From Actinomycetes bacterium (GTDB taxonomy: Bacteria; Actinomycetota; Acidimicrobiia; Acidimicrobiales; Palsa-688): a stretch of 33,365 nt of DNA. A program made the translations under genes and the position numbers. The stretch's first letter is position 1, and each line of letters begins with the position of its first letter. The stretch spans positions 64,386 through 97,750 of the forward strand of contig JAKCDU010000010.1 in assembly GCA_021838445.1 (NCBI GenBank), in the 5' to 3' direction. Below, in pieces: positions 1-33,365 of this stretch. The notes beneath the pieces were generated by a model. The model had not been told where the DNA came from. It ran no database searches and was given only the letters and a program-made list of their open reading frames with translations.

Positions 1-112
1 CGCCATCGCCGCGGTTGTCGCCCACCTTCGGGTCGGTCCCCGGCGATTCTCCCCCTCGCCATCCGCCTCAGCCGGTGACCGCTCCTTCTCTGCCGTTGCA
101 CCGCCAGAGGCT

Positions 113-147
113 TCCGACGTCCGACGTCCGACGTCCGACGTCCGACG
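113..147. repeat. Five perfect tandem copies of a 7-bp unit (TCCGACG)
   Basis: The unit TCCGACG occurs five times without a mismatch, just upstream of the short-chain dehydrogenase gene. The rest of 1-257 shows no other recognisable gene or motif. Seven-base arrays can vary in copy number by slippage. Whether the array lies in the transcript leader or upstream of the promoter cannot be told from sequence. Confidence 0.9.
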
Positions 148-257
148 GGCCGGCGCGACCAGTTAGCGTGGGCGGCGCCGATGGCGTGCATGGCCACTCG
201 GGGGGAGGTCGGCTGCTCAGCTGGCCCTCGACCACTCACACCGGGGACGACGACCAA

Positions 258-1031
258 GTGACGCAATATCTGGACCCGCTGTCGTCGTTCCGACTCGACG
301 GGCGGACGGCGCTCGTGACCGGCGCGTCGAGCGGACTCGGCGCCCGCTTCGCCGCCGTCCTCACCGCCGCCGGAGCCCGGGTGGCACTGGTCGCCCGGCG
401 GGCCGAGCGCCTGAAGAAACTGGCCGCGGAGCTGCCCGGATCGGTGGCCGTGGTCGCCGACATCTCGGTCCCCGCGGATGTGATCCGCATGGTGGACGAG
501 ACCCTCGACCAGCTCGGCCGAGTCGACGTGCTGGTGAACAACGCCGGCACCGGAGATGTCAGCCCGGCCGAGACCCAACCTCTCGAGGAATTCGTGCGCA
601 CCATCGAGGTCAACCTGATCGGCGCCTACCACGCCTCGCAGGTGGTGGGCCGGCACATGCTCGAGCGGGGTTCGGGCTCCATCATCAACGTGGCGTCGGT
701 TCTGGGATTCGTCAGCGGCAGTCCCATTCCCCAGCCGGGATACGCGGCCAGCAAGAGCGCCCTGGTGAACCTGTCGCGTGAGCTGGCCGCCCAGTGGGGC
801 CGGAGGGGGGTGCGGGTCAACGCGCTGTGCCCGGGCTGGTTCCGGACCGAGATGACCGACCAGATGTTCGCCACCGAGGAGGGGTTGCGGTGGATCGACC
901 GGCGCACGGCGCTGGGCCGCGGCGGCGCCGACGGGGAGCTCGACGGCGCCCTGCTGTGGCTGGCCAGTGACGCCAGCTCCTACGTGACGGGCAGTTCGAT
1001 CGTCGTCGACGGTGGGTACCTGGCGTTGTGA
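258..1031 (+). CDS. SDR-family NAD(P)-dependent oxidoreductase
   Basis: A classical short-chain dehydrogenase/reductase of 257 residues, a normal length for the family. In order the protein shows the Rossmann cofactor loop TGASSGLG near the N-terminus, the NNAG motif, the catalytic Ser in the stretch NVASV, the active-site YAASK (YxxxK), and a C-terminal end of the type TGSSIVVDGGY. These support a soluble NAD(P)H-linked oxidation or reduction of an alcohol/carbonyl; the substrate cannot be read from sequence. The frame stays open upstream to position 15, but the extra residues are low-complexity and Arg/Pro-rich. The GTG at 258, preceded by a purine-rich GGGGACGACGA stretch, places the Rossmann strand at the usual distance from the start. 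It stands alone, and the next gene begins 187 bases downstream. Confidence 0.9.
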   Translation: MTQYLDPLSSFRLDGRTALVTGASSGLGARFAAVLTAAGARVALVARRAERLKKLAAELPGSVAVVADISVPADVIRMVDETLDQLGRVDVLVNNAGTGDVSPAETQPLEEFVRTIEVNLIGAYHASQVVGRHMLERGSGSIINVASVLGFVSGSPIPQPGYAASKSALVNLSRELAAQWGRRGVRVNALCPGWFRTEMTDQMFATEEGLRWIDRRTALGRGGADGELDGALLWLASDASSYVTGSSIVVDGGYLAL

Positions 1032-1034
1032 GCG

Positions 1035-1048
1035 GGGACTCAGGTCCC
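1035..1048. other. 14-bp palindrome GGGAC-TCAG-GTCCC: weak hairpin or DevR-like core
   Basis: A palindrome with perfect 5-bp arms begins 4 bases after the stop of the dehydrogenase. It could be a short terminator stem, but no T-run follows. It also matches 12 of the 14 core positions of the mycobacterial DosR/DevR consensus (GGGACTWWAGTCCC), although the outer TT/AA flanks are missing and it lies 171 bases from the next start codon. The two readings cannot be separated here. Confidence 0.35.
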
Positions 1049-1205
1049 GTGCTGGTCGACGCCCTGTCACGGACGGCGGCCATGGCTCTCACTTCGCTGC
1101 TCGTTCATCCCCGCGACGTCCGCCGGCCACCACCCGCCCGACGGGCCGACGACAGCTGTGACGCAAGGCTCCCGGGGCGCCTCCGAACAGCCCGTGTCCG
1201 GCCCC

Positions 1206-1211
1206 TAGGCT
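1206..1211 (+). promoter_or_regulatory. Candidate -10 element (TAGGCT) for a leaderless transcript
   Basis: TAGGCT ends 7 bases before the GTG at 1219, and no ribosome-binding site lies in that gap. This is the geometry of leaderless actinobacterial genes, where transcription starts at or next to the start codon. No clear -35 hexamer is visible. Confidence 0.4.
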
Positions 1212-1218
1212 GGCCGTC

Positions 1219-2013
1219 GTGAGCGAGCAGAAGGGCCACTCGGACGGGGACGGGCCGGGCGATGACGACGCCGGCTCGGACTACGAGGACGGCGAATACG
1301 AGGGCGACGACGACTACGACAGCGACGGCCCGGGGGGACGGTCGCGCCGCAAACTGGCCGCTCTCGTCGCCGCCGTCGTGGTGCTCGTCGGCCTCGGCGT
1401 GGGGCTGGGTCTCGGTCTGAGCGGAGGCTCAGCGGCCGCCGCCAGCGGCCCCGAGGGGGTCCCCGTCCAGAACGTGCCCGACCTGGCCTCGGCCGACACC
1501 ACCCTGCCGGGGACCCCGGTGGACGGCCTGACCTGCCGGCGGGACATGGCGGCCACCGACCCCTACCACGTCCACGTGCACGTCAGCATCTTCGTCAACG
1601 GCCAAGAAGAGCGGCTTCCCGCCGGTGCCGGCATCGTCCCCCCGCGGGCGTCGGTCCAGGTCCCCGGTGGCACCTTCGTCGACGCCGGCAGCAGCGACTG
1701 CCTCTACTGGCTGCACGTCCACGCCGACGACGGCATCATCCACGTCGAGGCCCCCCAGAAGGAGAATTTCGTCCTCGGCCAGTTCTTCGACATCTGGGGA
1801 CAGCCGCTCGGGCCCGATCAGGTCGGCCCCGCCCACGGGCCGGTGGTGGCCTTCGATAACGGCAAGCAGTTCACCGGCAACCCCCGCGACATCCCCCTCA
1901 CCTCGCAGTCGGTCATCCAACTCGACGTCGGGACCCCGGTCGTGGCCTTCCGACCGATGACCTTCAAGGTGATCGGTCTGTGCTCGACCAGCTGTTCGGC
2001 GCTGCCCGGCTGA
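1219..2013 (+). CDS. Membrane-anchored protein with His-rich extracytoplasmic domain, function unknown
   Basis: 264 residues. Residues 1-40 are strongly acidic (Asp/Glu/Gly/Tyr). A short Arg-Arg-Lys patch is followed by one hydrophobic helix of Ala/Val/Leu/Gly at about 46-68, so the rest should face outward. The ectodomain has two clustered His motifs, YHVHVHVSIFVNG and CLYWLHVHADDGIIHVE, then FDIWGQPL and a C-terminal CSTSC pair. The layout resembles a conserved but uncharacterised exported family in Actinobacteria and Chloroflexi that I know only from its HVHVH and WLHxH signatures. The alternating His residues suggest metal binding and the Cys residues possible disulfides; both are inference. 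The GTG at 1219 is chosen because the acidic region and helix follow directly and a -10-like element sits 7 bases upstream. Confidence 0.75.
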   Translation: MSEQKGHSDGDGPGDDDAGSDYEDGEYEGDDDYDSDGPGGRSRRKLAALVAAVVVLVGLGVGLGLGLSGGSAAAASGPEGVPVQNVPDLASADTTLPGTPVDGLTCRRDMAATDPYHVHVHVSIFVNGQEERLPAGAGIVPPRASVQVPGGTFVDAGSSDCLYWLHVHADDGIIHVEAPQKENFVLGQFFDIWGQPLGPDQVGPAHGPVVAFDNGKQFTGNPRDIPLTSQSVIQLDVGTPVVAFRPMTFKVIGLCSTSCSALPG

Positions 2014-2065
2014 CCGCCGACACCACTCCGCCCCGCCGCGGCCGTCGTCGCGGGAATCCCCCGCC

Positions 2066-2071
2066 TATCGT
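2066..2071 (+). promoter_or_regulatory. Candidate -10 element (TATCGT) close to the DUF169 start
   Basis: TATCGT ends 9 bases before the ATG at 2081, again suggesting a leaderless or near-leaderless transcript. The bases between (GGGAGACCC) could instead act as a weak ribosome-binding site, so the reading is tentative. Confidence 0.35.
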
Positions 2072-2080
2072 GGGAGACCC

Positions 2081-2881
2081 ATGACCGCTTCCGCCGACGC
2101 CGTGCGGGCCCTCGACCACGCCCTCAGCAGCTACGTCAGGACCGACACGTTCCCCCTCGGGATCCGCATGCTCCGCCCGGGCGAGGCGGTTCCCGAGGGC
2201 CTGCGCATCCCGAGCCGCGACGTCGGCGAGCAGTGGATCATCTGCCAGTCCATCGGCATAGCCCGCCGCTACGGCTGGTCCATCGCAGTAGGACGCGAGG
2301 ACGTCATCTGCCCGCTGGCGTCGGTGTCGTTCGGCTTCCGGCCCCCCAATGCCCGCTACGACTCCGGTGACGCCGCCCTCGGCATGTACTGCAGCGATCC
2401 CGCCGCGGCGGAGGCGCTGGAGGGGGCGACCTGGCGTTTCGAGACCGGCGAGTACGAACGCCTCTGCGTCGCCCCCCTCGCCAAGCTCAGCTTCGAGCCG
2501 CACGTGATCGCCGTGTACGGCAACAGCGCCCAGGTCATGCGTCTGGTGAATGCCGCTCTCCACGCCCGCGGTGGACGGATCGAGAGCTCCACCGGCGGCC
2601 GGCTCGACTGCGCCGAACTGGTCATCCAGACCATGCGCACGGGCGAGCCCAAGGTGGTCCTGCCCTGCAACGGGGACCGGGTCTTCGGGATGGCCCAGGA
2701 CACCGAGATGGCCTTCGCTTTCCCCGCCGAGCGCGCCGAAGAGATCGTCGCCGGTCTCGAAGCGACCCATCGGGGCGGGGTGCGCTTCCCCATACCGGTG
2801 GCCATGCGTTCGACAGTGTCGATGCCGCCCAAGTACCAGGACCTGCTGGCCTCGCTCGACGACGCCCCCACCCCGGACTGA
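2081..2881 (+). CDS. DUF169 family protein
   Basis: 266 residues, resembling the DUF169/COG2043 family of uncharacterised cytoplasmic proteins. Support comes from the N-terminal segment with IRMLRPGEAVPEGLRIP, the Cys-containing motifs ICQSIGIA and CPLASVSFGF, a central LAKLSFEPHVIAVYGNSAQVMRL block and the late LDCAELVIQT and LPCNGDRVFG motifs. Several Cys residues sit in these conserved blocks, but no standard iron-sulfur spacing is seen. No signal peptide or membrane segment is visible. The biochemical role of the family is not established as far as I know. The ATG at 2081 follows a purine-rich GGGAGA. The gene runs convergently into the MarR gene, with 46 bases between the two stops. Confidence 0.75.
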   Translation: MTASADAVRALDHALSSYVRTDTFPLGIRMLRPGEAVPEGLRIPSRDVGEQWIICQSIGIARRYGWSIAVGREDVICPLASVSFGFRPPNARYDSGDAALGMYCSDPAAAEALEGATWRFETGEYERLCVAPLAKLSFEPHVIAVYGNSAQVMRLVNAALHARGGRIESSTGGRLDCAELVIQTMRTGEPKVVLPCNGDRVFGMAQDTEMAFAFPAERAEEIVAGLEATHRGGVRFPIPVAMRSTVSMPPKYQDLLASLDDAPTPD

Positions 2882-2927
2882 CCCGCCCGGCGCTTCCGGA
2901 CTGGTCTGGCTGGCGGTCAGCTTCGAT

Positions 2928-3392
2928 CTAGGCGGGGTGGTCCCGGTGGCCGGCCAGCAGTTTGGTGAGCAGCCGGCTGAGCCGGAGGCGCTCGGCGGGA
3001 TCCAGGGCAGCCAGCAGCTCTTCCTGGGCGGCGTCGGCGTGGTCCTGGATCCGCTCGAGATAGCTCCGGCCTGACGCCGTGAGCCTGACGACGTTGCGGC
3101 GGCGGTCGGCGGGGTCGGGCTGGCGGTCCAAGTGGCGGTCGCTCTCGAGGCGGGTGACGATACCGCTGATCTCGTTGCGGTCGACACCGAGGCGCCGACC
3201 GAGATCGGCCTGGCTCAACGCCCCGTACTCCTCGAGGGCGGCCAGCACGGCGAAGTCGGATCGGGTGCGTAGCGGCATGTACCGCGACGTGATCCGGGCG
3301 CCTAGCACCGAGACCTTGTTGGCCTGCCAACCCGCCAGTCGCCGCAGGCGGGCCGGAGGCTGCCACCTGTCGCCACCGCACGGCTCGTCCAT
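2928..3392 (-). CDS. MarR-family transcriptional regulator
   Basis: 154 residues, the usual MarR size. The winged helix-turn-helix spans about residues 45-110, with LSQADLGRRLGVDRNEISGI as the recognition region, followed by the wing signature DPADRRRNVVRLTASGRSYL. Flanking helices at both ends are the expected dimerisation region. MarR proteins usually repress their own gene and a neighbour and release DNA on ligand or oxidant binding. No Cys is placed where an oxidant sensor would clearly be expected. The ATG lies just below a palindrome of MarR type (3410-3426) and a TAGGAT -10 element, so autoregulation is likely. The gene lies 121 bases downstream of the DinB-MOSC gene on the same strand, so the pair may be co-regulated. 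Confidence 0.9.
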   Translation of the reverse strand: MDEPCGGDRWQPPARLRRLAGWQANKVSVLGARITSRYMPLRTRSDFAVLAALEEYGALSQADLGRRLGVDRNEISGIVTRLESDRHLDRQPDPADRRRNVVRLTASGRSYLERIQDHADAAQEELLAALDPAERLRLSRLLTKLLAGHRDHPA

Positions 3393-3401
3393 GGTGCGCC
3401 G

Positions 3402-3407
3402 ATCCTA
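3402..3407 (-). promoter_or_regulatory. Candidate -10 (TAGGAT on minus strand) for the MarR gene
   Basis: Read on the minus strand, TAGGAT ends 9 bases before the ATG at 3392 and no ribosome-binding site lies between, so the transcript may be leaderless. The palindrome at 3410-3426 sits immediately upstream, where a repressor would block RNA polymerase. Confidence 0.45.
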
Positions 3408-3409
3408 AC

Positions 3410-3426
3410 CGTTGGTGCCAGCAACG
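3410..3426. promoter_or_regulatory. Operator-like 17-bp palindrome, proximal (CGTTG-N7-CAACG)
   Basis: The sequence CGTTGGTGCCAGCAACG is self-complementary at every pair except one. Its half-sites are 5 bp with 7 bp between. It lies 17 bases upstream of the MarR start and abuts the putative -10 element. A second copy with the same architecture lies at 3466-3482. Confidence 0.6.
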
Positions 3427-3465
3427 AACCGCAACCGGTGGGCCGGCCCAACGTTGCCCAGAGAT

Positions 3466-3482
3466 CGTTGGGGAGCTCAACG
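3466..3482. promoter_or_regulatory. Operator-like palindrome, distal (CGTTG-N7-CAACG)
   Basis: The same half-sites and 7-base spacer as 3410-3426, with the start offset by 56 bp. Between them, at 3449-3456, is the 8-bp palindrome CAACGTTG, which is the two half-sites joined. The repeated half-site points to one regulator, most simply the adjacent MarR protein. Confidence 0.55.
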
Positions 3483-3513
3483 TCGCTCCGGGCCAACCCC
3501 GACAGGCCTGGGC

Positions 3514-4509
3514 TCAGGCGCCGACGGTCACGGGGGCCCCGGCTGACACCCGGCCCGGCTGGCGCACCCAGCCGTACCAGCGCACCCAGCGGGGGTTCAC
3601 CTCGAAAGCGATGCGCGAGAAGTCCCCGTCGGCGAACCACTGGGCCTGGTGGCGGCACGGCACCGCCGGGAACGACAGCTCGATCAGGGCTTCTCCGAGC
3701 CGAAGCAGGGTGCCGGGTCGCAGCTTCGACCAGTCGAGCCCGGCCAGGGTGAGGTTCTCCCCGGCGCAGCCCGGCCCGATGGGGTGACCGAAGGAGGCCA
3801 ACTCGTCGATCACCTCGCTCGACCACAGGCAGACGGCCTGGAAGGGCCGCCCGTGGTGCTTGCGGTCCCGCTGGCGGTCGCCGGCGAGTCCGTCGTGGGC
3901 GACGGTCACCTCGGCGACGGCAGCCTTGGGCACCCCGCCGTCGGAGACGTTGACCCGGGCCACGCGGCCCTCCGTCCCCGAGTCGCCGAGCAGGCCCGGC
4001 GCCAGAGGGGCCAGGGCGCGGGCCACATCCCAGAAGTGGTGGCTGAGGTCGTGGACGTCGTGGATCAGATAGGCCTCGGCCCCCACCGTCGACCCTTCGA
4101 GAGTCCCGATGTTGGACCAGGCTTCGCCGGGCCGCCGGGCCAGGGCGGCCAGGGCCGAACCCTCCCTGGTCAGGTCGGCGAGGGTGGCGCCCAGGTCGAG
4201 CCCGGCCCAATTATCCACGGTGGCCTCACCGATATCGAAATCCTCGGTCACGACGGCGCCGTCGACCTCGAGAATCTGCTCCACCGACGTGCGGATGACA
4301 GCCGCCGCCAGGGCGCTGTGCAGGCCGTACTCGAGCACCGACCACACCGCCGGCGCCGGTCGACGGTCGAGCGCCGCGGGGTCGACGCCGGCGGTCGCCT
4401 GGGCCCACCACCAGCCGAGGCTGTCGAACAGGTCGGCGGCGTCGCGCCGACGCCACCTCCGGGAGTCGAACCCGCACTGCCCACAGATCTCCGCTTCGTT
4501 GGCTCTCAC
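3514..4509 (-). CDS. DinB-like/MOSC domain fusion protein
   Basis: 331 residues from the GTG at 4509; the frame is open to 4611 but those residues are low-complexity. The N-terminus holds a CGQCGFD motif (CxxC). Residues of about 15-175 look like a DinB/mycothiol-dependent four-helix bundle, with a first His in EYGLHSAL and the later HDVHDLSHHFWD cluster where the family binds metal. Residues of about 180-331 are a MOSC domain: NVSDGGVPK, GLAGDRQRD.KHHG, CLWSSEVIDEL, GENLTLAGLDW and a late CRHQAQWF, whose Cys is the usual sulfur-handling residue. MOSC domains act in molybdenum-cofactor sulfuration and amidoxime reduction, while DinB-like bundles often handle low-molecular-weight thiols. A thiol- or sulfur-transfer role is inference. 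The MarR gene follows on the same strand. Confidence 0.8.
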   Translation of the reverse strand: MRANEAEICGQCGFDSRRWRRRDAADLFDSLGWWWAQATAGVDPAALDRRPAPAVWSVLEYGLHSALAAAVIRTSVEQILEVDGAVVTEDFDIGEATVDNWAGLDLGATLADLTREGSALAALARRPGEAWSNIGTLEGSTVGAEAYLIHDVHDLSHHFWDVARALAPLAPGLLGDSGTEGRVARVNVSDGGVPKAAVAEVTVAHDGLAGDRQRDRKHHGRPFQAVCLWSSEVIDELASFGHPIGPGCAGENLTLAGLDWSKLRPGTLLRLGEALIELSFPAVPCRHQAQWFADGDFSRIAFEVNPRWVRWYGWVRQPGRVSAGAPVTVGA

Positions 4510-4566
4510 CCCAACAGTCTCGTGCCCCCGGGCGGCCCCGGGCCAACTGCTTTCCATGGCCGCCCA

Positions 4567-4640
4567 CCCGGCCCACCGACCCGGCCCACCGACAGCGCGA
4601 CGGCAGCCCACCGACCCGGCCCAGCGACCCGGCCCAGCGA
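4567..4640. repeat. 13-bp imperfect tandem repeats (CCCGGCCCASCGA)
   Basis: Two adjacent copies of CCCGGCCCACCGA (4567-4592) and two of CCCGGCCCAGCGA (4615-4640) flank a degenerate middle unit. The array fills most of the divergent region between the DinB-MOSC gene and the GGDEF-EAL gene (4510-4786). It shows no similarity to CRISPR repeats or to insertion-sequence ends. Confidence 0.8.
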
Positions 4641-4697
4641 CCCAGCCGGCCGGCCGCTACGGGGCGGATAGCGTCCCGCCTTCTCGCAAAGCGGGAA

Positions 4698-4717
4698 TTC
4701 GGGACCTTTGGCCCTAA
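4698..4717. promoter_or_regulatory. DevR/DosR-like box upstream of the GGDEF-EAL gene
   Basis: The 20 bases TTCGGGACCTTTGGCCCTAA match the mycobacterial DosR/DevR consensus TTSGGGACTWWAGTCCCSAA at 16 of 20 positions, including both outer TT and AA flanks. A GATACT hexamer at 4739-4744 could be the -10. Its -35 position (about 4716-4721, spacer 17) would then touch the end of the box, a usual arrangement for activation by DevR. The box starts 89 bases before the ATG. Confidence 0.65.
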
Positions 4718-4725
4718 GGCCGCAA

Positions 4726-4767
4726 GCCTGGCGGCCGAGATACTGCAGACACGTGCAGGGGCCAGGC
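4726..4767 (+). other. Nested inverted repeat in the leader of the GGDEF-EAL gene
   Basis: Outer arms GCCTGGC (4726-4732) and GCCAGGC (4761-4767) are perfect complements. Inside them CTGCA (4743-4747) and TGCAG (4754-4758) pair around a 6-base loop. It ends 19 bases before the ATG and overlaps the candidate -10 at 4739-4744, so it is either an RNA structure from a more upstream promoter or a DNA palindrome at the promoter. It does not resemble the c-di-GMP riboswitch core. Confidence 0.5.
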
Positions 4768-4786
4768 GGCCGGGAGACCCGAATAC

Positions 4787-7717
4787 ATGAAGGCGATTAC
4801 CGCGGCGGAAAATCTGATGCTCCACGCTGAGCGCGGCGTGGATCTGGCGTCGCTCTTCGACGACGCCGTCACGGGCATGGCCATCGTGGGGCTCCACGGC
4901 CGCTTCGAGGCGGTGAACCCGGCCCTGTGCCGGCTCCTCGGCTACCGCGCCGAAGAGCTGATCGGCCGCAGCACGGTCGAGGTGACCCACCCCGAGGACC
5001 GCCCCCGCTCGCATGCCGTGATCGCCCGCCTGCTGTCGGGCCGGGCCAAGACCGACCAGGCCCACAAGCGCTACGAGCGTTCCGACGGATCGACCGTGTC
5101 GGTGGTGCGGACCACGACGGTGCTGCGCGACGCCAACGGCGCCCCTACCGCGCTGTTCAGCCAGATCGTCGACGTCACCGCCCTGGCCGAGATGCAGGAG
5201 ATCGTCTCGGGCTCCGAGCAGCGCTTCCGCAAGCTGGTGACCCACGCCTCGGACGTGATCCTGCTCCTCGACCGGTCGGGCCGCATCCGGTACGCCTCGG
5301 CCGCCGCCGAACGGGTGCTCGGTTACGCCCCCGAGAGACTGGAGGGCCACCCCGCCATCGGTTTCATCCACACCGACGACCAGGAGCGGGCCCGGAACTT
5401 CTTCGCCCGCCAGAGCGCCGCCACCGGCCCCGCCTCCCAATCCGGCTACCGGATACGCCACCGCGACGGCACCTGGCGGGAGTTCGAAGTGGTCGGCACC
5501 AGCCTCTTCGACGACCCGACCATCTCGGCCCTGGTGCTCAACCTGCGCGACGTGACCGAACAGGCCGAGTACCAGCGTCGCCTCGAGGTGGGGGAACGGC
5601 GCTTCCGGACCCTCGTCGCCAACTCGTGGGACATGATCTCCCTGCACGACGCCGCCGGGCGATACGTATTCTGCAGCCCGGCCGCCACCCAGCTCGGCTA
5701 CCAGCCTGAGGACCTCATCGGCACCAGCCCGGCGGAGATCATCCACCCCGACGATCGCCCGATCGTCGCCGAGGCCTTCGGGGCCATGGTCGCCGGCGGC
5801 TCGGAGTCGGTCACCATCGAGTACCGGGTGCGCCACCGTGACGGCCGGTGGCGGTGGCTGGAGTCCATCGGCGAGAGCCGACTCGACGATCCAGCGGTGG
5901 CATCGATCGTGGTGACCAGCCGCGACGTGACCCAGCGACGCCTGCGGGTGCGCCAGCAGCGGGCCGTCGCCGAGCTCGGCCAGGCCGCCCTGCGGGGCGG
6001 GCCGGCAGCCGAGCTGCTCGAGCGGATACCGGCCACCGTGACCGAGGCCCTGGCCGTCCCGGGGTGCCTGCTGGTCCGGTTCGAACACGACGGGACCCGC
6101 ACCGTGGTGGCGTCGAACGACCTCGACGACCGGCTCTTCGGCGAATGCGCCCGCCGGCTGTGCAACGAGGCCCTCGAACAGCGGGTCCCGGTGGTCTGGA
6201 AGCGCGGCGAGGGCCACCCTTCCCGGGCCACTCCCAACGGCGGGGACTGCGGCGGGGACTGCGGGGGCGCCGCCGTACCGGTCACCCCAGCCACCGGTGC
6301 GGCCGGGGTCCTGGCCGTCTACAGCGACGACCCGGACGGTCTCGGGCCCAACGACATCGCCTTCCTAGAGACGGTGGCGAGCATCGTGGCCGCCGCCCTC
6401 ACCCGCCACGGCGTGGAGGAGGAGCTGCGCCGCCAGGCTGTCCACGACCGTCTCACCGAGCTGCCCAACCGGGCCCTGCTCATGGACCGGCTGCGCACGG
6501 CTCTGTCGCGCCTCAGCCGCCGGGGCGGACAGGTGGCCGTGCTGTTCGTCGACCTGGACAACTTCAAGCTCATCAACGACAGCCTGGGCCACTCCCTCGG
6601 CGACGCCGTCGTGGCTTCCGTCGCCCGTCGCCTGCGCGCCGCGGTCCGCTTGCCCGACACCGTCGCCCGCTTCGGTGGAGACGAGTTCGTGATCGTGAGC
6701 GAGAGCGACCACCCCGCCGCCGTGCGGGAGTTGGCCGACCGGGTCCGCCGGGTCGTCTCGGCCCCGCTGGTCGTGGCCCAAAGGAGCATCACGGTGACGG
6801 CGAGCATCGGCTACGCCTCGACCACCGACGCCGACACCTCGCCCGACAGCCTGCTGGCCGACGCCGACATGGCCATGTACGAGGCCAAGCGGGCCGGCAA
6901 GAACGCCGTGGCCCAGTTCGCCCCCGAGCTGCGCCGCCGCACCACCGACCACCTGGACGCCGTTTCGGGCATCCGCCGGGGCATCGAGGCCGGTGAGTTC
7001 CGGCTCTTCTACCAGCCCATATACGACCTCACCTCGGTCACCCCGATGGCCCACGAGGCCCTTCTGCGCTGGGAGCACCCGACGTCGGGATTGCTGCTGC
7101 CGGGGCAGTTCATCGGCTACGCCGAGAACTCCGACCTGATCCTGCCGCTCGGGAGGTGGGTGCTGCGCACCGCTTGCGCCCAGTCAGCCGAATGGAGCCG
7201 CCAGGGGCGCCCGGCCAAAGTCACCATCAACGTCTCGGCCCGGCAGCTGACCGGCTCCGACATCGCCGGCGAGGTGGCCGCGGCGATAGCCGACAGCGGG
7301 GCCCGGGCCGGCGACATCTACCTGGAGGTCACCGAGAGCGCCCTGATCACCGATCTCGACACTGCCCGGGCCGCCCTCGAGGCGCTGCGGGCCCTGGGCG
7401 TGCACCTGGGCCTCGACGACTTCGGGACGGGCTGGTCGTCGCTGTCGCAGTTGGCCCATCTGCCGTTCGACTTCGTCAAGATCGACCGCTGCTTCGTCCG
7501 CGACCTCGAGACGGTGGAGCGCACCGCGGCCCTGCTCGAGAGCATGGTCGGCCTGTGCTCCACCCTCGGCCTGGACGTGATCGTCGAGGGGGTCGAGACG
7601 GCCTCCCAACTGGCCCACGTCGAGGCGCTCGACGTCCGACTGGTCCAGGGCTTCCTCCTCGGCCGGCCCGCGCCCCCCCACCAGGTCAACCAGGCCAACC
7701 AGGCCACGCCGCGCTGA
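4787..7717 (+). CDS. PAS-PAS-PAS-GAF-GGDEF-EAL c-di-GMP signalling protein
   Basis: 976 residues and no membrane helix, so a cytoplasmic sensor. Three PAS domains occupy about 18-130, 145-260 and 270-385; the second and third end in the PAC-like YRIRHRDGTWREFE and YRVRHRDGRWRWLE. A GAF domain follows at about 395-545. The diguanylate cyclase domain has an intact GGDEF at about 630, with the inhibitory RxxD site (RLPD) exactly five residues before it. The phosphodiesterase domain keeps EALLRW (about 757), the Asn in NVSARQL, the Glu in LEVTES, DDFGTG, the Lys in FVKID and EGVET. Both activities may therefore be present, and which dominates cannot be told. The ATG is preceded by GGGAG. A DevR/DosR-like box lies upstream, so control by oxygen or NO is plausible; PAS/GAF cofactors are not determinable here. 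Confidence 0.95.
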   Translation: MKAITAAENLMLHAERGVDLASLFDDAVTGMAIVGLHGRFEAVNPALCRLLGYRAEELIGRSTVEVTHPEDRPRSHAVIARLLSGRAKTDQAHKRYERSDGSTVSVVRTTTVLRDANGAPTALFSQIVDVTALAEMQEIVSGSEQRFRKLVTHASDVILLLDRSGRIRYASAAAERVLGYAPERLEGHPAIGFIHTDDQERARNFFARQSAATGPASQSGYRIRHRDGTWREFEVVGTSLFDDPTISALVLNLRDVTEQAEYQRRLEVGERRFRTLVANSWDMISLHDAAGRYVFCSPAATQLGYQPEDLIGTSPAEIIHPDDRPIVAEAFGAMVAGGSESVTIEYRVRHRDGRWRWLESIGESRLDDPAVASIVVTSRDVTQRRLRVRQQRAVAELGQAALRGGPAAELLERIPATVTEALAVPGCLLVRFEHDGTRTVVASNDLDDRLFGECARRLCNEALEQRVPVVWKRGEGHPSRATPNGGDCGGDCGGAAVPVTPATGAAGVLAVYSDDPDGLGPNDIAFLETVASIVAAALTRHGVEEELRRQAVHDRLTELPNRALLMDRLRTALSRLSRRGGQVAVLFVDLDNFKLINDSLGHSLGDAVVASVARRLRAAVRLPDTVARFGGDEFVIVSESDHPAAVRELADRVRRVVSAPLVVAQRSITVTASIGYASTTDADTSPDSLLADADMAMYEAKRAGKNAVAQFAPELRRRTTDHLDAVSGIRRGIEAGEFRLFYQPIYDLTSVTPMAHEALLRWEHPTSGLLLPGQFIGYAENSDLILPLGRWVLRTACAQSAEWSRQGRPAKVTINVSARQLTGSDIAGEVAAAIADSGARAGDIYLEVTESALITDLDTARAALEALRALGVHLGLDDFGTGWSSLSQLAHLPFDFVKIDRCFVRDLETVERTAALLESMVGLCSTLGLDVIVEGVETASQLAHVEALDVRLVQGFLLGRPAPPHQVNQANQATPR

Positions 7718-7800
7718 CCGCCTGCTGACGCCCGGCGCGGCCTGACCGCCTGCTGACGCACGGGCGCGGCCTGACCACCTGCTGACTCCGCCCCCGGGCC
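7714..7800. repeat. Three imperfect 28-29 bp tandem repeats after the GGDEF-EAL gene
   Basis: Units begin with CTGACCGCCTGCTGACG at 7714 and 7742 and with CTGACCACCTGCTGACT at 7771. The first unit overlaps the stop codon of the upstream gene. Each contains short GC-rich segments but no good terminator stem with a T-run. Unequal spacing and decay of the third copy suggest ordinary tandem duplication. Confidence 0.8.
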
Positions 7801-7850
7801 AGCGAGCCCAACCACTCCTGGGTCTCGCCTGTCCATGTCGGTTTACCTGG

Positions 7851-7879
7851 TTGACTAGTTGCCTGACAACTGCTAGAAA
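7851..7879 (+). promoter_or_regulatory. Sigma-70-type promoter for the GntR gene
   Basis: TTGACT (7851-7856) and TAGAAA (7874-7879) are separated by exactly 17 bases. The -35 is close to consensus and the -10 is weaker. It probably drives the regulator and the coupled PLP-enzyme gene. Confidence 0.6.
7857..7871. promoter_or_regulatory. FadR/GntR-type operator within the promoter spacer
   Basis: AGTTG-CCTGA-CAACT is a perfect 5-bp inverted repeat about a 5-base centre. Its core TTGCCTGACAA closely resembles the TTGTCTGACAA type of site used by several FadR-subfamily GntR regulators. It fills most of the gap between the -35 and -10 elements, so bound protein would block transcription; autorepression by the gene just downstream is the simplest reading. 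Confidence 0.6.
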
Positions 7880-7903
7880 CAGGCGTCGACCGCAGAGTGC
7901 TCA

Positions 7904-8746
7904 TTGCCACTCGTGCAGCAACCGAGGGGAGGAATCGTCACCGCTTCGAGTAAAGGCAGAACTGAACCCTCGTTCAAAGCGGTGGACAAGGGCGTCTCTG
8001 TCGCCACGCAGATCGCCAACCAACTGGTCACGGCCATCCGATCCGGAGAGGTGGCCGTAGGGGAGCGCCTGCCGAGCGAGTCCGAACTGGCCGCCCAGTT
8101 CGGTGTGAGCCGGGCGTCGGTGCGGGAGGCGTTGAGCTCACTTCAGTTCAGCGGCTACGTCGAGACGGCGCGGGGCTCGGGAACGGTCGTCATCTCGACC
8201 ACCGCCATCGGCCAGAGCCCCATCGTCGACGCCGGGATCCGGCGTCCGTCCGATCTGATCGACGTGATCGAGGCCAGGCTCCTCGTCGAACCGGAAGTGA
8301 TCCGCCAGGGGGCCATGGACCCCCTGCCGGCCACCCTGCGCACGGCGGAGCGGATGCTCGAAGGCATGCAGGTCTCCCTGGCCGACGAACGCCACGATCA
8401 CAGCAGCGATCTCGGGTTGCACCGGGCCCTGATCCGCGCCTGTCGCAATCCCGTCCTGGTCGAGACCGCCGACCGGCTGATCTCCCAGACCGAGGGCCGG
8501 TTGTGGCGCGAGGTGCGCGATCACGCCTGGGCCGAGACCGAGCTCCCCAAGCTCTGGCTCACCCACCACATCGCCATGGCCGACGCCGTGATGAACCGCG
8601 ACCCCGAGACCGCCGCCGAAGCCAGCAGGGACCATCTCAAGTCGGTTCTGGCCAACGCCGGCCAGTCCATGCGCCTGACCAAGCGAGACCGGTGGCGGAT
8701 CGAAGCGCTGCTGGCCGACCCATCGCCGCGAAGAGAGCTCAATTGA
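7904..8746 (+). CDS. FadR-subfamily GntR transcriptional regulator
   Basis: About 280 residues. The N-terminal winged helix-turn-helix (about residues 30-105) has the GntR signature ERLPSESELAAQFGVSRASV followed by REALSSLQFSGYVETARGSGT. The C-terminal FCD domain (about 115-270) is all-helical and carries Asp/His candidates for the metal/ligand pocket in SSDLGLHRALI, THHIAMADAV and RDHLKSV. Such regulators sense small carboxylates or amino acids. The start is uncertain: TTG at 7904, GTG at 7913 and GTG at 7982 are in frame. A strong Shine-Dalgarno (GAGGGGAGG, 7924-7932) is followed by no ATG, GTG or TTG at usable distance. The stop overlaps the next start (TTGA, 8743-8746), so the two are translationally coupled. 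Confidence 0.92.
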   Translation: MPLVQQPRGGIVTASSKGRTEPSFKAVDKGVSVATQIANQLVTAIRSGEVAVGERLPSESELAAQFGVSRASVREALSSLQFSGYVETARGSGTVVISTTAIGQSPIVDAGIRRPSDLIDVIEARLLVEPEVIRQGAMDPLPATLRTAERMLEGMQVSLADERHDHSSDLGLHRALIRACRNPVLVETADRLISQTEGRLWREVRDHAWAETELPKLWLTHHIAMADAVMNRDPETAAEASRDHLKSVLANAGQSMRLTKRDRWRIEALLADPSPRRELN

Positions 8747-10014
8747 TCCAGACCAGATTCAGCTATTTCAACGGTTTGCGCTGCAGCGCCTGCGACGAGA
8801 CCTACGACCCCGACGCCGTCCAGGGTCTCTGCCGGTGTGGCGCCCCGCTGCTGGCGGGCTACGACCTGGCGGCGCTGGCCGCCGACGCCCCGGGGCCCGA
8901 CCTCATCGCCGGACGGTCCCCGGATCTATGGCGCTACCACGAGCTGCTCCCGGTACGGTCCCCCGATCACGTGGTGTCCCTCGGTGAGGGCATGACCCCC
9001 CTGATCCCCCTCGACCGGCTCGGCTCGGAGTTCGGTCTCAACCGGGTGACCATGAAGGACGAGGGCCTGCTGCCCACCGCTTCGTTCAAAGCCCGCGGCG
9101 CGGCGGTGGGCATCTCACGGGCCAAGGAGCTCGGGGTCAGGCGCATCTGCATGCCGACCAACGGCAACGCCGGCGCCGCCTGGGCGACCTACGCCGCCCG
9201 AGCCGGCATCAGAGCGGCGGTGTCGATGCCCATCGACGCGCCCTTGGTGACCAGAGCTGAGTGTGACATCACCGGTGCGGAGCTATTCCTCATGGACGGG
9301 CTGATCGGCGATGCCGGCGCCGCCCTCCGGCCCCTCCTGGCCCCCGGCGAGGACTCCTACTTCGACGTGTCCACCCTGAAGGAGCCCTACCGCCTCGAGG
9401 GCAAGAAGACCATGGGTTTGGAGCTGGCCGAGCAGTTCGGGTGGCGCTTCCCCGATGTGATCCTCTACCCCACCGGCGGAGGAGTCGGCCTGATCGGCAT
9501 GCACAAGGCCTTCTCCGAGCTGGTCGAGCTCGGCTGGGTGAAAGGTCGTCTGCCCCGCCTCGTGGCCGTGCAGGCCGAGGGTTGCGCGCCCATCGTCAAA
9601 GCCTTCGAGGCCGGCCTCGACCGCGCCGAGCCGTGGCCCGACGCCCACACGGTGGCTTTCGGGATCACCGTTCCCAACCCGCTGGGCGGGGCTTTGATCC
9701 TGCAGGCCCTGGCCGAATCCGACGGCACCGCGGTGGCGGTGAGCGACGATGACCTCGTGGTGGCCCAGCGAAGGCTCTCGCAGATCGAGGGCTGCTTCGT
9801 CTGTCCCGAAGGCGCGGCCGCCGTCCACGCTCTGGGAGTACTCCAGAAGTCCGGATGGATAGGCGAGGACGAGAACGTCGTGATACTGAACACCGGGAGC
9901 GGCATCAAATACTCCGATCAGGTGAAAGTGCACGCCCCCGTCCTGTCGATTGGTGACGTCGTCACACCAGCCATGGTCGCAGGACCCGAGGCCGGCGGAT
10001 CACCCCGTGCCTGA
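8743..10014 (+). CDS. Threonine-synthase-like PLP-dependent enzyme (fold type II)
   Basis: 423 residues from TTG 8743, which overlaps the GntR stop and is preceded by GAGAGAG. The first 35 residues form a rubredoxin-like Cys motif (CSACDETYDPDAVQGLCRCG), as in many threonine synthases. The PLP lysine lies in LLPTASFKARGAAVG; bona fide threonine synthases usually read GSFKDRG, so the Asp after Lys is Ala here, closer to ammonia-lyase-type paralogues. The phosphate-binding Gly loop is YPTGGGVGLIG, and NTGSGIKY closes the domain. Possible activities are beta/gamma-elimination or replacement on an amino acid. Linked to a GntR regulator and a peptide importer, a catabolic lyase is more likely than biosynthetic threonine synthase, but this is inference. 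The transporter operon begins 145 bases downstream. Confidence 0.85.
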   Translation: MIQTRFSYFNGLRCSACDETYDPDAVQGLCRCGAPLLAGYDLAALAADAPGPDLIAGRSPDLWRYHELLPVRSPDHVVSLGEGMTPLIPLDRLGSEFGLNRVTMKDEGLLPTASFKARGAAVGISRAKELGVRRICMPTNGNAGAAWATYAARAGIRAAVSMPIDAPLVTRAECDITGAELFLMDGLIGDAGAALRPLLAPGEDSYFDVSTLKEPYRLEGKKTMGLELAEQFGWRFPDVILYPTGGGVGLIGMHKAFSELVELGWVKGRLPRLVAVQAEGCAPIVKAFEAGLDRAEPWPDAHTVAFGITVPNPLGGALILQALAESDGTAVAVSDDDLVVAQRRLSQIEGCFVCPEGAAAVHALGVLQKSGWIGEDENVVILNTGSGIKYSDQVKVHAPVLSIGDVVTPAMVAGPEAGGSPRA

Positions 10015-10060
10015 CCGTCGCGGGCCGAGGCCTTCGCATCCCGACAGATGTCCTACAGGC

Positions 10061-10088
10061 AACCGGCCCGAGACTCGGGTGACCGGTT
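10061..10088. promoter_or_regulatory. Inverted repeat upstream of the peptide-transport genes
   Basis: CCCGAG-A-CTCGGG (10067-10079) is a perfect 13-bp palindrome. It is flanked by AACCGG (10061-10066) and, after three extra bases, CCGGTT (10083-10088). The single central base makes an RNA hairpin unlikely for the inner stem, so a protein-binding site is favoured. It sits 71 bases before the lipoprotein start and differs from the GntR palindrome at 7857. Confidence 0.5.
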
Positions 10089-10159
10089 CATATCCCAGCT
10101 AGCCGCTCGGCCCCCGAGCCAACCGTCATCACCAGCATCATTCAGAAGGGACGTCACCC

Positions 10160-11788
10160 GTGCTCCATCTCACCTCGCCGGCAGCGGCAGACTCGACCGG
10201 CCCCAAGCGGCGGGGGCACAAAGCTCAGCTCGTAGCCGCCTCGATGGCCGTCCTCGTCGCGGCCGGCTGCAGCTCGTCGGGCTCCGGTTCCAAGGGGGCG
10301 TCGGCCACGACCACGGCGTCGGGAGCGTCGAGCTCCCCGACCAGCGCCGCAGCGGCGGCCGGGCCGGCCACCTTGACGGTGGACCAGGCCAACTCCCCGG
10401 CCACCCTCGACCCGGGCCTGCAGTACGACACCGACAGCTACGTGGTCTACCGGAACATCTTCGATCAGCTGGTCCGCCGCGATCAGAAGACGCTCGAGAT
10501 CGTTCCGTGGGTGGCGTCGTCGTGGACCAACCCGACGCCCACCACCTGGGTCTTCCAGATTCGTCCCGGCATCACTTTCACCAACGGCACTCCCCTGACC
10601 GGCAACGACGTCGCCTTCAGCATCAACCGGATCCTCGACAAGACCCTCAACAGCCCGCAGTACGCCAACTTCAGCGTCATCACCGGGGCGACGGGCACGA
10701 CGAGCAGCGTCACCATCACCACCACCGCCCCCTCGCCCACCCTGCTGTCCTACCTGACCACGCTGAGCATCGTCCCGCAGCAGTACGTGACCCAGGTCGG
10801 CAACCAGCAGTTCGACCTGCACCCCATCGGCTCCGGTCCCTACGAGCTGTCGAGCTGGGTCCAGGGAAGCCAGGTGACCCTGAAGGCCAACCCCACCTAC
10901 TGGGGCGGCAAGCCCCCGTACCAGACGGTGGACTTCCGGACCGTGCCCACCGCCGCCACCCGCGTCGCCGACGTGGAGTCGGGGGCGGCCGACATCGCCC
11001 TCGAGCTGACACCGGACAACGCCACCCAGCTCAAGGGCAACAGCAGCTCCCAGGTCATCGCCCAGCCCACCGAGCGGGTGGCGTACCTCGGCCTCAACGT
11101 CCTCGGGTCCACCCCGACCAGCTCGCTCGACGTACGCAAGGCCATCGCCTACGGCATCGACTACCAGGGTCTGATCAGCAGCCTGGAGCAGGGCTACGCC
11201 CAGCCGGTCAAGGAGGTGCTGTCACCCAACGTGTTCGGCTACGACGCCAGCCTGTCGGGCTACACCTACGACCCGACCAAGGCCAAGCAGTTCCTGGCGC
11301 AGAGCGGCCTGGGTCACCCCACCCTGGTGTTCGCCACCTCACCCGCCTACCCGTCCTCGCTGGTCCAGGCCATCCAGGCCGAGCTGCAGGCGGTCGGCTT
11401 CACCGTGACCATCTCCACCACCGACCAGGCGACCTACCTGAAGAAGGTGCAGAGCCCGGCGCATGACTGGGGCAGCATCCGCTACGGCATCTGGTCGTGC
11501 TCGTGCCTCGACGCCGACGGTGTCATCTACCCGCTGTTCCACACCGGGTCGATCTGGAGCAGCTACTCCAACCCGGCGTTCGACACCGCCGTCCAGGCGG
11601 CCCGCACGAGTCTGGACAGCACCCAGCGCCTGTCCGACTACGCCACGGCGCTCAACATCTTGCAGCAGGACCTCCCCGGTATCGGACTGTGGCAGTACTA
11701 CGCCATTGACGGGGCCAACAAGCACATCTCGTGGACCCCCGGACCTCAGGAGACCTTCTTCATCCCCCAGATCAAGTGGGTCGGGTAG
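10160..11788 (+). CDS. Peptide/oligopeptide ABC transporter substrate-binding lipoprotein (SBP family 5)
   Basis: 542 residues. A lipoprotein signal peptide ends at the lipobox LVAAGC with lipidated Cys37, followed by a flexible Ser/Gly/Thr/Ala linker to about residue 75. The mature domain has features of family 5 peptide-binding proteins: LDPGLQYDTDSYVVYRNIFD near the N-terminus, WVFQIRPGITFTNGTPLTGNDV and an IGSGPYELSSW block, in a normal length for the family. It should capture an extracellular peptide- or nickel-type ligand for the permeases encoded next. A GTG start at 10160 follows AGAAGGGAC. The gap to the next gene is 54 bases and contains a strong AAAGGAGG. Confidence 0.93.
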   Translation: MLHLTSPAAADSTGPKRRGHKAQLVAASMAVLVAAGCSSSGSGSKGASATTTASGASSSPTSAAAAAGPATLTVDQANSPATLDPGLQYDTDSYVVYRNIFDQLVRRDQKTLEIVPWVASSWTNPTPTTWVFQIRPGITFTNGTPLTGNDVAFSINRILDKTLNSPQYANFSVITGATGTTSSVTITTTAPSPTLLSYLTTLSIVPQQYVTQVGNQQFDLHPIGSGPYELSSWVQGSQVTLKANPTYWGGKPPYQTVDFRTVPTAATRVADVESGAADIALELTPDNATQLKGNSSSQVIAQPTERVAYLGLNVLGSTPTSSLDVRKAIAYGIDYQGLISSLEQGYAQPVKEVLSPNVFGYDASLSGYTYDPTKAKQFLAQSGLGHPTLVFATSPAYPSSLVQAIQAELQAVGFTVTISTTDQATYLKKVQSPAHDWGSIRYGIWSCSCLDADGVIYPLFHTGSIWSSYSNPAFDTAVQAARTSLDSTQRLSDYATALNILQQDLPGIGLWQYYAIDGANKHISWTPGPQETFFIPQIKWVG

Positions 11789-11842
11789 ATACGGGCAAGC
11801 ATACGGACACGCCTGACACGGACCTGAAAGGAGGCGTCTGAC

Positions 11843-12772
11843 ATGGCCCGCTACATAGCCGGACGCCTCCTCCAGGCCGTGGTCACCCTGCTCGGGGTCG
11901 TCACGATCATCTTCTTCCTCGTGCGGCTCTCGGGTGACCCGGCCCGTTTGCTGGCGCCCCAGAACGCAACGGCCACCGACATCGCCCGGATCCGCCACCA
12001 GCTGGGTCTCGACACGTCGCTGTGGAGCCAGTACGTGCATTTCCTCTCCCAGGCGCTGCGCGGCAACTTCGGCTACTCGTACGTGCAGGACCAGCCGGCG
12101 ATGCACATCGTGCTCAGCCGCTTCCCGAACACCGTCGAGCTGGCCGTAGGGGCCCTGGTGGTGGCGCTCGGGATCGGCATACCGGCGGGGATCCTCTCGG
12201 CGGTCTACCGGGGTCGCTGGCCCGAGCGGACCCTCATGCCTCTCATACTGGTCGGCCAGAGCATGCCGGCCTTCTGGAGCGGGATCCTCCTGATCCTGGT
12301 GTTCAGCGTCCGGTTCCACCTGTTCCCCTCCTCGGGGCAGGGCGGGCTGCGGGCGCTGGTCCTGCCGGCCATCACCCTCGGTTCTCTGTCGCTGGCCACC
12401 ATCGCCCGCATGGCTAGAGGCTCGTTCCTCGAGCAGCTCGACCGGGATTACGTCCGCACGGCGCGAGCCAAGGGCGCCTCCGGGATGAGGGTCATGTTCG
12501 GCCACGTGCTGCGCAACGCCCTGCTGCCGGTGCTCACCATCACCGGCCTGGAGGCCGCCAACCTGCTCGGCGGGGCCGTGCTGACCGAGGTGATCTTCGC
12601 CTGGCCGGGGGTCGGACAGCTCACCGTGCAATCGGTCAACAGCCGGGACTTCCCGGTGGTGCAGGCCGTGGTCCTCCTAGCGGCCATCGTCTACGTGGCG
12701 GTCAACCTGCTGGTCGACCTGCTCTACGGGGTGGTCGACCCGCGTCTGCGCCTCACCGGGGCGGCGCCGTGA
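11843..12772 (+). CDS. Peptide ABC transporter permease, DppB type
   Basis: 309 residues with about six membrane helices. The N-terminus (MARYIAGRLLQAVVTLLGVV) and the LSGDPARLLAPQNAT segment are typical of DppB/OppB permeases. The cytoplasmic EAA loop that contacts the ATPases reads RTARAKGASGMRVMFGHVLR near residue 205. The strongest ribosome-binding site of the locus (AAAGGAGG, 11827-11834) lies 8 bases upstream of the ATG. The stop overlaps the next start (GTGA, 12769-12772). Confidence 0.95.
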   Translation: MARYIAGRLLQAVVTLLGVVTIIFFLVRLSGDPARLLAPQNATATDIARIRHQLGLDTSLWSQYVHFLSQALRGNFGYSYVQDQPAMHIVLSRFPNTVELAVGALVVALGIGIPAGILSAVYRGRWPERTLMPLILVGQSMPAFWSGILLILVFSVRFHLFPSSGQGGLRALVLPAITLGSLSLATIARMARGSFLEQLDRDYVRTARAKGASGMRVMFGHVLRNALLPVLTITGLEAANLLGGAVLTEVIFAWPGVGQLTVQSVNSRDFPVVQAVVLLAAIVYVAVNLLVDLLYGVVDPRLRLTGAAP

Positions 12773-13677
12773 TACCCGCCGAGGTCGCTGCCCCCCTCGG
12801 GCCGGCGGAGGTCCCGGCGGCGGTCGGAGCCGAGCCGGGGCGGCGCTCCTACCGGCGGGTTCTGCGGTGGTGGCCGCTGGCCGTGCTGGCCGTCGCCGCC
12901 TTCGCCGCGGCGTTCCCCTTCGTCCTCGCCCCGAACCTCCCCGACGCCACCGACCTGGTGGGCCGGCTCAAAGGGCCGGGCACCACCGTGCACGGCACGA
13001 GCTACCTGCTCGGCACCGACTCCCTCGGGCGTGACGTGCTCAGCCGGGTCATCTGGGGCACCCGCATATCGATGACGGTGGCGGTGATCGCGGTCGTCGC
13101 CGGCGGCGTGGTCGGCAGCCTGCTGGGTATCCTCGCCGGCTCCCGCCGCAAGGTCCTCGGCGGGGTCATCATGCGTTTCGCCGACATGGTCCTGTCCATA
13201 CCGTTCTTCCTCCTCGCCATCCTGGTGGTGGCCATACTCGGCCCCAGCCTGGTCAACACGGTGATCGTGCTCGCCACGGTGCGTTGGCCGAGGTACGCCC
13301 GGGTGGCTTTCGGTCAGACCCTCGAGGCCCACAGCCGAGAGTTCGTCAAAGCCTCGGTGGCCGTCGGGGTGGGCCCGTGGCGGCTGTTCCGGCGCCACAT
13401 CCTGCCCGAGGTGCTCCCCTCCCTGATCGTGGTGGCCACCCTCGAGGTGGGCCTGATGATCATCTACGAGGCGGCCCTGTCGTTCATCGGTCTGGGCGCC
13501 CAACCCCCGACCCCCAGCTGGGGCGCCATGCTGTCGGAGGGCCAGCAGTACGTGTCCACGGCCTGGTGGATCGCCACCTTCCCGGGCCTGGCCCTGTTCG
13601 TCATAGTCGTCTCGGTCAACCGCCTCGGCGACCTGCTCAGGGACCGGCTCGACCCCCGCCAGAGGAGCCCCCGATGA
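12769..13677 (+). CDS. Peptide ABC transporter permease, DppC type
   Basis: 302 residues from GTG 12769. It has a cytoplasmic N-terminal extension, a first membrane helix near residue 35, a periplasmic segment with YLLGTDSLGRDVLSRVIWG (the DppC/OppC signature), and about five further helices. The EAA loop is EFVKASVAVGVGPWRLFRRH. The terminal LGDLLRDRLDPRQR is typical of the subfamily. It pairs with the DppB-type protein to form the import channel, and its stop overlaps the SDR start (ATGA, 13674-13677). Confidence 0.95.
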   Translation: MIPAEVAAPLGPAEVPAAVGAEPGRRSYRRVLRWWPLAVLAVAAFAAAFPFVLAPNLPDATDLVGRLKGPGTTVHGTSYLLGTDSLGRDVLSRVIWGTRISMTVAVIAVVAGGVVGSLLGILAGSRRKVLGGVIMRFADMVLSIPFFLLAILVVAILGPSLVNTVIVLATVRWPRYARVAFGQTLEAHSREFVKASVAVGVGPWRLFRRHILPEVLPSLIVVATLEVGLMIIYEAALSFIGLGAQPPTPSWGAMLSEGQQYVSTAWWIATFPGLALFVIVVSVNRLGDLLRDRLDPRQRSPR

Positions 13678-14468
13678 ACACCCGCAGCACGCCTTTCCCC
13701 GACCTGGCCGCCGACTTGGCCACCAAACGGGTGGTCGTGACAGGTGCCGTCGGGGTGATCGGGGGGTGGATCGCCGACGCTTTCGCCGGCTGCGGCAGCC
13801 GGCTGCTCCTCTCTGACGCCCGCCACGACCGACTGACGGCCCTCGTCGGGTCGGGGCGCTGGAGCGACGCCTCACAGGTCGACGTCCACGGCTGCGACCT
13901 CACCGACACGGCATCGCTGTCGGGTCTGGTGGACCGCATCGGCGACACCTTCGGCGCCCCCGACATCGTGGTCAACAACGCCGGTATCTACCCCCACGGA
14001 CCCCTCCTCGACCTCGCCACCGAGGATTGGCAGGAGGTGCTCGACATCAATCTCACCGCGCCGTTCGTGATCACCCGCGACACGGCCCGGCTCATGATCA
14101 GCGAGGGCGTGGAGGGGTCCGTCGTCAACATTGCCTCGGGGGCGGCGGTCACAGTGGCCCCCGGCGGGGTGGCCTACTCGGTCTCCAAAGCAGCTCTGGC
14201 CATGTTCACCAGGGGCGCCGCCCTGGAGCTGGCCCCCCACCGGATCCGGGTCAACGCGGTGGGGCCGGGCTTCGCCCCCGGCAGCGAGGTCAGCGAGCTC
14301 GACGACGCCTACATCGAGCGGATGCTGAGCCGCATCCCTCTGGGTCGGACCTCGGGTCCCGGCGATGCCGCGTCCATGGTCCTCTACCTGGCCTCGAGCG
14401 CCGCCTCGTTCATAACCGGCGCCCTGTTCCACGTCGACGGGGGCCGGGTGGCCGGGGCCGGGCTGTGA
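13674..14468 (+). CDS. SDR-family oxidoreductase inside the transporter operon
   Basis: 264 residues from ATG 13674, chosen because it overlaps the preceding stop; the frame is open much further upstream only as a shadow of the permease gene. It has the NNAG motif, the catalytic Ser in NIASGAAV, YSVSK (YxxxK) and a C-terminal SFITGALFHVDGG. The cofactor loop is atypical: TGAVGVIG, in which the second Gly of TGxxxGxG is Val while an extra Gly precedes it. NAD(P) binding is still likely. Its position between permease and ATPase genes implies it processes the imported compound or a breakdown product. The specific substrate is unknown. The stop overlaps the deacetylase start (GTGA, 14465-14468). 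Confidence 0.9.
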   Translation: MNTRSTPFPDLAADLATKRVVVTGAVGVIGGWIADAFAGCGSRLLLSDARHDRLTALVGSGRWSDASQVDVHGCDLTDTASLSGLVDRIGDTFGAPDIVVNNAGIYPHGPLLDLATEDWQEVLDINLTAPFVITRDTARLMISEGVEGSVVNIASGAAVTVAPGGVAYSVSKAALAMFTRGAALELAPHRIRVNAVGPGFAPGSEVSELDDAYIERMLSRIPLGRTSGPGDAASMVLYLASSAASFITGALFHVDGGRVAGAGL

Positions 14469-15337
14469 CCTCCGAGGCCCGGCCCGGCCATCCCGACGGG
14501 GCACCCCCCGCCTACGAGTGGCCGGCGGGAAAGTCGGCGGCGGCCGTGGTGAGCGTCGACTTCGACGGGCCCACCCCGTACCTGTGGGCCTCGCGCAACA
14601 GCCCGAAGCAGCTCATGGGCGAGCTCGAGCAGCGACGGTTCGGTCCCCGCCAGGGGGTGTGGCGGATCCTGGCCCTGTTGGAGCGGCTCCAGATCCCCGC
14701 CACGTTCTACGTCCCCGGAGCCATCGCCGAGGCCCACCCCGCGGCGGTGCGCACCATCGTCGCCGGCGGCCACGAGATCGCCATGCACGGCTACCTGCAC
14801 GAGCGCCTCGACGACCTGACCCCCGACGAGGTCGGCGACATCCTGGACCGCTCGATGCAGGCCCTGGCCGCCGCCGGTGCCGCCCCGCCGTTCGGCTACC
14901 GCTCCCCGTCGTGGGAGATGACCCCGGGGGCCTGGGAGAAGCTCCGCACGGCCGGCGTCCGCTACGACAGCTCCCTGATGGGCCACGACCACCCCTACTG
15001 GCTGGACGGCCTCGTCGAGGTACCGGTCCAGTGGCAGCTCGACGACGCCATCTTCTACCGGTACGTGCACGGCTCCACCCGGGCGCCGGTACCGGCGTCG
15101 GTGGTCATGGACGACTGGGTCCGGGAGGTCGACGCCATCGGCCGGTTCGGGGGTCTGGCCATGCTCACCGTGCACCCGTGGCTGTCGGGGCGGGCGGGCC
15201 GGCTCGTGGCCTTCGAGGAGATGCTGCGCCGGGCCGGTGACCACGACGGGATGTGGTGGGCCACCGCGGCCGAGGTGGCCGACCACCACCGGGGCCGCTA
15301 CCAGGAGAGCGACGGCTCGGGGACGACCGAGCTGTGA
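14465..15337 (+). CDS. Polysaccharide deacetylase (NodB-fold), cytoplasmic PgdA/PuuE/imidase-like
   Basis: 290 residues from GTG 14465. The NodB-homology fold is shown by VSVDFDG (metal Asp at residues 32/34), the metal-binding HGYLHE (HxxxH, about 108-112), FGYRSPSWEMTPGAW and a late LTVHPWLSGR. These features, with VRYDSSLMGHDHPYWL and a VEVPVQWQLDD block, resemble the Helicobacter PgdA / PuuE-allantoinase / cyclic-imidase branch rather than secreted chitin or peptidoglycan deacetylases. There is no signal peptide, so it should act in the cytoplasm on a small amide, imide or acetylated compound. It lies between SDR and ATPase genes with 4-base overlaps at both ends, supporting a role in the same pathway. 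The substrate is not predictable. Confidence 0.9.
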   Translation: MTSEARPGHPDGAPPAYEWPAGKSAAAVVSVDFDGPTPYLWASRNSPKQLMGELEQRRFGPRQGVWRILALLERLQIPATFYVPGAIAEAHPAAVRTIVAGGHEIAMHGYLHERLDDLTPDEVGDILDRSMQALAAAGAAPPFGYRSPSWEMTPGAWEKLRTAGVRYDSSLMGHDHPYWLDGLVEVPVQWQLDDAIFYRYVHGSTRAPVPASVVMDDWVREVDAIGRFGGLAMLTVHPWLSGRAGRLVAFEEMLRRAGDHDGMWWATAAEVADHHRGRYQESDGSGTTEL

Positions 15338-16404
15338 GCCGGGCGGCGAGCCGACCTGTGAGCCAGGGTGTGACCGACGACCAGGTGCCGGCCGGCCAGG
15401 ACCCGGTACTGGCCGTCGAGGACCTCTCGGTGTGCTTCGAGGCCGGGCGGCAACTGAAGGCCCTCTCGCAGGTGTCGGTGACCGTCGGGCGGGCCGAGAT
15501 CGTCGGGGTCGTGGGCGAGAGCGGCTGCGGCAAGAGCCTGACGGCCCTGTCGGTGATGGGGCTGCTCCCCCACAACGCCACCGTGACCGGCGGCCGGGTG
15601 GTCCTCGAGGGCGTCGATCTCGGCTCGCTCAACGGGCGGCAGCGGCGAGACCTGCGGGGCCGGCGGATGTCCATGGTCTTCCAGGAGCCCATGGTCGCCC
15701 TCAACCCGCTGATGCGGGCCGGCCGCCAGGTCACCGAGGTCCTGTCGGTGCATTCGCTGCTCAGCCGCCCGGCCCGCAAGGAGCGGACCCTGGCCCTCTT
15801 CCGGGAGGTGGGGCTGGCCGATCCCGAAGCCCGCTACCGGCAGTACCCTCACCAGCTGTCGGGGGGGATGCGTCAGCGGGTCATGATCGCCATGGCCCTG
15901 GCCGCCGAGCCATCGCTGCTCATCGCCGACGAGCCGACCACCGCCCTCGACCCGACGGTGCAGAGCCAGATCCTGCAGATCTTCCTCGACATCAGGGACC
16001 GACTCGGCACTTCGGTCCTGCTGGTCACCCACGACATGGGCGTCATCGCCGAGGTCGCCGACCGGGTCACGGTGATGTACGCCGGCCGGGTCGTCGAATC
16101 GGCTCCGGTGTCGGAGATCTTCCACCGGCCGGCCCACCCCTACACGGCGGGGCTCCTGGCCAGCATCCCGGCCCGCAACGCCGACCGGGGGCGCGCCGAG
16201 GACCTGCCGACCATTCCCGGGCGGGTACCGGCGCTGGGTGAGATCACCGCCGGCTGCCCGTTCGCCCCGCGCTGTGAGCGGGCCCAGACGCGCTGCCTGC
16301 AGGAGGAACCGGGCCTGCTCGCCGCCGGCCCCGCCCACCTGGCGGCCTGCTGGTACCCGCTGGAGCAGGACCGCCTCCCGGCGCCGGCGAGGAGCGAGAC
16401 ATGA
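15334..16404 (+). CDS. Peptide ABC transporter ATPase, DppD type
   Basis: 356 residues from GTG 15334 (overlapping GTGA); in-frame GTGs at 15358 and 15370 are alternatives. Walker A is GESGCGKSLT, the signature LSGGMRQRVMIAMAL, Walker B LLIADEPTTALD, and the H-switch Thr-His-Asp. The C-terminal oligopeptide-transporter extension carries CPFAPRCERAQTRC, a Cys motif that can bind a cluster in relatives. It should energise uptake with the DppF-type partner. The stop overlaps the next start (ATGA, 16401-16404). Confidence 0.95.
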   Translation: MSRAASRPVSQGVTDDQVPAGQDPVLAVEDLSVCFEAGRQLKALSQVSVTVGRAEIVGVVGESGCGKSLTALSVMGLLPHNATVTGGRVVLEGVDLGSLNGRQRRDLRGRRMSMVFQEPMVALNPLMRAGRQVTEVLSVHSLLSRPARKERTLALFREVGLADPEARYRQYPHQLSGGMRQRVMIAMALAAEPSLLIADEPTTALDPTVQSQILQIFLDIRDRLGTSVLLVTHDMGVIAEVADRVTVMYAGRVVESAPVSEIFHRPAHPYTAGLLASIPARNADRGRAEDLPTIPGRVPALGEITAGCPFAPRCERAQTRCLQEEPGLLAAGPAHLAACWYPLEQDRLPAPARSET

Positions 16405-17438
16405 CCTCGGCCCCTCCGCCGGAGCTGTCTCCCTCGCCACCGGCCGGCGCCCGCCCCGAGGTCCTCGTGGAGTGCACCGAGGTGGTCAAGACCTACCAGA
16501 CGGCCGCCTCGCTGCTCGGCCGGCGGTCGATGCGGGCTGTGGACGGCGTGTCCTTCACCGTCACCGCCGGGTCGGTCATGGGCCTGGTCGGCGAGACCGG
16601 TTCGGGCAAGTCCACCACCGGACGCCTGGTCCTCGGGCTCGAGCGACCCACCTCCGGCCGGGTGGTCTTCGCCGGCCAGGACCTGGCCTCGATGTCGGGC
16701 GGGGACCTTCGCCGGTTGCGACGGCAGATGCAGCCCGTCGCTCAGGACCCCTACTCAGCGCTCAACGGGCGCATGCGGGTGTCAGAGATACTCGCCGAGC
16801 CGTTCATCGTCCACCGGACCGTCCCCAAAGCCCAGATCCGGCGTCAAACCGAGGAACTGGTGGACCTGGTGGGCCTGCCCGCGGACAGCCTCGACCGGTA
16901 CCCCCACGAGTTCTCCGGCGGTCAGCGACAGCGGATCGTGATCGCCCGGGCCATCGCCCTGCAACCCCGCCTCATCGTCTGCGACGAGCCCCTGTCGGCT
17001 CTCGACGTGTCGGTCCAGTCGCAGATCATCAACCTGCTGCGGCGCCTGCAGGCGGAGTTCTCGCTCACCTACCTGTTCATCTCCCACGACCTGGGCATCG
17101 TCCGGCTGCTCTGCGACACAGTGGCGGTCATGTACCTGGGGCAGCTGATGGAACTGGCCAGCCGCGACGCCCTCTTCGACGCCCCCGCCCACCCCTACAC
17201 CCGGGCCCTGCTGGCGTCGGTACCGGTGAGCGACCCGCTGGAGCGGCGCAGCCGGGCGCGGCGCCCCCTCGGCGGTGAGGCCGAACGCGACCCGACCACC
17301 TCACAGGGCTGCCCCTTCCAGGCCCGCTGCCCCCTGGCCGAGGAGGAGTGCCGGCAGCGGCGACCGGAGTGGCGTCAGGTCGAGCCGGGCCACTTCGTGG
17401 CCTGCCACCTGGCCGGACCCGGTCACCCGGCGGCGTGA
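16401..17438 (+). CDS. Peptide ABC transporter ATPase, DppF type
   Basis: 345 residues. Walker A is GETGSGKST, Q-loop VAQDPYSALNGRM, signature FSGGQRQRIVIARAI, Walker B LIVCDEPLSALDVS, H-switch FISHDLG. The C-terminal extension has CPFQARCPLAEEECRQRRPEW as in DppF/OppF proteins. The N-terminal SLLGRRSMRAVDGVSF is also typical of the subfamily. It completes the importer with the DppD-type protein. The stop overlaps the acylase start (GTGA, 17435-17438). Confidence 0.95.
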   Translation: MTSAPPPELSPSPPAGARPEVLVECTEVVKTYQTAASLLGRRSMRAVDGVSFTVTAGSVMGLVGETGSGKSTTGRLVLGLERPTSGRVVFAGQDLASMSGGDLRRLRRQMQPVAQDPYSALNGRMRVSEILAEPFIVHRTVPKAQIRRQTEELVDLVGLPADSLDRYPHEFSGGQRQRIVIARAIALQPRLIVCDEPLSALDVSVQSQIINLLRRLQAEFSLTYLFISHDLGIVRLLCDTVAVMYLGQLMELASRDALFDAPAHPYTRALLASVPVSDPLERRSRARRPLGGEAERDPTTSQGCPFQARCPLAEEECRQRRPEWRQVEPGHFVACHLAGPGHPAA

Positions 17439-19804
17439 CCGACCGCCTCGAGGTGGACGGGCTGGAGGGCACGGCCACCATCGCCCGGGACCGCTACGGG
17501 ATCCCCCACATCCGGGCGGCCGCGACCGCCGACGCCTGGTTCGCCATGGGCTTCGCCAGCGCCCAGGACCGGCTGTTCCAGATGGACTACGACCGGCGTC
17601 GGGCCACCGGCCGCTGGGCCGAGATCGCCGGCCAACGGGCCCTGCCGGCCGACGTGCTGGCCCGCCGGCTGTCCCTCATGGCCGCGGCGCGCGCCGACCT
17701 CGAGGTCATGTCGGACGAGGTCCGGGCGGCCTTCGGGCACTACGCGGCCGGCGTCAACGCCGTCATCGCCTCGGGGCCGGTGCCGCTCGAGTGCTCGGTG
17801 CTCGGCTACCAACCCGAACCGTGGGAGCCCTGGCACTCGGTGGCGGCGTTCAAGGTGCGCCACGTCCTCATGGGCCTGTGGCAGCACAAGCTGGCCCAAG
17901 CCATGATCCTGGCCCGCAGCGGTCGTGACGCCCTGCTGCGCCTCGACACCCGGGTGCCGCTCGGCGCCGCCCTCACCGCGCCGTCCGGGGAGCGGCTGAG
18001 CCGTCTGGTGGCCGAAGCAGCCGACGAGATCTCCGCCGTCGAGCCGTATCTCGGCTTCCTCGCCGAGGCGGAGCCCGGATCCAACGCCTGGGCCGTCGCC
18101 GGTCACCGCACCCCCCACGGCGCGGCGGTGATCTGCAACGACTCCCACCGCGCCCTCGACACCCCGAACGTCTACTGGCAGTGCCACGTCACCTGCGACG
18201 AGTTCGATGTGATCGGGGCTACCTTCCCCGGCCTCCCGGGCTTCCCCCACTTCGGTCACAACGGCCGCGTGGCGTGGGCCATCACCCACGCCACCGCCGA
18301 CACCCAGGACCTCTACGTCGAGTGGTTCGACACCGCTCAGCCCGGTCGTTACCGAACCCCCGACGGCTGGGCGTCAGCCGAACGCCGCTCCGAGTCGATA
18401 TCTGTGCGGGGGGCGGACCCGGTCGAGATCGAGGTGTGGCGGACCCGTCACGGGCCGGTCGTGCACGGCGATCCCCGCCGGGGCCTGGCCCTGGCCCTGA
18501 GATACACGGCCACCGACGGGCCGGGGCGGGGTTTCGAGGCGCTGCCCGCCATGCTCGCCGCCCGGGGGGTCTCGGAGCTGATCGAGGCCCAGCGCGACTG
18601 GGTGGACCCGGTCAACAATCTCCTGGCCGCCGACGTCGAGGGCCGGATCGCCTACCAGGCCCGGGGGCGGCTGCCGGTCCGTTCGTCGCCGTCGCATCGC
18701 CGTCTCCCGGTACCGGGCTGGACGGGGGCCGACGAGTGGACGGCGATGGTGCCCTTCGAGCAGATGCCGCGGGTCGTGGACCCCCACGTCGGCTACCTGC
18801 TCACGGCCAACAACGTGATCTGCGACGGTGACGAGCCCTACATCTCCTACAGCTTCGCCGACCCGTTCCGGGCCGAGCGCATCCGCCAGCGGCTGGCCCG
18901 CCCCGGCCGGCTGGACCGCGACGACCTCGCCGACCTGCAGGGGGACGTGACCTCGGTGGCCGCGACCTGGACCGCGGCCACCGTCGCCGGCCACGAGCCC
19001 TTCCCCGCCGATGATCCCGCCGAGGCGGCCCGGACCATGCTGGCGGGCTGGGACGGCGAGCTGCGCCGGGACTCCCCCGAGGCGCTGCTGTACGGCTGCT
19101 TCCGGCGGGTCCTCGTCGAGCAGCTGTACCGCCCGGCGGCGGGGCCGGCCACCTGGGAGTGGATGCTCTCCGAGGCCGTCCCGGCGACAGGAGTGGTGAT
19201 CCGCAGGTCGTCGGGACGAGAGCTGTGGGAGTACCTGGGCGGGCCGACCCCGCCGGAGGGGACGGCCCGGGCGGAGGGGTCGGCACCGGGCGGAGCCGGG
19301 GGCGAAATCCCCGAGGTCCTTCGGGCCGCCCTGCGCGAGGCGTGGGCCGACGCCTGCGCCATGGCCGGTCCCGACCCCCGGTCGTGGCGGTGGGGGGAGC
19401 ACCACCGTCTCGTGCCGAGCCATCCGCTCAGCTCGCTCGCAATAGCGTGGCCGGTGGAGATGCAGGCCGGTGCGGTGCAGATGGGCGGGGACGGTGACAC
19501 CGTCCAGGCCGCCTCTTACGGGTGGCGGCGCCGGACGCCGTTCCATGTCACCGGGCTGTCGGTCTACCGCCAGGTGGTCGACCTGGCCGACCCGCCGGCC
19601 GCCGAGTGGGTCATTCCCGGTGGCGCTTCGGGCGACCCCCGCAGCCCCCACTTCGCCGATCAGCTCGGCCCCTGGGCCGACCACGGACGCATCGCCATGC
19701 TCTACCGGCCCGATGACGTGAACGCCGCCACCCGCGCCACCACGGTGCTGGTCGCCCGGGGACGCCCCAGCCCCGACGATGAGGAGGGACACGGACAAAG
19801 ATGA
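17435..19804 (+). CDS. Penicillin-acylase-family Ntn hydrolase, no signal peptide
   Basis: 789 residues from GTG 17435, near the usual length. The N-terminus (residues 12-50) shows ATIARDRYGIPHIRA and FASAQDRLFQMDYDRR, the family opening. Self-cleavage is expected at Gly215-Ser216 in PGSNAWAV, making Ser216 the N-terminal nucleophile of a beta chain of about 574 residues. The following FGHNGRVAWAITHA and a later VDPVNNLLAADVEGRIAYQ are conserved family segments. The family hydrolyses amide bonds in penicillins, cephalosporins, acyl-homoserine lactones or N-acyl amino acids. Family members are normally exported, but this one starts directly at the mature motif, so cytoplasmic action after import is expected unless a start was missed. 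The start overlaps the ATPase stop, leaving no room for a signal sequence. The stop overlaps the next start (ATGA). Confidence 0.93.
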   Translation: MTDRLEVDGLEGTATIARDRYGIPHIRAAATADAWFAMGFASAQDRLFQMDYDRRRATGRWAEIAGQRALPADVLARRLSLMAAARADLEVMSDEVRAAFGHYAAGVNAVIASGPVPLECSVLGYQPEPWEPWHSVAAFKVRHVLMGLWQHKLAQAMILARSGRDALLRLDTRVPLGAALTAPSGERLSRLVAEAADEISAVEPYLGFLAEAEPGSNAWAVAGHRTPHGAAVICNDSHRALDTPNVYWQCHVTCDEFDVIGATFPGLPGFPHFGHNGRVAWAITHATADTQDLYVEWFDTAQPGRYRTPDGWASAERRSESISVRGADPVEIEVWRTRHGPVVHGDPRRGLALALRYTATDGPGRGFEALPAMLAARGVSELIEAQRDWVDPVNNLLAADVEGRIAYQARGRLPVRSSPSHRRLPVPGWTGADEWTAMVPFEQMPRVVDPHVGYLLTANNVICDGDEPYISYSFADPFRAERIRQRLARPGRLDRDDLADLQGDVTSVAATWTAATVAGHEPFPADDPAEAARTMLAGWDGELRRDSPEALLYGCFRRVLVEQLYRPAAGPATWEWMLSEAVPATGVVIRRSSGRELWEYLGGPTPPEGTARAEGSAPGGAGGEIPEVLRAALREAWADACAMAGPDPRSWRWGEHHRLVPSHPLSSLAIAWPVEMQAGAVQMGGDGDTVQAASYGWRRRTPFHVTGLSVYRQVVDLADPPAAEWVIPGGASGDPRSPHFADQLGPWADHGRIAMLYRPDDVNAATRATTVLVARGRPSPDDEEGHGQR

Positions 19805-20502
19805 GAGCTCTGCTGCTCAGCAACTCGACCAACGCCGGGGCGGAGACGCTCGGACACGCCCGGGAGGCGGTGGCGGCGACGCTGGGAGGCGGTGACCGGC
19901 TCGTGTTCGTTCCCTACGCGCTGCACGACTGGGACGCCTACACCGACCACGTCGGCTGCGCCCTGGCCGACGTCTGCCAGGTGACCGGCGTGCACCGGAT
20001 GAGCCGCGACGAGTTGGAGCGGGCCCGGGCCATCTACGTCGGCGGCGGCAATACCTTCCGGCTCCTCGACCGACTGCAGCGAGAGGGCCTGGTGGAGGTG
20101 ATCCGCCGCCTGGTGGGCGGCGGAGTGCCGTACATGGGCGCCAGTGCCGGAAGCGTGATCGCCGGGCCGAGCATCCGCACCACCAACGACATGCCCATCG
20201 TCGAGCCGGCGTCCCTGCAGGCCCTCGGGTTCCTCGGTTTCCACCTGAACTGCCACTACCAGGATCCGCCCACCGGGCCGCGGGTGTTCATGGGAGAAAC
20301 CCGCGACGAGCGCCTGGCCGAGTTCCTGGAGGAGAACGACTCGGAAGTGGTGTGCCTGAGAGAAGGTGCCTGGCTGGAGGTCGACGGGGACCGGGTGGCC
20401 CTCGGCGGCCCCACCGGAGGGAAGCTGTTCCGTCGGGGTGCGCCCGTCTCCCCCCTCAACGAGGGTGATGCGGCGGCCAGCCGCCAACGATGGTCGCTCT
20501 GA
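19801..20502 (+). CDS. pepE: Peptidase E (alpha-aspartyl dipeptidase, family S51)
   Basis: 233 residues, close to the length of characterised PepE (about 229). The nucleophile Ser115 lies in the GASAGS elbow, preceded by YVGGGNTFRLLDRL, and FHLNCHYQDP with a following ETRDERLAEF block completes the family pattern. PepE hydrolyses dipeptides with N-terminal aspartate, releasing Asp, and relatives degrade cyanophycin and glutamyl derivatives. The start overlaps the acylase stop (ATGA, 19801-19804), implying coupled translation and a role late in peptide breakdown. Confidence 0.92.
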   Translation: MRALLLSNSTNAGAETLGHAREAVAATLGGGDRLVFVPYALHDWDAYTDHVGCALADVCQVTGVHRMSRDELERARAIYVGGGNTFRLLDRLQREGLVEVIRRLVGGGVPYMGASAGSVIAGPSIRTTNDMPIVEPASLQALGFLGFHLNCHYQDPPTGPRVFMGETRDERLAEFLEENDSEVVCLREGAWLEVDGDRVALGGPTGGKLFRRGAPVSPLNEGDAAASRQRWSL

Positions 20503-21937
20503 CGGTTCTCCCCTGAGCGTGGTCTCCCCGCCGCAGGCGCGGCGCCGTTCCTTTGGCATCGGAGTGTGGCCCCCGATCTGGACGGCGGGCGGCCTCCTGG
20601 TGGTCGCCGCCTTGTTCCGATCCTCGCAGAACACCGGCCAGACGACCTTCTCGCTGCTCGCCCGCGGTCCGCTCGGGGCGGGGGCCGGCGCGGTCGGAGC
20701 TCTCGGCACCGTGTCCGGGGCGTCGACGGTCCTGGCCGCCGTCGTGCTCGCCGCCCGGCTGACCACCCGCGCCGCCATGGCCGCCGCGGCCGTCGGGTCA
20801 CTGCTGCTCGTCGCCGGCCTGCTCCTCGCCGGCTCCGCCGGTTCGCTGGTTCAGCTCTACGTCGGCGTGGCCCTGATCGGGCTGTCCGGCGGCCTGACCC
20901 CCCCGAGCCTGGCCACCGCCATCGGGGCGGCTCCCGGCGAGGGCCGGGAGAGGCTCCTCGCTCTGTATGCGACGGTGCTCAGCGCCAGCCTGGCCGGGGG
21001 ACCGCTGCTCGAGACGGCCATCCTCGCCCTGGCCCACCAGAACGTGCGGCTGCCCTTCTTCCTCTTCGCCGCCCTGCCCCTCTTGGCGGTGGGCCTCGGG
21101 ATGCGACCGGGGCCGCGACCCGGGGCCGCTCCAACTGCCACCGGATCGCCGCCGCCCCGGACTGAGCCGCCCCCCGAGGGGGCGCGCCCGGAGATATCTA
21201 ACCCCGAGGCCCTGCGCGCCATGGCCTGGGCCCTCGAAGCCGACGACGGCACCGCCCTGGTGGCCGGACTGTCGGCGCCGACCCCCCACGCCCCGCCGCC
21301 GGCCGGGACCCCACCGAAAGTGCCCCCGCCACCCCGGTCGGCCCGGCGGCGGCGCCCGAGTCCCGGACCGGCGGTGCTGATCGGAACACCGGGGGGCCGA
21401 GTGGCGCTGATCATCCAGCTGCTCTACAGCGTCCCTTTTGCCACCGTCACGGTCTTCGGAGCTCTACTGGCCCGCAGCGAGTTCGGCCTCGACCCGGCGC
21501 ACAGCCAGTTGGGTTTCACCACTTTCTTCGTCATGTCCTTCGCCAGTCGGGTGGTCCTGGTGAGACGCTCGCCCATCGCGTCCAAGCTGGCCGTCTTCGC
21601 CGGCTGCACAGTCCTCACCGCGACCGGCCTGGCCCTGCTCGCCTCGGGGGGGCCGACCGTGGCCTTCTTCGTGGCCATGGCCCTGCTCGGCCTGCCCCAC
21701 GGGGCCATCTTCCCTCTGGCGCTGTCGCTCGTCGCGTCCTCGGCCGAACCGGAGCAGCTCGCCGCCGCCAACGCCGGCTTGTTCGCCGTGACCAGCCTGG
21801 CCGCCGCCGTCACCCCCGCCGTCCTGGGGGTGACGGCCTCGGCGCTCGGCTACCGGGCCATGGCCGCCTCCGCTCTGGTGCCCGTCGCCGTGTTCAGCAT
21901 TCTCCTCGCCACTCAACGCCGGGGGGTCGTGGGCTGA
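20468..21937 (+). CDS. Major facilitator superfamily (MFS) transporter
   Basis: About 489 residues from ATG 20468, with about twelve membrane helices arranged six and six. The halves are joined by a long Pro-rich cytoplasmic linker of about 95 residues (roughly 21110-21390), which explains the low-complexity DNA there. No substrate-specific motif is recognised. The start is uncertain: ATG 20468 overlaps the pepE end by 35 bases and has GAGG only 3 bases upstream, while GTG 20519 would lie 16 bases after the pepE stop without a ribosome-binding site. As the last gene of the locus it could export a product or toxic intermediate. This is inference from position only. Confidence 0.8.
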   Translation: MRRPAANDGRSDGSPLSVVSPPQARRRSFGIGVWPPIWTAGGLLVVAALFRSSQNTGQTTFSLLARGPLGAGAGAVGALGTVSGASTVLAAVVLAARLTTRAAMAAAAVGSLLLVAGLLLAGSAGSLVQLYVGVALIGLSGGLTPPSLATAIGAAPGEGRERLLALYATVLSASLAGGPLLETAILALAHQNVRLPFFLFAALPLLAVGLGMRPGPRPGAAPTATGSPPPRTEPPPEGARPEISNPEALRAMAWALEADDGTALVAGLSAPTPHAPPPAGTPPKVPPPPRSARRRRPSPGPAVLIGTPGGRVALIIQLLYSVPFATVTVFGALLARSEFGLDPAHSQLGFTTFFVMSFASRVVLVRRSPIASKLAVFAGCTVLTATGLALLASGGPTVAFFVAMALLGLPHGAIFPLALSLVASSAEPEQLAAANAGLFAVTSLAAAVTPAVLGVTASALGYRAMAASALVPVAVFSILLATQRRGVVG

Positions 21938-22080
21938 CCGCTCGGTCGGCGCTCATTCCGGGGGGTCACTCCAGACGCAGGTGGTGCGCCCACCGGCTGT
22001 CGGCGGCCCCGCGGGGCTGGCTTCGTTCTACCTGGCCGTCGGGTGGGCCGTCGGTGGTCACCTCATCGCTTCGCTCCTCG

Positions 22081-22100
22081 GACTGGCCCGGGGTCCAGTC
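22081..22100. terminator. Possible bidirectional terminator between convergent genes
   Basis: GACTGG and CCAGTC (6-bp perfect arms) flank an 8-base GC-rich loop in the 180 bases between the converging MFS and ABC ATPase genes. There is no T-run, so support is mainly position. Confidence 0.4.
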
Positions 22101-22117
22101 GCGGGAAGGTGCCCCCT

Positions 22118-23080
22118 TTAGGGCTTCACAGGGGGGCTTCCGGCTCTGACGATGGCGACGAAGGCCTCCTCCAGGTTGGCCGCCACCTCGCGGACCTCGG
22201 CCCTCGGATCGTGTGCCGACAGGAGAGCCGCCACCTCGTCGGCGGGCCGGTCGACCCTCAGCGCCGTCCCGTGCAACGCCACGGAGCATCGGTGTTCCTC
22301 GAGCCAGGAGAAGGCCTGCGGCCACCGGCTGGGGCGCACTTCGGTGACGGTCCGATCACCGATGAGCTCCTGCACCGTCCCCCGGGCCGCCACTCTCCCA
22401 TCCACCATGACCACCAGACGATCGCACTGTTCAGCCTCCTCCATGTTGTGGGTGGTCACCAGCACGCCCGCCCCGGTCTCCGCGCTGGCGCGGATCTGCT
22501 CCCACAGGCGGGCTCCGCCCAGCGGCCCCACACCCGAGGTCGGTTCGTCGAGCACCAGCAGCTCGGGTCGGTGGGCCAAGGCGACAGCGAAGGCGACCTG
22601 GCGAGCCAGTCCCAGGGGAAGGTCACCGACGGGGACGTCCCGCCACGGCGACAGCTCCTCGGGCAGCCGGGTATCCGCCAGGTGAAAGGCGCCCGCCGCG
22701 AACCGCCAGTTCTCCCCGACACTCAAATCGTCGTACAGACCGAGGGACTGGGGGACGTAGCCCACCCGGGTCCGGGTCCGCCGAGACGGCGGGGCCCCGA
22801 AGAGCCGCACGCTTCCGCCCGAGGGCCGGAGCAGCCCCAGAACCAAGCGGATGAGAGTGGTCTTGCCGGCTCCGTTGGCGCCGAGAAGGCCGACCACCTC
22901 GCCCGCCGCCACCCGCATGTCGACAGATGCCACCGCCGTGAACGAACCGAAGCTCCGGGTCAGGCGCCGGGCTTGCACCAGGGAGTTCCCGTCGCTCCCG
23001 AACGCGTCGTCGCCACCCGGGCCTACCCGGCCGGCGGGGGGGTCGGCGCAGGTGGGCTCCTCACCAGGGACGGGCATCAC
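22118..23080 (-). CDS. ABC exporter ATPase B, with degenerate signature
   Basis: 320 residues from GTG 23080, with an ATG in frame one codon later. Walker A is GANGAGKTT (67-75), the Q-loop Gln111 is present in GYVPQSLGLYDD, Walker B is LLVLDEPT (174-181) and the H-switch His211 is present in VLVTTHNMEEAE. The signature is degenerate: LPLGLAR (154-160) in place of LSGGQ-type, and the D-loop has Gly185 where Asp is usual. It resembles the second half of YbhF-type double ATPases for ABC-2 exporters. The start overlaps the preceding ATPase gene by 20 bases. See ATPase A for the complementary losses. The substrate is unknown. Confidence 0.93.
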   Translation of the reverse strand: MMPVPGEEPTCADPPAGRVGPGGDDAFGSDGNSLVQARRLTRSFGSFTAVASVDMRVAAGEVVGLLGANGAGKTTLIRLVLGLLRPSGGSVRLFGAPPSRRTRTRVGYVPQSLGLYDDLSVGENWRFAAGAFHLADTRLPEELSPWRDVPVGDLPLGLARQVAFAVALAHRPELLVLDEPTSGVGPLGGARLWEQIRASAETGAGVLVTTHNMEEAEQCDRLVVMVDGRVAARGTVQELIGDRTVTEVRPSRWPQAFSWLEEHRCSVALHGTALRVDRPADEVAALLSAHDPRAEVREVAANLEEAFVAIVRAGSPPVKP

Positions 23081-23981
23081 GAGCCGAGGCCATCGCCATC
23101 TCGGACATCATCTCGGCCACCATCACGGCATCCTCGAAGTCAGCGACGACGGTCTCGACGCCGTCGGGCAGAACACCGTCGGGCGCCCACACCCGCCAGC
23201 GGGCCCCTCGCCGCCAGGAGCGTTCGGTCGGTCGCGACGAGGCCGCGACCGAGCCGACCGCACCCGGCACCGACGCCAGAATCTCCTCGGGGGAGCCACC
23301 CACCAGGGCCCTCCCGGCTGAAAGCAGCACCACCGACGAGGCGCGGGCCGCCTCGTTCACATAGGTCGTGGACAGTGCCACGGCCACCCCCTCGGAGGCG
23401 GCATGCGAGATGAGCCTCCACAGGTCGACCCGGCTGAGCGGGTCGACGCCGGTGGTCGGCTCGTCGAGGACCAGGAGCTGCGGGGCGTGGACCAGCGCCA
23501 TGGCCACGGCCAGCTTGCGCTGCATGCCACCCGAGAGGTGACCGCCGAGCCGCCGCCGGGCCCCCACCAGCCCGGTCCGGTCGAGCAGTCGACCAATCCG
23601 GGCCTCCCGTTCGGGAACTGCCAGGTGGAAAGCCTCGGCCGTGAACCTGAGGTTCTCCTCGACGGTCAGGTCACCGTACAGACCGGCGGTCGCCGGGACG
23701 TAGCCGATCAGGTGCTTGGCCGGGCGGCGCACCGCTCCACGCGTCGGGGTCACCAACCCCACGAGGGCCGACAGGCACGAGGTCTTGCCCGCGCCGTCCC
23801 CACCGACCACCACGCTCACCCGCCCGGCCAGCACGTCCAGGCTCACGTCGTACAGCCCGATCCGCCGCCCGTAGGAGACGGTCACGCCATCGAGCCCGAA
23901 CCCGACGCCCGACTGGCCCCCGACGCCCGACTGGCCCCCGGCCACCGACCGGCCCCCGTCTGGGGAGTCGTCGCCGGTCAT
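23061..23981 (-). CDS. ABC exporter ATPase A, lacking Q-loop Gln and H-loop His
   Basis: 306 residues. Walker A GGDGAGKTS (60-68, the GxDGAGKT form typical of YbhF first halves), signature LSGGMQRK (149-156) and Walker B LLVLDEPTTGVDP (169-181) are intact. The Q-loop Gln is Ala97 (GYVPATAGLY) and the H-switch His is Thr206 (ALSTTYVNEAA). An N-terminal Gly-Gln-Ser-Gly-Val repeat at about residues 15-27 comes from an 18-bp DNA duplication. The gene overlaps the permease stop by 4 bases (minus-strand ATGA) and ATPase B by 20 bases, so the three are one operon. Confidence 0.93.
   Translation of the reverse strand: MTGDDSPDGGRSVAGGQSGVGGQSGVGFGLDGVTVSYGRRIGLYDVSLDVLAGRVSVVVGGDGAGKTSCLSALVGLVTPTRGAVRRPAKHLIGYVPATAGLYGDLTVEENLRFTAEAFHLAVPEREARIGRLLDRTGLVGARRRLGGHLSGGMQRKLAVAMALVHAPQLLVLDEPTTGVDPLSRVDLWRLISHAASEGVAVALSTTYVNEAARASSVVLLSAGRALVGGSPEEILASVPGAVGSVAASSRPTERSWRRGARWRVWAPDGVLPDGVETVVADFEDAVMVAEMMSEMAMASARDARPW
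23903..23938. repeat. Perfect 18-bp tandem duplication within ATPase A
   Basis: CGACGCCCGACTGGCCCC occurs twice head to tail, in frame, near the 5' end of the ATPase A gene and adds a repeated Gly-Gln-Ser-Gly-Val-Gly. It lies before the nucleotide-binding fold and should be tolerated. Confidence 0.9.
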
Positions 23982-25057
23982 CCCGCCGCTCCTTCGGCCC
24001 CGGGGCTCTGTCTCGTAGTTCGGGCGGGGCCCGGCGCCAGGTCGCGGCGGAACCTGACGACGGCCAGACCGAACACCGCCGCGGCCAGAACGGCGAGGAG
24101 GACGATGGGCTGGACCAGGGTCCCGAAGGGCGCCGCCTTGAGCATCACTCCCCGGCTGATCTCGATGAAATAGGTGAGCGGGAGGACGTAGGAGATCCAG
24201 CGGACCCCGGCCGCCATCGACTCCACCGGGAAGATCAGGCCCGACAGGAGGACCTGGGGCAGCAGGAGCATGAAGGCCAGCTGAATGGCCTGTCCCTGGT
24301 TCTGTGAGACGGTCGACACGAGAACGCCCATGCCGAGGGTCACCACCAAGAACAGCGCCGAGCCCAACACGAAGGTCGCCACGTTGCCGACGAAGGGCAC
24401 GTGGAAGAGGCCCATCCCGACGGCCAGGACCAGGGCCAGGTCGGCGGCCGCGACCACCAGGTAGGGCGCCACCTTACCCACGATGACCTCGAACGCCCGG
24501 AACGGCATGACGGCGAGCTGCTCCAGCGTGCCGGCCTGGCGCTCCCGGACCACGCCCAGGCTCGTTATGAGCGTGCCTATGAACACCAGGATCAAGCCCG
24601 CCAGCCCGGGGATCATGACCCAGGAGGTCTTGAGCTGAGGGTTGTAGAGGATGCGCAGCGGCAGGGCACGGGCCCCTCCGCCGGGTACGCCCGCCTCGAG
24701 ACGGCTGAGCGCCGTCCGGGCCGTCTGGACCGAGAACAGCTGGGTGCCGTCCATGAGCACCGACGTCCCGGCCGGGCTGGTAACCATCGCCACGGCTGCA
24801 TCCCCGTCTCGAAGCCGCGCCTCGGCCGTCGCTCGGCTTCCGACCACGTCGATGCCGACCACGTGGAACGGGGCGGGCAGCGTCGATGCCGCCTCGGCTG
24901 CGTCCGGGCCGACCACGACGGTCGGAATGTCGTGTACCTCGAAGTTGGCGGCGAAGCCGAAGACCACCAGCAGCAGCACCGGCAGGATGATCATCATGGC
25001 GAGCGTCCGTCGGTCCCGCCTGAGCTGCCGGAACTCCTTGGTCACCATCGCCCACAC
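23978..25057 (-). CDS. ABC-2 type exporter permease (YbhR/YhhJ-like)
   Basis: 359 residues from GTG 25057 (VWAMVTKEFRQLRRDRRTL...), which has GGGGGT five bases upstream; the ATG at 25048 is an alternative. The first helix at about residues 22-40 is followed by an extracytoplasmic domain of about 130 residues. Five further helices from about 165 to 340 include RERQAGTLEQLAVMPFRAFE between the second and third helices, a hallmark of ABC-2 permeases. It should form a homodimeric channel with ATPases A and B to export a drug, lipid or polymer; no HlyD-like adaptor is visible. The open frame runs upstream to 25534 through a YciI-like remnant, which I do not regard as part of this protein. Confidence 0.92.
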   Translation of the reverse strand: MWAMVTKEFRQLRRDRRTLAMMIILPVLLLVVFGFAANFEVHDIPTVVVGPDAAEAASTLPAPFHVVGIDVVGSRATAEARLRDGDAAVAMVTSPAGTSVLMDGTQLFSVQTARTALSRLEAGVPGGGARALPLRILYNPQLKTSWVMIPGLAGLILVFIGTLITSLGVVRERQAGTLEQLAVMPFRAFEVIVGKVAPYLVVAAADLALVLAVGMGLFHVPFVGNVATFVLGSALFLVVTLGMGVLVSTVSQNQGQAIQLAFMLLLPQVLLSGLIFPVESMAAGVRWISYVLPLTYFIEISRGVMLKAAPFGTLVQPIVLLAVLAAAVFGLAVVRFRRDLAPGPARTTRQSPGAEGAAG

Positions 25058-25108
25058 CGCCGACCCCCGATCCCGATCCCCGATCCCCAGAGCCCGACGA
25101 ACTATAGG

Positions 25109-25294
25109 CTCCACCACACCCAGCCCCCAGGAACCGGTGCTGTCGAGCACCGGTCCGAAGACCACCGTCCGGCCCTCGTCGACCAGCGGCTGCCAGTAGC
25201 TCGCGTGGCGGCCCATGATCTCCCGTTCGGCGTCGGTCATTTCCGGGGCGAAGTCGGGCCGGGGCGCCTTCAGCCGGAATACGAAAGTGGCCGT
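25109..25294 (-). pseudogene. YciI-like domain remnant, start codon lost and 3' end truncated
   Basis: In the same frame as the downstream permease, 62 codons encode a segment reading ATFVFRLKAPRPDFAPEM, then TDAEREIMGRHASYWQPL and GRTVVFGPVLDSTGSWGLGVVE. This matches the N-terminal two thirds of YciI-like small proteins (usually about 95 residues). Members commonly begin Met-Ala-Thr-Phe; here the matching first codon is ACG at 25292-25294, one base from ATG. After GVVE similarity stops and low-complexity codons lead into the permease gene. The frame has stayed open. Either a decayed gene or, less likely, an N-terminal fusion domain of the permease. Gene loss at a rearrangement point is inference. 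Confidence 0.65.
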
Positions 25295-25391
25295 GGCGCC
25301 AGTGCAGGAGCCGAACCAGCGCGTCGACACCACCACCAGCGCCAACGCGCTAGCAGAGCTACGGGTTGAAACCCTCGACCAGACGTTGAGA

Positions 25392-25411
25392 CCCGGGACC
25401 TTCGGCCCTTT
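25392..25411. promoter_or_regulatory. DevR/DosR-like box upstream of the secreted repeat protein
   Basis: The core GGGACCTTCGGCCC (25395-25408) differs from the core of the 4698 box by one base and matches 11 of 14 core positions of the mycobacterial DosR consensus. The outer TT flank is not conserved. GATACCGCA follows at 25421; the first box is followed by GATACTGCA. The start codon is 112 bases from the box start. Confidence 0.5.
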
Positions 25412-25503
25412 TCCGGCCCCGATACCGCAACTCCGGTACAGCCGGTCCCTTCCCGTCCCGACAACCTGGTGTCCCAGCAGGTGCAACCGAAAGTGGTTCC
25501 CGA

Positions 25504-28500
25504 ATGAAAGAACGTCATCAGGTGCCTGGCGCATCGACTATCACGACCCGCCTGATAGCCATGATGGCCGTCCTGGTGACCATCGTCGCCGGCTTGGCCG
25601 GCTTCGCCCCCGCCGCCCGCGCTGCGACCACATCTGTCACTTATAATGCCACAGTTACCATCCCGGCTCCTCCCTCGTCGAGCTTCGCCGGGGCCGGCGC
25701 CGGCGGCGACGGCTGGGCGGTAGCCCTTTCGTCCACCCAGATATTCAACGTCTTCCACCACCAGACCACCCTCATGGTCATGTGCCACAACCAGTCCGAC
25801 GCCTCGGCCTGCTGGGGCAGCTACAAGACCGTCACCGACACCTCGGGCAACGGGTTCAGCACCTCTGGCCAACCGGGCCTCTACCTCGACCAGACCAACC
25901 ACTATCTCTACGTGTGGGCCACCCGTACCAGCGACAGCACCGCCGGGGTCGTCTGCATCGATACCCAGTCGGCGGCGGCCAACCCCTTCTGCGGCTTCAC
26001 CACCCTCTCGGCCCTCAACCAGGCTCCCTACTCGGGCTTCAGCGGTATCAGCGACCCGGTGATGGTGGGCAGCCACTGGTACGCGTTCAACGACGTGGTT
26101 GGGCCCGCCTCGGGCAGCGAGAACACCCTCATGTGCTTCGACGTGTCCACCGACGCGGCCTGCGCCAGCCAGCCCTACCCGGTGGACTTCGGCGGTGGAT
26201 CGGTCACCTCGGCCTCTCCCAACGACAGCATCGCCGCCCTCGGCACCAAGATCGTCCTGCAGATCCCGGGCGGGTTCCTGGCCTGCTTCGACACCACCAC
26301 CAACTCATCGTGCGCCGGGTCGTGGCCGGTGGCCGTTACCGGCGGCACGGCCGGCGCCCCCCTGCCGGTGCTCACCTCCACCGGGGCCTACGCCGGCGTG
26401 TGCCTGCCGACGTCGGCGCCTCAGTGCTGGGACATGACCGGTGCCACGCTGGCCGCGCCGGCCGGGCTGTCGGCCCTCACCGGCAACGCCAACTGGAACG
26501 GCCCGGCCACCGTCATCGGGGCCCGCATCTACTTCCCCAACGGCAACACCAACGCCGCCGAGTGCTACGACTACTCGACCGGCGCCTCTTGCACCAACTT
26601 CCCTCTGGCCATCAGCAACCTGAGCCTCCTCTACACCATCAACCCCGACCCCAGCCGGCCCACCTGCCTGTGGGTCAACGCCAACGGCGGTACCAGCCAG
26701 ATCCAGAACTTCGACGCCTACACCGGGGGCACCTGCGCCAACGCCCCGCTGCGGCTCACCGCGTCGAGCGTCGTGGCCACCAACCAGGTCTGCGTCCCTG
26801 CCTCCTGGACCTCGCTGTCGGTGCTCAGCCCGTCGCCCAGCTCCTACACCAGCGGCACGGTCGCCTTCGATGACGCCGACGGCAATCCCATCTCCGGCGT
26901 CGCCACCCACACCCTCGACGCCACGGGCACCACCAGCCTCACCGACCTAAATTTGTCATCTACGGTGCCGCTACCACAGTTCCTGGTGACACTCACCGGG
27001 ACCACGGGGTCACTCGGCTCGGTCCAGATCCAGGTCACCTGGACCGGCTCCTATGACCCCTCGTGCGTGCAGGGCGGCACATCCGTCACCACCGCGACAT
27101 CCCCGAGCACGCCCAGCAGCCCAACCGCGTCAGCCGGTGACGGGGCCGCCACGGTGTCGTGGACGCCGCCTTCTTCGGACGGCTATTCCCCCATCACCGG
27201 CTACACCGCGACCGCCTACGACTCCCATGGGAACGTCGCCGGTACCTGCACCGCTCCGGGGAACGCCACGTCGTGCGTCATCTCCCCCCTGACCGACGGG
27301 CACCCCTACACCTTCACCGTCACCGCCACGAACGTCATCGGCAGCGCTTCGAGCCTGGCGTCGCCGGCGGCCGTCCCCATGAGCCCTTCGATCACCACCA
27401 CGTCAGTTACGGCAGGTGACATCGGTGCCGTCTACGACCGGGCCCTCGCCGTCACCGGCGGAGTCGGTCCCTACACCTGGCAGCTCGGCACCGGCACCCT
27501 GCCCCCGGGTCTCGGCCTCGGCACCGACGGCCACGTAACCGGGACGCCGACCACGGCTGGAAGCTATCCGGTCACGGTGCAGGTCACAGACGTCAACGGC
27601 CAGACCGACACCCGGCAGCTCACTCTGGTGGTCAACCCGGCCACCACCGTGCCGGCCGTCCCCGTGAACGCCACCCCCGCCGGCATGCCGGTCACCCAAC
27701 AGCTGGTCCCCCAGGGCGGAACCGGCCCGTTCAGCTGGACCCTTTCATCGGGGACCCTCCCGCCCGGCGTCACGTTGAACCCTGACGGCACCTTCACCGG
27801 GACCTCGACCAGCCCCGGTACCTACACCTTCACCGTCGAGGTCACCGACGTCAACGGCCAGACCGCCCTACAGACGGTAACGGTGACCGTACAGCCGTCC
27901 GACCTCAACACCCGGCCCATCGCCGCCACCCCCGACGCCAAGGGCTACTGGGTCGCCAACCCCAACGGCGCGGTGGTCCCCTTCGGTGACGCCAAGTCCT
28001 ACGGCTCCATGGCCTCCACCCCGCTGGCCGCTCCGATCAAGGGCATCGCCGCCACCAACGACGGGCAGGGCTACTGGCTGGTCGGCGCCGACGGCGGCGT
28101 GTTCGCCCTCGGCGACGCCCACTTCTACGGCTCGGCCGTGGGAACCCACCTGGGCGGCTCCATCCTCGGGCTGACCCCCACCCCCGACGGCAAGGGCTAC
28201 TGGCTGGTCGGCGCCGACGGCGGCGTGTTCGCCTTCGGTGACGCCGGCTTCTACGGCTCGGCCGTCGGCCTGGCCAAGCACGGGACGGTGGAGAGCCTGG
28301 CCGTCACCCCCGACGCCCACGGCTACTGGCTGGTCGGCACCGACGGCGGCGTGTTCGCCTTCGGCGACGCCCACTTCTACGGCTCGGCCGCCAACATCCA
28401 CCTGGCCGGCCCCGTCACCGGGATCGCCGCCACCAACGACGGGCAGGGCTACTGGCTGGTCGGCACCGACGGCGGGGTGTTCGCCTTCGGCGACGCCCAC

Positions 28501-28668
28501 TTCTACGGCTCGCTCTCCCGGATCCAGCTGAACGGGCCGGCCACCGGCATCATCGCCAGCCCCGACTCACAGGGCTACTGGCTGGTCGCCAACGACGGCG
28601 GCGTGTTCGCCTTCGGCAGCTCCAAGTTCATGGGTTCCATCCCCGGCTGGACCCCGCCGGCGGCCTGA
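25504..28668 (+). CDS. Large secreted protein: unknown N-domain, FN3, two Ig-like domains and six 42-residue repeats
   Basis: 1054 residues. Residues 1-40 form a Sec signal peptide (Arg16, hydrophobic MMAVLVTIVAGLAGF, cleavage after AARA). Residues of about 42-530 are a Ser/Thr/Gly/Cys-rich domain I do not recognise, with many regularly spaced Cys. A fibronectin type III domain lies at about 536-625 (SWTPPSSDGYSPITGYT). Two He_PIG-like Ig domains follow at about 626-712 and 715-797, each with a TLPPG motif. Residues of about 800-1050 contain six repeats with GYW at an exact 42-residue period, consensus GYWLVG.DGGVFAFGDA.FYGS, likely a six-bladed beta-propeller. It should be secreted or wall-associated and bind a polymer or surface ligand; no catalytic motif is seen. 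The start lacks a clear ribosome-binding site. A DevR-like box is upstream. Confidence 0.88.
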   Translation: MKERHQVPGASTITTRLIAMMAVLVTIVAGLAGFAPAARAATTSVTYNATVTIPAPPSSSFAGAGAGGDGWAVALSSTQIFNVFHHQTTLMVMCHNQSDASACWGSYKTVTDTSGNGFSTSGQPGLYLDQTNHYLYVWATRTSDSTAGVVCIDTQSAAANPFCGFTTLSALNQAPYSGFSGISDPVMVGSHWYAFNDVVGPASGSENTLMCFDVSTDAACASQPYPVDFGGGSVTSASPNDSIAALGTKIVLQIPGGFLACFDTTTNSSCAGSWPVAVTGGTAGAPLPVLTSTGAYAGVCLPTSAPQCWDMTGATLAAPAGLSALTGNANWNGPATVIGARIYFPNGNTNAAECYDYSTGASCTNFPLAISNLSLLYTINPDPSRPTCLWVNANGGTSQIQNFDAYTGGTCANAPLRLTASSVVATNQVCVPASWTSLSVLSPSPSSYTSGTVAFDDADGNPISGVATHTLDATGTTSLTDLNLSSTVPLPQFLVTLTGTTGSLGSVQIQVTWTGSYDPSCVQGGTSVTTATSPSTPSSPTASAGDGAATVSWTPPSSDGYSPITGYTATAYDSHGNVAGTCTAPGNATSCVISPLTDGHPYTFTVTATNVIGSASSLASPAAVPMSPSITTTSVTAGDIGAVYDRALAVTGGVGPYTWQLGTGTLPPGLGLGTDGHVTGTPTTAGSYPVTVQVTDVNGQTDTRQLTLVVNPATTVPAVPVNATPAGMPVTQQLVPQGGTGPFSWTLSSGTLPPGVTLNPDGTFTGTSTSPGTYTFTVEVTDVNGQTALQTVTVTVQPSDLNTRPIAATPDAKGYWVANPNGAVVPFGDAKSYGSMASTPLAAPIKGIAATNDGQGYWLVGADGGVFALGDAHFYGSAVGTHLGGSILGLTPTPDGKGYWLVGADGGVFAFGDAGFYGSAVGLAKHGTVESLAVTPDAHGYWLVGTDGGVFAFGDAHFYGSAANIHLAGPVTGIAATNDGQGYWLVGTDGGVFAFGDAHFYGSLSRIQLNGPATGIIASPDSQGYWLVANDGGVFAFGSSKFMGSIPGWTPPAA
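27943..28665 (+). repeat. Six coding repeats with exact 126-bp period
   Basis: GGCTACTGG begins at 27943, 28069, 28195, 28321, 28447 and 28573, that is every 126 bases without exception. Copies 2-5 are highly similar even at DNA level while copies 1 and 6 are more divergent, as expected of an array growing from its middle. The repeats are in frame and encode the C-terminal propeller-like region, not a CRISPR. Confidence 0.95.
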
Positions 28669-28848
28669 GGGGACATTGCCGCGCCCCCGGGCCCGTCGCG
28701 GCCTCGGTCGACCGCTCGGCGGCCGAACCCTCGAACCCGGCGGCCCGCTCCAAACCTCTGGATAGTGGGATTGGCGCCTCGGCAGAGTCGGAGAAGGGCT
28801 GGTTCGCCATTCTTGGCACACGCTCGCGGCGATCCTCTCCGGAACGGA

Positions 28849-29844
28849 TCACCGGGCGTCGGTCTCGCTCGGGTCGCGCCCGACCCCGGAGGCCAAGCGC
28901 CGTCGCAACTCGGGAAGCACCTCGGCGGCCAGCCGCCCGATCTGGTCCCGGATGGCCGGCGAGGCGAACCCGGGGAGGTGGACCCGGAGATTCAGGGCGT
29001 CGGCGCCGCTGACCCGGACGACTTCGGCGAGCCGCTCAACCATCTCAGCGGCATCGTCGGTGTGAACGGTCTGATCCGACGGCAAGGGCCGATCGGAACC
29101 CTGGATGGCCTGATAGAAACCCCGCTGCCCCTCGATCTGAGACGTCTGGCGGCTCCCGAGCCACACTCGCCTGACCACCACCACCGGCAGTGACCCGCCG
29201 GCGTCGCGGTAGACGCCCCGTAGCCGAGACAGCCGGGCCACGTCGGACATCCCCTCCAGGATCAACCCGGCCCCGCAAACCGCGGCCCGGCGGGCGGCGA
29301 CGGAGGAGATGGCGGCGCTCAGGACGGTGACGGGGTGGTCCCGGCAGCGGGCCAGGGCGAGGTCCCCCTCCAGCCCTCCGAGGGCCTGCCCTTTGAGCAT
29401 CTCGACCAGGCGCGGCAACCGACCCTTGAACACCGATGCGGCCTGGGCCACGTCGAGCCCCATGACCTCGAAATCCAGCGGCAGCGCGCCAGAACCCACT
29501 CCCAGCCCGACCCGACCGGGATGGCGGGCCGCCAACCAGGCCACTTCCTCGGCCACCAGAGCAGTCGGGCGGAGGGGCAGGAGGAGCGGGCACGGAGCCG
29601 CCCAGCCCGTGTCCGTCTCGTCGAGCAGGAAGCCGGCCAGCTGCAGGGGGTTGGGTAGGTAGCCCCCCACTCCGCCGTGATGCTCGCTGGTCATGACCCC
29701 GTCGAATCCGCCTGCCATGGCCAGGCGGCCCTCGGCGCACATCTCCGCGAGCACCTCCGGCGCGTCGCGGCCCCCCGACGGGTACATGCGCAGCGACACC
29801 GACCCGGGAGCGAACGGCCCACCCCCACCGGCTCCACCGTCCAC
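28849..29844 (-). CDS. LLM-class (luciferase-like) flavin-dependent oxidoreductase
   Basis: 331 residues from GTG 29844; a GTG at 29799 (before SLRMYPSGG) is an alternative start. It shows luciferase-like features: a GFDGVMTSEHHGG segment (His pair of the F420/FMN pocket), PNPLQLAGFLLDET, LLLPLRPTALVAEEVAWLAARHPGRVGLGVGSG, the usual block of LLM proteins, and a C-terminal helix-rich part. In actinobacteria many such enzymes use coenzyme F420, but the cofactor cannot be decided here. It lies downstream of phaZ on the same strand, with a stem-loop region of 175 bases between, so co-transcription is doubtful. Substrate unknown. Confidence 0.88.
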   Translation of the reverse strand: MDGGAGGGGPFAPGSVSLRMYPSGGRDAPEVLAEMCAEGRLAMAGGFDGVMTSEHHGGVGGYLPNPLQLAGFLLDETDTGWAAPCPLLLPLRPTALVAEEVAWLAARHPGRVGLGVGSGALPLDFEVMGLDVAQAASVFKGRLPRLVEMLKGQALGGLEGDLALARCRDHPVTVLSAAISSVAARRAAVCGAGLILEGMSDVARLSRLRGVYRDAGGSLPVVVVRRVWLGSRQTSQIEGQRGFYQAIQGSDRPLPSDQTVHTDDAAEMVERLAEVVRVSGADALNLRVHLPGFASPAIRDQIGRLAAEVLPELRRRLASGVGRDPSETDAR

Positions 29845-29982
29845 TCCCAGAGGCTACCAAGCCGGCCAGCGAACGCCCCGCCCTCACCTATTCGTACCGC
29901 GACCCGAATCTTCCAGCGCGACTCACCCCTCGAGCAGCGCGCTGCAGCCCTCCTACGAGGACCTTTATCTTCCCGGCCCTGC

Positions 29983-30021
29983 GACGACGGGCTCGGGGTG
30001 GACCGACCGGCGCCCGTCGTC
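29983..30021 (-). terminator. Strong stem-loop at the phaZ stop
   Basis: GACGACGGGC (29983-29992) and GCCCGTCGTC (30012-30021) are perfect 10-bp complements around a 19-base loop. One arm includes two bases of the phaZ stop codon (30020-30022). There is no T-run, so it may serve as a factor-dependent terminator or an mRNA 3'-end stabiliser. Confidence 0.55.
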
Positions 30022-31243
30022 AGGCGGCGTTGGCCTGGATGAAGCTGCGCACCACGGGGTAGATCTCGCTGTTCCAGCGACTTCCCGAGAAGACCCCGTA
30101 GTGGCCGACCCCGGGCTGCAGATGGTGGTGCTTGGCATCGGCTCGCAGGCCCGTGCACAGGTCGTGGGCGGCCATGGTCTGGCCCGTCCCGCAGATGTCG
30201 TCGTTCTCCCCCTCCACAGTGAGCAGGGCGGTGTCCACGATGGCTGCCGTGTCCACCGGCTGCTGCCTCCATGTCAGCTCGCCCTTGGGGAGCAGATGGC
30301 GTTGGAACACCCTGTCGACGGTCTGAAGGTAGAACTCGGCGGGCATATCGAGCACGGCCAGGTACTCGTCGTAGAAGTCGATGATGGTCTGGGCGTCGCG
30401 TCGATGGCCGCGGACGAGGTGACCGTAGAGGTCGATGTGCTGACCGAGGTGACGGGGCAGGTTCATGCTCATGAACGCCGACACCTGCAGGAAGCCCGGG
30501 TAGACCCGTCGTCGCGCGCCGCGATAGCGGGCCGGGACGGTGGTCAAGAAATTTCTCTCGAAGAAACCGAGAGGCTGGGAGTGGGCGAACACGTTCACCT
30601 GGGTCGGATTGATGCGGGTGTCGATGGGACCGGCCATCAAGGTGAGCGAGCGGGGACGGGCCGGATTGGCCGAGGCCGACATGATGGCGGTGGCCGCCAG
30701 GGTGGCCGGGCAGGGCTGGCAGACTGCCACGACGTGGGCGCCCGGGCCGACGCACTCGAGGAACGAGATGACGTGATCGATGTAGTCGTCCAACCCAAAA
30801 GTCCCGCAAGCGAGGGGGACGTCCCGGGCGTTGTGCCAGTCCGTGGCGAAGACGTCGTGGTCGGCGACCAACGCGGCGATGGTCTCGCGCAACAACGTCG
30901 AGAAGTGACCGGCCAGGGCCGTCACGAGCAGGACCCGGGGCCGATGACCACCGGCTGAAGGGACCGAGAATTTCAGCAACGAACCGAAGGCCGTAGAGGT
31001 GACGAGCTCCTGGGACACGGGCAGCTCGCGCCCTGCCTCCCGTACAACCTCCACGCCGAAGTCGGGGCGCTCATGGACGAGACGGGCCCGGCCGGCCACT
31101 TCGCAGGCAGCCGACACCTGACGGACCAAGGGATGCTCGGACCACCGACCGGGTAGACCGTCGAGCCACTGACCCCACATCCGGGCCATGGCGACCGGGG
31201 CGGCGGTCAGATCGCGCTGTGCTTGATAGGTCTCGTAGAGCAT
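30020..31243 (-). CDS. phaZ: Intracellular polyhydroxyalkanoate depolymerase
   Basis: 407 residues, normal for intracellular PhaZ (TIGR01849-type). The N-terminal MLYETYQAQRDLTAAPVAMA is characteristic. The alpha/beta-hydrolase core carries the Cys nucleophile in VAVCQPCPA, the stretch LTLMAGPIDTRINPTQVN, the Asp candidate in LLTVEGENDDICGTGQT and the His in PGVGHYGVFSGSRW. It degrades amorphous intracellular PHA granules to hydroxyacids. There is no signal peptide. The ATG is preceded by CCGGAGCCAACGG. It lies 93 bases downstream of phaC on the same strand, with a stem-loop between, so the synthase and depolymerase are probably made from one transcript with adjustable ratio. Confidence 0.93.
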   Translation of the reverse strand: MLYETYQAQRDLTAAPVAMARMWGQWLDGLPGRWSEHPLVRQVSAACEVAGRARLVHERPDFGVEVVREAGRELPVSQELVTSTAFGSLLKFSVPSAGGHRPRVLLVTALAGHFSTLLRETIAALVADHDVFATDWHNARDVPLACGTFGLDDYIDHVISFLECVGPGAHVVAVCQPCPATLAATAIMSASANPARPRSLTLMAGPIDTRINPTQVNVFAHSQPLGFFERNFLTTVPARYRGARRRVYPGFLQVSAFMSMNLPRHLGQHIDLYGHLVRGHRRDAQTIIDFYDEYLAVLDMPAEFYLQTVDRVFQRHLLPKGELTWRQQPVDTAAIVDTALLTVEGENDDICGTGQTMAAHDLCTGLRADAKHHHLQPGVGHYGVFSGSRWNSEIYPVVRSFIQANAA

Positions 31244-31260
31244 CCGTTGGCTCCGGGCTG

Positions 31261-31301
31261 GTAGCGCCCGCCGGGGTTGTTCGGGCTGGGCCCGACGCTA
31301 C
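31261..31301 (-). other. Nested stem-loop between phaC and phaZ
   Basis: TCGGGC-TGG-GCCCGA (31281-31295) is a perfect 6-bp hairpin, enclosed by GTAGCG (31261-31266) and CGCTAC (31296-31301). It occupies the gap between the phaC stop and phaZ start. It may trim, stabilise or attenuate the transcript; a terminator T-run is absent. Confidence 0.55.
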
Positions 31302-31336
31302 TCGCCGGCCCGGGCCGACGCCCCATCGCGCCGAGG

Positions 31337-33049
31337 TCAGGTCTCGTAGACGTAACGACCGGGGGCGACGTCGAGAACCGGGTGGCGGCGACTGCCTTCG
31401 GATTTCGGGCTCGGATGGGTCGGTCCCGACCGCTCTATGACCCAGTCGGCCCAGTCGGCCCACCAGCTACCCGCCATGTTCTCGGCGCCTTCGAGCCACT
31501 CCGCGGGGCTCGCCGGGTTCTCGGGATTCAGGTAGTAGCTGGCCTTGGGATTGTCGGGTGGGTTGACCAGAGCCTGGATGTGGCCGCTTCGTGACAGCAC
31601 GAAGCGGACCGTTCCGCCAAATGCCTGGGTGGCCGCGTAGGCCGACTGCCAGGGGACCAGATGGTCGGACTGGGCGCCTACCACATAGAGGTCGTTCTTG
31701 ACCTGGGAGAGATCGATCGGAGTGCCGAGCACGTCGAACTGGCCCCGCCCGACGAGCGCATTGCGCTGCCATATGTCCAGAAAGTCGGCGTGCAGTCCAG
31801 CCGACATGTTGGTGGCATCGGCGTTCCAGGCCAGCACGTCGAAAGCCGGTGGATTCTCCCCCATGAGGTAGTTGGACACCCAGTAGTTCCACACCAGGTC
31901 GTTCGGGCGCATCCAGGAGAAGACCCTCCCCAAGGAGCGGCCATCGAGGATGCCCCGACGCTGCGAGCGGGCCAGTGACGTCCTCATGGTCTCCTCGCTC
32001 ATGAAGACGTTCAGGTCGCTCGTCGCCGCGGTGTCGACCAGGCTCACGGCCATCCCGGCCGCGTTCACGCACGAGTCGCCGGTCTGGCTCAGGTGGCTGA
32101 GCAGAGCCGCCTCTGTCATTCCTCCCGAGCAGAACCCCATCAGGTTGGCCTGGTCGGCCTTGCTGATCTCGGTCGCCACGGCCACCGCTTCCCGGCAGGC
32201 GGCGGCGTAGGTGTCGAGGTTCCAGTTGCGATGCTCGGGCTGAGGGTTGCGCCACGACACCATGAAGGTCGGGATACCGCGGGTGACGGCGTACTCGACG
32301 AAGCTGCGCCCGGGGGACATGTCCAGGAAGTAGTAGCGGTTGATCTGCGGCGGCACCACCACCGTCGGCCGCGACACCACCCGAGGGGTCCGAGGCCGGT
32401 ACTGCAACAACTCGAAGACTTCGCCGCGGTGCACCACCGACCCGGGCGTGACCGCAATGGTCTCGCCCACCCGGAACGGCCGCGAGTCCACCTGCGAGGG
32501 CATACCGCCGTTGTGGCGGAGGTCGTAGGTCAGATGGCGGGTCCCGTCGAGGAGCGACCTCCCTCGTGTCCGCCAGGCCTTCTTCAGCGCGGCTGGATTC
32601 CCGAGCAGACTGTTGGTCGGTGCCATCGCATCCGACAGTTGCATGAGTGCGAAGCGAGCCCGTCGAGCGCTCTTGTCATCGAGCCCCAACTCGTCGACCG
32701 AACGCAAGAGGCTGGTACGGGTGGCCAGGTAGGACTGGGCCACCCGGCCCCATACCGGTCCCTGCCAGGCCGGATCGCTGAACCGCTTGTCCTTGGTGTC
32801 AGCAGCTATTGGCGACGCCCCGGCCACAACCCGCATCTCGTCGCTGGCCCATAGGAGCACCTCGGACGCCACGACGGTCGGATGGCGCAGCAACGAGCCC
32901 GCCCATCGACCCAACGCCCGCGCCGCTTGCTCGGGGGTGAGGCTCGAGAAGTAGTTCGCCCCGAGCATCGCCTCGACGGCAGGCGGCGAACCTTCAGGAC
33001 CCGAACCCCCAGCTGTCGAGCCGCCGCTCGACCTCGGAAAATCAGCCAT
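31337..33049 (-). CDS. phaC: Poly(3-hydroxyalkanoate) synthase, class I-like
   Basis: 570 residues from the ATG at 33049, which follows an excellent GGAGGG site; the frame remains open to 33250 but those residues are not family-like. The N-terminal PhaC domain (about 60-230) contains RFSDPAWQ. The lipase-like box GFCSGG holds the catalytic Cys near residue 307, with the Asp in VGAQSDHLVPW (about 463) and the His in SGHIQALVNPP (about 490) completing the triad. Length and motif positions fit class I synthases, which act without PhaE or PhaR subunits. It polymerises hydroxyacyl-CoA into cytoplasmic storage granules. It is transcribed away from the gene at 33308 and followed by phaZ. Confidence 0.95.
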   Translation of the reverse strand: MADFPRSSGGSTAGGSGPEGSPPAVEAMLGANYFSSLTPEQAARALGRWAGSLLRHPTVVASEVLLWASDEMRVVAGASPIAADTKDKRFSDPAWQGPVWGRVAQSYLATRTSLLRSVDELGLDDKSARRARFALMQLSDAMAPTNSLLGNPAALKKAWRTRGRSLLDGTRHLTYDLRHNGGMPSQVDSRPFRVGETIAVTPGSVVHRGEVFELLQYRPRTPRVVSRPTVVVPPQINRYYFLDMSPGRSFVEYAVTRGIPTFMVSWRNPQPEHRNWNLDTYAAACREAVAVATEISKADQANLMGFCSGGMTEAALLSHLSQTGDSCVNAAGMAVSLVDTAATSDLNVFMSEETMRTSLARSQRRGILDGRSLGRVFSWMRPNDLVWNYWVSNYLMGENPPAFDVLAWNADATNMSAGLHADFLDIWQRNALVGRGQFDVLGTPIDLSQVKNDLYVVGAQSDHLVPWQSAYAATQAFGGTVRFVLSRSGHIQALVNPPDNPKASYYLNPENPASPAEWLEGAENMAGSWWADWADWVIERSGPTHPSPKSEGSRRHPVLDVAPGRYVYET

Positions 33050-33239
33050 GGTCTCCCTCCCCAGGTCGGACGGACCACGCGTCGGCTCGCTGCACTGACA
33101 CATACCCTCGCGCTGACCCCGGGCGAACGCAATGGCCAGTCGGCGCGGGACCGAGAACGGTCGACGGCCATATCGACCGGATCGGACATCAGTGGCTACC
33201 TGGAACGACTTCGAGCACCCCGATATCAGGCCTCTCCTC

Positions 33240-33269
33240 TTGACATACACAGCATGTGCTTGCTATAGT
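33240..33269 (+). promoter_or_regulatory. Strong sigma-70-type promoter for the gene at 33308
   Basis: TTGACA (33240-33245), a perfect -35, and TATAGT (33264-33269), a near-consensus -10, are separated by 18 bases. The A/T content is clearly higher than the surroundings. The start codon lies 38 bases after the -10. Confidence 0.8.
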
Positions 33270-33274
33270 TAGCA
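33251..33274. promoter_or_regulatory. Two TGC/GCA inverted repeats over the phasin-like promoter
   Basis: TGCTA-TAGT-TAGCA (33261-33274) encloses the -10, and AGCA-TG-TGCT (33251-33260) lies just before it in the spacer. TGC/GCA-rich sites over phasin promoters are known targets of PhaR-type repressors in other bacteria. Whether such a regulator exists here is unknown, since none is encoded in the window. Confidence 0.45.
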
Positions 33275-33307
33275 TGCCAGTCACCGGACCCTTACGGAGA
33301 TCACAAA

Positions 33308-33365
33308 ATGCCCCTCAGCGACACTCTCAGCAACATTCCCGATCAGCTGCTCGAAGCCATCGAGA
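33308..33365 (+). CDS. Partial gene, start only; possible phasin (PHA granule protein)
   Basis: Nineteen residues are visible (MPLSDTLSNIPDQLLEAIE) before the window ends. The ATG follows ACGGAGATCACAAA, giving a good ribosome-binding site (GGAG) 8 bases upstream. The strong promoter and divergence from phaC fit a phasin, a small amphipathic granule-coating protein, but the sequence is far too short to identify. Confidence 0.5.
   Translation, partial: MPLSDTLSNIPDQLLEAIE

Follow-up and report, generated by a model that had tools for sequence, protein, structure and literature searches.

A predicted ABC-2 exporter with one permease gene and two unlike ATPases whose motif losses fall in the same composite ATP site

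The heterodimeric exporters TAP1/2, TM287/288, TmrAB and MRP1 carry TMD and NBD in one chain. In these proteins the motif changes lie in one composite ATP site and the other site is canonical; TAP tolerates a D-loop change on its degenerate side (PMC7756269, PMC4242082). The D-loop Asp of TAP acts in the site that holds the opposite Walker A, and a D-loop mutant altered at the degenerate site performs like the wild type (PMC4242082). The ribose importer RbsAC2 also has two unlike NBDs, which are fused, one degenerate site, a second Walker A without its Lys, and a homodimeric permease, a stoichiometry that is itself predicted (PMC11466899). Among ABC-2 exporters, Escherichia coli YbhF (with YbhS, YbhR and YbhG) and RbbA have fused NBDs and two permeases, and YbhG or YhiI, annotated as HlyD or membrane fusion type, adjoins YbhF or RbbA. 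The available text of PMC7190983 reports that the YbhF motifs are present, without using the word 'degenerate', and that of PMC8277102 makes no mention of a degenerate site in YbhF/RbbA. In the literature searched, which took in few of the subscription journals, we found neither a description of such a site nor an ABC-2 exporter that combines one permease with two dissimilar NBDs; the Bacillus subtilis census, in its available text, enters none of 17 type V or hybrid exporters with two unlike NBDs (PMC11466899).

The window analyzed here, a 33,365-nucleotide stretch from an Actinomycetes bacterium, contains three adjoining genes on the minus strand that are predicted to form an ABC export pump: permease P, ATPase A and ATPase B (Table 1). 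The open frame of P continues to 25534, beyond its GTG start, and this longer frame was the query that matched Pfam PF12698 (2.5e-35). The stop codon of P overlaps the ATG of A (ATGA, read at the junction), and the B gene overlaps the 3' end of A. No second permease besides P was found in the window operon. Searches of Pfam and NCBIfam with neighboring genes of the window identified an MFS permease, PepE, a penicillin amidase and an Ig-repeat protein, and no HlyD-type membrane fusion protein among them.

Table 1. Genes of the predicted pump and motif residues of its two ATPases
Feature	Position in window	Strand	Remark
P, ABC-2 permease (ABC2_membrane_3)	23978..25057	-	359 aa counted from GTG
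A, ATPase with LSGGM, D-loop Asp180 and a degenerate Walker A/Q/H half-site	23061..23981	-	306 aa
B, ATPase with canonical Walker A/Q/H and degenerate signature and D-loop	22118..23080	-	320 aa
A Asp62, Walker A Asn-to-Asp	23796..23798	-	B has Asn69 there; overlooked in the first-pass annotation
A Ala97 replacing Q-loop Gln	23691..23693	-	alignment
A Thr206 replacing H-loop His	23364..23366	-	alignment
A signature LSGGM intact, residues 149-153	23523..23537	-	alignment
A Walker B Asp173-Glu174, catalytic Glu retained	23460..23465	-
B degenerate signature LPLGLAR, residues 154-160	22601..22621	-
B Gly185 replacing D-loop Asp	22526..22528	-
B Gln111, Q-loop intact	22748..22750	-
B His211, H-loop intact	22448..22450	-

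The first-pass annotation of this DNA had described two ATPases with complementary defects, and the residues, read directly, are as it gave them: A has lost the Q-loop Gln (Ala97) and the H-loop His (Thr206) and keeps LSGGM, and B keeps Gln111 and His211 and has the signature LPLGLAR and Gly185 in the D-loop. E. coli YbhF/RbbA and the solved ABCA7 cassettes align these residues where they had been placed, rather than differently. A also retains its D-loop Asp180, and the Walker A Lys and Walker B Asp-Glu are present in both proteins. All of the losses fall in one composite site, built from the Walker A, Q-loop and H-loop of A and the signature and D-loop of B, which leaves the other canonical, as had been claimed. 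Single motif losses are not rare: in a comparison set of 29 further ABC cassettes, taken with some double counting from the genome of the window and from its family, the H-loop His is missing in 16, the Q-loop Gln in 8, an SGG signature in 8 and the D-loop Asp in 4. The distinctive feature is how the losses are split between the partners A and B.

Profile comparisons place the three proteins in a known lineage. RbbA is the top-ranked family for both ATPases: A matches positions 4-227 of its profile (NBD1, 1.7e-49), B positions 264-492 (NBD2, 9.9e-57) and P positions 541-906. Because A, B and P match the first, second and last parts of this profile, the earlier description of a 'split YbhF' is sound, and natural A-B fusions, together with the His loss and LPLG signature of E. 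coli YbhF/RbbA, also speak for it. It is nevertheless incomplete, as the window's clade has one permease gene and not two. The equivalog model NF033858 of NCBIfam needs at least 1050 bits over the whole protein; the three separate proteins score 192.5, 168.5 and 154.1 bits. As in A, NBD1 of the E. coli proteins has LSGGM, a Walker A starting GPDG and Ser or Ala where the H-loop His would be; as in B, NBD2 has the His and an LPLG signature; and the permease is homologous. In contrast to A and B, neither the Q-loop Gln of NBD1 nor the D-loop Asp of NBD2 has been lost in the E. coli proteins. We take P-A-B to be an ABC-2 exporter, type V-like, from the YbhF/RbbA lineage.

We then asked how the motifs are divided in relatives. 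Family matches at E<=1e-70 were taken as orthologs, five weaker ones serving as controls or going unused, and of 29 phylum matches 4 of the weakest (G546, G507, G465 and G575) were left out. Some relatives were found with the patterns DEP[TS]TGVD and V[ST][VA]VVGGDG, as the best 80 of a longer list. These patterns favor the D-loop Asp or Walker A Asp of A, so counts of the two residues are biased by selection; in 53 pairs from outside the pattern scan, A has the D-loop Asp in 53/53 and the Walker A Asp in 52/52 readable cases. Likewise, a locus counted as a pair under our rule only if A lacked His and had SGG while B retained His. The His and SGG counts were therefore taken from a survey in which the partner was picked by position only, with an A profile built from domains without His. 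Near-identical loci are among the 140 of that survey, and the partner is out of reach in 10 and truncated in 3; A-type domains have lost the H-loop His in 140/140 and kept SGG in 140/140; their partners keep His in 127/127 readable cases and have a changed signature in 121/127. Thirteen loci gave no pair, the A domain standing alone in 10 and the partner being truncated in 3. The 128 pairs, less 3 redundant at 95% identity and 1 spurious, left 124; the spurious pair, L064, was dropped because its partner belongs to a different type of exporter.

Across these pairs the catalytic Glu (LDE) of A is kept in 124/124 and its Walker A Lys in 123/123 readable domains. The Walker A Asp occurs in 123/123 readable A domains, and Asn in 124/124 B domains. 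Neither the retained Glu nor the one-permease gene order of the window's clade had been pointed out in the first-pass annotation. A and B share one frame in 14/124 pairs, and in 5 of the 49 non-redundant pairs of the window's clade. Within this clade, the A Gln is lost and position 3 of the B signature changed in 49/49, and the A D-loop Asp, the B Gln and the Glu of both ATPases are kept in 49/49. Homologs canonical at both sites would have counted against the first-pass reading; no clade member (0/49) is of that kind. The B D-loop Asp is lost in 33/49 and kept in 16/49, so its loss is not required. These distributions indicate that the His and signature changes go far back in the family, that the Q-loop loss is clade-wide and that the D-loop loss is scattered. 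By the same comparison, the core asymmetry of A and B is a family trait, present also in E. coli YbhF and RbbA.

Covariation of the losses gave a less definite picture. The third signature residue is changed in 76/77 pairs without the Gln versus 15/47 pairs with it, a difference that comes mostly from two large clades. Counted as independent pairs on starred branches, there was 1 pair for Q-loop loss against signature, 2 for signature against Q-loop loss and 2 for D-loop against Q-loop loss, with no consistent direction and no statistical power; the underlying pair tree is a quick one, with 47/121 inner branches starred, 37 drawn open and many rows of odd composition.

A named relative lies on plasmid p174 of Gordonia polyisoprenivorans VH2 (GPOL_RS25750-25765), where permease, ATPase and ATPase follow in the same order and the permease is 55.7% identical to P. 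By eye, its A lacks the Q-loop Gln and H-loop His and its B has LPLGTQR; unlike in the window, the D-loop Asp is kept and a TetR gene comes next in the same operon. No TetR-like gene was found beside the operon at the window, but one adjoins 17/50 P-A-B loci, which suggests that pumps of this type may serve the inducible efflux of a toxic small molecule.

Taken together, these comparisons make it probable, in our judgment, that P-A-B is an efflux pump in which an obligate A-B heterodimer, with one hydrolytic and one ATP-holding site, works on a permease homodimer. A and B would pair head-to-tail, as motif complementarity and the natural fusions suggest; an A2 or B2 homodimer would have no canonical site, which also counts for the heterodimer. 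Site 2, formed by the Walker A and B motifs, Q-loop and H-loop of B with LSGGM and the D-loop Asp of A, would hydrolyze ATP. Site 1, formed by the Walker motifs of A without Q and H and by the LPLG signature and altered D-loop of B, should still bind ATP, because A retains the Lys and Glu; if it behaves like the degenerate sites of TAP, MRP1 and TM287/288, its turnover would be slow or absent and its main role would be to keep the NBDs together. The behavior of the TAP D-loop matches a D-loop loss that occurs only in B. Two copies of P would form the channel, giving P2AB; this is suggested by operons with a single permease gene each and by a genome in which no close second copy was found. The gene content agrees with a possible P2AB arrangement like that predicted for RbsAC2; RbsAC2 differs in being an importer with fused NBDs and a Walker A that has lost its Lys. 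The predicted A-B heterodimer is of a known kind, and the architecture is a new variant. Unlike in the heterodimeric exporters, the TMD is a separate and apparently single gene product.

The catalytic Glu is mostly lost in the degenerate sites of heterodimeric exporters, and its loss has been called a hallmark of such sites (PMC7544095). Its retention in every A domain, together with the Lys, means that site 1 could still hydrolyze ATP slowly or under regulation. The heterodimer would then be right and 'one catalytic site' wrong. We hold this to be unlikely, since site 1 is without the His, the Gln and the Ser-Gly-Gly of the signature, and in most clade members without the D-loop Asp too.

It is also conceivable, if rather doubtful, that the A-B heterodimer is the same but P pairs with a divergent second permease encoded elsewhere, making the channel asymmetric as in YbhSR. 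Outside the clade, 58 of 75 pairs have two permeases and 3 have one, as in P-A-B; the other 14 are unscored, owing to contig edges or because one or no permease was detected. The window's genome contains, besides one strong P, two weak P-like matches (5e-7 and 4e-5); a weak additional match at 1e-10 turns up in 3 of the 12 P-A-B genomes that we chose. Another ORF with at least 4 predicted membrane segments lies on the same strand within 2.5 kb in 13/50 P-A-B loci. Against this, the clade has the gene order permease-A-B with one permease gene in 47/49 pairs, the remaining two (L056 and L169) beginning at a contig edge; L090 and L110 were left out of the P-A-B count despite one upstream permease found. 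The window's own genome has no second P homolog at E<1e-10, and 9 of the 12 chosen genomes have a single match at 1e-10. Finally, in a tree of permease ORFs of 900-1350 bases, the P-A-B permeases form one group (support 100), apart from P1 (95) and P2 (94), the two permease groups of two-permease systems.

Neighboring ABC genes do not always serve one transporter, and A and B might be motors of two separate homodimeric transporters, side by side by chance; we consider this very improbable, because neither homodimer would have a canonical site, the genes overlap, A-B fusions occur in several lineages and only one permease was found. That several motif residues are gone at one locus might suggest relaxed selection or the decay of a dying operon in the window's genome, a reading that can hardly be credited, as the same split of losses in 49 divergent clade members contradicts it, the frames are open and the site 2 residues are invariant in the clade.

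The recurrence of this division in the relatives examined argues against chance or decay. There is also a broader proposal, towards which we lean slightly. The whole clade may be P2AB, with a symmetric homodimeric channel, a permanently asymmetric motor and a degenerate site that retains its Glu; the Walker A Asp of A would face the B D-loop, and the resulting Asp-Asp contact would have been relieved repeatedly by loss of the B D-loop Asp. That a great many ABC transporters retain one dead ATP site is a long-standing puzzle, and it has mostly been approached in systems whose membrane halves also differ. A pump with an asymmetric motor, and with a channel that apparently comes from one gene, would allow the two effects to be told apart, and Gordonia, Demequina and Cellulomonas are named carriers in which this could be tested. 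A degenerate site can evidently persist across a wide bacterial range while the catalytic glutamate stays, and, if the P2AB reading is true, asymmetry of the motor needs no asymmetry of the channel.

The first-pass annotation had proposed that the motif losses of the two ATPases, A and B, all fall in one composite site of a heterodimer. Direct reading bore out its coordinates for the three reading frames and every residue it had named: A has Ala97 at the Q-loop, Thr206 at the H-loop and an LSGGM signature, and B has Gln111, His211, the altered signature LPLGLAR and Gly185 in the D-loop. We further read the D-loop Asp180 in A, and the Walker A Lys and Walker B Asp-Glu in both. The register of both cassettes was confirmed by alignment to E. 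coli YbhF and RbbA and to the solved ABCA7 cassettes. Site 1, combining Walker A, Q-loop and H-loop of A with signature and D-loop of B, is degenerate, and the converse site 2 is canonical. The stop codon of the permease, P, shares bases with the initiating ATG of A (ATGA), and the end of A runs into the beginning of B; because of these overlaps, P, A and B are probably translated together. Upstream of P the open frame runs 159 codons further, and part of this extension shows a sub-threshold Pfam similarity to a YCII domain (E 0.013).

The RbbA profile was the best NCBIfam match for each of the three proteins, which cover successive parts of it, although none reached the 1050-bit cut-off for RbbA proper. 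Pfam found two ABC_tran domains and one ABC2_membrane_3. These matches place P-A-B in the YbhF/RbbA lineage as a split version, as had been suggested from the sequence. In the first cassette, the H-loop His that is Thr in A is Ser in E. coli YbhF and Ala in RbbA; LPLG occurs in the second cassettes of both, as in B.

Coordinates of the features discussed
Feature	Position (strand)	Length	RbbA profile (NCBIfam)
B, ATPase	22118-23080 (-)	320 aa	264-492, second cassette
A, ATPase	23061-23981 (-)	306 aa	4-227, first cassette
P, ABC-2 permease	23978-25057 (-)	359 aa	541-906, membrane part
Upstream extension of P frame	25058-25534 (-)	159 codons	
Divergent gene	25504-28668 (+)	1054 aa	
Two further ABC cassettes	15403-17177 (+)		
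A-B fusion, locus L047	7152-8714	520 aa	

We surveyed relatives in 32 genomes of the window genome's family, in a class-level search (matches at E<=1e-60 in 35 of 395 genomes) and an overlapping phylum-level search (in 20 of 396 at that threshold), and in a pattern scan of named genome contigs (best 80 among the matches listed). All domains were aligned against a single profile. This gave 140 loci, some redundant, in each of which the best A-type domain was paired with the next cassette by position only. In all 140 loci A lacked the H-loop His and had SGG; the partner, where present and uncut, kept His in 127/127 and lacked SGG in 121/127. The six exceptions (LSGGW or LSGGL) form a site in which A's His is gone, A's Walker A Asp is present and the signature is mostly intact. 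Judged by record titles among the best 80 matches listed, the asymmetry thus extends to records from Bacteroidota, Ignavibacteria, Proteobacteria, Chloroflexi, Acidobacteria and Actinobacteria. Single losses are not rare: among 29 control cassettes drawn from the window's genome and from its family, with some entered twice, His was absent from 16, Gln from 8, SGG from 8 and the D-loop Asp from 4. It is the division between two partners that matters. Gln occupied the H-loop position in 15 of these controls, other types included. Gln is also found there (TTQYL) in a distinct group of ABC-2-like ATPases from genomes of the same family, whose signature is YSGGM or FSGGM (loci L003, L019, L021-L024, L027, L034, L035, L037 and L038).

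The remaining losses obey the same division. Among 124 non-redundant pairs, the Q-loop Gln was gone from A in 77 and from B in none, and the D-loop Asp from B in 38 and from A in none. In a rapid phylogeny that excluded the motif columns, A's Gln changed at least six times and B's Asp at least seven, always in the same composite site; these counts are approximate because support is weak for 37 of the 121 inner branches. A starred clade of 49 pairs (SH-aLRT 100) contains the window's pair, and all 49 show the Gln loss and an altered third signature residue; B's D-loop Asp survives in 16. Independent pairs for covariation on starred branches numbered one for Gln loss against the signature and two each for signature and D-loop against Gln loss, which gave the comparison no power and showed no consistent direction. 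These results support the predicted heterodimer, with losses divided between partners and the other site canonical. Both cassettes share one frame at L111, in which A's Gln is Glu, and at L047, from a genome of the same family as the window's, where the naturally fused protein would be of use in structural studies.

A fifth change belongs to the degenerate-site set. The third Walker A position is Asp in A and Asn in B, and likewise in 123/123 readable A domains and 124/124 B domains; Asp was found there in none of 27 readable control cassettes. In TAP, the D-loop Asp serves the opposite subunit's site, contacting the backbone of the Walker A Asn; mutating the Asp that serves the degenerate site left transport like wild type, and mutating the other uncoupled it (PMC4242082). 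In keeping with this, the D-loop serving the working site (A's) is invariant and that serving the degenerate site (B's) is variable. TAP's contacted Asn presumably corresponds to the position that is Asp in A. B's D-loop Asp would then sit Asp beside Asp against A's Walker A and be free to be lost; by this analogy we infer a link between the two changes. The catalytic Glu, whose loss is described as a hallmark of degenerate sites (PMC7544095), is retained in all 124 A domains. This lineage is thus degenerate by another route, and slow ATP hydrolysis at site 1 is a less likely possibility.

The operons of the window clade have a single permease gene in P-A-B order in 47 of 49 cases, the other two beginning at a contig edge. 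Outside it, 58 of 75 pairs have two permeases (A-B-P-P or A-P-P-B) and three are P-A-B (L164, L181 and L182); the remaining 14 were unscorable, owing to contig edges or to one or no permease detected. L164 keeps Gln and the D-loop Asp, lacks His and has LPTG. At L109, a 2.2-kb permease frame may contain both permeases. Within 2.5 kb, another same-strand ORF with at least four predicted membrane segments was present at 13 of 50 P-A-B loci and absent from 37, some of which end sooner. A P-profile search gave a single match at 1e-10 in 9 of 12 P-A-B genomes; the window's genome (96% complete) has one strong match and two weak. In a FastTree phylogeny, P-A-B permeases form one group (support 100), and the P1 (95) and P2 (94) permeases of two-permease systems form two others. 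The simplest reading of these sequences is that P acts as a homodimer; the known analogue is the ribose importer RbsAC2, with an asymmetric motor on a predicted permease homodimer (PMC11466899).

A TetR-like gene, called by eye, adjoins 17 of the 50 P-A-B operons, on the same strand in 13. The window's operon lacks such a neighbour, and searching the window with a TetR from Gordonia gave no convincing match. In Gordonia polyisoprenivorans VH2, permease, ATPase, ATPase and TetR genes follow in order with 4-base overlaps. E. coli ybhGFSR adjoins cecR, a gene of the TetR family. YbhFSR is reported as an exporter of tetracyclines (PMC7190983). In the window, the product of the divergent gene combines Ig-like and fn3 domains with, by eye, a C-terminal repeat run of GGVFAFGDAxFYGS type. 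In the two further ABC cassettes the Gln, SGG, Asp and His motifs are all ordinary; penicillin amidase and PepE genes come after them, and the cassettes perhaps belong to a peptide importer. By analogy with its relatives, P-A-B is likely an inducible efflux pump. Heterodimers with one degenerate site are already known as a type; new here are the extra motif changes and the one-permease design.
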